A stretch of DNA of 64,000 nucleotides, from the NCBI RefSeq assembly GCF_000765905.2, contig NZ_JRPL02000002.1:1-64000 (forward strand). The letters run 5' to 3'. The notes beneath the pieces are model-generated. The model was not told where the DNA came from, did no database searches, and worked only from the letters and a program-made list of their open reading frames with translations. The DNA is from Helicobacter trogontum (GTDB taxonomy: Bacteria > Campylobacterota > Campylobacteria > Campylobacterales > Helicobacteraceae). This document shows, one piece after another, positions 1 to 64,000 of the stretch (its first letter is position 1; the number at the start of each line of letters is the position of its first letter). Both the position numbers and the translations under genes were made by a program.

Positions 1-97
1 AAATGTAGTCATTGCAAATCAATCACAAGAAATAAGCAATGCAATAGATTCTGTTGCAGTTAAGATTCTAGAAGATGTTAATAGAAAGAAGTTTTAA
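1..97 (+). CDS. Methyl-accepting chemotaxis protein, C-terminal end (partial)
   Basis: The reading frame is open from base 2 to a TAA at 95-97. It encodes a tail that includes VIANQSQEISNAIDSVAVK and ends in NRKKF. Gln/Ser/Ala heptads with an NQSQEI block are typical of the distal signalling helix of bacterial chemoreceptors, which form a cytoplasmic four-helix bundle that controls CheA. Only about 31 residues are present, so the sensory domain and the exact subfamily cannot be told. It converges on the amidotransferase gene on the other strand. A generic coiled-coil protein cannot be excluded. Confidence 0.6.
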   Translation, partial: NVVIANQSQEISNAIDSVAVKILEDVNRKKF

Positions 98-516
98 ATA
101 AATAAAGCTAAAGCTAAATAAAAAAGCAAAGACTAGAGTAAGATAAAGACTCTAGATAAAAGAGATAATAATAGACTAGAAGTAAAAACTCTAGATTAAA
201 AAGATACTAAACCTCATGACCCTATACATAATTACATTATTGATATAGTGCAATGTTTATAACACCCTAGAGTGTAATTAATGAAGGGGGGGGGGGGTAA
301 GTTTTTTTGTATATTGTCTTTTGCATACTTACACTTAATTGATTAATAATGCTTTTCAATGTATTTACTGTTGTCTTGATTGAGTGTAATGAGCTGGTAA
401 GCCTACTTTAGTATAGTTTTTACTCATACTTTCTTATTTGAATCTTATAGAAGTTAATTCCATGTAGTATATTTTATCTGCTGATAGATAAGTTGTAATA
501 TGTAGTATCAATATAT
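98..516. other. Convergent intergenic region with hairpins and an orphan G tract
   Basis: No gene is visible in these 419 bases between the chemoreceptor tail and the end of the amidotransferase gene. CTAGAGT at 133-139 and ACTCTAG at 149-155 form a 7-bp inverted repeat with a 9-nt loop just after the receptor stop, and related CTAGA words follow to about 195. These may help end transcription, but no good T run follows. The run of G at 286-297 is listed separately. Confidence 0.6.
286..297 (+). repeat. Homopolymeric tract of 12 G
   Basis: Twelve consecutive G occur in a very AT-rich background, directly after ATGAA at 281-285. Tracts of this length slip during replication and drive phase variation in Helicobacter and Campylobacter. 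Here the ATG at 281 gives only a few codons with 12 G (stop at 298-300), and adding or removing one G still gives fewer than about 25 codons. The reverse strand also lacks a sizeable frame across it. It is therefore either a remnant of a phase-variable gene or acts on transcription. Confidence 0.9.
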
Positions 517-1074
517 TTAACATAAATCGAAGAAATTTTTTAATAATTTCTTACCTTGTTCCTGCAAAATAGATTCTGGGTGAAATTGTATTCCATAGGT
601 TTGATACCCCTTTGCTTGTAATGCCATAATTACACCATCTTCACTCCATGCTAACGCCTCACATTTTCCAAGTTTGCTTACATGCAATGAATGGTAGCGA
701 CCAACTCTCAGGGGTGCTCTTATGCCATGAAAGAGTGGATGGTCATTAAAGGTTACATGTGAAGTTTTGCCATGCTGTGGTGTTTGCATGGGGGTTACTT
801 CGCCATCAAACACATGTGCAATACATTGGTGTCCTAAGCAAATACCTAAAATTTTTCTGAATGGAGCAAAATATTTTATCGCATCTAGGCAGATTCCAGA
901 TTGCAATGGATGACTAGGACCTGGTGCTATAACAAGTGAGTGGAAATCAATATTTTGTAATGTCTGAAGGGTGCAGTCATTGCGTAAGACAATCACTTCG
1001 ATACCAATCTCACGCAATAAATAGACAACATTGTGCGTGAAAGAATCAAAGTTGTCAATCAAAACAACACGCAT
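517..1074 (-). CDS. Glutamine amidotransferase, anthranilate/aminodeoxychorismate synthase component II
   Basis: This is a class I glutamine amidotransferase of 185 aa, the usual length for TrpG/PabA. It releases ammonia from glutamine for a chorismate-aminating partner, in tryptophan or folate synthesis, in the cytoplasm. The diagnostic NFDSFT lies at residues 8-13. The nucleophile Cys79 is in GICLGHQ, and the catalytic His165 and Glu167 are in HPES near the C-terminus. Its ATG lies 3 nt after the stop of the upstream TrkA-type gene, so the two are probably cotranscribed. No trpE or pabB is beside it, so sequence alone does not decide between TrpG and PabA, and one protein may serve both roles. 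Confidence 0.9.
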   Translation of the reverse strand: MRVVLIDNFDSFTHNVVYLLREIGIEVIVLRNDCTLQTLQNIDFHSLVIAPGPSHPLQSGICLDAIKYFAPFRKILGICLGHQCIAHVFDGEVTPMQTPQHGKTSHVTFNDHPLFHGIRAPLRVGRYHSLHVSKLGKCEALAWSEDGVIMALQAKGYQTYGIQFHPESILQEQGKKLLKNFFDLC

Positions 1075-1077
1075 TGG

Positions 1078-2580
1078 CTATTCACTCACAGGAATAAAAA
1101 GCTGCGGATTAGCATTATCCATGCATACAATGGATTCAAATTGAGTTCGCATGTATGCTGTAAGTCTTGATCTTGTTATTGCCATACGGAATGGAATGAA
1201 ATGCAGAATAGGCTTATCCAAGCCTTGTATATAAAATATGGGGTTATCTGTGTTGTTATGTTTGATTGTATATTTTCTTTCAAATATGCGTGAAAGGTTT
1301 TCAAACTCCTCATCAATTTCATTATTGAAATGTCCATCAGGTTCAAAATCATACACAGACACATCAAGACAAAGTTGCTTGCTGATGTCAAATACAAGTG
1401 TTGAAATATTAGAATCTCTATATTCATCGCCTAAGCTTACAAGTAGACTTGTCGCGACATTTGGCGGATATAGCATTTTCTTTTGTGCATAAAGTTGTTG
1501 TTTGGATAGTGTATGATCGTAATTATCTGGTCGCAAGGAATGTGATCCTATTTTTAGGACAGGCAATCTACTCGCCCACAAAGCTTTTCTATAAGCACGT
1601 TTGGCAAAGATTTCTTGACTTACAATGATAAAGCCCACTTTCTCGCTAATCTTATTCTTTAAGGTTTGTATAAAGTCCAGATTCTCATAATCAACAACTA
1701 CAGCAATATCTTCATCGCGTAATTCCTCAAGTTCTTTTATTATTTCAAATTCTGTTGCATGTAAAATCTTGATAGTTAGCTTTGCACTCTTTAGATGTCT
1801 ATGCACATAGATTGCTTCTTTGCAATCATGCAGCATGGTCGTCTTTGGTTGCAAACGCATGTCAAGTATGAGACATATATCGCGTCCAAAGGGTGCTGGG
1901 AACTGCCCTATATCTGCTTTGATTTGATTATATATCATACGTGTTTTTTGTGGCTCACCTGCTACAAGCAAAATATCACCAGGAGAAATGACTAAATCTT
2001 GTGTTGCAAGGATAAATTTACTTGCACGATAGATTCCAACAATGCACCAGCCCACTTGTTTTATCGTGTCTATTTGACGATATGCAAAAATGCTACCACT
2101 TGGCACTCCAATCTCCATAATTTCACCTTGCTCCAAACCAAAACCACGCGGTATAACTGGAACATTTGGCATACGAAGCAATAGCCTTGAAGCAACCGCA
2201 TTTGTTTCTGCTACAACTATCAGGTTTCCATCATTTTTCTTTGTAGTCTCGTAGGAAATTTCTGGAGCATGTATACTACGAACAATACGACTTTTTTTAT
2301 ACTTTTTGCGTAAATAATCATATACAACATCCCCCTCTTTTTCATCCTGTAGCACGATGAAAATATCACTGACATCATCATTGTCTAGGCAGGATTCAAG
2401 ACGAAATGATGAGGTATAATCGCATTCATGAAATCTAAAGGTATTGGGATATTTTTTTGGTAAAAAACGAGAATCTCTGTATAAAACGATATAGAAATTA
2501 TTGCTTGAGTAATCATCTAGCACTTTATGCACAAAGTGCAATGCGATATCTCCATCGGCTACAATAAGCACATATCTCAT
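1078..2580 (-). CDS. TrkA-type (RCK-like) regulatory protein
   Basis: A 500-aa soluble protein. Residues 1 to about 110 form a Rossmann-like TrkA-N fold beginning MRYVLIVADGDIALHFV, which resembles the nucleotide-binding start of RCK domains. A second part at about 150-225 has the TrkA-C style pattern PGDILLVAGE. Such proteins gate K+ or related channels in response to nucleotides. No membrane segment or channel gene is adjacent, so the partner is unknown. I recall similar long proteins conserved in Campylobacterota (COG3400 type). An AAGGGG ribosome binding site precedes the ATG. It is first in a two-gene unit with the amidotransferase. Confidence 0.65.
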   Translation of the reverse strand: MRYVLIVADGDIALHFVHKVLDDYSSNNFYIVLYRDSRFLPKKYPNTFRFHECDYTSSFRLESCLDNDDVSDIFIVLQDEKEGDVVYDYLRKKYKKSRIVRSIHAPEISYETTKKNDGNLIVVAETNAVASRLLLRMPNVPVIPRGFGLEQGEIMEIGVPSGSIFAYRQIDTIKQVGWCIVGIYRASKFILATQDLVISPGDILLVAGEPQKTRMIYNQIKADIGQFPAPFGRDICLILDMRLQPKTTMLHDCKEAIYVHRHLKSAKLTIKILHATEFEIIKELEELRDEDIAVVVDYENLDFIQTLKNKISEKVGFIIVSQEIFAKRAYRKALWASRLPVLKIGSHSLRPDNYDHTLSKQQLYAQKKMLYPPNVATSLLVSLGDEYRDSNISTLVFDISKQLCLDVSVYDFEPDGHFNNEIDEEFENLSRIFERKYTIKHNNTDNPIFYIQGLDKPILHFIPFRMAITRSRLTAYMRTQFESIVCMDNANPQLFIPVSE

Positions 2581-2804
2581 TATTCCCCTTTTAATTAATT
2601 TATAAGTTTTATGCTTACAAATTATTAGAATAAACCTAGATACAATATGTAATAATGCGGATTCTAGGTTATTGCATAGATTAATTATATCATAAAACAG
2701 ACTAAAACAAGTTTGAGAGGTTTGCTTTATGGAATAAGCAATAAGAAATGGTAAAGAAAAATTTTATCATTTACATATAAAACAAATAAATAAGTAGAAA
2801 ATAC
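2581..2804. other. Divergent intergenic region upstream of ilvB
   Basis: The space between the divergent TrkA-type gene and ilvB is about 300 bases, very AT-rich and without an open frame. The ilvB promoter occupies its right end. I see no leader peptide rich in Ile, Val or Leu codons and no attenuator-like hairpin followed by a T run. Confidence 0.6.
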
Positions 2805-2835
2805 TTGACAACCTTAGCAAAAAGTTGTATATAAT
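2805..2835 (+). promoter_or_regulatory. Sigma-70-type promoter of ilvB-ilvH
   Basis: A perfect TTGACA at 2805-2810 is followed by TATATA at 2828-2833 (17-nt spacer), overlapping TATAAT at 2830-2835 (19-nt spacer). It sits about 50 nt before the ilvB ATG in the right orientation. A perfect -35 is uncommon in Helicobacter, so this should be a strong start. Confidence 0.65.
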
Positions 2836-2884
2836 ATAGCTTTTTATTTTGGCAGTATTATGTGGTATTATTTAAAGGAATGAT

Positions 2885-4624
2885 ATGGCAAAGCAGCAAA
2901 TGAATGGCTCAAGAATGCTTATTGAGGCACTACACTTAGAGGGTGTATCTGTGATTTTTGGCTATCCGGGTGGAGCTGTCCTTAATGTCTATGATGAGAT
3001 TTACAAGCAGGATTATTTTCGACATATTCTAACTAGGCACGAGCAAGCAGCAGTCCATGCGGCCGATGGGTATGCTAGGGCTTCTGGTAAAGTTGGTGTG
3101 GCAATTATTACTTCTGGACCAGGTTTTACAAATGCGGTTACTGGTATTGCGACAGCCTTTACAGATTCTATTCCACTTGTAGTGATTAGTGGGCAAGTGC
3201 CTCTAACACAAATTGGTACAGATTCATTTCAAGAAATTGATGCAGTGGGCATTTCGCGTCCATGCACAAAGCATAATTATCTTGTAAAAAGCATTGATGA
3301 GTTACCACGTATTTTAAAAGAAGCATTTTATATTGCAAGAAGTGGCAGACCTGGTCCTGTTCTCATTGATTTGCCAAAGGATATTAGTGCACAAGTGGGG
3401 GAATTTGACTATCCAAACAGCATTTCACTTGCAAGTTATAAGCCAACAACAAAAGGCAATGCAAAACAAATCAAAAAACTTGCAAATGCAATATTAGAAT
3501 CTCATAACCCATTGTTTTATATTGGTGGTGGTGCAGTTATTGCAAATAGTCATGATTTGGTAAAGAAATTACTTGAAATCACGCAGATTCCAAGCGTGGA
3601 AACACTCATGGCAAGAGGGGTAGCACAAGGAGATTCCAACTTTTTGGGTATGCTTGGAATGCATGGTACTTATGCGGCGAATATGGCTACAAGCGAGTGC
3701 GATTTACTTATTAGCTTGGGTGCTAGATTTGATGATAGAGTAACAGGTAAGGTAAGTGAATTTGCAAAATTTGCAAAGATTGCACACATTGATATTGATC
3801 CTAGCTCTATTGGTAAAATTATTAATGTAAATTACCCTATTGTGGGTGATTTAAATCTTGTTTTACAAGAACTTATAAAGGAACTACAAGATAGAGCACC
3901 AACACAAGAGGTAGTTGAGGCAAGACGAGCATGGCTTACAAAGCTTAAAAAATGGAGTAGCTCCCATCCATTATCTTATAATGATAGTCAGGATTCTAAT
4001 GTAAGTAAGGCTGTGTTGAAGCCGCAGTGGGTTATAGAAGAAACAGGAAAGATATTAGGCGATAAAGCTATTGTTGTTACCGATGTTGGTCAACATCAAA
4101 TGTGGGCGGCACAATTTTATCCATTTAGCACAAAGCGACAATTTATTACAAGCGGTGGACTAGGGACAATGGGATTTGGTATGCCAGCAACCATGGGTGT
4201 TTCAGTCGCCTTGCAAGAAATGTGTGAGGGTGAAAATAAACAGCGATATGCCATAAATTTTAGTGGTGATGGCGGAATTTTGATGAATATACAAGAGCTC
4301 ATGACTTGTGTAGAATCTGATATTAAAACTATAAATATTATACTTAATAATGGATATTTAGGTATGGTAAAACAATGGCAGGAGTTTTTCTATGAAAGGA
4401 GATTATCTCATGTAAAACTCACGCAACCAAACTTTAAGTTGTTAGCGGAGAGTTTTGGTGCATTGGGTTTAGAAGCACATGATAAAGAATCTTTTAGGGA
4501 AGCACTAAATCAAGCTATAGAAAGTCCAAAAGTTAGTCTCATTAATGTATATGTTGATAAAGATGAGATTGTATTGCCAATGGTTCCAGGTGGGAATCCT
4601 CTCTATAAAATGATATTAGAATAA
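2885..4624 (+). CDS. ilvB: Acetohydroxyacid synthase large subunit
   Basis: A 579-aa thiamine-diphosphate enzyme that condenses pyruvate with pyruvate or 2-oxobutyrate, the first common step of valine, leucine and isoleucine synthesis. The N-terminal domain shows GYPGGAVLNVYD and the TPP-activating Glu53 in TRHEQAAVHAADGYARA. The middle is FAD-binding. The C-terminal domain has the TPP/Mg motif from FSGDGGILMNIQ to ILNNGYLG. Length and motifs are those of biosynthetic enzymes rather than the catabolic AlsS. The small regulatory subunit begins 11 nt downstream. The start is supported by AAAGGAA ahead of the ATG. Confidence 0.97.
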   Translation: MAKQQMNGSRMLIEALHLEGVSVIFGYPGGAVLNVYDEIYKQDYFRHILTRHEQAAVHAADGYARASGKVGVAIITSGPGFTNAVTGIATAFTDSIPLVVISGQVPLTQIGTDSFQEIDAVGISRPCTKHNYLVKSIDELPRILKEAFYIARSGRPGPVLIDLPKDISAQVGEFDYPNSISLASYKPTTKGNAKQIKKLANAILESHNPLFYIGGGAVIANSHDLVKKLLEITQIPSVETLMARGVAQGDSNFLGMLGMHGTYAANMATSECDLLISLGARFDDRVTGKVSEFAKFAKIAHIDIDPSSIGKIINVNYPIVGDLNLVLQELIKELQDRAPTQEVVEARRAWLTKLKKWSSSHPLSYNDSQDSNVSKAVLKPQWVIEETGKILGDKAIVVTDVGQHQMWAAQFYPFSTKRQFITSGGLGTMGFGMPATMGVSVALQEMCEGENKQRYAINFSGDGGILMNIQELMTCVESDIKTINIILNNGYLGMVKQWQEFFYERRLSHVKLTQPNFKLLAESFGALGLEAHDKESFREALNQAIESPKVSLINVYVDKDEIVLPMVPGGNPLYKMILE

Positions 4625-4635
4625 TAAGGAAAGAT

Positions 4636-5100
4636 ATGCAAAAACGAATTATCTGTATCACTGTTGTAAATGAACATAGTGTATTGGCGCGTATTTCTGG
4701 GTTGTTTGCAGGTAGAGGTTATAACATAGATAGTCTGACTGTTGCTCCATTAACAGATAATAATCTTTCACGAATTACAATCACGACTCGCGGTGATGAG
4801 AAAGTGTTAGAGCAAATTATAAAACAACTGCATAAGCTTATTCCAGTGTTAAGCGTTATAGAACATAATGATATTGTTACACAAGAAATTGCATTGATCA
4901 AGTTTGAGAATAATGAAAAAATTGGCACAATAAGTGCACTTATAAATGCTTCTGGTGGTAAGATTGTGAGTTGGAATGAGAAGAATATTGTCTTTAGTGT
5001 GAGTGGCGAAACACAGATGATTAAAGACATCATCACTTCATTGCACAACTTTATGCCAAAAGAAATCGTGCGTAGTGGTGTGCTTGCTATTGAAAGATAA
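4636..5100 (+). CDS. ilvH: Acetohydroxyacid synthase small (regulatory) subunit
   Basis: A 154-aa partner of the preceding enzyme that confers valine feedback control and boosts activity. An N-terminal ACT domain (about residues 4-76) reads VNEHSVLARISGLFAGRGYN, the classic IlvH/IlvN pattern with the effector-binding loop. A second ferredoxin-like domain fills the C-terminal half. Length matches the usual 155-165 aa. It is cotranscribed with ilvB (11-nt gap, AAGGAAAG binding site). Confidence 0.96.
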   Translation: MQKRIICITVVNEHSVLARISGLFAGRGYNIDSLTVAPLTDNNLSRITITTRGDEKVLEQIIKQLHKLIPVLSVIEHNDIVTQEIALIKFENNEKIGTISALINASGGKIVSWNEKNIVFSVSGETQMIKDIITSLHNFMPKEIVRSGVLAIER

Positions 5101-6231
5101 ATTTATTGCATTGAGTTTAATTTCTATATCATGCTGATGTGCACCCTGATATTTAGGCTGTAGTGGAGAGGGGATTTTTCTCATTTTTAATTGCTATTGT
5201 TTATTTGAATTGCTGACTACTTTCGAGTATGTTGCAAGAATCTAATATGAACGATATAGCGTACTTCTATAGAATGATATATGCAAGTATTTTAGCAGTC
5301 TATCGATATTTTCTGTATTTTTGGAAGCGTTTTTTGATTGTTTTGACTTTTGTTCTTTTGTAGAGTTAAGTTTAGATCAGTTTTATTTTTATGCTATCTT
5401 ATTTGCTTTTTTATTCAAGGTTTGTATAAGTTGTATTTAAACGACATAACCTTAATATGTTATAAGGGTGGATAGAGATTATAAAATCTATGAACAGCAC
5501 GGCTGTGCAAAATTTGTTAATGTGTAATAAAAAATAGCAGTAACTTGTTATATACATAGAATTAATCCGCCAGTAATGTATAGTGATTATCTCCATATAA
5601 TTTCGAGGTTTACTTGTGTAGATGAGCGGGTGTTATGCTGTGTAATAAAAATCACAGAATTTATTGGGATGAATAGTATCATGCAGTCTCAACTAATCAT
5701 TATCTTAATATTAAACATTCTATAGTAGCTTAGTATTGCAAGGTGCTTTACTATATTAAGAATGTTTGGTGACATAGAAGTGCAATATTTACAATTATTA
5801 AATTAATTTATTGTAGTTTTCTGATTACTTGCTTGATTTATTTGTTTATTTTTAGTACAATGCGGCTTCGAACATATTGCGTTATTTAGAGCTTCGTTGC
5901 ATGTCGATGATATGGAACTTTTGAACTTAAGAGCAATGTGGTGAGACAACCTATATTACACCTTTTACAAGAACCTTTGGCTTTTAGTATGTAAGTTCTA
6001 ACCTTTAGCAGTTTTCAACTCCTTTACTTTGGATAGGTTGTCTCACTACATTGCTTACTAATGAAATCTTTTGTAAGCACTTCATATAAATTCTCCATGA
6101 TACTTTTGCATAATAATTCCTCGCAAGTGTAGCAAGTTCTTAATGTTTAAATATACCCAATAGAAAAAGATGTGAATACATAAAACTATGCTACAATTAT
6201 TGCTTGATTTTTGTTTGTTAGAGGAGATAGT
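5101..6231. other. Gene-poor 1.1-kb region
   Basis: No convincing gene is present. The only frames are short, lack ribosome binding sites and have no recognisable content. The last stretch carries a 23-bp inverted repeat pair (listed separately). No tRNA, tmRNA or RNase P signature was found by eye. A decayed gene or an unrecognised RNA is possible. Confidence 0.5.
5932..6055. repeat. 124-bp unit bounded by 23-bp inverted repeats
   Basis: The left arm at 5932-5954 and the right arm at 6033-6055 match as inverted copies at 22 of 23 positions, separated by 78 nt. The arms contain GTGAGACAACCTAT and its complement. There is no T run after the right arm and no obvious target duplication in the flanks. 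The layout fits a small non-autonomous mobile element or a stably folded RNA. I did not see another copy in the window. Confidence 0.75.
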
Positions 6232-6738
6232 GTGAAGAAGTGTTGTCTTGCAATTGTTTGTGTGTTATTTAGTGGATTGTTATTTGCAGCAGGTTCTAAA
6301 AAGTCCAATGTTGGTTATGGCATGAGCAATGTTTTTGCTGGGGCTGAAGTGGGCTTTGGCGGATATGGTTCTTTTAATCTCGGTGTAGTTGGTGGGTATC
6401 AACATTATTTTAAATCCGAGTGGCAATTCATGGGTTTTAGACATGGTGTAAGAGGTATTGGAACTATAAATTGGCTACAAAATAGTGCTGCTGCTGGCTT
6501 ATTTATGCGTCTTGGTGCAGATTGGACATTGGAGTTTAATCCACAAGATAGGTTTGTTGGGGGTATTTTTCTTGGTCCATCCCTCGGATTTATTGCGCCA
6601 TTTAATGGATTGGCAACAAATTTCGTGTTTTCTGGTAATATTGGCGGTTCGTTAAATATTGACAATACACATAGGATTGAACTATCGCTAGGTGCATTTT
6701 TTTATGTGGCTTCATTCCGCTATACTTACATGTTTTAA
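6232..6738 (+). CDS. Small outer membrane beta-barrel protein
   Basis: A 168-aa secreted protein. I chose the GTG at 6232 because a GAGGAG binding site lies just upstream and because it directly opens a signal peptide (VKKCCLAIVCVLFSGLLFA, cleaved before AGS). A TTG 21 nt earlier is less likely. The mature part alternates Gly and aromatic residues and ends in an aromatic residue (RYTYMF), as barrel proteins do for BAM recognition. It resembles the small Helicobacter outer membrane protein families, but the function is unknown. It is monocistronic. Confidence 0.7.
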   Translation: MKKCCLAIVCVLFSGLLFAAGSKKSNVGYGMSNVFAGAEVGFGGYGSFNLGVVGGYQHYFKSEWQFMGFRHGVRGIGTINWLQNSAAAGLFMRLGADWTLEFNPQDRFVGGIFLGPSLGFIAPFNGLATNFVFSGNIGGSLNIDNTHRIELSLGAFFYVASFRYTYMF

Positions 6739-6987
6739 CATTTGATTATTGTTATTTGTGCTAATTTTACTTTACGGTGCTCTATCTTGTTTCAAATATA
6801 GAGTTTAGAATCACTCTGTAGTGTAATAATGTGGGTTTATATATTATGCCTCTGGTGATTTAAGCGTTGTGTAAGGTAGATAGCGTTAGTCCAATAAATT
6901 CACATAATAGGCTATTGATATAGGTAAATTGTAGTTTTACTGCTGGGCTAACAATTCTTTAGAATCCAATTGCAAAAAGGAAGTTAA

Positions 6988-7821
6988 ATGAGTTTTCAAG
7001 ATTATCTTTTATTGCTTAGTGCAGCTTTTTTTGCATCTCTTTCGCATTGCGTTGGTATGTGCGGTGGGATTGTTATCGGACTAAATATGCGACAATTTGA
7101 TAGTTCAAAGATTTTGCAATCTCTTGCGAATATACTCTATTTTTTTGGGCGAATGTGTAGTTATATGTTTATTGGACTATGTTTTGTTTTTATTGGAAAG
7201 AGTTTTGGTTTTAGTCAAACTGCAAAAGCAATCATTTTTATTGTGCTTGGTGTTTTACTTTTTATTACCGCATTTATTGTTACATTTTATCCTAAAGTGT
7301 TTGGGAATATAGCCCCTAGCGGCAACTATGCGTGGTATAAGAAAGCATTTCATAGTGCTTTGCACTCAAAAAGTATTGCTGGATTCTTTGTTGTTGGGGT
7401 ATTAAATGGCTTACTTCCTTGCCATCTTGTTTACATGTTTGCGATTAAAGCTGCAGATTCTTTAAGTGTATGGCATGCAATGTTGAGCATGTTTGTCTTT
7501 TCTCTTGGCACTTTTTTACCTCTTTTTCTTGTTGGGTTTTTTAGTCAGCGACTTTTTCACTCTGGTATGCGACGTGTTTTTTTATATATTGCATTTGTTA
7601 TTATGAGTTATTTTGCTTTTAGTAGTATTTATAAAGGTACTCAACTCTTACAAGGGCATAACCCTATGCACCACGAGAAACACCAAAGTATGTCGCATGG
7701 TCATGATACACACAAAGATATGCAAATGCCAAGTGTAGATTCCCACATGCATTCACATCATCATGAGAATGAGACGCATGAGAATCTAAATCATGAAAAT
7801 ACACATATGCATCATGATTGA
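6988..7821 (+). CDS. TauE/SafE-like (DsbD-fold) membrane protein with His-rich tail
   Basis: A 277-aa inner membrane protein with about six hydrophobic segments. The opening with HCVGMCGGIVIGL carries the CGG motif of the COG2836 / cytochrome-biogenesis-transmembrane group, linked to metal (often copper) handling and cytochrome oxidase maturation. Residues from about 228 to the end are a hydrophilic tail with many His, Met and Asp (HMHSHHHENE and similar), likely to bind metal ions. The start has an AAGGAAG binding site. Substrate and direction of transport cannot be read from sequence. Confidence 0.7.
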   Translation: MSFQDYLLLLSAAFFASLSHCVGMCGGIVIGLNMRQFDSSKILQSLANILYFFGRMCSYMFIGLCFVFIGKSFGFSQTAKAIIFIVLGVLLFITAFIVTFYPKVFGNIAPSGNYAWYKKAFHSALHSKSIAGFFVVGVLNGLLPCHLVYMFAIKAADSLSVWHAMLSMFVFSLGTFLPLFLVGFFSQRLFHSGMRRVFLYIAFVIMSYFAFSSIYKGTQLLQGHNPMHHEKHQSMSHGHDTHKDMQMPSVDSHMHSHHHENETHENLNHENTHMHHD

Positions 7822-7990
7822 TACATCATATATGATTCTTGCCTCCAATTTTATACATGAAAAATTTTGAGATGTAGATGAAAATATGTCTTAAGAGATT
7901 GTGTTGAGGAATTTTAGGGAGAATTATTTGTGTTTATCCTGCAATATTCACTTAAACCTACTTTCATAATGATGAGGTGAAGGGCGTATT

Positions 7991-8923
7991 ATGAATTATC
8001 CAAATATATTTGCTATTGTTGGGGCAACTTGCAGTGGTAAAAGTGCGTTATCATTAGAGCTTGCACCATTACTAAATGCTTACATATTCTCATTAGATTC
8101 ACTTTGCATTTACAGGGAAGTTGATATCGCATCAGCTAAACCTTCAAATGATGAACTTGCAAAGATTAAACACTTTGCTATAAATATTTTATCTCCCAAT
8201 GAACATGTATCGGCAAGTTTATTTTTATCACTTTTACATGAGAGTGTACAATACTGCAAGAAGGAGCAAAAAAATCTCTTAATAGTGGGTGGTAGCAGCT
8301 TTTATCTTAAAGCGATTATGCAAGGTTTGAGTCCGCTTGATACTTTTCAGGGTGATAATATAAGACAGACAGATTTTATGATGTTAAAAGAGCAGCCTTT
8401 GAGTGAGCAATATAAATTTTTGGCTAATATTGATTCTGTATATGCTGAAAAGATAAGCAGTAATGACACCTATAGAATCACAAAAGCATTAGAAATTTTT
8501 TTTCAAACCAATATGTCACCAACACAATTTTTTATACAGAATCCTCCCGTGCCGTTTTTTCTACCTATAAATATTTATAGTCTTATTGTACCAAAAGTTA
8601 TACTGCATAAAAATATAGAGATACGAACGCACAATATGATGAAAAGCGGCATTATCAAAGAAGCAACAAGGCTTTTAGAGACTTATGGTAGTGAAATACA
8701 ACCATTTAAATCTATAGGCTTAAAAGAATGTCTTATGTTTTTGCGTGGAGAGATTGGAGAGTGTGAGTTAGAACATTTAATTGCATTGCACACGCGACAG
8801 CTCGCTAAAAGGCAAACTACCTTTAATCGTACGCAATTTAGTAGCATGACACAGATTTGCCATCCTTTTAATATTCAAGCAATAGCACATGATATGTTAA
8901 CAAAGATAAAAACTATTGATTAA
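7991..8923 (+). CDS. miaA: tRNA dimethylallyltransferase
   Basis: A 310-aa enzyme that transfers a dimethylallyl group to N6 of A37 in tRNAs reading UNN codons, a decoding-fidelity modification. The P-loop GATCSGKS lies at residues 11-18, followed by SLDSLCIYREVDIASAKP, the family's substrate-binding block (usually DSMQ-Y---IGTAKP). The GGSSFYLKA motif and the C-terminal helix with RQLAKRQTTFNR are also present. Length is normal. It stands alone with GAGG and AAGG Shine-Dalgarno words ahead of the ATG. Confidence 0.95.
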   Translation: MNYPNIFAIVGATCSGKSALSLELAPLLNAYIFSLDSLCIYREVDIASAKPSNDELAKIKHFAINILSPNEHVSASLFLSLLHESVQYCKKEQKNLLIVGGSSFYLKAIMQGLSPLDTFQGDNIRQTDFMMLKEQPLSEQYKFLANIDSVYAEKISSNDTYRITKALEIFFQTNMSPTQFFIQNPPVPFFLPINIYSLIVPKVILHKNIEIRTHNMMKSGIIKEATRLLETYGSEIQPFKSIGLKECLMFLRGEIGECELEHLIALHTRQLAKRQTTFNRTQFSSMTQICHPFNIQAIAHDMLTKIKTID

Positions 8924-9083
8924 TCTTTGTGCTTAAGCTTATGATCTTTATAGCGTATTTTGTAGATGTATGAATCCTCATGCTTATAAAAAATAAGGGT
9001 TAAAGATTCTTAGTAGGGTGATTTTATGTATGCAATATGGCTGCGTGTATAAATCTATAGGTTACATACCCAGATGAAGAGGC

Positions 9084-9500
9084 TTATGCCCCAACAATCT
9101 TCCATTCAAGTGGCAGTGTTATATATGTACTTTCAGGATTGCTATTAACATTTATTAATGAAGAAAAATCTTTCTTTGCACGATCAAAAGTTTTTGTAAC
9201 TTCATGTCGCACTGCCTCATCATTTAAACCATCAGCTTTTTGAATGATGTCAATATTGGCAAGTTGAGCTTCATTGCCCATCAACTTTATTCTTACTAAT
9301 ACTTTAGCACCATACCCATTTATTACCCATTCGTGTGGATAACGCACTGCATTGTTTATAATATAGCGGTACAAAGCATAATTTGGTATGTTTTCATTTT
9401 CTTGTGCGTGTCTCTCCATACCATAAGGAAACTGCTCCCATTTCTTTTCACCAATCTTTTTTGCTGCATTATCAGCAAGCATCGCCAAAACAATATCCAT
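9084..9500 (-). CDS. TonB-C-terminal-like protein downstream of flgE
   Basis: A 138-aa protein starting at an ATG with a near-perfect AGGAGG site, 32 nt after the flgE stop, so probably in the flgE transcript. The C-terminal two thirds follow the TonB C-terminal pattern: YP about 50 residues in, G-GAKVLVRIKL, a D-DEAV helix, and a closing strand TLPLEWKIV. There is no signal peptide or membrane anchor, unlike true TonB, so the domain may be used for another interaction. Function is unknown; the flagellar context is inferred from position only. Confidence 0.55.
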   Translation of the reverse strand: MDIVLAMLADNAAKKIGEKKWEQFPYGMERHAQENENIPNYALYRYIINNAVRYPHEWVINGYGAKVLVRIKLMGNEAQLANIDIIQKADGLNDEAVRHEVTKTFDRAKKDFSSLINVNSNPESTYITLPLEWKIVGA

Positions 9501-9532
9501 GCGTTACCTCCTTTCAACTACCTAAAATATCC

Positions 9533-11689
9533 TTATTGCTTCAAGCTTAGGAGTGTGTTTAGAATTTGATCTGATGTTGTAATGGCTTTTGAGTTTGCTT
9601 GAAACCCTCTTTGCACTACAATAAGCTGCGTTAAAGCTCTGCTTAAATCCACATTGCTCATCTCAAGCTTAGAGCCACTTACACCGCCTCTGCGTCCAGT
9701 ATTTGCCGCACCTATAATTGGCTCACCACTATTTCCTGTTTCAGAGAAAATATTATTCCCTTCTGCTTGCAAACCTGCACTATTTGCAAAGTTTGCTAGA
9801 CCAACTTGTGCTAATGCAAGAGTTTTGCCATTGCTAAATGCACCAAGCAATGCACCATTTGCATCAAACCTTACATCCATCAAATCTCCAGCATTGTAGC
9901 CATTTTGTGCTATATTGTAGGTTTCTGAACGTTTATCTACGCTTGTTAATCCATCAAAAGTTTGATTCTTACCAAAATTTAGCTCAATTCTTTGTGGGGC
10001 TTCAGCACCATTTTTTGGATCAAATTGCAACATAGGCGGATTCATACCTGCCAAGCTACCATCATTATTAAATGATACTCTGCCGCCCTCAAACATATTT
10101 GGGTTATCTGCACTACCACCTATAAATTGTGCTGGTTCTGGCACAATTGCCCTAAATGTCCATTCCTTACCACCACTTTTTATAAACTCAAATCGTATAG
10201 TATGTTTTGTGCCTAGAGTATCAAATAAATCAACACTTGTTGCATGTCTTGCATGTGTGAATTTACCACTTGCTACACTAGCCCCGCCTTCAATAAGTGA
10301 AGCTGTGTTTAATGCACGCATTGCATCACGCAATAAGATATTGCTTGAAACTTGCCCTGAGCTATATGCACTTGCCATGATTTGCAAGTTGTCAGTTACA
10401 CCATCATCGTTATCTTTGTTTGAGATTTCAAACATACCAAAACGATTAAGCGTAACACTTACGCTTGCAGTGCTATCCTTATATTCTTTGCCTGGACTTT
10501 TTATCATATTTGCATCATATTGCATCAAAGCACGCAAATCCTCTGTTGTTTTAAATTGCCCTGTTGTAGAATCTGGATCATTTGATTTTGTATAACGATA
10601 TCGGAATGCCGTGATGTCTTTATCGCCCTCTACAAAGTTTGCAAATGCTCCTGTCCCACTTTTTGTGACGATGATGTTTTTTGTATTTTCATCACCATCC
10701 ATTTCGTTGCGGTTCTCAAGTCGCAATTGACCATTATCTACATATGCTTCAATACCAGTTTTATCACGCACAGCATTAATGGCTGAAACTGCTGCTGCAA
10801 GTGTGCTTGTGCCAGAAAGCCCAGAATCATTTGTAAAACTGACTTTTTGCCCGTTAAGATATATGACACTTGGCTCTTTTGTGGTCACTACATTATTTAC
10901 AAGGCGAGAAGTCTTATAGCTCATCCAAAAGCCTTGATTCTCATTTAATGCAAAAGAATCCCCATCAGCATTAAATAATGCACCAAAATCCTCCGCCATT
11001 TGAGTAAGATTTCCCTTAGAATCATATTTTGGACTAACACCATCAGAAGCAGTATAAGTTGTGGAATCTAATGCAGATACATTCACCACATCATCTACAT
11101 GCCTTCCTGCACTAAGGTTTGCTCTAAGTGTAACCTTGCTTGTAGGTCGTGCAGGCATAACCATACCAGGATCGATTTGAATACTTTCAAGTGGTCCTGT
11201 ATTATCTACCTTGAAAAATTCATTATCAGTCATTGTAGAGCCAGAGCCCTGATCAATTGGCGGTCTATTCCAGCCTTGCACCACATAGCCACCATTTGTT
11301 ACAAGATTCCCTTTTGCATCAAATAAAAACTCACCATCTCTTGTATAGTTTTTTGTCTCACCTCTATCTCTACTGATGATGAAAAAGCCATCCCCTTCAA
11401 TAGCTAAATCAGTCTTGACATCTGTGTTTTGTGTATTACCCTGTGAGAAAACTTTTGTTGTTGCATTAACACCAACACCCATACCCACTGAAAAGTCATT
11501 TTGCCCTCCAAGTCCATTTTTATAGGGCGAGGTAGCAATTTGTTTTACTTGAGAAAGCATATCTACAAAAGACGCACGAGAATATTTAAAACCAACCGTA
11601 TTAACATTGGCAATATTATTGCTCTCTACATCTAATGCAACTTGGTGAGCTTGAAGCCCACTTACACCTGACCATAATGAGCGTAGCAT
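9533..11689 (-). CDS. flgE: Flagellar hook protein FlgE
   Basis: A 718-aa structural subunit of the flagellar hook, exported by the flagellar type III apparatus and assembled outside the cell. The N-terminal rod-type domain (SLWSGVSGLQAHQVALDVESNNIANVNT) and the matching C-terminal helix (LSRALTQLIVVQRGFQANSKAITTSDQILNTL, split here only for description) are the two conserved ends that pack in the hook core. The long variable middle matches the large FlgE of Helicobacter. Transcription starts at a sigma-54 promoter just upstream, as expected for a class II flagellar gene. Confidence 0.96.
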   Translation of the reverse strand: MLRSLWSGVSGLQAHQVALDVESNNIANVNTVGFKYSRASFVDMLSQVKQIATSPYKNGLGGQNDFSVGMGVGVNATTKVFSQGNTQNTDVKTDLAIEGDGFFIISRDRGETKNYTRDGEFLFDAKGNLVTNGGYVVQGWNRPPIDQGSGSTMTDNEFFKVDNTGPLESIQIDPGMVMPARPTSKVTLRANLSAGRHVDDVVNVSALDSTTYTASDGVSPKYDSKGNLTQMAEDFGALFNADGDSFALNENQGFWMSYKTSRLVNNVVTTKEPSVIYLNGQKVSFTNDSGLSGTSTLAAAVSAINAVRDKTGIEAYVDNGQLRLENRNEMDGDENTKNIIVTKSGTGAFANFVEGDKDITAFRYRYTKSNDPDSTTGQFKTTEDLRALMQYDANMIKSPGKEYKDSTASVSVTLNRFGMFEISNKDNDDGVTDNLQIMASAYSSGQVSSNILLRDAMRALNTASLIEGGASVASGKFTHARHATSVDLFDTLGTKHTIRFEFIKSGGKEWTFRAIVPEPAQFIGGSADNPNMFEGGRVSFNNDGSLAGMNPPMLQFDPKNGAEAPQRIELNFGKNQTFDGLTSVDKRSETYNIAQNGYNAGDLMDVRFDANGALLGAFSNGKTLALAQVGLANFANSAGLQAEGNNIFSETGNSGEPIIGAANTGRRGGVSGSKLEMSNVDLSRALTQLIVVQRGFQANSKAITTSDQILNTLLSLKQ

Positions 11690-11724
11690 AGAAATCCTTT
11701 ACAATAATAAAATTTTTCTATCTT

Positions 11725-11742
11725 AAGCAAATAAAGTTCCAA
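11725..11742 (-). promoter_or_regulatory. Sigma-54 promoter of flgE
   Basis: Read on the minus strand, TTGGAAC, five bases and TTGCTT form the -24/-12 elements of an RpoN promoter. They end 36 bp before the flgE ATG. Middle flagellar genes of Helicobacter and Campylobacter (hook, rod) use RpoN with the FlgR activator, so location and function agree. Confidence 0.88.
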
Positions 11743-12298
11743 ACACATAGAAACATCATGCATAATTATATGTATCACGTTTTATGTGGGCTGCATTTCT
11801 TGGTTGTGCTGGAGTTAAACACAAATCTTAAGCATGAATAATACATTTGCAAGTGAGAAGAATCTTTAGCTTTTTATGCAACAATTAAAAAGAAAGACAA
11901 ACGTTAAAAATACATGAGATCTAACTCTAAGAGATATTCAAGAATGCGAGAGATTGTCGCTACAAGCAGTTAAAATCTTATTGAAATTCCAATAAATATA
12001 ATTATAGAATATAAACATTTTGAAAGCAAGTAAGTTTCAGTATTTCTATATATGTATTACTTAATATTACACCCACAAGGGCTTGGCTTGGTCAATGTAT
12101 ATTAAGATTTTTTATCTTTCAAAACTATGCGAGAAACAATATGGCATTGTTTGGGCTTTTTTCTTTTTGAGTAAGTTTTTAGATGATTGATTTGGGAATG
12201 TATAAATTTTTACTTTTATATCTAGATTACTTATATAAGGGTGTAGTAAGAAGGTATTAGATTCTGATAAAAACAAACAACATAGCATTAAATCTAAA
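11743..12298. other. Intergenic region between flgE and the Hcp-like gene
   Basis: About 550 bases with no supported gene. A 65-codon frame on the minus strand at 12112-12309 lacks a binding site and has no recognisable content. No repeat or terminator stands out. Confidence 0.5.
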
Positions 12299-12622
12299 TC
12301 ATTCTTCATCTATATCTACTCTAGCACAAGAGTCTTTTACTCCAAGCTTACAAGCCATTTGGTAATAATCTTGTGCATCTATATCATTTTGTAATGCAGA
12401 ATTAAGAGTAGCCATCATTTCACATGCTTTGGCATCTTTTTTGAAGCATAAATTTCGCAATGGCTCACGATATTTTGAGAGAAAGTTTTGTATGGCAATT
12501 TCTGGGCTATAGCAGTTCCAACAAATATTGTCATAATCATTTTGTATTGCAACGGGCACACAAAATGCCGCATTTATCGCAAAAAATGCACTCGTAAAAC
12601 ATACAAAACTTACATATCTCAT
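12299..12622 (-). CDS. Small secreted Cys-containing Hcp/Sel1-like protein
   Basis: A 107-aa protein with a signal peptide (about residues 1-21). The mature part contains Cys pairs and the segment YYQMACKLGVKDSCARV, which matches one Sel1/TPR-like repeat of the Helicobacter cysteine-rich protein family, where paired Cys form intra-repeat disulfides. Only about one and a half repeats are present, so it is short for that family. A secreted or periplasmic role is inferred; no function can be given. Confidence 0.6.
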   Translation of the reverse strand: MRYVSFVCFTSAFFAINAAFCVPVAIQNDYDNICWNCYSPEIAIQNFLSKYREPLRNLCFKKDAKACEMMATLNSALQNDIDAQDYYQMACKLGVKDSCARVDIDEE

Positions 12623-12692
12623 AACTACCCCTATTATTAAAAGACTCTATGTATATATTTTAGCAAATTTTACATGATTTTGTGTGATGTTG

Positions 12693-13757
12693 TTATGAAG
12701 TCCTAGTAAAATCCTCACACCATTGCTTTACAAACAAAAAGCACATGATAAGCACGACACCAAGAAAAACACCAAAAAGATATACAAACGGATAAAATGC
12801 TTTAAACCATACTAGTATAATACAACATACAATCATGCCGATGAATACAAGGATTCTGGGTAGTGAAAAGCTAAGCTCAAAACCCAAACTAGCCTTTGAT
12901 AAATCAAGAAACTTCGTCCTTTCTTTGCCCTTCTCTTTTTTGTCTGGTTTATTGTTTGTGCCATGTTTTTTGGCATTGTTTTTTGCGTGTAGATCATTAT
13001 CTAATTTTTGTATTGTTTCTTTGTTGATGTTTTGTATGGCTTCTTGCATAGGTTTTGTAGCGTTGGCTTGAGTGTTAGTTGCTTGGCAGCTCTTATTATT
13101 TTGAGAGTTCAAGAAGCTATTTGAAAATGTTTGTATAGCAGCTTGGTTTGTGTTGCTTGTGGATTCTGATTGCTGTTTGGTGCTTAGATGAGGCATTTGT
13201 GCGTAATTGTTAGAATTTAAATTGCGTATAGAATCTTGTATGATCTGTGCTCTGTGCTCTGTATTTGCACATAAAGGCACAGATTCTAAAATTTTATCAT
13301 TCTCAGGCATAATTGTATGATTCAGAGAAACTTTATTGTGAGTTGCAGATATGGAATCTGTGTGGGATGTTTTATGTGTGTCTGTATGATAAATATGAGA
13401 GTTTTGGGTCTTAATAGAATGCAGAGATTCTAATGTATTTTGAGTATGGCTAGAATCTTGTGTTGTAGCTTGTTGCGTAATGTCTTGCATTTCATCATCA
13501 TATCGACTTGCATACTTTAATAGCTTTTGTTCTGTATCAGCTTCTTGTATTTTCTGCATGATCTTTAGATGGATAGATTGGAATGTTACTATCATAAGCA
13601 ACATATAAGATAGGCAACCACAGATAAGTGAGAATATCCATTCACTATGTGCGATATACACGCCAATAATACCTAATACAACACTACTAAAAAGTAAAAC
13701 AATGATTATTTTTTGTCGCAATGATAATGCACGTAAAGTATATGATGATAGTGACAT
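12693..13757 (-). CDS. Membrane protein with long low-complexity middle
   Basis: A 354-aa protein of unknown function. Two transmembrane segments lie near the N-terminus (about 14-58) and two near the C-terminus (about 295-345). Between them are some 230 residues rich in Ser, Thr, Asn, Gln, His and Lys, probably disordered. The topology suggests two membrane hairpins joined by a soluble linker. It lies 81 nt downstream of bamA on the same strand and could be cotranscribed. Confidence 0.55.
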   Translation of the reverse strand: MSLSSYTLRALSLRQKIIIVLLFSSVVLGIIGVYIAHSEWIFSLICGCLSYMLLMIVTFQSIHLKIMQKIQEADTEQKLLKYASRYDDEMQDITQQATTQDSSHTQNTLESLHSIKTQNSHIYHTDTHKTSHTDSISATHNKVSLNHTIMPENDKILESVPLCANTEHRAQIIQDSIRNLNSNNYAQMPHLSTKQQSESTSNTNQAAIQTFSNSFLNSQNNKSCQATNTQANATKPMQEAIQNINKETIQKLDNDLHAKNNAKKHGTNNKPDKKEKGKERTKFLDLSKASLGFELSFSLPRILVFIGMIVCCIILVWFKAFYPFVYLFGVFLGVVLIMCFLFVKQWCEDFTRTS

Positions 13758-13838
13758 TAATATCCTTATGTCTATTTACACATATTCATAGCTAGAATGT
13801 AGCTTTTAGAATCTTTATTGTTATAAGCAATATTGTAA

Positions 13839-16433
13839 TTAAAATCTAGTTCCCATAGTGAATTCAAAGAAGCTAGGATAGTTTGTAAGATATCCTCCAC
13901 TCGCACGAATGTCATTTGCCACGCCATAGCTAAAGATCTTGCTAGGTCCTGTACCCATTGGGTCTGTTGGTCCATACCACAACATAGGGATTACTATTAC
14001 AATAGGTCCCATAGGTGATACCCATTCTACGGCGACACCAGCTGCACCCCTTGCCAATATGCTTGAATTGCCATAAATTGTACCATACTGCTTAAAGTTT
14101 GCTGCACCATTTGCACCATGGTAGGTCAAGATCCCATAATCTACATATAATGCTACACGCATTTTTGCACTAGGGATTAATCCATAGCTAAGCTCTATTG
14201 AATTAGTAAAGATTCCATCGCCACCAACACGCAACCCATCGCTATCTAGTGGCGTAACAGAATAGCTTGAATATCCTCGAATTGTGCCTACACCACCCAT
14301 ATAAAAAGTATCATTAAGCGGTAGAAAGTGGCTTGGGTTATAGCGGAAAAGATAACCACCTTGTGCCTTATATCGTGCTATTAAGTCAATTTTTGTCCAT
14401 TTGCTGATATCAAAATAAAATCCCGTCTTAGCATATAGTTTTGTATAATATACATCACCCCCGATACCAGCGATATTTAAAGAGAGTGTTGTTGAGTTAC
14501 CATTCTTTGGAAAATAGTAGTCATCTGTATTATCAAAAACAAGGCTTGGTGTGAGCGAACTCTTAATAGGAGCATTGTTCCAACCAGAATAGCTTCTATC
14601 CCATAAACCTTGTGTGCGATATTTTAGGAATTCTGTGTTTGTAATTGAACTGCAATCAGTAGCCGTACAGTCTGTTGTTTGACCAGCACCAGTGCTATTA
14701 TCCCAGTTGGGATTTTTTATTGAATAATCAATATTTCCTGAATCATAATATTTCTGATATTGTGGTTGGGCTTGTCCTGTATAAAGATTGTAAAATCCAA
14801 AAGTATCTGTTTTATTAATATCATAACCCACATTAAATCTTAAAGTAGGCAGCAAGAGGCGTCCCACAGTAAAGCCACCACCCACACTTTGTTGGGTATA
14901 AACGTAGTTGAGGTAGCGACTATAATAAATATTTAACGATAAACTCCATTTAGAATCTAAGATTCTAGGGTTTGTAAGGCTTAAGTTGAAAGCTTGTTGT
15001 GTAGCAGTAAAAAAGCTATTTGCCCCTGTATTGTAGTAAGAGAAATCACCACCAAAACTCACATTTGCATATAAACTTGCTCCAAAACCACTGCCAAAAA
15101 GGTTTCGTTCATTCACACTTGCATTTACCATAAGTCCATAAAAACTTCCATAACCAATACCAAAGGTAAGTTCTCCTGTGCGTCCCTCTGTAACATTGAC
15201 CACTAAATCCATAGAATCTTCGCTAATGCGTTTTTCATCAATGCGGACATTTTCAAAATATCCGATACGTTTCAATGCGATTTCACTGCTTTGAATCTTA
15301 CCCAAAGAGTAAATATCCCCGGGTGCTATGAGGATTTCACGACGTATGATTCTATCACCTGTCCTTGTATTTCCCGTGATTAAAACGTCATTAATATGCA
15401 CTTTTTTACCAAAGTCAATGTGAAAGATAACTTCTACTTCTTGTTTTTGTGCATTCTTTTTTAAATCTGGATTTACTGCAACATAGGCATAACCTAAATC
15501 TGCCACTTTTAGTTTTATTCGTTGCGAATCATCTCTAATATCTTGTATATTAAAGACTTCGCCAATCTTTGCACTAAGATCTTTTTTAAGCTCTTCTTCT
15601 GTAATCTCACTTTGATGTTCTGAAGCAATTACAAATGAGATTCCACTCACTTTATATTGCTCTCCTTCATTTACATTATAGTAAAGTTGTGCTTTGTGGT
15701 TTGTCATATTGACTGATAGTAGTGGATTTGATACTTGTGCGTCCAAAAAACCATTACGCATATAAGAATCTTGTATACGCAATGAATCAAGCTCAATCTC
15801 ACTTAGCATAAGTTTACCTGCATTAAGCCCAGGTAACCATCCCATAAAATCTCTCTGTTTGTTTGCACTAAGGGCTTCTAGCTTTCGTTTTTGTAGTTTT
15901 GTCGCACCCTCATAATAGCTTTTTTCAATAACGATTGTGTCTCCACGATTGACATTTAGTGTAATTGCTACTGCCCTACCATCACTTAGTTCTGTTACAC
16001 TTGGCTCAATGACGCTACCATAATAACCTTTATATTCCAACATTTGTTTGAGTGTTTCAAGCGCCTTATCAAGTTTGATATCATCATACGTATCGCCTTT
16101 TTTGATTCCAATTTGCCCATAGATTGTTTCTTTTTCGCTCTGTGTGCCATAGCCCTTAAGTTCAATGCTTGCAATTGCTGGTTTCTCTTTTACAAAAAAT
16201 TGCAAAATTCCATCATCAAATGTTGCATAAATATCACTAAAATAACCTTGCTTGTAAAGAGATAAAATAGCATTATCTACTTTACCATAATCAAGCTTTT
16301 CACCTGACTTTATATTAATAATCTCTTTTGCTAGGGATTCTGACATATAAGTAATATTATTCACTTTTACGGAGCGTACCACTTCCGCGAAAGATAAGCT
16401 AAACATGCAAAAAATAAGCAGTAAAAGACGCAT
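13839..16433 (-). CDS. bamA: Outer membrane protein assembly factor BamA
   Basis: An 864-aa essential outer membrane protein that folds and inserts beta-barrel proteins. It has a signal peptide (MRLLLLIFCMFSLSFA), then POTRA repeats to about residue 420 (for example the FEVRIDEKRISEDSMDLVVNVTEG-like turn), then a 16-stranded Omp85 barrel. The barrel has the family's IRGY motif (GGVGTIRGYSSYSV) and a C-terminal aromatic residue (TMGTRF). Length is in the usual range. It is followed by the 354-aa membrane protein and preceded by ccoI on the same strand. Confidence 0.96.
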   Translation of the reverse strand: MRLLLLIFCMFSLSFAEVVRSVKVNNITYMSESLAKEIINIKSGEKLDYGKVDNAILSLYKQGYFSDIYATFDDGILQFFVKEKPAIASIELKGYGTQSEKETIYGQIGIKKGDTYDDIKLDKALETLKQMLEYKGYYGSVIEPSVTELSDGRAVAITLNVNRGDTIVIEKSYYEGATKLQKRKLEALSANKQRDFMGWLPGLNAGKLMLSEIELDSLRIQDSYMRNGFLDAQVSNPLLSVNMTNHKAQLYYNVNEGEQYKVSGISFVIASEHQSEITEEELKKDLSAKIGEVFNIQDIRDDSQRIKLKVADLGYAYVAVNPDLKKNAQKQEVEVIFHIDFGKKVHINDVLITGNTRTGDRIIRREILIAPGDIYSLGKIQSSEIALKRIGYFENVRIDEKRISEDSMDLVVNVTEGRTGELTFGIGYGSFYGLMVNASVNERNLFGSGFGASLYANVSFGGDFSYYNTGANSFFTATQQAFNLSLTNPRILDSKWSLSLNIYYSRYLNYVYTQQSVGGGFTVGRLLLPTLRFNVGYDINKTDTFGFYNLYTGQAQPQYQKYYDSGNIDYSIKNPNWDNSTGAGQTTDCTATDCSSITNTEFLKYRTQGLWDRSYSGWNNAPIKSSLTPSLVFDNTDDYYFPKNGNSTTLSLNIAGIGGDVYYTKLYAKTGFYFDISKWTKIDLIARYKAQGGYLFRYNPSHFLPLNDTFYMGGVGTIRGYSSYSVTPLDSDGLRVGGDGIFTNSIELSYGLIPSAKMRVALYVDYGILTYHGANGAANFKQYGTIYGNSSILARGAAGVAVEWVSPMGPIVIVIPMLWYGPTDPMGTGPSKIFSYGVANDIRASGGYLTNYPSFFEFTMGTRF

Positions 16434-16484
16434 AATGCTCCCAGATTTCTAAATAAAGATTTAATAAATTATAAAAAAGCTAAA

Positions 16485-16490
16485 ATTATA
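16485..16490 (-). promoter_or_regulatory. Probable -10 element for bamA
   Basis: On the minus strand TATAAT lies 52 bp ahead of the bamA ATG, in the 74-bp gap after ccoI. No good -35 is visible, which is usual for Helicobacter sigma-80 promoters. Confidence 0.45.
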
Positions 16491-16507
16491 GCGGATTAAA
16501 AACAATA

Positions 16508-19207
16508 TTAAAGCCTACTTTTGTAGAGTCGCAAGGAATTTAGCACAACACATAATGAACTTAAACTCATGAATGCTGCTGCAAATAATGGAATCACAAA
16601 ACCAAAGAATGCAAGTGGGATAGCAAGAGCATTATATACTAAACTCATGATAAGGTTTTCTTTTATAATGCGCAATGTTTTATGTGCAATGCTAAAAGAA
16701 TTTGCAAGACTCCTTAAGCTATCATCAAGGATAATGACATCACTATATTGCAGAGCAATTTCACTACCACTTCCCATCGCAATGCCAACTTGTGCGTATT
16801 TTAATGCAAGTGAATCATTTAGCCCATCACCAATCATTACGACATTATGTCCATTTGTGATTAAATCTTGCACAAAAGAGGCTTTTTCTAGAGGTGTTTG
16901 TGAATGCTTATAATCTGTAATATGTAGCTCCTGTGCTATCTTTTTAACAACGCTTTCTCTATCACCACTAAGAATGATTACTTTCTTTTTATACTTGCGA
17001 AGCAATGCTATAAGATCTTTTGCCCCCTCTTTTATAGAATCTTTGAGGCTAAATTTATAGGCAAGTGTGTATTGTTTTTCATCATGTAATTTATAAGCAA
17101 TGAAACACTCACTCATTTCATCTTCTATATCCTTATCGTGCAATATGATACCCATTTTTTCCATATATGCTCTACTACCGCCTATAATATGCGTGTTTTT
17201 ATAATAAGATTCAAATCCATTTCCTGCAATGAGAGAAAAGTCATTAAAACTATATTTATCAGATAAGGCTTTTATAGAATCTTGCTTTGCGGTATCGCTG
17301 TTGTATAAGAAATGGGCTATAGTTTTTGCGATTACATGATTGTTGTGTTTAAATAGGGCATATAAAAATGCTTTTTCTTCTTGTGCTAATGTTTTAGTAT
17401 TTTTTGTAGGTTTTGTGAAGTTTGGAGGATTGATTGTGGAATCTAGATTGTGTGTTGCTTGGGTGGATTGCAGAGTCTTTGAGTGTAATTTTTCAGAATC
17501 TAGATTATCATCCAAGTAGGCTCTGTCTTGATTTATGGGTAGAGTATCGCTTTTTAAGTTTGTCTGAGATGTTTCATTGCATTTGATATGATGCTTTCTA
17601 GAATCTAGTATAAGCTCTCTTAATCCATTGTAATGTGTTATATTTGCGACACTCATCTTTCCCTCTGTTAATGTCCCTGTTTTATCAAAGACAACAGAAT
17701 CTGCCTTTGATAGAGATTCCAAAAAGTCAGCTTTTGTGTAGATAATGTGATTTTTAAACCCTACATTTAATCCAACTACGCTTGCAATAGGCGTAGCAAG
17801 AGCCAATGCGCAAGGACAAGCAATTACAATTACAGATACTGCAATAAGCAGAGCATACTCAAAACCACTTTGTGCTAAAAAATAATAGTAACAAAAACTA
17901 AGCAAAGCAATGCTTAAGACAATGCGACTAAACTTACCAGCGATTTTAAATGCAGTTGTTGCAATTTTTGGTGTGCTAAATTCACTTTTCTTTAAAAGTC
18001 TTGCCAACTTGCTCATACTAGAATCTTCAAAGCTTTTTTGTGCTTTATATATCAATGGTTTATCAAGAGCTATTGCTCCTGCCATAACTTCCTCATCTAC
18101 TTCTTTAGTAATCGTTAGGCTTTCTCCACTGATGTTAGCATAATCTAAATGTGCATTTGGGCTTAATAAGATTCCATCAACACAAAGCATTTCTCCAGCC
18201 AAAACAAGCAGAGTATCTCCCACTTTAACATCATACACAGATATAATTTCTCCGTTTTCTTTACGTGCTTCAAGTGGTAGTATCGCATTTAATCGGCATA
18301 GATTATCATTTGCTCTTTTTTGACTTAAAGATTCTAAAAATTTTGCACTTAAGACAAACAAAATAATCATGCAAACAGATTCAAAATAAGTATGCCCGCT
18401 CTCACTAAGCCATGCATAAATTGAGTAGCAATATACAAGGCTTGTGCCAGTTACAACAAGCAGCTCCATGCCTATCACACCATTTTTTAACCCTCTGTAA
18501 GCCTGTTTATAAAAGTTGCTCGCACAAAAGAAGAGTACGGGTGTAGTAAGAATGAAGCTTGCAAGATTTAATATATTACTTGAAATAGAATCTATGCCTG
18601 AGAAAAAGCCGCTATATTGCCCAACATTTACCCACATAACATTCATTGCACAAAATATTGCCACAGCTAATTTGATATAATACTCTCTATTTCTCACATT
18701 GTCATTTTGCTCCTTATCTTGTGGATCATAGACAATAGCTCGGTAACCTATTTTTGCAATTTCGTCATAGATATTTTGAAAATTTGTTTCATTTGGGTCA
18801 AAAAGTATCTTTGCCTTGTGTGTTGTGTAGTTTATCTTTATTTCTTTTATACCATGTATTTTTGCTAGAATTTGCTCATTTAACCATACACATGCGGCAC
18901 ATACAACACCCTCTATCACAAAATGCACCTCTTTTAGACCATGGGAATCTTTGAGATATTTTTGTGTGAAATTGATAGAGTTAAAATTTGTAATGACATT
19001 TTTAGAATCCTGTATTTGTTTTGTTTGCAGGGTATTATTGCCTAGCTTTGTATAAAAGGATTCCAAATCGCATGATTTTAGGAGTGAATATGCAAGCTCA
19101 CAGCCATTACAACAAAAATATAAAGTTTCATTTGTATCAGTATCTTTTACTTCTTTTAACGCATTTTTGTTGTATATTTGCTTACAATGTGTGCATGGGG
19201 TTTGCAT
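16508..19207 (-). CDS. ccoI: CcoI/FixI-type copper-transporting P1B ATPase
   Basis: A P-type ATPase of 899 aa from the ATG at 19207; a TTG nine codons upstream is open but less likely, and an AAAGG word precedes this ATG. The N-terminus has CTHC and YFCCNGCELAY, the metal-binding zone typical of FixI/CcoI, followed by a heavy-metal-associated domain with VVCAACVW. The membrane motif CPCALALATP, the phosphorylated DKTGT (about residue 505) and GDGLND (about 792) are all present. CcoI supplies copper for cbb3 oxidase assembly. An unusual insertion of about 80 polar residues follows the DKTGT region (about 530-607). Confidence 0.9.
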   Translation of the reverse strand: MQTPCTHCKQIYNKNALKEVKDTDTNETLYFCCNGCELAYSLLKSCDLESFYTKLGNNTLQTKQIQDSKNVITNFNSINFTQKYLKDSHGLKEVHFVIEGVVCAACVWLNEQILAKIHGIKEIKINYTTHKAKILFDPNETNFQNIYDEIAKIGYRAIVYDPQDKEQNDNVRNREYYIKLAVAIFCAMNVMWVNVGQYSGFFSGIDSISSNILNLASFILTTPVLFFCASNFYKQAYRGLKNGVIGMELLVVTGTSLVYCYSIYAWLSESGHTYFESVCMIILFVLSAKFLESLSQKRANDNLCRLNAILPLEARKENGEIISVYDVKVGDTLLVLAGEMLCVDGILLSPNAHLDYANISGESLTITKEVDEEVMAGAIALDKPLIYKAQKSFEDSSMSKLARLLKKSEFSTPKIATTAFKIAGKFSRIVLSIALLSFCYYYFLAQSGFEYALLIAVSVIVIACPCALALATPIASVVGLNVGFKNHIIYTKADFLESLSKADSVVFDKTGTLTEGKMSVANITHYNGLRELILDSRKHHIKCNETSQTNLKSDTLPINQDRAYLDDNLDSEKLHSKTLQSTQATHNLDSTINPPNFTKPTKNTKTLAQEEKAFLYALFKHNNHVIAKTIAHFLYNSDTAKQDSIKALSDKYSFNDFSLIAGNGFESYYKNTHIIGGSRAYMEKMGIILHDKDIEDEMSECFIAYKLHDEKQYTLAYKFSLKDSIKEGAKDLIALLRKYKKKVIILSGDRESVVKKIAQELHITDYKHSQTPLEKASFVQDLITNGHNVVMIGDGLNDSLALKYAQVGIAMGSGSEIALQYSDVIILDDSLRSLANSFSIAHKTLRIIKENLIMSLVYNALAIPLAFFGFVIPLFAAAFMSLSSLCVVLNSLRLYKSRL

Positions 19208-19482
19208 ATTACGCCTTTGTATTTGATAGATCAAATTTTACAATAAAAACTGCAATAATGTATTATTGTTGTCTTTACCTGTAAAGCTTAGTTTGTCCAT
19301 GATGTATTAGCTTTAATTCTTTTTGATTTCCACTATTATAGAATGTCTTTATTCTTAGCATTTGAATTCATTATGTTTTTGGCTTAGATTCCATAAAGAG
19401 AGTATAATTTTAGGGAAAATATTTATAAAAATTCATAGTTTTGTGATAGAATAGCGAAAAATTTTTTGATTTAAGGAATACA

Positions 19483-19710
19483 ATGGCAACAGTAATTAGA
19501 TTAACACGAATGGGGCGTAAGAAAAAACCATTTTACAGAATAGTGGTTACAGATTCAAGAAAAAGAAGAGATGGCGGTTGGATTGAATCTATTGGTTTTT
19601 ATAACCCTGTGGCTAATCCAGCAGTTGTAAAGTTAGATAGAGAGCGACTAGAATATTGGAAAAGTGTCGGTGCGAAAATGAGTGAGAGAGTTGCAGTTTT
19701 GAGTAAGTAA
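19483..19710 (+). CDS. rpsP: 30S ribosomal protein S16
   Basis: A 75-aa ribosomal protein with the family opening [21 protein letters not shown] and the [19 protein letters not shown] block. It binds the 5' domain of 16S rRNA. The ATG follows TTTAAGGAA. It heads the rpsP-khpA-rimM unit. A TATAAT at 19403-19408 and a TAGAAT at 19447-19452 are candidate -10 elements. Confidence 0.98.
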
Positions 19711-19711
19711 A

Positions 19712-19981
19712 ATGCAAAATTTTTCTGTGCAAGATTTCTTAGAAAAGTATGTTAAGAAAATTGTGAAATATCCAGATCAGGTGGCGATTACATCAAATGT
19801 TGGTAAGCATTCTGATTATATGATTTGCATTCAAGTTGCAAATGAGGATATAGGTAAAATCATCGGAAAAGATGGCAAGATGGTAAGTGCCTTGAAAAAT
19901 GTTATTTCTGCATGTAAGGCAAAGGATAATATTTCTTATGAGCTTGTGGTTGCGTCTAACGATAGCACAAAGTCGCAATAG
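19712..19981 (+). CDS. khpA: KH-domain RNA-binding protein KhpA
   Basis: An 89-aa single KH domain protein. The GXXG loop is seen in IIGKDGKMVSALKNV, and the family start MQNFSVQDFLEKYVKKIVKYPDQV is clear. KhpA binds RNA broadly and is usually encoded between rpsP and rimM, as here. It begins one base after the rpsP stop, indicating translational coupling. Confidence 0.93.
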   Translation: MQNFSVQDFLEKYVKKIVKYPDQVAITSNVGKHSDYMICIQVANEDIGKIIGKDGKMVSALKNVISACKAKDNISYELVVASNDSTKSQ

Positions 19982-19990
19982 TTGGTGCTA

Positions 19991-20680
19991 ATGGCAACAA
20001 ACCGCACAGAATTACAGAATTTGCCGCGATTTTTACCATCTGATATGGTTGTTGTTGGTAGATTTGGCAGAAGCGTAGGATTAAAAGGCGGCATTCGTAT
20101 TACAATATTGACAGATTTCCCAGAAATTTTATTGAGTGGCAATGTGTTTTATGTCGCATACACAGATAGCCTCTCTCTTTTGAAATATGATGCCACGGGA
20201 AAATCCTCTTCTCACAGCAATATAAGCAGAGCAAATGATACTATCGTGCAAAACAAAGGTGTTTTAACAACCTCTATACATAATCCTACGCACACAAAAG
20301 ATCTAAAAGCTTATTTACCCTTAACACTCAAGCATCTTCATACTTCAAAGAATGTTGCAGAATTTCAAGAACTTACAAGACGTGAGGAAGCAGAAATTTT
20401 GTGTAATATGTTTTTTTACAGCACTATTGATGATACACGTGAGTTGTGTGCTTTAGATAAAGATGAGTTTTTTTATTTTGATATCATTGGTATGCGTGTT
20501 GTAGAAGATGGTGTGGAAATTGGTATTGTTAAGGAAATTCAAGAAATAGCAAATACACATTATTTTGTACTTGATAAGCATTTTTTGATACCATATATTG
20601 ATCGCTATGTGCTTTCAATAGATTTGGATAAAAGGCAAATCATCACAAAGGATGCACGTTTTTTACGTGTAGAGCATTAA
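19991..20680 (+). CDS. rimM: Ribosome maturation factor RimM
   Basis: A 30S assembly factor that binds S19 and helps mature the 16S head. I place the start at the ATG at 19991 (229 aa); a TTG at 19982 is in frame, and the conserved part begins at VVVGRFGRSVGLKGGIRI about 19 residues in. The C-terminal PRC barrel includes FFYFDIIGMRVVEDGVEIG. Between the two domains is an insertion of about 45 polar residues (near 57-103) not seen in typical RimM of about 180 aa. The usual next genes trmD and rplS are missing here. Confidence 0.9.
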   Translation: MATNRTELQNLPRFLPSDMVVVGRFGRSVGLKGGIRITILTDFPEILLSGNVFYVAYTDSLSLLKYDATGKSSSHSNISRANDTIVQNKGVLTTSIHNPTHTKDLKAYLPLTLKHLHTSKNVAEFQELTRREEAEILCNMFFYSTIDDTRELCALDKDEFFYFDIIGMRVVEDGVEIGIVKEIQEIANTHYFVLDKHFLIPYIDRYVLSIDLDKRQIITKDARFLRVEH

Positions 20681-21052
20681 GCTTATCTAAATATACTAGA
20701 TTTACGACTACAATTACAAAGCAAAGAGATTGTTTGCTGGGATCTAAATATTTTGATTATTGGTCTTTTTTTGTAGATAGGCTTACAAGATTGTGGGTGA
20801 TAAGATCTTAAAAGTTCTTTTTCTTCCTAATGGATTAGGAATAAATTCTCTTTATCTTTAATATGAAGGCTTGATAGCCAATCTAGTCTCATACATGAAT
20901 AAGTTTATAACTTAGTATCTATATGGAACATGTATTAATCTTTTATTGCCAGTTCAAGCTATTTTCTTTTTTTGTATCTTAGCATGGCTATGACTTGCCA
21001 TATATGTTTAGAGCTTTCCTCTATGTCTGTTTGGGTTTAGAAGTATCTAATA
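20681..21052. other. Convergent intergenic region after rimM
   Basis: About 370 bases between rimM and the end of ligA. There is no frame resembling TrmD or L19, and no clear terminator hairpin with a T run was found. Confidence 0.55.
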
Positions 21053-23134
<2,082 letters not shown>

Positions 23135-24421
23135 TTATTTCTCATCTTGGTCTTGTATCTTTTGTATCAACACTCTTGCGAATTTTTCTTGCCCATCAAT
23201 ATGTGGCATATATTTTGTTTTTCTGGCTACTTTAAAACCACACTCTAGCACGCCATTAAGAATCTGCCTAGCAGAAACCGCAAAAGGCTCATCATAATCG
23301 CTGGGGATATAATTATTATCCACCGATAAAATCCCATCATCATCAAATCTTTTATATACATCTGGAATCTCAATTAGTGGCATAAATTTTAAACGGCTTT
23401 TAGTGGGGCGATCTTTTATAGGAAAATTTGTAAAAAAATGCCCTGCTGCTTGGACTGGGACTCTTTTAGGATTTAGATACCAATCTACACGGGTATATCC
23501 CGCCCATACTTTTTTAACCATAAAATAATGGATAAAGGCAGTTGTTACACAATTTGTAATATTTGAGATAATGATAAATTTCTTTTTACTGCTTATTAGA
23601 ATCTGCCAATATTCCGCTGCACGAGAAAAGGGCGGATTCGTGCAAACAATATCTGCTTCTTCGTTTAGAATCCTAAGAGATTCTGCTTCTTCAAAACCAC
23701 CATTATAACCTTTTGGTGTATTTAATAGCTCCCTTGCCCCTTCTTTTGTAAAGATATAGCCTTGTGTCCCTGCGTTAAATAAATCTGCTCTACTTCCATA
23801 ATGCGTGCATATAAGCTTTTTAAGCTTTAGTCTAAAAAAATGTTTTATAAAATAAAGTGAAAAGGCTGAAGAGTCTGTATAATCTCTATTACTTCCTATC
23901 GCATCATCGCAATTACAAAATACAACTTTATCTTTCCATATTTTAGTAGGATACATTGAGAGTTCTTTCTCTACATCTTCCATGCGTGTATAAAACTCAT
24001 CATCTTTTATTTTTCTAGCTTTATCTAGTAGGGTTTTGCGTGTAACGCCCCGCTCTTTCATCGTGGGCGTATTAGCAGGCTTTATAATTGTTTGCTTTTT
24101 AGATTCTTTAGTGTTTGACTTTGTAAGAAAGCAAGGGTGTGATTGAATAAAATCTACATACATATCAAACAAACTTTGATTAAAAAAGTAAATTTCTCGG
24201 CTGCGATACTCACGCAAATGCGGAAATTGATTTTTTATATCTTGCTCGATTTGACGCATATCGCTCACTTCACAAGTAAAAAGATAGCTATATGTATTAT
24301 CCAGTGATATACCTGTAATGCTGTTATATTCTTTCAATCTCCGCTCTAAATCATTTGTGATTCCAATCTTGCATTTGCTTGGCTCTTTACTTGCTTGAAT
24401 AATATAGAGATACTGCTTCAT
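23135..24421 (-). CDS. GIY-YIG/T5orf172-like domain fused to an EcoRI-type adenine methyltransferase
   Basis: A 428-aa protein of two parts. Residues 1 to about 95 resemble the T5orf172/GIY-YIG nuclease group: YLYIIQAS, then KCKIGITNDLERRLKEYNS with the conserved Lys-Ile-Gly and Arg. Residues from about 125 match EcoRI-family N6-adenine methyltransferases: DDEFYTRMEDVEKELSMY, the VFCNCDD block and the catalytic TNPPFS (about 260). It could be a methylase with its own nuclease or a targeting domain, and no separate restriction gene is adjacent. It sits between exbD (23-nt gap) and ligA (9-nt gap), an odd place for a restriction-modification gene. Confidence 0.8.
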   Translation of the reverse strand: MKQYLYIIQASKEPSKCKIGITNDLERRLKEYNSITGISLDNTYSYLFTCEVSDMRQIEQDIKNQFPHLREYRSREIYFFNQSLFDMYVDFIQSHPCFLTKSNTKESKKQTIIKPANTPTMKERGVTRKTLLDKARKIKDDEFYTRMEDVEKELSMYPTKIWKDKVVFCNCDDAIGSNRDYTDSSAFSLYFIKHFFRLKLKKLICTHYGSRADLFNAGTQGYIFTKEGARELLNTPKGYNGGFEEAESLRILNEEADIVCTNPPFSRAAEYWQILISSKKKFIIISNITNCVTTAFIHYFMVKKVWAGYTRVDWYLNPKRVPVQAAGHFFTNFPIKDRPTKSRLKFMPLIEIPDVYKRFDDDGILSVDNNYIPSDYDEPFAVSARQILNGVLECGFKVARKTKYMPHIDGQEKFARVLIQKIQDQDEK

Positions 24422-24444
24422 AGTTTTGCCTTTATTGAAAGCTT

Positions 24445-24828
24445 TTAAGGGTTAGTCTGCTCTACTTCTGTAAAGACATTTGTTAAACCAAAATATTGTA
24501 ATGCCGCCATGATTTCTACAAACTGCTGCACATTTGCATCTTTATCCGCTTTAATAATCACGCTAGTTTTAGAATCTAGGCTGCGTAAATAGCCCTGCAT
24601 TGATGCCTTATCGACTTGTTGGGTATTTATATAGATTTTACCTTCTTTATCGAGTGCAATATGAATGCGTTTAGATTCCATATTGCTTTGTGCACCCTCA
24701 TCAATTTGTGGTATTTGAATAGGCAATTGAGAAGAAACGCTAAAGGAAGCTGACATTAAAACAATTACAAGCAACACAAGCATGATATCAATAAATGGGA
24801 CGAGATTAAGCGAATCGATTTTTTTCAT
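24445..24828 (-). CDS. exbD: ExbD/TolR-type proton-channel subunit
   Basis: A 127-aa inner membrane protein with one N-terminal transmembrane helix that carries the essential Asp (LVPFIDIMLVLLVIVLM) and a periplasmic domain. With ExbB it uses the proton gradient to energise TonB, or TolA-like partners, across the envelope. It starts one base after exbB, and I recall smpB-exbB-exbD as a conserved order in Helicobacter. Confidence 0.93.
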   Translation of the reverse strand: MKKIDSLNLVPFIDIMLVLLVIVLMSASFSVSSQLPIQIPQIDEGAQSNMESKRIHIALDKEGKIYINTQQVDKASMQGYLRSLDSKTSVIIKADKDANVQQFVEIMAALQYFGLTNVFTEVEQTNP

Positions 24829-24829
24829 G

Positions 24830-25483
24830 TCATTCCTTTTGGTTACTATCCATTATGTTAGTGGTTTGTGTCGAATCCTTATATGTTTTCATATTGTTTT
24901 TTATTTCTATTCGCTTTGCTTTGTGTATGCGATCCTTAAGGTTAGAATCTGTTGTATAGCTGTATGGTTTTGGTCTTTTGTCTTCTCTTAACTGATTGCT
25001 TGTTAAATCTTCCCTATAATCAAGTCTTGGATTATTTTTTGTATTTGCGCTTGGATTTGTGAAAATATCCCAATTTGTTAAAATTACTTCTGCTTTTCGC
25101 ACTAAGAGGTTATAGAATACAATGCTAGGTATTGCAACAACAAGTCCCAATGCGGTAGCACGTAGAGCCATTGCAAGTCCCACCATAATACCTTTTGTAT
25201 CTAGCATACTATTTGCTCCAATGCTAACAAAAGTTAGCATAATCCCAATTACGGTGCCAAGCAATCCTATATAAGGGGCGTTTGAACCAATCGTTGCAAC
25301 AAGAGTAAGTCGTTTGTGCAAGTCAAGCTCTAATTCTCTTTTATCGCAATAATCATCAAGCCGAATGATTGAATAAAACCAAAGCCGCTCAATCCCAATG
25401 GCGATAACAAGTAAGCTTAAAAATACTAAAAAACCAAAGATTCCATAATCCACATAAAGTGCATAATCTGCAACTTTTTCCAT
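24830..25483 (-). CDS. exbB: ExbB/TolQ-type proton-channel subunit
   Basis: A 217-aa inner membrane protein. It has the first transmembrane helix at about 13-35, then the MotA/TolQ/ExbB core with IGSNAPYIGLLGTVIGIM and LRATALGLVVAIPSIVFYN. The final 70 residues after the core are polar and Lys/Asn/Ser-rich, an extension not expected in the short Helicobacter ExbB proteins of about 150 aa. It works with ExbD and lies 13 nt after smpB. Confidence 0.92.
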   Translation of the reverse strand: MEKVADYALYVDYGIFGFLVFLSLLVIAIGIERLWFYSIIRLDDYCDKRELELDLHKRLTLVATIGSNAPYIGLLGTVIGIMLTFVSIGANSMLDTKGIMVGLAMALRATALGLVVAIPSIVFYNLLVRKAEVILTNWDIFTNPSANTKNNPRLDYREDLTSNQLREDKRPKPYSYTTDSNLKDRIHKAKRIEIKNNMKTYKDSTQTTNIMDSNQKE

Positions 25484-25496
25484 AACAACCCTTATA

Positions 25497-25952
25497 TTAA
25501 TATGTATGATTTTTCATATTTGCTCTGGCTTCTCTATCAAGCTCTTTTCGTTTGATAGTTTCTCGTTTGTCATACTCTTTTTTTCCTTTTGCAAGTGCGA
25601 TAAGTAATTTTGCATATCCCTTTTTGTTGAAATGAACTTGCAAAGGCACAATCGCTAATCCTTTTTGGCTAACTTGCCCAAAGAGTTTATCAATTTGTTT
25701 TTTATGTAAAAGTAATTTTCTTGGACGCTTTTCATCAGGCTTAAAATAGGGATTTGTCGTATGATGATAGGTAAGATGCATACCAAATACAAAGGCTTCA
25801 TTATTTATAATACGCACAAAACTATCTTTAAGGTTTGCTCGTCCATTACGCAAAGATTTCACTTCGCTGCCTGCTAATACAAGCCCAGCCTCAATTTGCT
25901 CTAATATAAAGTAATCATGATATGCCTTTTTGTTGCGGATAATACCACTCAT
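25497..25952 (-). CDS. smpB: SsrA-binding protein SmpB
   Basis: A 151-aa partner of tmRNA in trans-translation, which rescues stalled ribosomes. It shows the OB-fold start IRNKKAYHDYFILEQIEAGLVL, the GSEVKSLR motif and the C-terminal Lys/Arg tail with KGKKEYDKRETIKRKELDR. The length is standard. First gene of the smpB-exbB-exbD-methylase-ligA unit. The tmRNA gene itself is not seen in the window. Confidence 0.97.
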   Translation of the reverse strand: MSGIIRNKKAYHDYFILEQIEAGLVLAGSEVKSLRNGRANLKDSFVRIINNEAFVFGMHLTYHHTTNPYFKPDEKRPRKLLLHKKQIDKLFGQVSQKGLAIVPLQVHFNKKGYAKLLIALAKGKKEYDKRETIKRKELDREARANMKNHTY

Positions 25953-26241
25953 GACAACTCCCTCATACTTTTAAAACACTCCATCTATTGGAAACATTTT
26001 TACTCACCCAGATCCCAATGTTTTGCTTTACTGCATAGATATAGGACAATGCAAGATTTTTTGTGATTGGCGAAACAATGCACAAATGCACTCTATTATA
26101 CCTAAACTTTAATTATATTCCTATTTGACTTTTTTGTTGTATTCTATTTTTGCAACAAGAGATGACTAGCATCGCGACATGCCTTTTGCTAGTTGCGCCT
26201 TATCTTTACATACGAAAGAATTCTTATTGCATCAAGTAATG

Positions 26242-27081
26242 CTACTTACCATAAGTAATTCTTGCACTATCTCGCATTTTTTTCACTTTTTCTTTTAGAA
26301 TTTCTTCCATTTTTTGTTGTTTTAAGAGCTCGATAAGCTGCCCTTTTACAGAATCAAAGGATTGTGTTACTGGTTTGTCAAGTTTTTTGAGATAGATAAC
26401 ATGGTAGCCGTAGCGAGTTTTTACAGGAGCTTTAGTGTAAGTTCCAGCTGTCATTTTTAATACTTCTTGTGCAAACTCTGGTGCAATCGCTGGGCTGTTG
26501 ATAGGTAGTTGCATAAGTCCACCATTTTCCTTTGAGCCTGGATCAATTGAAAGTTTTTTAGCGAGTTCTTCAAATTTGCTTTCAGTTTTTGTTTTAGGCA
26601 CTTTGTTAATTTCTGCGATAATATTTTTTGCCTCTTGTTCTTTTTGTACTAGGATATGTCGCACTTCAGCATTCTGTGTTACAAATGCTTTTGGATTCTC
26701 ATTATAAAATTTTTGTGCATCTGCAATGCTTACATTAATTGTTTTTGATAGGCTATCAACTTGTTTTTTAAGCCACAAGCCAGATAGCATTTGCAAGTTT
26801 GCCATTCTATATTCTTCGCTTTTATCAAGCCCTTCTTTCTTCGCTGCGTTTGCTGTAACCACGCCATCAATAATCTCATCTAGCAATTGCTTTTTTTGTG
26901 CTTCAGGCAATGCGTCATAATTAAAGTTTGGGTTTTGTTGCTTTAATGCTGAAAAGATAGAATCAGAGATTTCAATGCCATCAACATTAACAAGAACTTT
27001 TGCACTTGATATCACTGGCATAAGACAAAGGCTAGAAATGGCTACTACTTGTGCTACACGCTTAAAAACAAAACTTTTCAT
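26242..27081 (-). CDS. Periplasmic peptidyl-prolyl isomerase (parvulin type)
   Basis: A 279-aa exported folding factor related to Campylobacter PEB4/Cbf2 and H. pylori HP0175. A signal peptide ends near ISSA. The N-terminal chaperone part has SurA-N character, and the PpiC domain runs from about 130 to 232 (AEVRHILVQKEQEA, GLMQLPINSPAIAPEFAQEV, TRYGYHVIYL). It probably assists outer membrane protein folding together with BamA. It is divergent from the next gene across a shared promoter region. Confidence 0.9.
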   Translation of the reverse strand: MKSFVFKRVAQVVAISSLCLMPVISSAKVLVNVDGIEISDSIFSALKQQNPNFNYDALPEAQKKQLLDEIIDGVVTANAAKKEGLDKSEEYRMANLQMLSGLWLKKQVDSLSKTINVSIADAQKFYNENPKAFVTQNAEVRHILVQKEQEAKNIIAEINKVPKTKTESKFEELAKKLSIDPGSKENGGLMQLPINSPAIAPEFAQEVLKMTAGTYTKAPVKTRYGYHVIYLKKLDKPVTQSFDSVKGQLIELLKQQKMEEILKEKVKKMRDSARITYGK

Positions 27082-27118
27082 TATTGCTCCTATTTAGTTC
27101 AGAATGTGAAAAATAAGC

Positions 27119-27128
27119 TATAATTATA
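27119..27128. promoter_or_regulatory. Back-to-back -10 elements for the PPIase gene and the CysZ-like gene
   Basis: The overlapping palindrome TATAATTATA gives a TATAAT on each strand: 27119-27124 for the plus strand and 27128-27123 for the minus strand. The PPIase ATG lies about 42 nt away and the plus-strand ATG about 80 nt away, so the two genes may be fired from one point. Confidence 0.5.
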
Positions 27129-27204
27129 ACGATTAATTGTAAATTCACTTATAACACGCTTTAAATCACATTTGCTTGATAATAACATTAAGGAACATAT
27201 TAAG

Positions 27205-28011
27205 ATGAAGATAAATATTACATTTCCTTTTGCAAAACAAGTCTCTATGCAATGTTTTCGACAAGCATGGCAGAGTTTGCAACATAAGCGTATGTTATTT
27301 TTGAGTATTTTGCCATTGTGTTGCACTATTTTGTTATGGATGGTGATACTTACTTCGAGTATAATGCATTTTGATTGGTTTTTGCATCAGTTTCCAAGTA
27401 TGTGGATTAACTATGCTTCAAATGATGGGTTCTTACCAAAAATTTCATATTACCTGTTGATATTTTTTGCAACTATTATTATGCTATTGTGCTGCGTGAT
27501 TCTGGTTGGTATTTGTATGAGCATTATAAATGCTTTTTTAGCTCCACTTGTAGTGCAATTTGTGCATAAAACCTACTACCCATATATAAAAACAACTCCG
27601 CCTAACTTTACGCAATCGCTTTATTTGAGTGCTCTATTATTTATAAAGACCTTGTTTCAATTTGTTGTGTTTTTGTTGTGTTGTTATTTACTTTCATTTA
27701 TCGGCTTGGGATTTATTGGATTACTACTTGGTGTTTTTATATATTTTCAATTTTATTGCAAGAATCTAAACCATGATGTTGGCATCAGCATCATGTCTCA
27801 AGAGCTTTATAAGTTGTTTTTGCAAACAAATAAGTGGCCGCTTACCTTTGTCAATATTCTTATTTTTATTCCACTTTATATTCCAGTGATAAATTGTTTT
27901 ATTGCAACATGGCAAATACTTGTGTTAGCTCATTATATGTTTGCGTGGTATAGTCAGTATGGTAATATTGAGGGTAGCACATATATTGAAGAAGCTGTTA
28001 TCGTTGAGTAA
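27205..28011 (+). CDS. EI24/CysZ-like multi-pass membrane protein
   Basis: A 268-aa inner membrane protein from the ATG at 27205, chosen over the TTG at 27172 because AAGGAA lies 9 nt ahead. There are about five to six hydrophobic segments with the EI24 layout: an early hydrophobic pair after FRQAWQSL, central LAPLVVQFVHKTYYP, and a C-terminal PLTFVNILIFIPLYIPVINCF. CysZ relatives transport sulfate, but substrate cannot be inferred. tlyA begins 4 nt after its stop. Confidence 0.65.
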   Translation: MKINITFPFAKQVSMQCFRQAWQSLQHKRMLFLSILPLCCTILLWMVILTSSIMHFDWFLHQFPSMWINYASNDGFLPKISYYLLIFFATIIMLLCCVILVGICMSIINAFLAPLVVQFVHKTYYPYIKTTPPNFTQSLYLSALLFIKTLFQFVVFLLCCYLLSFIGLGFIGLLLGVFIYFQFYCKNLNHDVGISIMSQELYKLFLQTNKWPLTFVNILIFIPLYIPVINCFIATWQILVLAHYMFAWYSQYGNIEGSTYIEEAVIVE

Positions 28012-28015
28012 GTTT

Positions 28016-29026
28016 ATGCGTCTTGATTGTTTCATAGCAGAAAAATATAGTCAAATCACAAGACAAAAAGCAGTAGAACTTATAAAACAAGAACAGGTAT
28101 GTGTAAATGGTAAAGTTATTCTAAAACCTGCATTTAATGTGAATGATACAGATTCCATAGAAATAAAACAGGACTTTTTTATAGAATCTGAGATTTTTTG
28201 CAGCAGAGCTGCCTTGAAATTACAAAGATTTTTAAACAATATGGAAGTGTTGCCCTATCAATATGTGTTTTATAATGCTGCATTTCTAACAACACAAAAC
28301 ACATTTTTATCATATCTTATGCAATGTGTTGATACTAATGAATGGCAAAATGCTCATGATTTGATAGCAGCACAAAATAAACTTGATGTAGAATCGAAAA
28401 AGAAGATTAGAGCTCCACTCACATATGTAATAACAAGTTTGAAACATGTGCTCCCATTGATGATAAAAGATTCTGTTATTCTTGATGTTGGCGCAAGTGC
28501 TGGGGGCTTTACACAGGTTTTGCTTACATATCAACCAAGTCTTATAGTTGCACAAGATATTGGTAGGTTACAATTAAATTCTGTTTTACACACAAGAGAT
28601 GAGGTTGTGTCAATTGAAGAAGTAGATATTAGAATCTTTGCACAGAATTTTGATACTTATAAAGACAAGATCTTGGCATATGTGAGAGATTTTAAAAAAG
28701 ATTTGTTGTGCGATGACATATTGCAGCATAATAGGTTTGACTTTTTAGTCTGTGATGTAAGTTTTATCTCATTAGAACATATTTTAGAATCGCTTCTTCA
28801 TCTTTCTAAGAGCATGTTGCTTTTATATAAGCCACAATATGAAGTTGGTATACATGCAAAGCGTAATAAAAAGGGCGTCATTAAAGATAACAAAAATATA
28901 TTGCAACACTTAGAATCTTTTCTCGCACTGCTTAAAGCCAAAAATGCACTTTATATCTTTGTGGAAAAATCACTCTTAGCAGGAAAGGAAGGTAATGAAG
29001 AGTTTTTTATCTTTTGTCAATTCTAA
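28016..29026 (+). CDS. tlyA: TlyA-type S4/FtsJ rRNA methyltransferase (hemolysin A family)
   Basis: A 336-aa protein from the ATG at 28016, which opens the S4 domain (MRLDCFIAEKYSQITRQKAVELI). The methyltransferase part has the SAM-binding DVGASAGGFTQVLL and the CDVSFISLEHIL block. TlyA 2'-O-methylates rRNA at the subunit interface; the hemolysin label is historical. Two insertions (about 60 residues before the SAM motif, about 30 later) make it longer than the usual 230-270 aa. It overlaps ribF by 32 nt, a pair I recall from H. pylori. Confidence 0.9.
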   Translation: MRLDCFIAEKYSQITRQKAVELIKQEQVCVNGKVILKPAFNVNDTDSIEIKQDFFIESEIFCSRAALKLQRFLNNMEVLPYQYVFYNAAFLTTQNTFLSYLMQCVDTNEWQNAHDLIAAQNKLDVESKKKIRAPLTYVITSLKHVLPLMIKDSVILDVGASAGGFTQVLLTYQPSLIVAQDIGRLQLNSVLHTRDEVVSIEEVDIRIFAQNFDTYKDKILAYVRDFKKDLLCDDILQHNRFDFLVCDVSFISLEHILESLLHLSKSMLLLYKPQYEVGIHAKRNKKGVIKDNKNILQHLESFLALLKAKNALYIFVEKSLLAGKEGNEEFFIFCQF

Positions 29027-29879
29027 GCTCCCTTATGAAAGTGTTGCTATTGGCAAATTTGATGGCATGCACAAAGCACATAAATATTTACTAGGATTTG
29101 TAGAGACAAATGGTTGTGCTCTAAGCATCGCCTCTATAAACCCTCCGTTTATAACCCCACCAAAGGAGAGGGCAAAATATACACATATCCCGTTTTTTCG
29201 TCTTCGTTTTGAAAGCATTAAATCGTGGGATTCCATGCAATTTTTACAATTACTCTTTATAGTTATGCCGCATTTAAAAAGCATTGTTGTGGGATATGAC
29301 TTTTATTTTGGCAAAGATAGAATGAATCATGCAAGTGATTTATATAAACTATTAAAAAGCATAGGCAAAGATGAAGTGAGAGTAAAAATTATATCACCTC
29401 AAACATATCTTAATATGCCATTACACACAAGTATTATTAAAGATCTTTTAAAGCAAGGGGAAATGTATAATGCAAATGCTATGCTTGAAAGATTTTATCA
29501 TATCAAGGGACGTATTATAAAAGGGCAGGGTATCGGGAGCAGCAAACTCTACCCTACTATCAATACGCGAAATACGCTTTATTTTGTGCCAAGATATGGC
29601 GTATATGCTACCTTTGTTAAGTATAAGGATGTGTTGTATAATGCGGTTTCATTTGTTGGTGATCGCCTTAGCACTGATGAAAGATTCTGTATTGAAACAT
29701 ATATTATTGATGAAGATATAAATACACAATACAACGACATAATGCAAATCTTTTTTGTAGCATACTTGCGTGATAATAAAAAATTTAATATACTTAGTGA
29801 TCTAAAAACACAAATAGAATCTGATATATCACATGCAAGAGGGGTGCTTATGGTGCATGATAAGAAATATTGTAAATAG
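28995..29879 (+). CDS. ribF: Bifunctional riboflavin kinase/FAD synthetase
   Basis: A 294-aa enzyme that makes FMN and then FAD. The adenylyltransferase part begins with VAIGKFDGMHKAHKYLL, the family's nucleotide-binding motif with some Helicobacter-type changes. The kinase part has GRIIKGQGIGSSKLYPTIN. The start codon lies inside the end of tlyA, so translation is coupled. Slight divergence in both motifs is normal for this group. Confidence 0.92.
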   Translation: MKSFLSFVNSKLPYESVAIGKFDGMHKAHKYLLGFVETNGCALSIASINPPFITPPKERAKYTHIPFFRLRFESIKSWDSMQFLQLLFIVMPHLKSIVVGYDFYFGKDRMNHASDLYKLLKSIGKDEVRVKIISPQTYLNMPLHTSIIKDLLKQGEMYNANAMLERFYHIKGRIIKGQGIGSSKLYPTINTRNTLYFVPRYGVYATFVKYKDVLYNAVSFVGDRLSTDERFCIETYIIDEDINTQYNDIMQIFFVAYLRDNKKFNILSDLKTQIESDISHARGVLMVHDKKYCK

Positions 29880-30258
29880 CTTTTCATAGGGCAATATTAT
29901 TTCGTCTGGCATGGAATCTACGTGAAACTACATAAAGCAATAGAGAGTATGTCTATTTGTGTAAATTAGTAATGATTTTATAAGTATTTTCTCATTTCTC
30001 CGATACAATTTATTTTCATGATCATAGTTGGATCATATTATTATTTACTTTATTCTACATTTCCAATAAAAATAAAGATAATTTGAGATTTATGCGATCA
30101 TATTCTGACAATAAAATGTATATTTTGTTACTTTTTGTAAAAATTAAGAGTTTTGTTATTTATTGGTATTCCTCTTTCTTGTGCTTATTTACATAAATGA
30201 ATAATGATTGAATATCAAGTTGTTTGGTAATTTGATATTTTTACACAGAAGGATTAGT
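29880..30258. other. Intergenic region upstream of the SNF symporter
   Basis: About 380 AT-rich bases without a gene. An 8-bp inverted repeat, AATATCAA at 30211-30218 and TTGATATT at 30232-30239, lies just ahead of the symporter's binding site and could be an operator or an RNA hairpin. A small ATGATC/GATCAT repeat at about 30017-30035 is also visible. Confidence 0.45.
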
Positions 30259-31632
30259 ATGCAAAGACCTGTTTGGAGTTCTCAACTCGCATATATTTTG
30301 ACAGTTGCTGGTGCAACTATAGGTTTTGGATCTACATGGCGTTTTCCTTACATGGTTGGGCAAAATGGTGGTGGTGCGTATGTGCTTACATTTTGTATTG
30401 CGATGATTTTGATTGGAATCCCTATGATTCTTGTTGAAAATGCAATTGGTAGGCGTATGCACAAAAACTCTTTGGATTGCTTTGGTGGTACTGCAAATGG
30501 TAAACCCATATCACCACTTTGGAAAATTATAGGAATCACTGGACTTATTGGTTGTTTTGGCATCATGGCATATTATATGGTTATTGGCGGTTGGGTTTTA
30601 AACTATATCTTTAACAGCTTAACGGGCACGCTTTCCTTGACGCATGTGCTTTCTGCTGGTGAGACAAAGGCATTTTGGCAATCTAGTGTTGTTAATGCTC
30701 CACTTGCCATAAGTATTGCTACTTTCATTTTCGTTTTAGCTAATTATATTGTTTTAACTCGCGGTGTCATCAATGGCATTGAAAAAGCTGCAAAGATTCT
30801 TATGCCTTTGCTTTTCTGTCTTATGATTGGCATGGTTATACGAAATGTTACCCTAGATGGCGCTATAGAGGGTATTAAATATTACTTAACACCTAATTTC
30901 AGTAAAATTACACTTGATTTATTTATTGTAGTCTTGGGGCAGGTATTTTTTGCATTATCTCTTGGCTTTGGCGTTATGATTACGCTTTCATCACATTTGC
31001 ATAAGAATGAAGAACTTATTAAAACGTCTGTAATTACTGGTATTGTCAATACTTTGATAGCGGTTGTAGCTGGATTTATGATTTTTCCTTCGCTTTTTAG
31101 CTTTGGTGTAGATCCTGCTGCTGGTCCTAGTCTTGTATTCCAAAGTCTGCCTATTGTTTTTTCAAAAATGCATGGTGGTACGATTGTTATGATTGCATTT
31201 TTCTGTTTACTTATGCTTGCAGCATTTACTACCTCGTTGCCAAATTTTCAGGTTTTAATTGTTGTATTGGAAGAAAAATTTGGTATAAATAAGAAGTTGG
31301 CGGTGTTTGTTGTCTTGAGTATTGTTTTTGTGCTTGGCAACATTCCATCAATCTTGGGCGATAATGTATGGAGTGATGTAAAGATTTTAGGAAAAAGTAT
31401 ATTTGATGCTTTTGATGATATTAGTGCGACTATATTTTTTATTTTTACCTCTCTTGGTTGTGCTATCTTTGTGGGCTGGGTGCTTAAAGATGAAGCAAAA
31501 CAAGAGATATTGCAAGGAAGCGAAAAATACGAGGGTATTGTAAATATTTGGTTTTTATATGTAAAATATATTATTCCTGTTATTATTTTGGTTGTCTTTG
31601 TCGCAAGTTTTAAAGACAAATTTTTATCATAA
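30259..31632 (+). CDS. Sodium-dependent SNF-family transporter
   Basis: A 457-aa inner membrane symporter of the neurotransmitter:sodium family (LeuT fold), about 11-12 transmembrane segments. The ATG at 30259 is preferred (AAGGA site) over an upstream TTG. The first helix has the Na+/substrate-binding signature AGATIGFGSTWRFPYMVGQ. Later segments include GFGVMITLSSH in the Na2-site region. Substrate is probably an amino acid, but not determinable. It stands alone before glnA. Confidence 0.92.
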   Translation: MQRPVWSSQLAYILTVAGATIGFGSTWRFPYMVGQNGGGAYVLTFCIAMILIGIPMILVENAIGRRMHKNSLDCFGGTANGKPISPLWKIIGITGLIGCFGIMAYYMVIGGWVLNYIFNSLTGTLSLTHVLSAGETKAFWQSSVVNAPLAISIATFIFVLANYIVLTRGVINGIEKAAKILMPLLFCLMIGMVIRNVTLDGAIEGIKYYLTPNFSKITLDLFIVVLGQVFFALSLGFGVMITLSSHLHKNEELIKTSVITGIVNTLIAVVAGFMIFPSLFSFGVDPAAGPSLVFQSLPIVFSKMHGGTIVMIAFFCLLMLAAFTTSLPNFQVLIVVLEEKFGINKKLAVFVVLSIVFVLGNIPSILGDNVWSDVKILGKSIFDAFDDISATIFFIFTSLGCAIFVGWVLKDEAKQEILQGSEKYEGIVNIWFLYVKYIIPVIILVVFVASFKDKFLS

Positions 31633-31751
31633 CATGAAGTAATTGCAGAGCAAGTATATTTATAATATTTGCTATAAACGACACTTTGAATTTTTACACT
31701 TAGCATTGCTGTATTTTATATGTTATTTATTCTTTATTCTATGTAAAATGC

Positions 31752-31757
31752 TATAAT
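31752..31757 (+). promoter_or_regulatory. -10 element of glnA
   Basis: TATAAT lies 36 nt before the glnA ATG, preceded by the AT-rich stretch usual for Helicobacter promoters. AAAGGAGAG then provides a strong ribosome binding site. No sigma-54 element was seen, in line with the loss of nitrogen-regulated glnA control reported for H. pylori. Confidence 0.55.
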
Positions 31758-31792
31758 CTCCGCTTCAGTAAGCAAACAAAGGAGAGTTAAGC

Positions 31793-33235
31793 ATGATTGG
31801 CACACATAATAGCCCAGAATCTATTGAGACTTTTTTTGATTTTTGTAAGGCAAATGAAGTAGAATTTGTAGATTTTAGATTCACAGATATAAAAGGAACT
31901 TGGCATCATATAAGTTTCTCGATGTCAGCCATTGATTCTGATACCTTTAAGGTAGGCATCCCATTTGATGGTTCAAGCCTCGCAGCATGGCAACCTATTA
32001 ATAAATCTGATATGATACTTATCCCTGAACTTGTGCGATACTTTATTGATCCTTTTACTGCAGATACAACAGTCGTTGTGTTCTGTGATATTTGGGATAT
32101 TTATAAAAATGAGCCATATGAGAAATGTCCTAGAAGTATCGTTAAAAAAGCGATGCAACATCTAATTGATTTGGGTATTGGTGATAACGCATATTTTGGA
32201 CCTGAAAATGAATTTTTTGTATTTGATAACATTAAAATGCGAGATTCCGTAAATTGCCAATATTATGAGGTAGATACAGAAGATGGTGAATGGAATCGGG
32301 ATCGATCATTTGAAGGTGGAAGTAACATAGGGCATAGACCAGGCTTAAAGGGTGGATATTTTCCTGTTGCACCAGTTGATTCTCTAGTAGATATTCGTGC
32401 AGAAATGGTAAAAGTGTTAAATCAAGTGGGATTGGAGACATTTGTTGTGCATCATGAAGTAGCACAGGGACAATGTGAAATTGGTGTGCGTTTTGGCAAT
32501 ATGATAGAAGCAGCAGATAATGTGCAAAAGCTAAAGTATGTTGTCAAAATGGTAGCACATCTAAATGGTAAGACCGCTACATTTATGCCAAAGCCCCTAT
32601 ATGGGGATAATGGTAGCGGTATGCATGTGCATATTAGTATATGGAAAGATGGTAAGAATTGCTTTGCAGGTGATAAATATCAAGGGTTAAGTGAAATGGC
32701 ATTGCATTTCTTAGGTGGTGTTTTAAAACATGCAAGAAGTGTAGCAGCCTTTACAAATGCTAGCACAAATTCATATAAAAGATTAATACCAGGGTTTGAG
32801 GCACCAAGTATCTTGACTTATTCTGCACAAAATAGAAGTGCAAGTGTTAGGATTCCATACAATCAAGGGGAAAAAGCAAAGCGAATGGAATTTAGATTCC
32901 CAGATAGCTCAAGCAATCCATACCTAGCTTTTGCTAGTTTATTCATGGCGGGACTTGATGGAATCTGCAAAAAAACAGATCCAGGCGATCCTATGGATAT
33001 CAACCTTTTTGAATTAAGTCTTGATGAAATTAGAGATAAGGGTATCAAGCAGTTGCCACACACACTACGCAGTGCTATTGAAGAAATGTTGGTGGATAGA
33101 GAGTATCTAAAAGAAGGTAATGTTTTTAGTGAAGATTTTTTACAGGTGTATAAGGCATATAAATTTGAAACAGAGATTTGGCCCTGGGAGGCAAGACCTC
33201 ACCCATTTGAATTTATTTCAACCTATAGCTGCTAA
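31793..33235 (+). CDS. glnA: Glutamine synthetase, type I
   Basis: A 480-aa dodecameric enzyme making glutamine from glutamate and ammonia. It has the metal-binding [11 protein letters not shown], the [12 protein letters not shown] latch, the ATP-binding [10 protein letters not shown] and the flap [10 protein letters not shown]. The adenylylation site, normally NLYDLP, reads NLFELS here: Phe406 replaces the modified Tyr, so GlnE control is impossible. H. pylori GlnA is described as lacking this site too. It is monocistronic. Confidence 0.97.
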
Positions 33236-33468
33236 TTTTATTTGACAATTAACTTTTGCTATATATGGGATTATCTATAAGATCTATATGATAGCATATA
33301 GGCTTGTATGATCCATATAAGACCTTATATATTCTTTTTGTTACGCATAACTTCAAAATAAATTTCAAAACCTATAATTATATGCTTATAAAATAGTCAT
33401 AATCACACAAAATCTCTGTGAAATTTAAAAAATAATGTAAAATATAAGAAAGACACAAGGAGAATGGT

Positions 33469-35589
33469 ATGCAAAAAGACAAAGCGACACATACAGAAAT
33501 CGCAAAAAAAGACATGTATTTTAATCGCGAGTTAAGTTGGTTACGTTTTAATACACGTGTTTTAAATGAAGCAAAAAATACAAAAATCCCATTACTTGAG
33601 CGACTAAAATTCTTAGCGATTTATAGCACAAACCTTGATGAATTTTATATGATACGGGTTGCAGGGCTGCAGCGACTTTTTGCAAATGGTGTTATTGAAA
33701 GTGGAGCTGATAAGCTTACGCCACTAGAGCAGCTAAATGCCATACGCACATATATTAACAAGGAAAAAGATATTATTGTAGATCTGTACAATGATATTAA
33801 AAAATCACTTGTGGAAGAAAAGCTTATTTTGCGTAATTTTGATGAACTTGATTCTAGAACAAAGCAAGAGGTGCATAAATACTTCAAAACTTATTTATAT
33901 CCCATCATTGTGCCAATTGTTGTAGATTCTGTACACCCATTTCCACATCTTAACAATCTTAGTTTTGCCATTGCTTTGACATTAAAAAATAAAGAAACAA
34001 ATGAAATAAAATATGGTATGGTGCGTATACCACGAGTTTTAAAGCGTTTTGTGCGTGTGAATTATAACTCTTTTGTATTTACTGAAAGCATAGTGGGTGA
34101 GTTTGCTAGTGAGTTGTTTGAGGGTTATGAGACACTTGCGTATCTGCCATTTAGGGTTACAAGAAATGCGGATATGGAAATAGAAGAAGATGAGGCAGAT
34201 GATTTTATTGCACTTATGAGTGAGGGTTTGAGAGCAAGAAAAAAAGGTGAGATTGTTCGTCTTGAAGTTGGCAGTGCAAACAAAGAGGGCGAGTATGCAA
34301 AATTGCTAGATTTTATCAATACGCAGTTAAAAGTACCAGAAGAAGATGTATATACATATAAAACTCCTATTGGAATGAATGCCTTTTGGGAGCTTGTAGG
34401 GCTAAAAGAATACGCATATCTTACTTTGCCACAATATGTAGCAAAAACTTTACCGCCACTTGGGGATTCTGTAAATATTTTTGATTGCATTGAAAAAGAA
34501 GATATATTGCTTTTTCACCCGTTTGAAAGCTTTGATCCTGTAGTGCAGTTTATACAACAAGCAGCAAAAGATCCTGATGTATTGTCTATCCGCATGACGC
34601 TCTATCGCGTAGGAGCAAAATCTCCTATTGTTAAAGCCCTGACGGAAGCTGCCGAAGTTAAACAAGTGACTGTGCTTGTTGAGTTAAAAGCACGTTTTGA
34701 TGAAGAAAACAACTTGCATTGGGCAAAGGCTCTAGAATCTGCTGGTGCACATGTGATCTATGGTGTGCCAAACTTGAAAGTACATGCAAAAATAGCACTT
34801 GTCATCCGCAAGAAAGGGGAAAAATTGCACGAATATGTGCATTTGAGTTCAGGAAATTATAATGCACAAACTGCAAAAATCTATACAGATGTAAGCTTAC
34901 TTAGTGCAAATCCTGCGTTTGCAAAAGATGCAGTCAAATTTTTTCACTCACTTTCTGCAGGTAGTTCTAAGCGTGTTACGCTTGATACATTATATAGTGC
35001 ACCAACGCAAATTAAAAAGCATCTTTTACAATTGATTGCTGATGAAACAGCACGCAAGGAGCAAGGTAAAATCATCATGAAAGCCAATGCGTGTGTAGAT
35101 ATTGATATTATAAATGCACTTTATAAAGCATCTCAAGCAGGGGTAAAAGTGGATTTAATTATACGTGGGATATGCTGTTTGAAGCCCGGAGTGCCAGGCT
35201 TAAGTGAAAATATTAATGTGTATTCTATAGTGGGTAAATATCTAGAACATGCAAGAATTTATTACTTTAAACATGCAAAAACAAACGTTTATTTTGCGAG
35301 TGCGGATATCATGCCTAGAAATCTGGAGCGTAGGGTTGAGTTATTGACACCAGCGACAAGTCGACATATCGCAGAAAAGCTCATGCAGATTCTAACTTTA
35401 CAACTCAATGATACTATGCAAAGATATGAGTTAAAAAGTGACGGAGAATATCAAAAAGTACCAGCAAAGGAAGGTGGATTGTCCTCGCAGGACGCATGGG
35501 AGCGTATGACAACGCAAATCCATAATGCTAATAAAAAAGTTGATGAGAAAATGAAGCGCCTTGTAACACGCATGATGGGTGAGTCATAA
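33469..35589 (+). CDS. ppk: Polyphosphate kinase
   Basis: A 706-aa PPK1 enzyme that reversibly makes polyphosphate from ATP. The N-terminal domain starts with MYFNRELSWLRFNTRVLNEA. The two phospholipase-D-like halves carry the phosphorylated His in NLKVHAKIALVIRKKG and a second motif around KYLEHARIYYFKH. Other landmarks are LSSGNYNAQTAKIYTDVS and RGICCLKPGVPGLSENI. Length is standard (about 690 aa). It has an AAGGAG site and no operon partner. Confidence 0.97.
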   Translation: MQKDKATHTEIAKKDMYFNRELSWLRFNTRVLNEAKNTKIPLLERLKFLAIYSTNLDEFYMIRVAGLQRLFANGVIESGADKLTPLEQLNAIRTYINKEKDIIVDLYNDIKKSLVEEKLILRNFDELDSRTKQEVHKYFKTYLYPIIVPIVVDSVHPFPHLNNLSFAIALTLKNKETNEIKYGMVRIPRVLKRFVRVNYNSFVFTESIVGEFASELFEGYETLAYLPFRVTRNADMEIEEDEADDFIALMSEGLRARKKGEIVRLEVGSANKEGEYAKLLDFINTQLKVPEEDVYTYKTPIGMNAFWELVGLKEYAYLTLPQYVAKTLPPLGDSVNIFDCIEKEDILLFHPFESFDPVVQFIQQAAKDPDVLSIRMTLYRVGAKSPIVKALTEAAEVKQVTVLVELKARFDEENNLHWAKALESAGAHVIYGVPNLKVHAKIALVIRKKGEKLHEYVHLSSGNYNAQTAKIYTDVSLLSANPAFAKDAVKFFHSLSAGSSKRVTLDTLYSAPTQIKKHLLQLIADETARKEQGKIIMKANACVDIDIINALYKASQAGVKVDLIIRGICCLKPGVPGLSENINVYSIVGKYLEHARIYYFKHAKTNVYFASADIMPRNLERRVELLTPATSRHIAEKLMQILTLQLNDTMQRYELKSDGEYQKVPAKEGGLSSQDAWERMTTQIHNANKKVDEKMKRLVTRMMGES

Positions 35590-36729
35590 TTACAGTTTTG
35601 CATCACATCATAATAGCTGCAATCGCTTAGAATCTAGCCTTATAAAAGTTTGTTGTATGTGAGGGAGAGTAAAATCAGAACATGAGGATATAAAGGGATT
35701 CTAAAATATTACAAGCATATGTAATAATAAGAAGGGCTACAAATAGATTGAAGCATATATTGTATAGAATTGTTTGTGTGTCAAAAGTGTAAAAGCAGCA
35801 TGAGTTTAGGTTGTTGTATAGATCTTATCTATAAACTCCAATATAGCTATAATGCTTACAAAATTATCTAAACAATACGTTTTTTGGTATATTGCAGAAA
35901 CATCTAAGAATAGTTTGTATAGCTTAAAATATTAGAGAATCTTTAACGCTATATCCACAAGCCAAGCTTTGTGTATGTGTTTTAAATGATCATACATGCA
36001 ATATATGCTTTGTCATACAACAAAAAGAGAGTAAATTCTATTAGATTTAGCAATCAAAGATAGAGAGACTAAAAACATCATACATGAAAAATCTTATTAT
36101 CACACAAGTACAAATAGCAACATAGATAGACTTTGTAGCAAAAAAGGATTAAGTTGCAGAATCTCTAAAGATACACCACAAACAAGTATCCAATGTGTTA
36201 TCTTTTATCTGAAGTATCAAATCTATCAATATATTTTATTGACTGGTTTTATATATGCGGAATATTAAGAGGGCTTTATCTTCTTTGTAACCAAAAGGCT
36301 TATTAATCAATCTTACAATAAGATGTTGATAGCAGGATTATTGTTTTCATAAACAACAAAACACAAGCTGATTTCATGGAGTAAAATATTATGATTAGTA
36401 AAGGCTTGTTGTGTTGCCACAATGTGATAAATGTGTTTGCTTAATTATTGTGTATTATGAGATGTTATATTAAAATTTATTCACTAAGTATGCAATCTGA
36501 CAATCTTTTCAAGAACTTCTATGTTTTTGACATGTTGTTTCGCATATGTCCATTTTGCTTAGACGGAAAGCCTTTGTCATATATTAACCAGATTTAATTA
36601 GACAAGCAATAGAATCTTATATCTGATATGTGTGATTAGAAAGTCTTGCTTTCTTGAACCGCAAGGGAATATGTGATAAATTCACAAAAAAAATATAGAA
36701 TCTTTTGTAAAAAAATAAAGGATATATTG
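35590..36729. other. Gene-free 1.1-kb region
   Basis: No gene or RNA gene could be supported in this stretch between ppk and an outer membrane protein gene. Frames are short in all phases. AGAATC or its complement occurs six times (35629, 35697, 35936, 36158, 36611, 36697), well above what base composition predicts. It might be the remains of a lost gene. Confidence 0.5.
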
Positions 36730-37350
36730 ATGTTTTGCGATATGCTTAAGCATTATCTGCATGTTGTTTTGCTATTTATGTTTGGTAATACAAGCTATTT
36801 ATTTTCCCAAAATTATGGGGGCAATTATGATTGGCGTATGCTTGGCGGAGGTCCTTTGCAACTTGTATCATTTCATATTGGGACAAGCACAAGCATAAAT
36901 CGTAATTTTACAGGTTATAATCTTGGTGGGAGTGTAGGATGGAATTATTTATCAAGTTTTTATAATGCGTTTGAGGGTGTTGATCATATATTTGATATGG
37001 GTATACGATTCAAATATATGTTTAATGATTCGGCCATTAAAAGTCATCTTATTGGGACAGAGCTTTATTTTCATTTTCCATGTAGCACAACCAATCTTTT
37101 TCGTCATGCGCCACAGCCTATTTCTCTTGTCGTTGGCGGTGGTGCAATCTTTGCAGAACATAATACTACGCGATTACAGAATCTATCTTTGGGAGAAACA
37201 ACAGGATATTATGTTGAGGTGGGTATCGGACTTTTCAAATACTTTGTGATTAATGCAAATTTGCTATATCGTGCAAGCTTTTTTCAATCAAATACTTTAA
37301 ATATACAGCCAATAGAACATAATCTTCTTGTAGAGTTTGCAATCTTTTGA
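36730..37350 (+). CDS. Outer membrane beta-barrel protein
   Basis: A 206-aa protein from the ATG at 36730, chosen because AAAGGA lies 7 nt ahead; a GTG at 36673 would add 19 residues with no binding site. A signal peptide (KHYLHVVLLFMFGNTSYLFS) precedes a Gly- and aromatic-rich mature part with alternating polar/non-polar residues and a C-terminal FAIF, as in barrel proteins. It resembles Helicobacter-specific small outer membrane proteins. Function unknown. Confidence 0.65.
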   Translation: MFCDMLKHYLHVVLLFMFGNTSYLFSQNYGGNYDWRMLGGGPLQLVSFHIGTSTSINRNFTGYNLGGSVGWNYLSSFYNAFEGVDHIFDMGIRFKYMFNDSAIKSHLIGTELYFHFPCSTTNLFRHAPQPISLVVGGGAIFAEHNTTRLQNLSLGETTGYYVEVGIGLFKYFVINANLLYRASFFQSNTLNIQPIEHNLLVEFAIF

Positions 37351-37460
37351 TGGTTATGTTGTCTTGCATATTGGAGAACTGCAAGTGAAACTTGATGTCA
37401 TTATGTTTTAAGATGGCTTAAAATTCTAAGGTTTAGTCAATTAGGTAAATATCTTGTCAT

Positions 37461-38141
37461 TTAGTCTTTGAGGAATAAAAAGGCTGGTGCAACAAGTGCG
37501 GCTCCAGTATAAATTGGCACAATAGCAGCAGTTATGGCTAAAGCTGGATATGCCATAAAAGGAAAACGAAGTGTAAGCTGCATAGAGTGGTTGGTGGGAG
37601 CATTTGGAATAAAGTCGGCTCTGTAATATAGAGATGCGTGTACAGGGCTTGTCGGTAGAATGAGCATACCAACATCTACGTATGTTCCACCATTTATGCC
37701 TACGTTATCAAGTCTGCCTCCAATACCAAATAATAGACTTGCAATTTGAAAACCTTTAACACTGAGCAATCGTGGATGATAATATGATTCAATACCTAAC
37801 CTATGTGTGCCATAATCTCTTGCATCAAAACCATATTCATATCTACCTTTTAAGCCAATACTGAGGATTTTGCAACCAGTCCCACCAATTCCCATCCAAC
37901 CTATATCAAACGCAAGATGATGGGCTGGAAGGGATTTATCTGTGAGTGTAGGAAGATCTTTATGATTTGGGGACAGGTTGAAACCATACCCATACTCTGC
38001 TCCAAGAATATTACTTAAAGTACTCGCGCGACCTAGACGGTTAAACACGGTATTGCTACAAGCCTTGGCACTGCTGCTTATAAGTATAAGAGTGATGAAT
38101 ACGTATAGCAATTTCTTATATGGATTACTATAAACTAACAA
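37461..38141 (-). CDS. Outer membrane protein of the Helicobacter type
   Basis: A 226-aa protein. No ATG is available, so the TTG at 38141 with GGAG upstream is taken as start. It opens a signal peptide (KKLLYVFITLILISSSAKA). The mature part has repeated short strands with Gly, Tyr and Phe (GYGFNLS, GRYEYGFD, LYYRADF). A hydrophobic stretch near the end (MAYPALAITAAIVPIYTGA) is unusual for a barrel. It converges on the preceding outer membrane protein gene. Confidence 0.6.
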   Translation of the reverse strand: MLVYSNPYKKLLYVFITLILISSSAKACSNTVFNRLGRASTLSNILGAEYGYGFNLSPNHKDLPTLTDKSLPAHHLAFDIGWMGIGGTGCKILSIGLKGRYEYGFDARDYGTHRLGIESYYHPRLLSVKGFQIASLLFGIGGRLDNVGINGGTYVDVGMLILPTSPVHASLYYRADFIPNAPTNHSMQLTLRFPFMAYPALAITAAIVPIYTGAALVAPAFLFLKD

Positions 38142-38442
38142 AATAAGGACTCCAGTATATTTAAGTATGCGTATTGTAATACATGCGTGTAAATGCTATT
38201 TATATAAGAAGCATGATTCTTTGTCATTACAGAATCTAATGATACATGAAACTTGTAGTAAATTTGATAGCAGTGGCTATCAGCCTTATTGCGTTGTTTG
38301 TGTGGATAAACATAAACAAATAAGTATGATGACTTACCTAGAAAGGCTATCATGAATTAGCATTAGAATCAAACTATTTTAATATAAGAACCAGCCCCTA
38401 TTAAGAAAAGACTGGATAGATCCTATTGGTATGTCAATGTGA
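38142..38442. other. Intergenic region before pxpC
   Basis: About 300 bases containing no supported gene. Two short overlapping frames on opposite strands have no binding sites. No strong repeat is visible. Confidence 0.45.
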
Positions 38443-39420
38443 TTATTGTAAACTTTTTTGTAGAGCTTCGAGCTTAGCTTGATAAGCTTTTCTTGCTTCT
38501 AAGGCTTCTTCCATGCTTATTTGCTGAAATTTAACTTTATGGTTTGGTGGCAGTTGCCCCATTTTGTCCAAGTCGCAACTAATAACTGTGCAATACATTG
38601 CAAAGCCACCGCCACTTGGTGCATCACGCAAAAGCACTATAGGTTCATTTCCACCTGGTGCCTGCATGGAACCAACAGGATAGCACGCATCTGTGATGTT
38701 GCTTGGATCACTACCTGCACCAAATGGCTGTGGCAAGTTTTTATATTTAAGTTTTCGCCCATTTTTGAAGCGATAACCTGTCCTATCAGCTTCACTTGAG
38801 ACCACAAAGGTATCTTCAAAAAGCCCTTTTATGGAATCCTCTGTGAGTTTATAATCGTGTAAACCCATGATAACACGCAGTGTTTCAACAGATTCCAATT
38901 TAACCTTATATTCTTCTGGCAAGGTTTTGCCAATTTGTGGCTTTTCTTTGAAATCACCTATTGGTAACATATCTCCTGCTTCCAGCTTTCTACCTTTATA
39001 GCCACCAATACCACCAAGAGGATAGGTAGAACGAGATCCCATAACAATAGGCACATCAATGCCACCTTTCACACAAATATAACTCCTAGCACCGCCACGT
39101 AGGAAATCAAAACTCAATGTCCCACCTTTTGGAATTTCAATAACGCTATGACTAGTCTTTTTTTCACCATTTACAATAGGAGTCATTTCTGCTCCAGTAA
39201 TAGCTACGAAACCACCATCTTCAAATTCCAAAGTAGGTCCCATTAAAGCTACTTCAAGTGCAGCTGCATTTACATCGTTACCTAGAAGTAAGTTCCCAGC
39301 TTTAAAGGACATTTGATCCAATGCTCCACCAGGTGGAATCCCTAAATGATAATATCCATAACGTCCACTATCTTCTACAAAAGTTGCAAGTCCTGGATTT
39401 ATTACTTTGATTTTAGCCAT
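38443..39420 (-). CDS. pxpC: Biotin-dependent carboxyltransferase family protein, PxpC/KipA type
   Basis: A 325-aa protein of the KipA/PxpC (AHS2) family, matching the C-terminal half of allophanate-type carboxyltransferases. The opening VINPGLATFVEDSGRYGYYHLGIPPGGALD is diagnostic, with GGAR-YICVKGGIDVP and SEADRTGYRF following. In many bacteria PxpB and PxpC with PxpA make 5-oxoprolinase. In urea carboxylase the same modules accept CO2 from biotin. It overlaps pxpB by 8 nt. The biotin genes upstream favour a carboxyltransferase role. Confidence 0.88.
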   Translation of the reverse strand: MAKIKVINPGLATFVEDSGRYGYYHLGIPPGGALDQMSFKAGNLLLGNDVNAAALEVALMGPTLEFEDGGFVAITGAEMTPIVNGEKKTSHSVIEIPKGGTLSFDFLRGGARSYICVKGGIDVPIVMGSRSTYPLGGIGGYKGRKLEAGDMLPIGDFKEKPQIGKTLPEEYKVKLESVETLRVIMGLHDYKLTEDSIKGLFEDTFVVSSEADRTGYRFKNGRKLKYKNLPQPFGAGSDPSNITDACYPVGSMQAPGGNEPIVLLRDAPSGGGFAMYCTVISCDLDKMGQLPPNHKVKFQQISMEEALEARKAYQAKLEALQKSLQ

Positions 39421-40309
39421 TGAACACCTCCAAAAGTTTTTTATTATAGTTGTTTGGATTTTGTTGCCAATCTTGTAATGAGAATTTTACATCTGCACTT
39501 TTTAATGTAAATGTCCCATCTTCAACCTCTTTTACAGCTTTATTGTATGCTGCTTCATCAATAGGCTTAAACTTAATGATATCACCAGGTTTTAAAAATA
39601 CCATAGAATCTTTAAAATACTCGAGTTTTTGTGCAGGATCCCATACTGGTGCAGGTGTGATTCCCATCATTTGATAACCACCACCACCACGCACAGCATA
39701 AATACAACCAAAGCATCCACCATGCCCAATAGTAAGCTTTGGTGTGTCAATACGAGCTTTTAAATATTTTGGCACCTCTATCTGCCTTTCTCTCTCTACA
39801 AGTTGATACAGCCATGGTAGTCCTGCCACAAAACCTATCATACTTACAAACCATGGGTTTTCAGAATGTGCTTTAATATAAGATTCTACGCTATCATAAC
39901 CATTTATCTTACTAGCGTATTCTATATCAGTGGTATTTGGATCAAACTTAGAATCTTCAGCTCTTACTTGGTGATTATCCCTAAATCTCATCATTGTGTC
40001 ATGCGTATAAGGATCTTGATAAAATACTGGAAATTCGATGAGCCTTGTTGTAATTTCTGCATTCGTGCTTTGCACTTCCTTCTCTAGCTCTTTGCATATC
40101 TCAAGCACCTTCTTGTAATGTAAAACATCAGGATCAAAAGCAACCATATAAGATGCATTTGCTGGACAAATCTCAGTAATACCTTTGATATTTCTCTCGC
40201 GTAACTTATTGCAAATTGCCATTGCTTGAAAAAATGCTTCAAGGCTCATACCATCTTCACTTACCTCTACATATAAAAATGTATCGCCACCAAATGTATA
40301 TTTAAACAT
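39413..40309 (-). CDS. pxpB: PxpB/KipI-type carboxyltransferase subunit
   Basis: A 298-aa protein of the KipI/PxpB (AHS1) family, longer than the usual 210-240 aa because of an insertion in the middle (about 110-155). The C-terminal part has GFVAGLPWLY, the phrase GGCFGCIYAVRGGGGYQMMGITP and a closing LKPGDIIKFKPI, all characteristic. Partner of PxpC (8-nt overlap) and one base after the biotin carboxylase gene, so a single transcript. Confidence 0.85.
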   Translation of the reverse strand: MFKYTFGGDTFLYVEVSEDGMSLEAFFQAMAICNKLRERNIKGITEICPANASYMVAFDPDVLHYKKVLEICKELEKEVQSTNAEITTRLIEFPVFYQDPYTHDTMMRFRDNHQVRAEDSKFDPNTTDIEYASKINGYDSVESYIKAHSENPWFVSMIGFVAGLPWLYQLVERERQIEVPKYLKARIDTPKLTIGHGGCFGCIYAVRGGGGYQMMGITPAPVWDPAQKLEYFKDSMVFLKPGDIIKFKPIDEAAYNKAVKEVEDGTFTLKSADVKFSLQDWQQNPNNYNKKLLEVFNG

Positions 40310-40310
40310 A

Positions 40311-41687
40311 CTATTCTCCTTTATTGTTTTGCTTTGCCATCCAAGATTCTAAGAAATTGATGTGATAATTGCCACTTGCCACATCTACATCTTTAAATAA
40401 ATCTTTAAATAAAGGCAATGTTGTTTTAATGCCCTCAATCCTCACTTGTCTTAATGCTCTGTTCATGCGAGAGATTGCCATTGTTCTGCTTTCATCATAA
40501 ATGATGAGTTTTGCCACCAAAGAATCGTAAAATGGTGGGATTACCCTGCCATTAAATAGCATACTATCAATTCGGATTCCAGCACCTGTTGGATAAAATA
40601 CTTCACTAATCTTTCCTGGACTAGGGAAGAAATTATTGCTTGGGTCTTCAGCATTGATCCGTATTTCAATGGAGTGCCCTTTGATTTTTATATCTTCTTG
40701 TTTAAAACGTAGCGGCTCACCATCGGCGATACGCAACATTTCACGTACTAAATCCACACCAGTTATCATTTCCGTAATAGCATGTTCTACTTGGATTCTT
40801 GTATTCATTTCTAAGAAATAAAAACCACCTCGCTCTTCATCATAGAGAAACTCCAATGTTCCAGCACCTTTGTAATTCACCAGCTTTGCAAGTCCCAAAG
40901 CACTTTTGCAAAGTTTTTCTCGCATCTCATTGCTAAGAGCTTGGCTTGGCGCTTCCTCTACGACTTTTTGTCGTCTTCTTTGCAGTGAACACTCTCTGTC
41001 GTAGAGATGAATGACATTATTACCATCACCTAAAACCTGCACTTCAATATGTCTTGCTTTTGGTAAATATGCTTCTAGATATACTCCACCATTACCAAAG
41101 GCAGCCTTTGCCTCGCTACTTGCAATGACATATTGCTCTTGTAGTTCCTGCTCATTCTGCACAATGCGGATACCCTTACCGCCACCACCAGCAATAGCTT
41201 TGATAACTACAGGATACCCAATTTTTTTGGCTTCCTCGATTGCATTTTCCATATCTGTTAATACAGGGCTGCCTGGTATTGTTGGAACTTTTGCTTCTTT
41301 TGCTTTCAAAATTGCTGCTGCTTTATCGCCCATTGTTTTGATAATATCGCTACTTGGACCTACAAAAATCATACCCGCATCTACGACTTTCTGGGCAAAT
41401 GTAGGATTCTCGCTTAAAAAACCATAACCTGGATGAATCGCGTCTGCTTTTACCTGTTTTGCCGCTTCAATTACTTTATCCATATCTAAGTAGCTTTTAT
41501 GTGCTAGATTCTCACCTATATGCACAACTTCATCGGCTAGTTGTGAAGCAAGATTTCCGATATCTGCATCACTGCAAATTGCTACTGCAAGCATGTCAAG
41601 CTCATGTGCTGCCTGAATAATACGGACTGCAATCTCACCTCGATTAGCAATTAAAACTTTCTTAATTTTTTTAGGTTGGTATGACAT
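40311..41687 (-). CDS. Biotin carboxylase
   Basis: A 458-aa ATP-grasp enzyme that carboxylates protein-bound biotin. It begins IKKVLIANRGEIAVRIIQAA and shows HPGYGFLSENP, the glycine-rich loop KAIAGGGGKGIRIV, the RDCSLQRR-like RECSLQRRRQK, and EMNTRIQVEHAITEMITGVDLV. Length matches AccC. Because it sits with PxpB, PxpC and a 77-aa carrier, it probably belongs to this four-part carboxylase rather than to fatty-acid synthesis, but that is inferred. Confidence 0.92.
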   Translation of the reverse strand: MSYQPKKIKKVLIANRGEIAVRIIQAAHELDMLAVAICSDADIGNLASQLADEVVHIGENLAHKSYLDMDKVIEAAKQVKADAIHPGYGFLSENPTFAQKVVDAGMIFVGPSSDIIKTMGDKAAAILKAKEAKVPTIPGSPVLTDMENAIEEAKKIGYPVVIKAIAGGGGKGIRIVQNEQELQEQYVIASSEAKAAFGNGGVYLEAYLPKARHIEVQVLGDGNNVIHLYDRECSLQRRRQKVVEEAPSQALSNEMREKLCKSALGLAKLVNYKGAGTLEFLYDEERGGFYFLEMNTRIQVEHAITEMITGVDLVREMLRIADGEPLRFKQEDIKIKGHSIEIRINAEDPSNNFFPSPGKISEVFYPTGAGIRIDSMLFNGRVIPPFYDSLVAKLIIYDESRTMAISRMNRALRQVRIEGIKTTLPLFKDLFKDVDVASGNYHINFLESWMAKQNNKGE

Positions 41688-41785
41688 GACACCCCTTTCA
41701 ATTATATTAAAATGTTTTTACAACATACACAATGAAACAAGATCCTACAGACCTTTACTAAGTCCTCATGTATAACGATGAGAAT

Positions 41786-41845
41786 CTATCGTGCCTTTAA
41801 AATCTCAATCCTATCTCCAGTAGAGGGTTTGTAAATCTTAATCAC
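41786..41845 (-). other. 19-codon fragment between carrier and carboxylase genes
   Basis: The 257-nt gap inside the carboxylase cluster holds a short frame (GTG at 41845) reading VIKIYKPSTGDRIEILKAR, then TAG. Its residue mix is protein-like, unlike the surrounding frames. No ribosome binding site is evident. It could be the end of a decayed gene or a chance frame. Confidence 0.2.
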
Positions 41846-41944
41846 ACGTAAGCATTTTTTGATACTTTATTTAAGAATTTTGCACGTTTTTACAATAACT
41901 TCATTAAAGGTATAGTATTAAGCACAATTATTCTTTTGCAATCA

Positions 41945-42178
41945 CTATTCAACAATAAACAGCACATCACCTGGATTTACAAACGCCTCATTTTCTGCAC
42001 AAACTTTTGTTACCTTTCCTGCTACACCAGCTTTTATTTCATTAAAGGTTTTCATTACTTCTACAAGACACACTGTTGTATCCGCCTCTACTATGCTACC
42101 TACCTCTACATATGGGGCTGCATCTGGACTTGGTTTCCTATAAAATGTTCCTGGTATTGGACTCAAAACTTCTGCCAT
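41945..42178 (-). CDS. Stand-alone biotin carboxyl carrier domain
   Basis: A 77-aa biotinyl domain. The biotin-accepting Lys43 lies in VEVMKTFNEI; AccB-type carriers have EAMKM-NEI. The rest is a complete lipoyl/biotinyl sandwich (SPIPGTFYRKPSPDAAPYVEVG and ending VNPGDVLFIVE), with no N-terminal extension. It supplies the carrier for the biotin carboxylase and the PxpB/PxpC-type transferase downstream on the same strand. The start follows AAGGAACAG. Confidence 0.9.
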   Translation of the reverse strand: MAEVLSPIPGTFYRKPSPDAAPYVEVGSIVEADTTVCLVEVMKTFNEIKAGVAGKVTKVCAENEAFVNPGDVLFIVE

Positions 42179-42205
42179 ATCTGTTCCTTCATAAAATAAT
42201 TTTGC

Positions 42206-42252
42206 TAGAATCTAGCCCTCTATACCCATGAGATACAGAGGGTTAGATTCTA
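42206..42252. repeat. 19-bp inverted repeat at the chromosome/element junction
   Basis: The arms 42206-42224 and 42234-42252 are inverted copies matching at 17 of 19 positions around a 9-nt loop. This forms a strong hairpin just upstream of the carrier gene. It is not followed by a clean T run. It lies close to where gene content changes from chromosome to mobile element. Confidence 0.7.
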
Positions 42253-42315
42253 AATTCCATGCAATTTTTTTAATGCCGTAAAATAGGCAGTTTCGCACAT
42301 ATAAAATTAGGCATT

Positions 42316-42354
42316 TTGCCACATATGTGTGCCACATTGCCACATTTTACCACA
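42316..42354 (+). repeat. Clustered GCCACA/ACCACA words upstream of the Rep-like gene
   Basis: TGCCACA occurs at 42317, 42330 and 42338, with TACCACA at 42348, all on the same strand within 40 bp and 36 bp before the first element gene. Spacing is irregular (13, 8 and 10 nt), so it is a weak candidate for iterons or an operator bound by the Rep-like protein. Confidence 0.45.
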
Positions 42355-42390
42355 CAAATCAACATGTTTTAACATGGAAAAGAGGTAAAA

Positions 42391-43623
42391 ATGGTGTTTT
42401 CTCGGCATCACATACACAATATTGCTAAAAAGAATTTTATCATTGATTTTGAGTTACTGTCGGTTTTAAACATTACAAAAACTGAAGCAATCATATTGGA
42501 CCATATATCTTATTTTAATAAGGTGTATGGTGCCATATCGTTGAATATTAGTCAGTTTGTAGAGATTTTACAAATAAGCAGACAACATTTTTATCGTTGC
42601 ATTAAAAAGCTTATATATAAGAATCTGATCTCTAAAGATAACAAGAATATCGAGGTAACAAAGTTTTATGAAGAAACTAAGGTTGCGTGTTTTAAAAACG
42701 CACATAATAAGAAAGTAAAACAAACCGGAAAGCAAAGCAAATATGCAATAAAAAATGACTGCAATGAGCATGAAAATTTAATTGACAATCTGTCTCATAA
42801 TGTTACAGAAGTGTCGCAAAATGTTACACTTCCTATCCTATATAATACAAATAAAAACTTTATGTGTGTATTAAACACACATAAAGAAAATATAAAAGAT
42901 TGCAAAAGCAATCATCAACAAACACAACAAGCAAGAAAGCTTGTCGGTTTGTTGAATTGGTGTAATACTAAGCAAATAAAAAAAGGCTTGTATGAAAATA
43001 TCTTAAAAGAAACAGAAGTCAATCAACTTCGACTGCTTCTGCAAAACAAACAGGATGAACAAATAGAGCACGATACACAAAGACTGCAACAATCACTCAA
43101 AGAGAAAATGAATGCAGATGAATTGGAAGCTTTAAGAGACTTTAGTGTGTTACTTGCAAAAACAGGAATGTTTCTACTCCCACAAAACCAAAAAACTTTT
43201 GTTTGCCATATAGAAAAACTTATAGAACAAAAAAAGAATTTAAAAAACATGATAGCTTATAGCAAAGAGAATAATTGCTTATGGATTTGTGATGATGAAA
43301 ATGATGATATGGGTATGCAGTGCTTAAAGCAAATGTGGGAATGCGTACAGTTATCGTTAAAAGAAAAAGAGCAAGAAACCATAACACACGTATCAACAAA
43401 GCATAGGCATTTATTGTTGCAATTTATGAATTATAGACAAGAGAAAGGAAGAGCTATGAATGAGTTTAGTTTAAAAAGGCTATGCCTTGTATTCAATGAG
43501 CTAGAGCAAAAGGGAATAAATCTCATAGACTGTGTAAATCAAAGTATTGAGCGTGGTTATAATTGGGTATTTAAGCCCACACATAATGCTAGATTTTTCA
43601 ACAGAAAATTAAAAAATAAGTAG
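42391..43623 (+). CDS. Replication-initiation or helicase-loader-like protein with winged helix
   Basis: A 410-aa protein, first gene of the element. Residues 30-82 form a winged helix-turn-helix (ILDHISYFNKVYGAISLNISQFVEI, then SRQHFYRCIKKLIYKNLI), common in Rep and phage replication proteins. The last 70 residues (MNYRQEKGRAMNEFSLKRL and SIERGYNWVF) resemble the C-terminal domain of phage/plasmid DnaD-like replication proteins. The centre is coiled-coil-like. With SSB and a DnaB-like helicase following, a role in element replication is likely. The exact family is uncertain. Confidence 0.55.
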   Translation: MVFSRHHIHNIAKKNFIIDFELLSVLNITKTEAIILDHISYFNKVYGAISLNISQFVEILQISRQHFYRCIKKLIYKNLISKDNKNIEVTKFYEETKVACFKNAHNKKVKQTGKQSKYAIKNDCNEHENLIDNLSHNVTEVSQNVTLPILYNTNKNFMCVLNTHKENIKDCKSNHQQTQQARKLVGLLNWCNTKQIKKGLYENILKETEVNQLRLLLQNKQDEQIEHDTQRLQQSLKEKMNADELEALRDFSVLLAKTGMFLLPQNQKTFVCHIEKLIEQKKNLKNMIAYSKENNCLWICDDENDDMGMQCLKQMWECVQLSLKEKEQETITHVSTKHRHLLLQFMNYRQEKGRAMNEFSLKRLCLVFNELEQKGINLIDCVNQSIERGYNWVFKPTHNARFFNRKLKNK

Positions 43624-43632
43624 GTGTAAGCT

Positions 43633-44277
43633 ATGAATAAGGTCATTCTAATCGGAAATCTAACAAAAGATATAAATTTAAAGTATTTAACCACAGGTGT
43701 GGCAGTTGGCGAATCTAGTATGGCTATAAATCAAGTATATAAAAAGCAAGATGGAACTAAGGTGCAAGATACTTGCTTTATTGATATAGTAATGTATGGT
43801 AGGAGTGCTGAAATTAGTAACCAATGCTTAAAAAAAGGTAGTAAGGTTTGTATTGAGGGTAAATTAAACTTCCAGCAATGGAGTGACCAAAATGGAAATA
43901 AAAGAAGCAAACATATAATATCAGTTGAAAAAGTTGAGTTTTTAGACACAAAAAGCGATGATAATGTGCAACAAGCCACACAAAGCACAATGCAACAAAC
44001 CCAAACAAAAGCAAATTCAAACGCGTTAGCACAAAAATTTGAGGACATAATATTAAAGAACTTTATAATCATGCGAAAAAATGATACTGGTTTGATACAT
44101 TTTAAAGGGACAGAAAGTGAGTATAAGTTTGCACAAGATAACTGGGCTGCTTTATTTGAGTTAATAAAGGCTAAATTACCACACACAAGTAAATTTGATA
44201 TACAAAAAGACATTATACAAACTGATACAGCACAGGCGATTAACTTTGATATACAAGAAGAAGAGATACTATTTTAA
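43633..44277 (+). CDS. ssb: Single-stranded DNA-binding protein (element-encoded)
   Basis: A 214-aa SSB. The OB fold occupies residues 1-105 (MNKVILIGNLTKDINLKYLTTG, SSMAINQVYKKQDG, CFIDIVMYGRSAEI). A Gln-rich linker follows. Unlike ordinary SSBs, the C-terminus then carries a further folded-looking segment of about 80 residues and ends EEEILF, an acidic tip like the partner-binding DIPF tail. It probably protects DNA during transfer or replication of the element. It lies 9 nt after the Rep-like gene. Confidence 0.92.
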   Translation: MNKVILIGNLTKDINLKYLTTGVAVGESSMAINQVYKKQDGTKVQDTCFIDIVMYGRSAEISNQCLKKGSKVCIEGKLNFQQWSDQNGNKRSKHIISVEKVEFLDTKSDDNVQQATQSTMQQTQTKANSNALAQKFEDIILKNFIIMRKNDTGLIHFKGTESEYKFAQDNWAALFELIKAKLPHTSKFDIQKDIIQTDTAQAINFDIQEEEILF

Positions 44278-44288
44278 AGGAGCAAGGC

Positions 44289-44492
44289 ATGGATTTAAAA
44301 ATACAAGATGATTATTATGTAGATAACAATGACAATAAATGGAATGCAAATGAATATACTAAAGATTGAAATGGCAAAGACTTTAGTTGAATTGATTGTG
44401 AGGATTGTAATGATTGTCCTCATTGTCACTAATGTATTAAATGTGAGAATTGCGAGGAATGCGAGGAATGCGTTAATTGCGATGATTATTAG
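44289..44492 (+). pseudogene. Decayed Cys-repeat (CxxC) protein gene with three in-frame stops
   Basis: One continuous frame runs from the ATG at 44289 (after AAAGGAGC) to a TAG at 44490. It starts MDLKIQDDYYVDNNDNKWNA and continues as a Cys-every-third-residue repeat (IDCEDCNDCPHCH, then CIKCENCEECEECVNCDDY). The frame is broken by TGA at 44367, TGA at 44388 and TAA at 44431, and the Cys spacing continues in phase through the last stop. I recall longer intact CxxC-repeat proteins with this kind of start in related genomes. No frameshift is needed, so point nonsense changes are the simplest explanation. Confidence 0.75.
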
Positions 44493-44525
44493 GAATGAAA
44501 ATATAATTCAAAAAGGAATAAAAAC

Positions 44526-45638
44526 ATGAAAACATACAAACATGCAAAAGTTAGAAACAATAGTCAATTTATACAGATAGAGGCTTGTATAAATAATGTG
44601 CGTTATAGATTTAGCACAAAACTTCTTGTAACAAAAGAAAACATGGATTATGTAGAATTCAATTATAAAGAGCTAATAGAGCAATATAAAAATCAAAAGA
44701 ATATTGAAGCAAACAAAGATGATCCATATTTACTTTCAAATTATGGTTATCAAGTTTTAGAACTGGAAAAAGCAACATGCAAGGAATCAACATATATACG
44801 CTATTACAATGTGTTTAAAAAGCACATTGTATCTGCTATTGGATCTATGCTAATAAGCGATTTTAGTCCAAAGATTATGAAAGAAGTATTTGTAAATAAA
44901 TTTTCTCATTTAAGCTTTGCAAACAGAAACATTGGAATGACTGTATTAAAAAAGATTTTTAATCATGCAATCACTGATGAGATATACACAAAAGCAAATC
45001 CTATGATTTGCATTAAACGCACCAAAAATCATCAAATCACATACAGAAACAAACCTTTTGAATTACATGAAGTTATGCAAATTATTAATTACATCGATAA
45101 AGATGAATTAATGGATGATCGCATGAACATCTATTTCAAAATAGCGTTATTCACAGGTATGAGAGTAAATGAGATATTAGCCTTAAAATATGAAGATATA
45201 GACTTAGAACGAAAGATCATTCATGTTTATAAAACATTAAGCAATGCTAAAATCACAACAACAAAGACCCAAAGTGGCACACGAGAGGTAGAAATTATTG
45301 ACGCTTTGCAACCTTCTCTTAAAGAAATAAAACAAACAGAAGAGATAGGTTATATTTTTGTAAATCGCAATAACAAATTTATGTCAAAACAACATGTTGC
45401 AAAACAATTCAAAGAAATCTTAACAAAACTACATTTAGAAAACAGAACACTATATTCAACAAGACACACATTTGCAAGTCTGTCTTTAAGCTATGGAGAG
45501 GATTTGTTATGGATAGCCAACATGTTAGGACATAAAGACGTATCAACAACCTGCAAAAGTTATGCAAAATATATTAAAACAAACAAAAAACGAGCCACAT
45601 TCTTTAATACAAACAACAAACACAGAAAGGTGGGATAA
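44526..45638 (+). CDS. Tyrosine recombinase/integrase
   Basis: A 370-aa site-specific recombinase with an N-terminal SAM-like core-binding domain (about 60-165) and a catalytic domain. Active-site residues are Arg213 (FTGMRVNEIL), Lys247 (TKTQSGTREV), Arg313 in LYSTRHTFAS, His336 (MLGHKDVSTT) and the nucleophile Tyr346. The first His of the usual H-x-x-R is Tyr310, a change common in phage-type integrases. It probably integrates and excises this element. Its stop overlaps the ATG of the next small gene. Confidence 0.93.
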   Translation: MKTYKHAKVRNNSQFIQIEACINNVRYRFSTKLLVTKENMDYVEFNYKELIEQYKNQKNIEANKDDPYLLSNYGYQVLELEKATCKESTYIRYYNVFKKHIVSAIGSMLISDFSPKIMKEVFVNKFSHLSFANRNIGMTVLKKIFNHAITDEIYTKANPMICIKRTKNHQITYRNKPFELHEVMQIINYIDKDELMDDRMNIYFKIALFTGMRVNEILALKYEDIDLERKIIHVYKTLSNAKITTTKTQSGTREVEIIDALQPSLKEIKQTEEIGYIFVNRNNKFMSKQHVAKQFKEILTKLHLENRTLYSTRHTFASLSLSYGEDLLWIANMLGHKDVSTTCKSYAKYIKTNKKRATFFNTNNKHRKVG

Positions 45639-45799
45639 TGAAAAAATTTGTAGTTGTAAAAAGAGAATATAAGACAAAAATGCAAGAGTTGCAGAATAAA
45701 AAGGAAAAAATATCACTTATTGCAGAAATTGCAATAAGAATATTATATCAACAAGAAAAAAATAAGGAATTACAATATGAAAAAACACGAAAACTTTGA
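45638..45799 (+). CDS. Small Lys-rich protein (53 aa)
   Basis: A 53-codon gene beginning MKKFVVVKREYKTKMQELQ, with GAAAGGTGGG just ahead of the ATG. It overlaps both neighbours: the integrase stop at its start and the next gene by 23 nt at its end. The overlaps and binding site support it, though its sequence shows only a basic, helical character. It might be an excisionase-like or regulatory peptide, but nothing shows this. Confidence 0.5.
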   Translation: MKKFVVVKREYKTKMQELQNKKEKISLIAEIAIRILYQQEKNKELQYEKTRKL

Positions 45800-46229
45800 T
45801 GATATTGTAAAGAAATTAATGAAAGAGCCTAAAACATATTCATTTCACTTAAGATATGAAAGTAGCATATCTTTGTATTACATAAAATACTTGAGAATGC
45901 AATTTAAGGAAAAGAATACAGGAAAAATAGTAGAAATGGCGATAGACCATCTGTATAAAGAAATACAAGAAAAAGGAAAGGAGTATATAGAAATGAAAGT
46001 CTTAATTGAAAAAGTAAAAATCTATATTGAAAACTCAATACCAAAAGATATAAATAACCATGATAAAGAAAAAATTTTAAATGACTTAAGCTTATTGACA
46101 AACAAAATTGAAAAGCTATATCAGCAACAAAGAGCAAACACTGCAACTAATAAAAATATTAGAAATAAAAGGAAGTATGACAACACGCCAAGCTTGTTTG
46201 AAAACTTAAATACAGCATATAAGCAATAA
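45777..46229 (+). CDS. Hypothetical helical protein
   Basis: A 150-aa, Lys/Glu-rich protein of unknown function. The N-terminal half (SFHLRYESSISLYYIKYLRMQFK, then GKIVEMAIDHLYKEIQ) looks like a ribbon-helix-helix-type or small DNA-binding domain. The C-terminal half is helical. The stop TAA overlaps the ATG of the DnaB-like gene as TAATG, which suggests a functional link to replication. Confidence 0.55.
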   Translation: MKKHENFDDIVKKLMKEPKTYSFHLRYESSISLYYIKYLRMQFKEKNTGKIVEMAIDHLYKEIQEKGKEYIEMKVLIEKVKIYIENSIPKDINNHDKEKILNDLSLLTNKIEKLYQQQRANTATNKNIRNKRKYDNTPSLFENLNTAYKQ

Positions 46230-47587
46230 TGCAAAGAAAAATAGGGAGAAGAAATAATATCCAAATGAAAACAACATTTTATAGTCAAGAGTTATATGGA
46301 AATATAGCAAATAAAATAGAAACAAGTATTATTACATCAGTGATAATGTCCCCAGAACAACATGTAACAAGTTTTCTGTCAAAAATTCCAAAATATTGGT
46401 TTACAGAAGAATATTATCCATATTATGAAGCTATACAAAAAGCCCATGAAAATAAAAAACTTGATACGACATATATTTATTCATTATTAATTAATGAATA
46501 TAGACAACAAGAAGAGAAAGTTATGCTAATATTGGCAAATACGCATATTATTGTTACAATCGATGATTATATTCCCCTTTTAGAACAAAAATACCTTCTA
46601 AGACAACAAGCTAAACTTAGCAAGAAGCTCCAATATGCTACTGATGAATATAAAGTGCTTAATATTGAGCAAGAAATACAAAATCATAAACTTTTATATA
46701 GAGAGCAATACTCGATTAAAACATTTGCAGAATGGGATAAATTTTACAAAGAAAACCACATTAATATCCAGAAATATGAATTAGGCATACCATTTTTAGA
46801 TGAAACTTTAGATAAGGGTATAGAATTGGGGCAACTAGTCTTAATTAGTGGAGAATTTGAAGCAGGTAAAACAAGTCTTGTATTGCAAATATTAGAAAAT
46901 CTAAGCAAACACCATAAAACATGTTTATTTAGCTTTGAATTTCCTATACATACACACATACTAAAAAGACATAAATTCTTTAAAAAAATGATAGAAACAA
47001 GCAGATTAACACAAGAAAACGTGGAAAACATAAAAAATAACATGGTTATTATAGATGAGGGAACAGAGATAAGCGAAATAGAAAACAGGATTGTATCGCT
47101 TTTTATTTCCGGTATAAAATTTTTTGCGATAGATTCTCAAATGTGTATTTTTAATGAAAATTTTGAAGGATTGGGTGAGAAAGAGGAATCATCAAAATTT
47201 GAAATATTGCAACGACTGGCAAAAAAACATAATATTGTTATTATTCTTATAGTGCAAACAAGCAAATTAGATAATACAAGTCCTATGGGAAGCAAAAAAG
47301 GTGCTTATTTTAGCTCAATAATAATACGCATAGAAAATGTTATTGATGAGAAAACTAAAGAAATAAATCATAGTAGAAAAAGAATTGTATTTCAAAAAAA
47401 TAAGCAAACAGGTAAAAATGATATACACAATGTGTATTTTGATAAAGAAACAAGATTATTTTATAGCAATGATATTCCTAATAAAAAATATATAATCCAA
47501 CCCACTCAAACCGAAACCATAACACAACAAGAATTTGATCAATTAATAAAAAACACAAAAAGAGTAGAAATACCATTTAACTTTTAA
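46229..47587 (+). CDS. DnaB-like replicative helicase/RecA-fold ATPase
   Basis: A 452-aa protein with the architecture of DnaB. The N-terminal helical domain (about 20-120; SVIMSPEQHVTSFLSKIPKYWF) is followed by a RecA-fold core with Walker A GEFEAGKTS (about residue 208), a FSFEF segment, and a FFAIDSQMCIF Walker B region. The sensor-like IVQTSKLDN and GSKKGAYFSSIIIRIEN complete the core. The Walker A differs from the canonical GRPSMGKT of DnaB. It likely unwinds the element during replication or transfer. Confidence 0.75.
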   Translation: MQRKIGRRNNIQMKTTFYSQELYGNIANKIETSIITSVIMSPEQHVTSFLSKIPKYWFTEEYYPYYEAIQKAHENKKLDTTYIYSLLINEYRQQEEKVMLILANTHIIVTIDDYIPLLEQKYLLRQQAKLSKKLQYATDEYKVLNIEQEIQNHKLLYREQYSIKTFAEWDKFYKENHINIQKYELGIPFLDETLDKGIELGQLVLISGEFEAGKTSLVLQILENLSKHHKTCLFSFEFPIHTHILKRHKFFKKMIETSRLTQENVENIKNNMVIIDEGTEISEIENRIVSLFISGIKFFAIDSQMCIFNENFEGLGEKEESSKFEILQRLAKKHNIVIILIVQTSKLDNTSPMGSKKGAYFSSIIIRIENVIDEKTKEINHSRKRIVFQKNKQTGKNDIHNVYFDKETRLFYSNDIPNKKYIIQPTQTETITQQEFDQLIKNTKRVEIPFNF

Positions 47588-47607
47588 TTTAATAATGAGG
47601 ATCATAC

Positions 47608-47775
47608 ATGTGTCAAAAAAAATTCTATGTCAAGAAACTAAAAAAGGTAGTATATGCAAACGTTTCTTTTAGGTATAACAGAATTATATACAAAACAAAT
47701 AAAAATGAAATAATCATGTGTAGTCTTAGTGATTTTATATTGATATTAGAAGCCATAGAAATTGATAAAGATTAG
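47608..47775 (+). CDS. Small basic protein (55 aa)
   Basis: A 55-codon frame (MCQKKFYVKKLKKVVYANVS at the start), with GAGG 9 nt ahead of the ATG and 20 nt after the DnaB-like gene. The N-terminus is strongly basic and the C-terminus acidic and hydrophobic. It probably ends the first operon of the element. Function unknown, and a chance frame cannot be excluded. Confidence 0.4.
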   Translation: MCQKKFYVKKLKKVVYANVSFRYNRIIYKTNKNEIIMCSLSDFILILEAIEIDKD

Positions 47776-48062
47776 TGCAAATATCACAGAAATAAAATAC
47801 GTAAAGACTAAACAATAAAATCTATCACAATGAAATTAAATGTAAGTAAATTATCATAATTAGAGATAAATAAGATATAAAATAAAGTTAAATAACACTT
47901 AAATAACATATATTTATATTTAACTTATATATTAAATAATATTATTTAAATAATAATTTATATATTAAATATAAATATTTTATTTCTAATTTATATATTA
48001 AATTTTAATATATAAACGCTATTTAAACGTTATAACACCATTAAATAAGTAATAAGAAAGAT
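47776..48062. other. Extremely AT-rich tract, candidate replication origin region
   Basis: From about 47,865 to 48,055 the sequence is nearly all A and T, dominated by TTAAATAATA, TATATTAAAT and related words, with no gene. Such easily melted tracts are typical of plasmid origins. It lies between the replication genes and a large cruciform. It contains one AATAACACTTAA at 47891-47902 that recurs inverted at 49497-49508. Confidence 0.5.
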
Positions 48063-48293
48063 ACACACCACACACGGCAACGCTCTAGCGTGTATTCATA
48101 CTTTACACTACGTTTCACTTCGTATAAAGCATGAAACTTGACACGCTATCGCTTTTTCTTGCTTCTTTACCGCAAAGCCTAGCAATTTTAAACTTAAAAG
48201 TCCTGCTGAAATTACATTCCAGCGGTTTTAAGTTTAAAATTACGCCTTGCGGAAGCAAGAAAGCAAAAAGAAAATGCGTGTGTTGTGGTGTGT
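48063..48293. repeat. Large imperfect cruciform (nested inverted repeats)
   Basis: The most regular part is a perfect 15-bp inverted repeat (48185-48199 and 48226-48240) around 26 nt. It extends outward through partly matching arms (about 48150-48184 against 48241-48270) to an outer pair, 48063-48076 against 48277-48293, with a 3-nt bulge. A side hairpin pairs TAGCGTGT at 48086-48093 with ACACGCTA at 48141-48148. The island is richer in G and C than its flanks. A double-strand origin, a replication terminator or a folded RNA are possible. Confidence 0.75.
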
Positions 48294-48377
48294 TTTTTGG
48301 GTTTTGACTTGAATAAAAAAGGCATTAAAAAAGTGCTAAAAAAATATAAAAAAACACGTAAATAAGGGGACTTCTTA

Positions 48378-48406
48378 TTGACTTTTATTGAAAAATTTGT
48401 TATAAT
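48378..48406 (+). promoter_or_regulatory. Strong sigma-70-type promoter
   Basis: TTGACT at 48378-48383 and a perfect TATAAT at 48401-48406 are separated by exactly 17 nt. This is the best two-box promoter in the element. The predicted start near 48413 is about 250 nt before the next gene, leaving a long structured leader. Confidence 0.75.
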
Positions 48407-48412
48407 TATTGC

Positions 48413-48564
48413 ATGAATTTAGAAAGAGTTTAAGTAATAAAGGCGATTTTATTTATACAGCAATATAAATAAAATCTAACTTGATTTAACCGAGCAAATC
48501 AAGCCCAAATTATAGCAAGATTTAGCATTAAAGTCAAGTTTATTTAGCCTTTTTTATTTTTTTT
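48413..48564 (+). ncRNA. Candidate structured small RNA or attenuating leader
   Basis: Downstream of the strong promoter lie a perfect 13-bp hairpin (48445-48457 with 48464-48476, 6-nt loop) and an 8-bp hairpin (48480-48487 with 48496-48503). AAAGGC near 48440 can pair with GCCTTT at 48548-48553, followed directly by a T-rich run to 48564. That resembles a small RNA ending at an intrinsic terminator, or a leader controlling the 139-aa gene. Plasmid copy-number RNAs look similar. Only a hexapeptide frame (MNLERV) is present. Confidence 0.5.
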
Positions 48565-48664
48565 AAATTCTAAGGTTTTGATATGTTGAATTGGGCTATA
48601 TTTGATTTCACTCAATCCCGCTTTAATTGTCATGACCTTTTAATTTTACTTGAAAGGTTAAATC

Positions 48665-49084
48665 ATGAAAAAAGAGATAACAGAATACACTTTTAACAGG
48701 TTTTTACTTAAAATTTGCCCTTTTGGTTCCTTAGACATTTACAAGGCATTAGAGATTTTAGGCGGAATATATCACGAAAGCGAAACAGCAGACATTTTAT
48801 CAGATTTGATATATGAAAGCTTAGAAAACAAATTGTTTACAGACATTAAAAACATAGATGTATGTTATTTGGCTATAGGTCATATTTTACAAAAAGCACA
48901 AATAAAGCTAAATAACGCAGGGCATAACATAGATTTACACGAAATATTAAACCCTTATTATAATTATTTAGACAGCAGTTTTGATTGCGGTTGTGATGCA
49001 CTAGCACAAGCCTTAGAAATTGAAACCGAGTTGGAAAATATGGAGCTATTGCAAGCTATTATTAATAATGAGATAAATTTATAA
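48665..49084 (+). CDS. Hypothetical acidic protein (139 aa)
   Basis: A 139-aa protein of unknown function, first gene after the strong promoter and structured leader, with GAAAGG ahead of the ATG. It is acidic and helical (for example ALAQALEIETELENMELLQAII at the end, broken here for length) with several Cys. No signal peptide or membrane segment. It is followed 18 nt later by a 101-aa protein. Its position in the element's maintenance region hints at a regulatory or replication role only. Confidence 0.55.
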   Translation: MKKEITEYTFNRFLLKICPFGSLDIYKALEILGGIYHESETADILSDLIYESLENKLFTDIKNIDVCYLAIGHILQKAQIKLNNAGHNIDLHEILNPYYNYLDSSFDCGCDALAQALEIETELENMELLQAIINNEINL

Positions 49085-49102
49085 AAACGGAGGGCTACAA
49101 AT

Positions 49103-49408
49103 ATGTTAAAAAACCATCTTGCAACATTAGAGGGAGCAAAGAAAGGTTTTTTGCAAATAATAGATAATTTGCAAGAACCCGAAACAGAATTTTACGAAGT
49201 TGTTTTATTACAACAACAACAACAAGGGGTATTATATTCTCTTATCAGTGTGGGAAGCGTGGAGCTAATAACAAAGAATCTTAGTGAAGCTAAGCAAACG
49301 GCTTTAAACCTCATGAGAAAATCTGGGTTAGAATACGCTATTATTAAAAATGCTAATGAAAAGCACAGAGTTAGACTCGACCAAAAGCGAGGGCTTGTTA
49401 AATGGTAA
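49103..49408 (+). CDS. Hypothetical protein with Gln run (101 aa)
   Basis: A 101-aa protein of unknown function with a strong GGAGGG site. The centre has a run of five Gln (LLQQQQQGVLYS) coded mostly by CAA repeats. The rest predicts a small alpha/beta fold (QTALNLMRKSGLEYAIIKNA). It is cotranscribed with the preceding gene. No function can be assigned. Confidence 0.5.
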   Translation: MLKNHLATLEGAKKGFLQIIDNLQEPETEFYEVVLLQQQQQGVLYSLISVGSVELITKNLSEAKQTALNLMRKSGLEYAIIKNANEKHRVRLDQKRGLVKW

Positions 49409-49485
49409 GCCTACGCTAAAAAATCGGCGAAAAAGAAGTATTTTAATAGATTTGCTATCATAAATCAAGGTTTTAAAAGTGTTTA

Positions 49486-49523
49486 TTTAATTATTATTAA
49501 GTGTTATTTTAATAATAATTAAA
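49486..49523. repeat. Perfect 15-bp AT-only inverted repeat
   Basis: TTTAATTATTATTAA at 49486-49500 is repeated inverted at 49509-49523 around GTGTTATT. The loop and left end contain TTAAGTGTTATT, the inverse of a word in the AT-rich tract at 47.9 kb. It sits in the 149-bp gap ahead of the 73-aa gene and may be an operator or protein-binding site. Confidence 0.7.
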
Positions 49524-49557
49524 TATTAAAAAATATTTAAGAGGAAAGGACAAAAAA

Positions 49558-49779
49558 ATGCAAAAGATGACAAAAAGACAAAAAGAGAATCAAATTATAC
49601 AAGCGTTTAAAGAAAGGATGCAAGAAAGCGTAAAGAGGTTTAAAAATCCTATTATGCGAGAGATTTACCTAAATAATATTTTATTACAAACAGACTCCAT
49701 AAGGCTACATAAGAAAATGAGTAAATATGTTTATACAAATTTTATAAACATATTAAACGAGCTTAAAGAAACAAATTAA
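49558..49779 (+). CDS. Small basic protein (73 aa)
   Basis: A 73-aa, Lys/Arg-rich helical protein (TKRQKENQIIQAFKERMQES, then VKRFKNPIMREIYLNN) of unknown function. The ATG follows a very good GAGGAAAGGA site. The charge suggests nucleic-acid contact, but no domain was recognised. The next gene starts 15 nt downstream, so they form a pair. Confidence 0.5.
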   Translation: MQKMTKRQKENQIIQAFKERMQESVKRFKNPIMREIYLNNILLQTDSIRLHKKMSKYVYTNFINILNELKETN

Positions 49780-49794
49780 AAAGAAAGGATTAAT

Positions 49795-50475
49795 ATGCAA
49801 ATTTTTATACCAGCAACGATATTTCAATGCAAAATAAGCAAGAATGAGTTAATTAGTAAATATAGAACATTACATATCACAAAGGAATATGTAGTTTTTA
49901 CAAACGCAAAAGTCATGATAAAAGCTTATTGCAATAACATCGATTTAGCATGTGATGAAATCAATCTTGATTTTTGTGAGCTAAAGAATTTAATCAAGGT
50001 TGGGAAGAAAAGCGGTGAAATATCATTTTTTATTGACAATATAAAAGAAAATGAAGCAGAAATAACCCGCAAGAGTAGCAAAGAAGTTATAAAGGGCAGA
50101 GTAAGAACATATAAAACATATTTAGACTATAACGCACTATATGATAATTTTGATTTTTATCATAAGATAACGTTATCAAAAGATTTTAGTAAATTATCAT
50201 TATTTTGCAATGCAAATAAAACTATAAAGTTTGAAAATAATCTCATTACAGCAAAACTAGGTAATGCAAGAATTGCAAAACAAAGCGAGAGTCTTGAAAA
50301 TACGCAGCTTAACGGATTAAAAATAGCCTTATCAACCAATAATAACTCAATGATAACCTTAGATACAAATAAAGAGGCAACATGGTATTTTAAAAATGAA
50401 AGCAGCCCCTACAGAATCATGCAATATGATCTTGAAAATACTCTTGATATTATAGAAATGCCAATAGCATTATAA
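49795..50475 (+). CDS. Hypothetical protein (226 aa)
   Basis: A 226-aa soluble protein with mixed strands and helices (LHITKEYVVFTNAKVMIKAY, SGEISFFIDNIKENEAEITR, TWYFKNESSPYRIMQYD). I do not recognise the family. The many short strands with a C-terminal hydrophobic IEMPIAL faintly recall sliding-clamp-like folds, but no motif proves this. AAAGGA precedes the ATG. It lies in a run of unknown element genes. Confidence 0.5.
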   Translation: MQIFIPATIFQCKISKNELISKYRTLHITKEYVVFTNAKVMIKAYCNNIDLACDEINLDFCELKNLIKVGKKSGEISFFIDNIKENEAEITRKSSKEVIKGRVRTYKTYLDYNALYDNFDFYHKITLSKDFSKLSLFCNANKTIKFENNLITAKLGNARIAKQSESLENTQLNGLKIALSTNNNSMITLDTNKEATWYFKNESSPYRIMQYDLENTLDIIEMPIAL

Positions 50476-50502
50476 TAAGAATTTAAATAAAAAGGATGCA
50501 AC

Positions 50503-51234
50503 ATGAATATAACACAAATTGCAAAGACTTATAATATTTTAAGCAAACATATAAACCAAACATGTGTCGCCATTAAAGGAGAACAAAAGATAATTTATAA
50601 AGTAAAGAATAAATTTTATTTTATGAATGAAAAAGACAATGTTTTCAAATGTATAGCCCAATTAGATTCTGAATTTTTAGAAACTATGGATACATTAAAA
50701 GAAAATGTAATTTTTAGTTTAGTTTCAAGTGGCTTTGATACGCTAGAAAAGGTAAATAATGAAAATAACTATTTTGCTATGTTTGATCACTTGTTAATGG
50801 AATTAGATAAAGCAACATTATTGCATAATGACTTTTTTTCTTTTTGTATTAATGATATTGATAGGGAAAATAACATTATTGATAATAACATTATTGATAA
50901 TGGCATTATTGATAATGGCATGATAGAAAAGCATGAAACAGAAGCAGAAACACAAAAAGCACTAAGTCTATTATCTGATAAAAACATTATCACTAATTTT
51001 ATAGAGAGTTATTTTAAACCTAGATTTAACTATAATCCTACAATGGACGACATAAAAGAAATGATTTTGCTTTTTAAAAAACCTAGAAAATATCTTTTAG
51101 ACAAATGTATGCCTCAAAATACAAACATACAAGATTATAAAAAAGAATGCAAACAAAGTAAAATAAAAGAAACAAGGGTTCTAAAAGTAATAACAACAAA
51201 GGTAAGAAGCCCACCATTGAAAAAGTGGGATTAG
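50503..51234 (+). CDS. Hypothetical protein with NNIID repeat (243 aa)
   Basis: A 243-aa protein of unknown function. An N-terminal part (1-115) has alternating strands (TCVAIKGEQKIIYKVKNKFY). Residues 123-142 are a tandem NNIID/NGIID repeat, and a C-terminal part from about 155 contains YFKPRFNYNPTMDDIKEMI and KPRKYLLDKCM. That end is reminiscent of replication-protein C-termini but unproven. The repeat is coded by 15-bp tandem units, so its length may vary between strains. Confidence 0.5.
   Translation: MNITQIAKTYNILSKHINQTCVAIKGEQKIIYKVKNKFYFMNEKDNVFKCIAQLDSEFLETMDTLKENVIFSLVSSGFDTLEKVNNENNYFAMFDHLLMELDKATLLHNDFFSFCINDIDRENNIIDNNIIDNGIIDNGMIEKHETEAETQKALSLLSDKNIITNFIESYFKPRFNYNPTMDDIKEMILLFKKPRKYLLDKCMPQNTNIQDYKKECKQSKIKETRVLKVITTKVRSPPLKKWD
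50869..50928 (+). repeat. 15-bp in-frame tandem repeat
   Basis: Units at 50869-50883, 50884-50898 and 50899-50913 follow AAT-(AAC/GGC)-ATT-ATT-GAT, with a degenerate fourth to 50928. The unit is five codons, so copy-number change adds or removes NNIID blocks without shifting the frame. Confidence 0.85.
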
Positions 51235-51591
51235 GGGAGAACCCACCCACAACCGCCCGAGATAAAAGTTAAGCAACAACATATCTTTTTAAACACAAAG
51301 TCATTTAGAGTTTGTATCTATTAATAAGCATTTTGTATGTTTTAATATCTAAATTTTAGTTTTTAATAAATATTAATTAACACTTAAAAATAATTAATTA
51401 TACGATAATATATCATATATTAAATATTATTTAATATGTAAATAAACAAATAAAAGGCATAAATTTAATGTTAAATAAATATATTTTTAATATTAATAAG
51501 TGTTTATTAATAGATACATAAGCATAAATTTAAGATATAATTATCTTAAATTATTGCTTTAATCTATTAAACTTAATAACAAGGATTTTCA
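51235..51591. promoter_or_regulatory. AT-rich region upstream of parA with palindromes (possible partition site/operator)
   Basis: There is no gene. A GC-rich patch at 51235-51265 follows the previous stop. The rest is almost pure A/T. An 11-bp inverted repeat with 4-nt loop (51527-51537 and 51542-51552) lies 40 bp before parA. AACACTTA occurs at 51379-51386 and inverted at 51497-51504. ParA-type operons often carry centromere-like sites or autoregulatory operators here. Confidence 0.5.
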
Positions 51592-52278
51592 ATGGTTATT
51601 GCAATAGCAAATGAAAAAGGTGGTAGTGGAAAAACTACTTTAAGTGTTAATTTAGCTATTAAATTAGCACAAGAGGGTGATGATATATTGCTTATGGATT
51701 CAGATCCACAAAGAAGCACAGAAGTATTTGTAGATATAAGAACAAATGCAGAGCATGAATTTTTGTTTAATTCATTGCAAAGAACAGGTTATGGATTAAC
51801 AAAGGAGATTAAAACTTTAGAGAAAAAATATGATTGCATTATTATTGATACAGGTGGTAGAGACTCTAAAGAAATGAGACAAGCCTTAGTTGTTGCAGAT
51901 ATTATTATCATTCCAACAATACCAAGTCAATATGATGTTGCAGTGCTTGATAAAATGGTAACAATATGCGATGAAATTGGTGTTATGAATCCACATGCAA
52001 AAATATTGATATTGATTAGTAAGGCAAGTCCCAATCCATTTTTGATAAGTAAAGTCAAAGACTTGCAAACCTATATAAATGAGAAAGAATTGGTTAATTT
52101 AAAACTTATGGATAGTGTTATATATGAAAGGGAGGCATACAAAAATGCAACAGGTTTAGGTTTGGGCATTACAGAATATTGCAATGAGAATGATAAGGCA
52201 TATAGTGATTTTATTAAGTTTTATGATGAATTACTATGTGAGATTAAAGCGATGAGTGTAAAAGAACAGATAGGCTAA
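51592..52278 (+). CDS. parA: ParA-family partition ATPase
   Basis: A 228-aa ATPase of the small ParA/Soj/MinD-like type. The deviant Walker A KGGSGKTT lies at residues 9-16, LLMDSDPQRS gives switch I, and CIIIDTGGRD the Walker B. Such proteins segregate plasmids or stabilise integrative elements by positioning DNA on the nucleoid. No obvious parB follows; the small proteins downstream or an unlinked one may serve. AAGGA site before the ATG. Confidence 0.92.
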   Translation: MVIAIANEKGGSGKTTLSVNLAIKLAQEGDDILLMDSDPQRSTEVFVDIRTNAEHEFLFNSLQRTGYGLTKEIKTLEKKYDCIIIDTGGRDSKEMRQALVVADIIIIPTIPSQYDVAVLDKMVTICDEIGVMNPHAKILILISKASPNPFLISKVKDLQTYINEKELVNLKLMDSVIYEREAYKNATGLGLGITEYCNENDKAYSDFIKFYDELLCEIKAMSVKEQIG

Positions 52279-52316
52279 CAATAGCGATCTAAAATATATT
52301 TAAAAAAGGAGAGAAT

Positions 52317-52547
52317 ATGACTTTAGTAATTAGTAATGTAAAACAAGAGTTTGTAGAGAAATTTAAGGATTTAGCAAGTAAGATTCACGCAGATGTTGAA
52401 ATATGTGAGAGTGAGAGAGAAATACCCAATGCTCAAACAATGGAAGCCATAAGATTATGTGGTAATAGCGAATCAACAGAGTATGCAAATTTTGGAGAAT
52501 TTTGGCAAGAAATGGAAAGGGAAGTGAATGCTGAAATTAAAAATTGA
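52317..52547 (+). CDS. RelB/DinJ-like antitoxin
   Basis: A 76-aa acidic protein encoded directly upstream of, and overlapping, a YafQ-like toxin gene. The C-terminal half (NFGEFWQEMEREVNAEIKN) is the kind of acidic helix that wraps the toxin, and the N-terminal part would bind DNA. The family assignment rests mainly on gene arrangement. A very strong AAAGGAGAG site suggests the antitoxin is made in excess. Confidence 0.7.
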   Translation: MTLVISNVKQEFVEKFKDLASKIHADVEICESEREIPNAQTMEAIRLCGNSESTEYANFGEFWQEMEREVNAEIKN

Positions 52548-52797
52548 AAATAGCTTTAAAAAGGACATAAAGACTGTATACAAGCAAGGGTTAAAACAAG
52601 GTGAGATAGAGCCAATCATACAGAAGCTACTATCACAAGAATTGTTAGAATCAAAATATAAAGACCATAAGTTACAAGGCGATTTAAAAGATTTTAGAGA
52701 ATGTCATATAAAGCCTGATTTATTGTTGATATATCAAGTAAAACAAGATAGTTTGCATTTAGTAAGAATAGGCAGTCATAATCATCTATTTAAATAA
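52528..52797 (+). CDS. YafQ-family mRNA interferase toxin
   Basis: An 89-aa RelE/ParE-superfamily toxin of the YafQ type, which cuts mRNA on the ribosome. The hallmark end is complete: KDHKLQGDLKDFRECHIKPD, then LLLIYQV, and RIGSHNHLFK with the C-terminal catalytic His and Phe. It overlaps the antitoxin by 20 nt. It probably acts in addiction, maintaining the element. Confidence 0.9.
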   Translation: MLKLKIENSFKKDIKTVYKQGLKQGEIEPIIQKLLSQELLESKYKDHKLQGDLKDFRECHIKPDLLLIYQVKQDSLHLVRIGSHNHLFK

Positions 52798-52811
52798 AAA
52801 AAGGAAATACG

Positions 52812-53108
52812 ATGGGTATTAAAGAAATTAATCAGCAAAAACAAAACACATTTAAAAGTGTAGAGTTAGAAAGAAAAACAAAAAGGGCAAATGATATAGA
52901 AACATTTATTGAAAATGCAGAGGGTGAAACTTCAAAGAAAAGATATGGTGCTCCATTAAAGGATAAAGAGAAGAAAAGCACAGAAAGACATAGTTTTTAT
53001 TGCACACCAGCAGAAAGCAAGAAGATAAGAGAAATGGCAGAACAATATAATATGAAAATCGCAGAATTTATTAAATTTAAAGTATTTGATAAGTATAAAA
53101 ATATGTGA
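52812..53108 (+). CDS. Small basic protein, possible MobC/RHH-type accessory
   Basis: A 98-aa Lys-rich protein. The C-terminal 45 residues (STERHSFYCTPAESKKIREMAEQY and MKIAEFIKFKVFDKY, shown in parts) have the strand-helix-helix look of ribbon-helix-helix relaxosome proteins such as MobC, where a mobilisation gene encodes the nick-site partner. It starts 14 nt after the toxin. It could equally be a plasmid stability protein. Confidence 0.5.
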   Translation: MGIKEINQQKQNTFKSVELERKTKRANDIETFIENAEGETSKKRYGAPLKDKEKKSTERHSFYCTPAESKKIREMAEQYNMKIAEFIKFKVFDKYKNM

Positions 53109-53160
53109 TTCTTTATTATAATTTTGTAATACAACCTCATTTAAAATGAAAGGAGAATGT

Positions 53161-53405
53161 ATGAAGAAATATTGTTTAATATTAGTGAGTAGCATTGCAA
53201 TAGTTGGATCATTGACAGGCTGTGCAAAAATGTGGATTTGGTTTGGTATGGGAGAGAAGCAGGGGTAGATTATACTCAATGCAAAGATTTGGAAAAGAGA
53301 GCAAGAGATTCAAGTGTAAAAATGTAAGAAAGAGAAAAAGCACTTAAGGAACTCTCTGTTTGCAGAAAGGATACTGAAAAGAAATTTTTAGATAATCAAA
53401 AATAA
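53161..53405 (+). pseudogene. Broken small lipoprotein gene
   Basis: A strong AAAGGAG site and an ATG open a lipoprotein signal peptide (MKKYCLILVSSIAIVGSLTG, Cys21), which ends at a TAG after 35 codons (53266). One extra G in the GGGG run just before would continue as VDYTQCKDLEKRARDSSVKM, then a TAA, then EREKALKELSVCRKDTEKKF to a final TAA at 53405. Two lesions in protein-like sequence point to a decayed gene of about 80 codons. The short 35-aa product could still be made. Confidence 0.55.
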
Positions 53406-53423
53406 ATTTTGAAAGGATAGAAC

Positions 53424-54134
53424 ATGACAAATAAATTTCTTATATTGGGTAAAAGATTGGGTGCAGTGGCTTTAGGTGCAACACTATTGTGTGTTAGTGT
53501 GCAAGGGGCTACACTTAAAGAAATAGAGGCACAAAAAGAGGCAGAGGAAAAAGCACGATCACGATCGGTTTCAACACTTAAAGAAAATGAAGTAATCATC
53601 GCTTATGATGATAATGTCATTGCAGAACTAGCACATGATATACCAAAAGATAAAAAGAAAATCTTAAAACAAGCACTATATTATTCAAATGTTGCAAGTG
53701 AAAAATATTATAAGAAGGAGGCATTAGGACATGTATTTGAAACTAATCATGTTACATCAGGATTATGCAACCCAGAATATTTAATAGAGCCTTATAGAAA
53801 TATAGAAGTAACAAAACTTGATAGAAAAAGACTTTTAAGCGGTAAACATCAAGCAGGGAGTAGTTTTGATGCAACAAAATATGGTTTTATAGATGATTGT
53901 ATTCTTGCAATTACATGGGCAGCAGCAAGAGAGTATGAACAAACACATAACAAACAATATTATTGGGAAGGAAAAGGGTTTAGTCAAACAAGACTGAATG
54001 AAAAGAAAGCCTTGCAAAAATGGTTAGATGGTGTGTTTTATCCATATATTAATAGTTTAGATGTGACAGATTATGATTATATTAAAAGATATTTAATAGA
54101 CATTAAAAAAGCAATGGTTATTAAGAATAAATAA
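53424..54134 (+). CDS. Secreted protein of unknown function (236 aa)
   Basis: A 236-aa protein with a signal peptide (GKRLGAVALGATLLCVSVQG, cleaved near residue 29). A charged coiled-coil start (KEIEAQKEAEEKARSRS) precedes a globular part with a Cys pair (GLCNPEYL, DDCILAITWAA) and a Trp/Tyr-rich segment (NKQYYWEGKGFSQTRL). I do not recognise it. Position beside the relaxase suggests a periplasmic or surface accessory of transfer. It ends 4 bp before the convergent relaxase stop. Confidence 0.6.
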   Translation: MTNKFLILGKRLGAVALGATLLCVSVQGATLKEIEAQKEAEEKARSRSVSTLKENEVIIAYDDNVIAELAHDIPKDKKKILKQALYYSNVASEKYYKKEALGHVFETNHVTSGLCNPEYLIEPYRNIEVTKLDRKRLLSGKHQAGSSFDATKYGFIDDCILAITWAAAREYEQTHNKQYYWEGKGFSQTRLNEKKALQKWLDGVFYPYINSLDVTDYDYIKRYLIDIKKAMVIKNK

Positions 54135-54138
54135 TAGC

Positions 54139-56070
54139 CTATCTCTCGACCCCTTTCTTATTAGAGGCATTTTGTTTTACATTTGTCTCTTGTTTTTGTT
54201 TTGCTTTTTCTAGCAATCGCAAATGCACTTTATAATCTACTATGGCATTCTTATCGTATTTTTCTAAATATTCATGCAAAGTATTATTTTTATATTTATC
54301 ATGTAATGATTTACGCATATAATCTATATTTCTTATCTTTCTATCAATTAAATACCATTCAATAAAATCATTGTAGAATTGCTTCTGTTCTAAGCATTCT
54401 CCTTGTTGTTTAGTTTCATTTTCACGCTCTATGAAAAAGTTATTGATTTTTGTTTGCAGTAGCGTAAAATCACTGAATTGTTGCTCTTTTTGGTGCATTG
54501 TATTCTCTACTTTAGAATCTAAATAATTTGTAAGATTCTGAAACTCTTTGAAGTAATACTGCAAAGTCTTTATGTGATATTTATTAAGACTTGCTTCATC
54601 TTTAAAAATACTTTCATAATGAAGTATTTTATCATCGATGATTTTATCAATTACAATAGTATTTGTTTGCAATGTGTTTTTATAGCTATCAAGTAATCTT
54701 GTATCAAGCATATTATTTTTATCTATGCTCTGTAATACTTGCAGTTTCTTTATCATGTCTTTTTGTGCAAAAATTAATGATTTACTTGTTGATTTTACAC
54801 CTAAATGTTGCAACAAGGCATTATCTAATTCATTTTGTAAGTTAAGAGATTGTGTAATATCTGATGTATTTTTTCTGATTTCATTTTGTATATCATTTGC
54901 TATACAAAGTTGTTCTTTTGTGGCATATCTTTTGTGTTTCATAACAAAATCTAAATACGCTTTTTTTGCGATCACATTTGTATAATCATCATTAATATCT
55001 TTTGCAAAATTATTTCTATGATTCATAAAATCAAATCCTAGATTATTTATAGCCTTGTTGAGTTTATAAATTTCTTGTTTGTAAGTCTTTTGATGTTTGT
55101 ATGCAACAGTTATCGCCACTCTTAATTCTCTTAGAGCTTCTAATATATTTTTATATTGTTGTCTTGTTGTAAAATCAAGTCTCTTATGCAGAAACTTTTC
55201 TTTTTCATAGAGGGTTAGAGCTTTTAATTGTTTGATGTATTCTTGTTTTTTAGCTACATATTCTTTTATCTCATTTTTTGTATTATTTAGTTTGTGTTGC
55301 AACATTTCTTTTTTATTGGCAATAATATCTTTGTCTTTATTTATTTGAGCGATAGTATCCATATAGTGATTTCTATTTTCTCTTTGCTTTGTCCTATCGA
55401 TTTGTTCTAAGATATTTGTTTTTTCAAATCTATAAGCATTGTGATAATTTAAATTTCCATGATAATTAAGTGAATCTGCAAAATCATCTCGCATTTCATT
55501 AAAAAAGTTTTTAACACTATTTTTATCTTTGAAGTGAAGTTTTTTATGTGTGAGCATACTGTTTTTATTAATTACTACATGAATATGTGGATTATTTTGA
55601 TGCACATGCAAAACTTTTACATATTTATATTCATAAAAATGTTTTTGCAATAAATCATTAACACTTTGTTGCAACGCATAAATATTTTGAGAATTGACTT
55701 CTTCTCTCATGGAAAAACATAAATGCCATGCTTCTTTAGAGTTAGCTTTGGAGCTAAAATCTTTTTGCCAATCCTTTAATACCTCACTTGCATTAACCCT
55801 CATTCCATTTTCATCAATAGCATAATCATAAGGACCATGTCGTATAATATAATTAATTGCATTATAAGTACCTCTTGCAGTTAAATTTGAAAGTAATTTG
55901 ACAACAGCCTGTTTAGAAAATCTTTTATCTTTTTTTAATAACGATAGGTTTGCAGGTTTAACTATTTTTTTTGGAGGTTCTTTATAAAATCTTTTTTGGA
56001 TTCTAAGCTCCTCATCACTAAAAAAATCAGCTAATACTTTTTCCACATGTGCATAAGGTTGTCGCGGCAT
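54139..56070 (-). CDS. Relaxase, MOB-P type
   Basis: A 643-aa protein from the ATG at 56070 (AAAGGTG site; an upstream TTG at 56106 is less likely). The N-terminal 240 residues form the relaxase domain: a candidate catalytic Tyr69 in GTYNAINYIIRHG, H116 in AWHLCFSM, and the metal-binding HIHVVIN at 162-168. The rest is a long helical, coiled-coil region with no helicase motif. Relaxases nick oriT and pilot the DNA strand to the secretion channel. It is transcribed away from the virB operon with a candidate oriT in between. Confidence 0.88.
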   Translation of the reverse strand: MPRQPYAHVEKVLADFFSDEELRIQKRFYKEPPKKIVKPANLSLLKKDKRFSKQAVVKLLSNLTARGTYNAINYIIRHGPYDYAIDENGMRVNASEVLKDWQKDFSSKANSKEAWHLCFSMREEVNSQNIYALQQSVNDLLQKHFYEYKYVKVLHVHQNNPHIHVVINKNSMLTHKKLHFKDKNSVKNFFNEMRDDFADSLNYHGNLNYHNAYRFEKTNILEQIDRTKQRENRNHYMDTIAQINKDKDIIANKKEMLQHKLNNTKNEIKEYVAKKQEYIKQLKALTLYEKEKFLHKRLDFTTRQQYKNILEALRELRVAITVAYKHQKTYKQEIYKLNKAINNLGFDFMNHRNNFAKDINDDYTNVIAKKAYLDFVMKHKRYATKEQLCIANDIQNEIRKNTSDITQSLNLQNELDNALLQHLGVKSTSKSLIFAQKDMIKKLQVLQSIDKNNMLDTRLLDSYKNTLQTNTIVIDKIIDDKILHYESIFKDEASLNKYHIKTLQYYFKEFQNLTNYLDSKVENTMHQKEQQFSDFTLLQTKINNFFIERENETKQQGECLEQKQFYNDFIEWYLIDRKIRNIDYMRKSLHDKYKNNTLHEYLEKYDKNAIVDYKVHLRLLEKAKQKQETNVKQNASNKKGVER

Positions 56071-56194
56071 TATAAACGCACCTTTAATGATAGATCTTAT
56101 GAACAAAATAATATCTTTTTATCAGAGAAAAACAAATATTTTTGTAAAAAAATTATAGGAATATTTGTAAGTTATTTTTGGGAAAAAATTATGG

Positions 56195-56255
56195 GCAGGA
56201 TAACCCTTTTGTCCGCACAAAAATACGCTCAAATATCGTAGATAGCGATATTTGA
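56195..56255 (-). other. Candidate origin of transfer (oriT)
   Basis: On the minus strand TTATCCTGC (56203-56195) fits the nick consensus YATCCTG|Y of RP4/Ti-type (MOB-P) systems; the cut would fall between 56196 and 56195. Some 25 nt on its 5' side is a 10-bp inverted repeat with a 7-nt loop (56229-56238 and 56246-56255), as in known oriTs. The site lies about 125 bp upstream of the relaxase gene and ahead of the divergent virB operon. Confidence 0.6.
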
Positions 56256-56303
56256 AACAAAAACATAGTTTTTTGTAATAATCTCAAAAAAAGTAGAAAC
56301 TTA

Positions 56304-56343
56304 TAAGCAAAAAAATATTGTAGATGTAAGCAAAAAAAATATT
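56304..56343 (+). repeat. Direct repeat TAAGCAAAAAAATATT
   Basis: TAAGCAAAAAAATATT at 56304-56319 recurs with one added A at 56327-56343, a 23-bp period (about two helical turns). A-tract repeats in phase bend DNA and often bind relaxosome accessory or regulatory proteins. It lies between the candidate oriT and the virB promoter. Confidence 0.7.
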
Positions 56344-56408
56344 TTTTTGATACAAAAATCCTAACATATCCATCTATGAATGTTAAATTTTTCTTAATTA
56401 TATATTTT

Positions 56409-56437
56409 TTGACTTATTCCAAAATATTCATTATTCT
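56409..56437 (+). promoter_or_regulatory. Promoter of the virB operon
   Basis: TTGACT at 56409-56414 and TATTCT at 56432-56437 are spaced by 17 nt. The start would be near 56444, with AAAGGA and the virB2 ATG at 56467 just after. It faces away from the relaxase gene. Confidence 0.6.
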
Positions 56438-56466
56438 TGCACAATTTTTTTAGCGAAAGGATTTCT

Positions 56467-56823
56467 ATGTTTTCAAAACATTTTCTCAAAATGCAGAGTG
56501 CAAGACAATATATCTGCAAGAGAATAAATAAACTTTATTTCTCTTTTCTTTGCTTTATATTTTACTCTCCTTTTGCATTCGCAGATTTTGCAAGTCTTGG
56601 AAATCAAGTAAAAGGAGAATTAAAATCAACAGCAAGCACAGTTATGAGTGTGCTTAATACCGTAGTTGCAAGTGTTGGCATTGTGTATGTGTGTATTGTT
56701 GGATTTATTTTTATCTTTAAGCCAGATACATTCAAAGAAAACTCAAAAGTTTTAATCGGTGCTTTAGTTGCTCTTGGAGCATTATATGGCATTACAAATT
56801 TAGGACAAAGTGCATTCATATAG
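56467..56823 (+). CDS. virB2: VirB2-like pilin
   Basis: A 118-aa precursor from the ATG at 56467 (AAAGGA site). A long leader ends SPFAFA before DFASLGNQVKG. The mature part has two hydrophobic segments (VASVGIVYVCIVGFIFIF and VLIGALVALGALYGI) joined by a short polar loop, the classical VirB2/TrbC pilin layout. It would polymerise into the conjugative pilus. It is the first gene of the operon, followed at once by virB3- and virB4-like genes. Confidence 0.85.
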   Translation: MFSKHFLKMQSARQYICKRINKLYFSFLCFIFYSPFAFADFASLGNQVKGELKSTASTVMSVLNTVVASVGIVYVCIVGFIFIFKPDTFKENSKVLIGALVALGALYGITNLGQSAFI

Positions 56824-56839
56824 AAAGAGGAAACTTATA

Positions 56840-57085
56840 ATGATTGTTGTTGATAATATAAGAGAGATTACAAAAAAAGATAAGATAAGAGGCTTGTCTC
56901 GCAATGCGTGGGTATTAGTGCTTTTGTTTGGAGTAACAAGCTTTATTCTTTTTCTTTTTTATGGACTTATTGCAACTCTTATCTTAATCATAACACTTGC
57001 AATACTTGAATATTTTGATGATGACATATATGACATCATTGCCATTAATTTCCAAAATTCTTTTCAAAAGGCTTATTATGCTTAA
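56840..57085 (+). CDS. virB3: VirB3-like inner membrane protein
   Basis: An 81-aa protein from the ATG at 56840 (GAGGAAAC site). One or two hydrophobic segments follow a basic N-terminus (NAWVLVLLFGVTSFILFLFY and LIATLILIITLAI), then a DDDIYDI motif comparable to the F-D-D region of VirB3. Small, position-specific between pilin and ATPase genes. It overlaps virB4 by 8 nt, consistent with VirB3-VirB4 acting together. Confidence 0.75.
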   Translation: MIVVDNIREITKKDKIRGLSRNAWVLVLLFGVTSFILFLFYGLIATLILIITLAILEYFDDDIYDIIAINFQNSFQKAYYA

Positions 57086-59972
57086 GAAGTCATTTTTTAA
57101 AGAAATATTTGCTCATAATAAGTTAAATCCAAAAAACAATAGTTATGGAAAAACACTAAGCAATATACAAAAACATGCCCTCAAAAATCCCATAAGCATG
57201 AGTAAGGTAAATCATTCACACACTAGCAATATAGAAAGCATTAATACAGGAGATACAAATGATACAAGCAATAATCTGATTGATACTAGCTTAAATGTTA
57301 CTACTAAGCAAAAAAATATGCCAACACAACAATTACTTACATACAATAAAAATGAAAATATTGATACTTGTAACATAGAATCTAACCATACAAGCAATAT
57401 TATTGATACAAGTGAAACACAACATACTGGCACAACAGAAAATACAAGCCATGTTTCCTATGCAGACCATGCAAATATTTCAAATAGAGAACATGAAAAC
57501 TTGATTAATACAAAAAAATATAGAAGAAATAAAAACAATAAAACACCCAAAAAGTCTTTTAAAGAAGTAATCACGGACAATGCAAATAAAATACTTGGAT
57601 TCTTTGAAAATATTTTCATAAAAGAACCATTAGTATATAGCTTATCTTATGAAAATAATATTGCATGTAAATTAAATGATACTACGCTTGTTACAAGAGA
57701 TGGTAATGTGTGTGTTGGAATGAAGTTGGAGGGTGCAAGTTATGCAAGTATTACACAAGCAAGAGAAATTGACTTAGCTCAAAATCGCTCTCAATTTTTT
57801 AATACACTAGATTCTAGCATTGAACTCAATATAATATGTAAAAAAGAACTGATTGATTTAGAATTTCATGAATGCACAATCAATAATAAATATGCTGAAA
57901 CTATTATTAAGAAATGGGAGTGTGGAACAAAAGCCTATAAAATAAATTATTATCTCATTTTTTCTACAAAAACAAAGCGAGTTACAGGCTTTTTTGAATC
58001 CAAGAAGCGTGCTTTGACAGAAGAAGAAGCTGAACATGAAAACAAAATACAATCATACAAAGATAAAGTTGCAAAACTCACTGAAGTCATTGAAAATACA
58101 AAAGGTAGCTTAACAGAATTTAATCCTGCTGTAATGAAAAGTGATGAATTATTAAATCTTTATGCTACCTATTCTAATATGAGTGAAACAAGGCTTAAAT
58201 ATAGTTATGATTTAATCACTGATTGCTATATGACAAGTGATGTTGAGTTTAAAAAAGATTATATGATTTTTCACACAAATACAAATGAAACAATCTATGC
58301 AAGATTTATAAGTATAAAAGCTTATGAGACAGAATCTGTATCAAGTATTATTCCAACAGGTATTTTAAGAGAAAATACAGATTACTACTTTTTATTTAGT
58401 GTTGAAGCCTTAAAAAAACAAGATGCAATCAACAAAATAAAAAGAGTAAGAACTTTTGCAGTAGATATAGTGCAAAATAACTTAGATAATTTAGTGCAGT
58501 TAATGCAAAGTGATAGAGAAAATATTATGAAAATTTCTCTTTCCATTTTATTGATTTCTAAAGAGAGTTTAAATGACTTAAACGAAAAAACAAATAGCAT
58601 GAAAGCTCTATTAGAACGACAAAGTTTAAGCACAGTGAAAGAAACACTCAATCAAAAACCTTTGTTTTTTAGTTTCTTTCCAAGCAGAAGCAATCTTAAT
58701 GCTAGAAAAAGACATCAAACAAGTGCTGTATTATCTACATTATGCACATTTGAAAATGATATTTTAGGCAATAAAACAAATAGATGGGGCAATCAACCTA
58801 TCACAATTTTTAAACATTTAAGCGGTAGCCCATATTTTTTTAATTTTCATGATAGTAATTCAAATTCTAGTGTGGGACATACTTTAGTGATAGGCGGCAC
58901 AGGCTATGGAAAAACTACACTCATGCAATTTTTAATACTTAATCTCTTTAAATATGATATTAATATCTTTGCGATGGACAAACTAAGAGGTATGTGTGCT
59001 TTCACCGAATTTATTGGTGGAGAATATCATGATTTAGAAAAAGGTAGCTTTAGTCTCAATCCATTTTCACTCAAAGACACAAAAGAAAATAACATGTTTT
59101 TACGCATGTGGCTTTGTGAAATGGCTGGTATAAATGATAATGAACATGATTTAAAAGATATAGTAACACATACTCTAAAGCAACTAAGAGATATAGAAAA
59201 AGGTTTTATAGAAACAAATAGAGATCATGTTGTAAGTTTAAAGGATTTCTATGATTCCATGCGACTACCAAATGACACAGCAATAGATATTAAATCGCAG
59301 TTTAAAGAATATTTAGATAGTTTATTTGATAATAAAGATTGTGCCCTAAATTTTAACAGACAACTCTCAATACTCAATATGGATGCCATATTAAAAAATC
59401 CAAAAATATCTGCATTAAGTGCAATGTATTTATTTCATAAAATAAAAAACATTTCAAAGAATGCTAATAAGGGATTTTTTATATGGATTGATGAATTACG
59501 AGATTATTTAAATGATAAAAATATGCGAGATAAAATCATTGAAATGATTGTAGAAATCAGAAAAATCAATGGTGTTATCACTATGGGGTTACAGAATCTT
59601 GATTTCTTAGACGAACTTTCTAATGCAAACACTTTTATTGACAATATGAGCAATTACATTATATTTCCAACAAAAGATGAAAAAACATTAGAACAACTTC
59701 AATCAAAACTTTCTCTAAGCAATAGTGAAATTAACTTTTTATCACAGGCAAATAAAAATAAAAGACAGATTCTCTTTAAACAAAAAGAAACAGGCAGTGC
59801 AATTCTTGATATTAATTTATCAAGTCTTGGAAAAGATTATCTAAGAATTTTTTCAAGTAGCAGCGAAGATGTCAATGACTTATTAGAGTTAAAACGACAA
59901 TATCCTAGTGAATGGCGTGATAGATACCTAAAAGGCTTAAAGCCCAACTCATTTGATAAGGAGCTAACATGA
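57078..59972 (+). CDS. virB4: VirB4-type T4SS ATPase
   Basis: A 964-aa ATPase from the ATG at 57078 inside the end of virB3. The N-terminal 160 residues are a low-complexity, Asn/Thr/Ser/Ile-rich stretch (with repeated SNIIDTSE-like words), unusual for VirB4 of about 800 aa. The usual VirB4 N-domain follows, then Walker A VIGGTGYGKTT (about residue 606) and Walker B GFFIWIDELRDY (about 800), plus GLQNLDFLDE. It powers pilus assembly and substrate transfer at the inner membrane. Confidence 0.95.
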   Translation: MLKKSFFKEIFAHNKLNPKNNSYGKTLSNIQKHALKNPISMSKVNHSHTSNIESINTGDTNDTSNNLIDTSLNVTTKQKNMPTQQLLTYNKNENIDTCNIESNHTSNIIDTSETQHTGTTENTSHVSYADHANISNREHENLINTKKYRRNKNNKTPKKSFKEVITDNANKILGFFENIFIKEPLVYSLSYENNIACKLNDTTLVTRDGNVCVGMKLEGASYASITQAREIDLAQNRSQFFNTLDSSIELNIICKKELIDLEFHECTINNKYAETIIKKWECGTKAYKINYYLIFSTKTKRVTGFFESKKRALTEEEAEHENKIQSYKDKVAKLTEVIENTKGSLTEFNPAVMKSDELLNLYATYSNMSETRLKYSYDLITDCYMTSDVEFKKDYMIFHTNTNETIYARFISIKAYETESVSSIIPTGILRENTDYYFLFSVEALKKQDAINKIKRVRTFAVDIVQNNLDNLVQLMQSDRENIMKISLSILLISKESLNDLNEKTNSMKALLERQSLSTVKETLNQKPLFFSFFPSRSNLNARKRHQTSAVLSTLCTFENDILGNKTNRWGNQPITIFKHLSGSPYFFNFHDSNSNSSVGHTLVIGGTGYGKTTLMQFLILNLFKYDINIFAMDKLRGMCAFTEFIGGEYHDLEKGSFSLNPFSLKDTKENNMFLRMWLCEMAGINDNEHDLKDIVTHTLKQLRDIEKGFIETNRDHVVSLKDFYDSMRLPNDTAIDIKSQFKEYLDSLFDNKDCALNFNRQLSILNMDAILKNPKISALSAMYLFHKIKNISKNANKGFFIWIDELRDYLNDKNMRDKIIEMIVEIRKINGVITMGLQNLDFLDELSNANTFIDNMSNYIIFPTKDEKTLEQLQSKLSLSNSEINFLSQANKNKRQILFKQKETGSAILDINLSSLGKDYLRIFSSSSEDVNDLLELKRQYPSEWRDRYLKGLKPNSFDKELT

Positions 59973-60115
59973 ACATTAAAGCTTATGTAATTATTGTCTT
60001 CTGTAGTTTTTTATTTATAGCATGTAACAATAACAATAAAACACTCAAACCACCAAAGAAAAGTCCATGTGCTTGTTATGATATACAAATTGATATGGAG
60101 AACATTCATGTATAA
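59969..60115 (+). CDS. VirB7-like small lipoprotein
   Basis: A 48-aa lipoprotein whose ATG overlaps the virB4 stop (ATGA). The lipobox FIAC puts the lipidated Cys at residue 19. Further Cys at about 34 and 36 could bond with VirB9, as VirB7 does in Agrobacterium. It is encoded in the virB4-virB8 gap, where small lipoproteins are common. A second lipoprotein gene follows, overlapping by 8 nt. Confidence 0.6.
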   Translation: MNIKAYVIIVFCSFLFIACNNNNKTLKPPKKSPCACYDIQIDMENIHV

Positions 60116-60251
60116 AAAACACATCAATAGCTTTTTTATTGCAATCATGCTTACAATTACTGCATGTAATTCTGTAAAAATAGATATGGAAAAAATAAAA
60201 CCGCAAGTAGCAAATGCACCTATGTTAAACATGCAACAAAAGGATAAATAA
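60108..60251 (+). CDS. Second small T4SS lipoprotein
   Basis: A 47-aa lipoprotein from the ATG at 60108, overlapping the previous gene; the lipobox TITAC marks Cys20. The mature part (SVKIDMEKIKPQVANAPML) has no other Cys. Either this or its neighbour may be the functional VirB7, the other being specific to this element. Its stop overlaps the virB8 ATG as TAATG. Confidence 0.6.
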   Translation: MYKKHINSFFIAIMLTITACNSVKIDMEKIKPQVANAPMLNMQQKDK

Positions 60252-60898
60252 TGGCATTTGATGATAGAGAATTAAAAACAGATCCAAACTATATCTTTAG
60301 GACCGAGAGAAACATAAAAGCTATTATGTTTTTATGGATACTCATACTTAGTGTTATTGTTGTCTTGCTTATTGTTGGATTTTTCATTTTATTGCCTTTA
60401 AAACAAAAAGAACCCTATCTTGTATTTTTCTCAAATGCAGATACAAACTTTGTAAGAGTGGAGCAAGGTAACTACAACATAAGAGCAGATGAAGCCTTAC
60501 TTAAAAGTATTATTGCCACCTATCTTTTAAATCGTGAAACCATCAATAGAATTGATGATATAGAGCGATACGAAAAGATAAGATTGCAAAGTAGCAAGGA
60601 AGTATGGGAAGTGTTTGAAACAATTGTTAAACAAGAGGGCTCAATCTACCAAGAAAAGGACCTTTATCGTAATATAAAAATTATAAATCTCTCTATTCTT
60701 AGCAAAAATGTAGCAAATATTGACTTTATCACGGAAACAAAAAATGGTAATTCAAATAAAACCATGTTAAAGAGATATAGGGCAACTCTGCAATATGATT
60801 TTATCAATCAGGAATTAAGCTTTGATTCTGTGCCAGAGAATCCAAGTGGATTTATCGTAACAGGTTATGCCTTAACAGAAATTTTTGATGATAAATAA
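60251..60898 (+). CDS. virB8: VirB8-type assembly factor
   Basis: A 215-aa bitopic inner membrane protein. A cytoplasmic start (ELKTDPNYIFRTERNIK), a transmembrane helix (about 24-48), then a periplasmic NTF2-like domain with LLPLKQKEPYLVFF, RETINRIDDIERYEKIRLQS and a closing PSGFIVTGYAL. VirB8 nucleates the channel and contacts VirB9 and VirB10. It is translationally coupled to the lipoprotein upstream and 12 nt before virB9. Confidence 0.9.
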   Translation: MAFDDRELKTDPNYIFRTERNIKAIMFLWILILSVIVVLLIVGFFILLPLKQKEPYLVFFSNADTNFVRVEQGNYNIRADEALLKSIIATYLLNRETINRIDDIERYEKIRLQSSKEVWEVFETIVKQEGSIYQEKDLYRNIKIINLSILSKNVANIDFITETKNGNSNKTMLKRYRATLQYDFINQELSFDSVPENPSGFIVTGYALTEIFDDK

Positions 60899-60910
60899 TA
60901 GGAAATACAC

Positions 60911-62131
60911 ATGGAAACAAAACATAATGAAGCAGAAAACGATAAGATAAAAACAAAACACAAAAAACTTCTTTGCATTATCATATTTGCAATAGTGCTT
61001 TATGGATTGCATTATAAGGTGTATGCTTCATGGACTGAAGCCGATCAAACAGAATATGAAAAAAGAATGCAACAGGGCCAAGCACAAAGTCTTGAAATGG
61101 CAAAAGAATTAGCCAAAATTCAAGCCGATTCATTGCGAGAACAAGAACAAATCAAACTAGAATCAAAAAGGAGGGCAGAATCACCTCTTATGAATTCTAG
61201 TCAAAAAGATTTTAGCTCAAGTCTTGTGATTAACAAAAATGAAAAAACAAACAATATTTCAAAAAGTATAAATAGTGCAAAACCAGCACATAAAAATGTC
61301 AAAATGCCATATTACAATCTTAATAAAAAAGAGGGTGAAAGCCTTAGTAAAGAAGAAATGGAAATGCTTGCAAATGCTTATCGTTTGCAAAATCTAAAAG
61401 CATTACAACAAAACTTTTTTAATAAAGATTATGACGATAGCTCAAATACGCTTAATGTGTTAAAACCAAAAGAACATACTATTAAAATACGAACACGATA
61501 TGCAATGACTTCTACAATCATTATGGAATCCAAAATTGTGGGTTATATACTTGGAGATAGTGTAGGATTTGAGGTAAAAGAATTACCACACATGGAAAAT
61601 GCACTATCTATACGACCAAAACTTATCGGTATAGATACAAATCTTACCATTTTCACACAAGACAAACGCATTTATAATCTCTATATATTTAGCACAGATT
61701 ACAAAAGCAAAAATCCACCAAATCTTATTGTAAATATTCAAACACCTTATACCAAAGAGGAAAAAGAGCAATTGGAGCTAGAGAAAAAGAAAACCATAGA
61801 GCTTGATAGAAAAACCTATCTAACCATTGGTGATGGCATAGATTCTTTGAAAATCAAAAGAGAAGATATAGATACAAGATACATACAAAAAACAAAGAAA
61901 AAATATGCTTTTCTATTTGCAGAACAAGTCTTTAGTGACAAACAATTCACATACTTTAAATACAACAAAGAAAACATGCCAGAAATGCCAGCAGTATGGG
62001 TAGTTGTAGATAAAAAAGATTCGCCTATTGCTTCACGTATTATAGGGGATTATCTTGTTGCAGAAACAACAGCTAATAACTTTACAATACGCATAGGAGA
62101 TGCTTATGTTTGTGTAAGGAAAAAGAAATGA
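60911..62131 (+). CDS. virB9: VirB9-type outer-membrane-complex protein
   Basis: A 406-aa protein with a membrane-spanning signal (LLCIIIFAIVLYGLHYKVYA, unusually after 19 residues). A polar coiled part runs to about 180. The VirB9 core then starts RTRYAMTSTIIMESKIVGYI and ends in the C-terminal sandwich with KKKYAFLFAEQVFSDKQFTYFKY (split here), PAVWVVV and a late YLVAETTANNFTIRIG. Its stop overlaps the virB10 ATG. It joins VirB7 and VirB10 in the core complex. Confidence 0.9.
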   Translation: METKHNEAENDKIKTKHKKLLCIIIFAIVLYGLHYKVYASWTEADQTEYEKRMQQGQAQSLEMAKELAKIQADSLREQEQIKLESKRRAESPLMNSSQKDFSSSLVINKNEKTNNISKSINSAKPAHKNVKMPYYNLNKKEGESLSKEEMEMLANAYRLQNLKALQQNFFNKDYDDSSNTLNVLKPKEHTIKIRTRYAMTSTIIMESKIVGYILGDSVGFEVKELPHMENALSIRPKLIGIDTNLTIFTQDKRIYNLYIFSTDYKSKNPPNLIVNIQTPYTKEEKEQLELEKKKTIELDRKTYLTIGDGIDSLKIKREDIDTRYIQKTKKKYAFLFAEQVFSDKQFTYFKYNKENMPEMPAVWVVVDKKDSPIASRIIGDYLVAETTANNFTIRIGDAYVCVRKKK

Positions 62132-63471
62132 AAGCAAGAGTATTGAACACATTGTCTTTTTCTTTTGTGCTTTGTTTAGCATTAATGCAACAAAGTATAG
62201 CAGAAAGTCCGCTTAAAATAAGCAATAACCAAAACAATGCACAAAAAGATAACTTAGATTATTTGCTTGATGATTATAAAACCAAATTTCCTGTAAATGA
62301 TTATATATGGCAGAAAGAAAAGCCACAACAAAGTGCATATGATTATTTTAATAAGCAACAAAATGATAAGTCTAATAAGTCTATTTCATTAGATCCACAT
62401 CAGCAATCATTAAAAACACGAATGCTGCAAGAACAAAACAGACTACAACAAGCAATGCAATACAATAAACAAATAGTAGAACAACAAAACAAACAACAAA
62501 CAAAAAATACAAAAATGACCAAGATACATACCAATCACACAAACAAACCAAAATCAAATATCAATAAAACATCACCAAAAAACATAGACATGGAAGTGTT
62601 GTTTTTAGAGGCAATGGAGGAAAAGAATCCATTGTTTGCAGAATATGGAGATGAAGACTTTAATCTCAATTATGCAACCGCTATGGGATTAGGCAATGCT
62701 AATAATATAAGTGATTATGGCAATTTATTTAGAGACTCATATCTTGGAGGGCGAGGCAATACTCAAATGCAAGAGGATAGCACGACAAAATATGGAGATT
62801 CTCATTTCTCTAATCAAGAAAACATAGATGAAGCCACAAACGAACACAAGCTATATCGCACAATAACAGCAGGTAAACTTATACCATGTATTCTACTTAC
62901 ACCTATTAATAGTGAGATTGAGGGATTAGTATCTGCACAAGTAGAACAAGATATATATGCACATATGGGTAGAGCAGTGCTAATTCCTAGAGGCAGTAAA
63001 GTTATAGGTTTTTATAAAAATGACAATGAAATAGGACAAAGTAGAATTCAAATTGTATGGAGAGAAATTATTACGCCACAAGGCGTAAATATTATTCTTA
63101 CAAATGCAGTAGCAAGTGATAGTGAGGGGTATGCAGGAGCTAAAGGACACTTAAATAATCGTTATTGGCAACTCTATGGCATGGGAATAACAATGCAAAC
63201 CTTAGCTAATGCCATTACTTTTGGAGTAGCAAATACAACACAAAAGCCTAATGCAAGTATAGGATCATCGTTCTATACAGGACAAATTCTAGCACAAAGT
63301 CAAAGTGATATAAATAATGTTTTAAGGCAAATTATCTCAAAGCAAAATGATATAAAACCTATTATTCAGATAAAAGCAGGTAGTAGGATTTATATCACGC
63401 CAACAGCACATATTTGGTTTCCAATACCAAGAAATAAAGAGACAATGGCAAGATATTTTGATGATGAATAA
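62128..63471 (+). CDS. virB10: VirB10/TrbI-type core component
   Basis: A 447-aa protein from the ATG at 62128, overlapping virB9 by 4 nt; an upstream in-frame ATG at 62110 is possible. The N-terminal hydrophobic segment (NTLSFSFVLCLALMQQSIA) looks more like a signal than a classical VirB10 anchor. A Gln/Asn-rich linker follows, then the conserved barrel domain (RTITAGKLIPCILLTPINSE, AVLIPRGSKVIGFY, RIQIVWREIITPQGVNI). It spans the envelope and gates the channel. Confidence 0.92.
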   Translation: MKARVLNTLSFSFVLCLALMQQSIAESPLKISNNQNNAQKDNLDYLLDDYKTKFPVNDYIWQKEKPQQSAYDYFNKQQNDKSNKSISLDPHQQSLKTRMLQEQNRLQQAMQYNKQIVEQQNKQQTKNTKMTKIHTNHTNKPKSNINKTSPKNIDMEVLFLEAMEEKNPLFAEYGDEDFNLNYATAMGLGNANNISDYGNLFRDSYLGGRGNTQMQEDSTTKYGDSHFSNQENIDEATNEHKLYRTITAGKLIPCILLTPINSEIEGLVSAQVEQDIYAHMGRAVLIPRGSKVIGFYKNDNEIGQSRIQIVWREIITPQGVNIILTNAVASDSEGYAGAKGHLNNRYWQLYGMGITMQTLANAITFGVANTTQKPNASIGSSFYTGQILAQSQSDINNVLRQIISKQNDIKPIIQIKAGSRIYITPTAHIWFPIPRNKETMARYFDDE

Positions 63472-63494
63472 TAATTTTAATTAAGGAGATAGTT

Positions 63495-63788
63495 ATGCAA
63501 GATGATATACAAACACAACTAAATGAGGTAGATATTCAAAAAGAGCAAAAGAGAAGTTTAGAACAAAGAGAACAAGAGTTAGAGCAAAAAACTACTAAGG
63601 CTACACAAAAAATAACAGAAATAATGGAAGCCATAAAAGCACAAAATGTAATTAATACGAAAATCAATGAAATCAATAAACAAATAAATAAGCACAAAAA
63701 TAAAATAAAAAAGCTTATTGCCAAAAAAGAATTATTGGTTGAAAAATTAGAACAATATGCAAACAATCTAAAGGACTATCATGAGTAA
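63495..63788 (+). CDS. Coiled-coil protein between virB10 and virB11
   Basis: A 97-aa protein that is almost entirely charged heptad repeats (QREQELEQKTTKATQKITEI, INEINKQINKHKNKIKKLI), with no signal or membrane segment. The gene overlaps virB11 by 8 nt, so its product is tied to the secretion operon. I know no standard VirB component at this place and of this type. It may be an accessory factor; function unknown. Confidence 0.6.
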   Translation: MQDDIQTQLNEVDIQKEQKRSLEQREQELEQKTTKATQKITEIMEAIKAQNVINTKINEINKQINKHKNKIKKLIAKKELLVEKLEQYANNLKDYHE

Positions 63789-64000
63789 TGTAAATGTAGT
63801 GTTGGCACATAAGTTAGAAATATTAGATAAATATTTAAGACTTGAAGCAAATGAACTAATCTTTACAAGATCATGTGAGTTTTTTGTAGATTATGGTGAT
63901 AGGTGGGAGAGAATTGTAGATGAAAAGCTTGATTATGAATTTTTAACAAGCTTTTTACAACAACTTGCTACACGCAGACACCAACGCTTTAATGAGAAGT
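63781..64000 (+). CDS. virB11: VirB11-type T4SS ATPase, N-terminal part (partial)
   Basis: The frame runs off the right edge after 73 codons. The start SNVNVVLAHKLEILDKYLRL, then NELIFTRSCEFFVDYGDRWE and the helix LTSFLQQLATRRHQ, match the N-terminal domain of VirB11/HP0525-type hexameric ATPases, in which an early E-hydrophobic-strand segment and the R-W region are typical. The Walker motifs would lie beyond the window. Order after virB10 agrees. Confidence 0.8.
   Translation, partial: MSNVNVVLAHKLEILDKYLRLEANELIFTRSCEFFVDYGDRWERIVDEKLDYEFLTSFLQQLATRRHQRFNEK

Follow-up and report, generated by a model that had tools for sequence, protein, structure and literature searches.

A probable tfs4-type origin of transfer between the relaxase and virB2 genes of a Helicobacteraceae integrative and conjugative element

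The gap between the relaxase and virB2 genes of an integrative and conjugative element (ICE) holds, with a probability of about 0.93, the origin of transfer (oriT) of that element, and this origin is of the tfs4 kind. The oriT reading, already proposed in the initial annotation, is supported by conservation of the nick bases across relatives of the relaxase and by the in vitro nicking of the homologous tfs4 site (PMC3772185); sequence, conservation, covariation, strand bias and gene context are established here. The transfer origin is thereby pinned down to a signature, consisting of GKGTTATCCTG/C (the slash marks the nick), a covarying hairpin 8-13 nt 5' of it and a relaxase gene downstream on the same strand, which finds such sites in the searched Helicobacteraceae genomes and in pVir-type Campylobacter and Aliarcobacter plasmids. 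The tfs4-type oriT was known beforehand, and the tripartite layout and the family-wide polarity described below are modest extensions.

In the window, i.e. the whole 64,000-nt stretch of DNA analysed, the minus strand around the site reads 5'-...TTTTGTGCGGACAAAAGGGTTATCCTG/CCCATAAT-3', with GGGTTATCCTGCCC as the stretch spanning the predicted nick (Table 1). The match to the YATCCTG/Y nick consensus reported earlier is present as TTATCCTG/C, that is, TTATCCTGC, on the minus strand at 56203..56195, and includes TATCCTGC at 56202-56195, in which the core ATCCTG lies inside YATCCTGY as in other MOBP origins. The predicted nick falls at 56196/56195 on the minus strand, as expected from RP4, Ti and tfs4. 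Its reported distance of 125 bp from the relaxase ATG (56070) is correct, and so is its placement between divergent genes: as the virB2 ATG is at ~56467, the site lies inside the 396-bp gap between the relaxase gene and the virB operon.

Table 1. Features of the predicted oriT and of the genes discussed with it (coordinates count from the first base of the window).
Feature	Position	Strand	Evidence or description
Nick region GGGTTATCCTG/C	56195..56206	-	Sequence; conservation in relatives; homologous tfs4 core nicked in vitro
IR1, nick-proximal hairpin TTTTGT-GCGG-ACAAAA	56207..56222	-	6-bp arms, 4-nt loop, 11 nt from nick
IR2, 10-bp repeat TCAAATATCG-CTATCTA-CGATATTTGA	56229..56255	-	33 nt from nick
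IR3, ACAAAAA-ACTATG-TTTTTGT	56257..56276	-	61 nt from nick
MOBP-type relaxase, MobA/VirD2-like, 643 aa from ATG	54139..56070	-	Pfam PF03432, E 2.6e-8
virB2 (TrbC/VirB2 pilin), first virB operon gene, trailing side	56467..56823	+	Pfam PF04956, E 6.9e-6, just below cut-off
NikA-like ribbon-helix-helix protein, candidate relaxosome accessory	52812..53108	+	Pfam PF21983, E 1.8e-6
YafQ/ParE-type toxin, leading side, just ahead of NikA-like gene	52528-52797		
ParA/VirC1-like ATPase, candidate equivalent of tfs4 VirC1	51592..52278	+	Pfam VirC1, E 3.3e-7; AAA_31, E 5e-24
Tyrosine integrase	44526..45638	+	Pfam PF00589, E 2.1e-23
Second NikA/MobC-like gene, ahead of virD4	~64814-65182		PF21983, E 4.4e-9

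The short consensus was discarded as evidence on its own, since YATCCTGY occurs at chance frequency (7 copies in the window against 5.6 expected in shuffles, which is not significant). This frequency, together with the T-rich stretch that follows IR2 and gives a terminator-like score on the minus strand, would fit a chance motif in an A+T-rich divergent promoter region whose repeats are operators or a terminator, a reading that we consider very improbable. The extended core GKGTTATCCTGC argues against it, being present in a single copy in the whole 2.45-Mb assembly, at the oriT site, as do the nicking of the homologous tfs4 core in vitro and the conservation, strand bias, position and covariation found across the relaxase family. 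IR2 was rejected as a terminator, because its tail is weak and the gap holds no minus-strand gene upstream of it that would need one, and a sigma-70 promoter at the nick was likewise rejected, promoter-like sites being as many as chance gives. Among the seven YATCCTGY sites of the window, an inverted repeat of at least 6 bp adjoins only that of the oriT, the other six having no such repeat at the right distance. Nine other GTTATCCTGC sites in the genome were also rejected as candidates; none is preceded by GKG (0/9), and their repeats do not exceed 5 bp.

Three inverted repeats lie 5' of the predicted nick. The initial annotation had described a 10-bp repeat about 25 nt on the 5' side, which we confirm as IR2 (perfect arms at 56229-56238 and 56246-56255, separated by 7 nt and ending 25 nt from TTATCCTG), and had overlooked IR1 (56207-56222) and IR3 (56257-56276). 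Its statement that an inverted repeat stands beside the nick is thus correct, but the repeat matching the tfs4 and RP4 position is IR1, not the 10-bp IR2. IR1, a short and A+T-rich repeat of 6 bp, supplies, at a conserved position 11 nt away, the repeat close 5' of the nick that characterizes MOBP origins. Folding of the 85 nt on the 5' side of the nick as single-stranded DNA yields all three hairpins, at -15.1 kcal/mol compared with -5.0 kcal/mol in shuffles (z = -5.2; 0 of 200 shuffles).

To follow the site across the family, relatives were searched with the whole relaxase and with its catalytic domain, their upstream DNA was taken, and H. cinaedi, H. pylori, and Campylobacter and Aliarcobacter plasmids were added to the set. 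Upstream sequence of at least 400 nt was available for 72 distinct homologous relaxase loci; on the relaxase-sense strand, TATCCTGC precedes the gene in 68 of them and is missing from four, while shuffles predict ~0.6 and the antisense strand holds 1. The nick bases had been proposed to stand or fall by their conservation among elements with the same relaxase, and by this measure they stand. The wider TTATCCTGC is kept in 58 of 59 distinct sites, in which the block G(G/T)GTTATCCTG/C (that is, GKGTTATCCTG/C) is almost invariant; these sites span Helicobacteraceae as well as Campylobacter pVir-type and Aliarcobacter plasmids.

In 38 of the 59 sites, against 1.4 in shuffles, a repeat of 6 bp or more ends at a distance of 8-13 nt from the nick, while the flanking intervals are near background, and the same peak recurs in 34 nonredundant sites. 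Moreover, the arms of IR1 covary: compared with arms swapped between sequences, arms taken within a sequence pair in 120 rather than 73.8 of 204 cells (z = 6.3; 0 of 200 swaps), in a geometry of 6-bp arms and a 4-nt loop at 12 nt from the nick that was the best of 120 scanned and lies one base farther from the nick than the window's own IR1. Since pairing within sequences is far above that of the swaps, the hairpin persists as its sequence diverges. A perfect proximal hairpin of 5 bp or more is missing from about 1/3 to 2/5 of the 34 nonredundant relatives. The IR2-type position (30-47 nt) shows weak enrichment, at 30-44 nt, with CC..GG arms in many relatives, and at the IR3-type position (61-80 nt) inverted repeats are enriched at 65-79 nt in the 34 nonredundant relatives. 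IR1 is strongly supported, and IR2 and IR3 as family features moderately so.

These results also bear on which repeat the relaxase would recognize. The oriT could be real with IR2 as the recognition hairpin and IR1 as an incidental repeat, given the greater length and stability of IR2 (-8.0 vs -3.6 kcal/mol), but we give this arrangement little credence, because the enriched and covarying position is that of IR1, that of IR2 is weakly enriched, and the 25-bp repeat published for tfs4, 9 nt from its nick, occupies the place of IR1. IR2 was therefore dropped as the main repeat on position and covariation; IR1 is the probable relaxase recognition hairpin and IR2 a probable accessory-protein site.

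As a control, ~30 GKGTTATCCTGC sites inside genes of relatives were inspected, and none has an IR1 of at least 6 bp, so the combination of core and IR1 is specific. Extra GKGTTATCCTGC sites of relatives were considered as orphan oriTs; nearly all are coding and without IR1 and were rejected, and a few intergenic ones may be such origins. In one relative (L159, G003:C169:19023-19034), an intergenic GGGTTATCCTGC is accompanied by an 8-bp IR1-like hairpin, with no relaxase nearby and with neighbours resembling a type VI secretion cluster; it is possibly an orphan oriT or a chance match.

The closest known system is tfs4 of H. pylori, whose VirD2 was shown in vitro to cleave the oligonucleotide CGGAATTGAAGTGTTATCCTGCACTTTAAA at ATCCTG or immediately past it (Grove et al. 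2013, PMC3772185), leaving the protein joined to the 5' end, and whose oriT has a 25-bp inverted repeat adjoining the nick core (PMC3772185). We recovered this published oriT in the relatives' set (L070-L076, L099) as ACTTCAATTTTTACGGAATTGAAGTGTTATCCTG/CAC, where it precedes the homologous relaxase on the same strand and has 9 nt between repeat and nick; with the same core and layout, the window site is a relative of the experimentally nicked one. ICEHptfs4 (VirD2/Rlx2) shares the core GTTATCCTG/C, a repeat just 5' of it and a relaxase gene immediately downstream on the same strand, and both elements carry a VirC1/ParA-like gene. As in tfs4/TnPZ origins, GTTATCCTGC here immediately precedes a VirD2-like relaxase gene and is read on the sense strand of that gene. 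The host element is nevertheless distinct from tfs4 and belongs to another Helicobacteraceae lineage, and its relaxase is ~35% identical to that of tfs4 where aligned. IR1, 16 bp in total, occupies the same position as the tfs4 repeat but has 6-bp arms and a 4-nt loop instead of 9-10-bp arms and a 5-7-nt loop, and the arm sequences differ. One inverted repeat is reported in the tfs4 paper; here, two more are present farther upstream.

The RP4 oriT (MOBP11) shares the TATCCTG/C core, a repeat 8-11 nt 5' of the nick and the divergent gap. C. jejuni pVir and related plasmids share a homologous relaxase (43-44% in the catalytic domain), the core, its strand and the divergent relaxase/virB position, but pVir is a plasmid rather than an integrated element and has no clear proximal hairpin of at least 5 bp. 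In pVir of C. jejuni 81-176 (L060), 228 nt separate the core from the aligned relaxase domain downstream of it, the virB-like genes run divergently, and the core is a candidate oriT; the literature searched yielded no published oriT for pVir.

The relaxase adjoining the site has, besides the PF03432 domain, the catalytic residues of MOBP enzymes, with Tyr74 in motif I and H155-Q158-P161-H162-x-H164 in motif III, all invariant in the relaxase alignment; solved structures gave no sequence match to it. The neighbouring genes that support the oriT reading are complete, comprising VirB2/4/8/9/10/11, VirD4, NikA/MobC-like proteins and ParA/VirC1. A second, only distantly similar relaxase with a MobA/VirD2 domain lies together with a MobC-like gene on a short contig (5940 bases) of this assembly, which might be a small mobilisable plasmid.

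Nicking and 5' attachment were shown in vitro for the tfs4 homologue (PMC3772185); for the window's element, we infer the exact cut, the catalytic residue, the binding of proteins to each repeat and transfer. The VirD2/MobA-like relaxase would bind IR1 on the minus strand, helped by NikA/MobC-like proteins and perhaps by the VirC1/ParA-like one, cut GGGTTATCCTG/C at 56196/56195, probably via Tyr74, and stay on the new 5' end, at C56195. The VirD4 coupling protein and the VirB secretion system would export the minus strand 5' to 3', such that a 125-nt leader would enter first, followed by the relaxase gene, the ParA/toxin/integrase side, the virB operon and lastly IR3-IR2-IR1, and rejoining at the same core would end transfer.

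Since the relaxase would remain on the 5' end, the minus strand is predicted to exit toward the relaxase gene, and a motif on the relaxase-sense strand implies that this gene leads. This order had been called unusual. The relaxase gene is indeed predicted to enter first, opposite to RP4, in which the relaxase operon traJI trails (PMC7314908), and the RP4-like polarity was not found here; yet the relaxase gene leads in every relative with a sense-strand upstream motif, tfs4 included, so the order is the rule in its relaxase family and not peculiar to this element. Judging from sequence and one in vitro study, the relaxase-first order appears general in the lineage; we found no discussion of it in the tfs4 oriT paper (PMC3772185). 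The annotated-looking leading-side genes past the relaxase, between the ORF at 53424 and position 42391, are plus-strand genes, so the transferred strand would serve as their template, in line with published work in which enriched genes of the leading region were found to be encoded on the transferred strand (PMC11541004). They include the YafQ-type toxin, the NikA-like protein, the ParA/VirC1-like ATPase and an SSB, but an ArdC-like gene and an SSB are present on the trailing side too, and thus direction is not fixed by gene content alone. A tentative and rather doubtful proposal is that a whole lineage of Campylobacterota conjugative elements (ICEs, H. pylori tfs4-type elements and pVir-type plasmids) shares a tripartite oriT with relaxase-first entry, an order that selection would favour for early relaxase synthesis in the recipient, where relaxase made after second-strand synthesis might aid strand re-circularisation or a new round of transfer.

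The host element is an ICE of ~33 kb that runs from ~42.3 kb (42261) to ~75.2 kb (~75224), past the window end at 64,000. It carries genes for an integrase, a DnaB-like protein, ParA, the relaxase, virB2 to virB11 (virB2 being followed by virB4, virB8, virB9 and virB10), a NikA/MobC-like protein, virD4, a topoisomerase and a VirB6-like protein. A real but unused oriT, in an element that no longer transfers, is unlikely: many tfs4 elements are eroded and tfs4 transfer proceeds largely via homologous recombination, but here the relaxase, integrase, virB2, virB4, virB8 to virB11, virB6-like, virD4 and NikA/MobC reading frames are open, and both the core and IR1 are intact. The flanks hold a LamB/YcsF gene and biotin carboxylase/carboxyltransferase genes, and the insertion probably splits a 5-oxoprolinase-type gene cluster. 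A 16-bp inverted repeat, GCAATTTTTTTAATGC at 42261 and its complement GCATTAAAAAAATTGC at 75209, may mark the element ends. Direct repeats across the ends, sought as att sites, stood out no more than chance-like A+T matches would, and in one relative (G007) the empty site gave only a rough alignment. The TnPZ target duplication AAGAATG/CATTCTT is absent from the end regions (41.5-42.5 and 74.0-75.5 kb), and the element is therefore not filed as a TnPZ, the oriT alone being called tfs4-like. That the excised form may replicate is suggested by two ORFs, at 42391-43623 and 46229-47587, of which one weakly resembles phage replication protein O (scoring under the Pfam threshold) and the other encodes a DnaB-like helicase.
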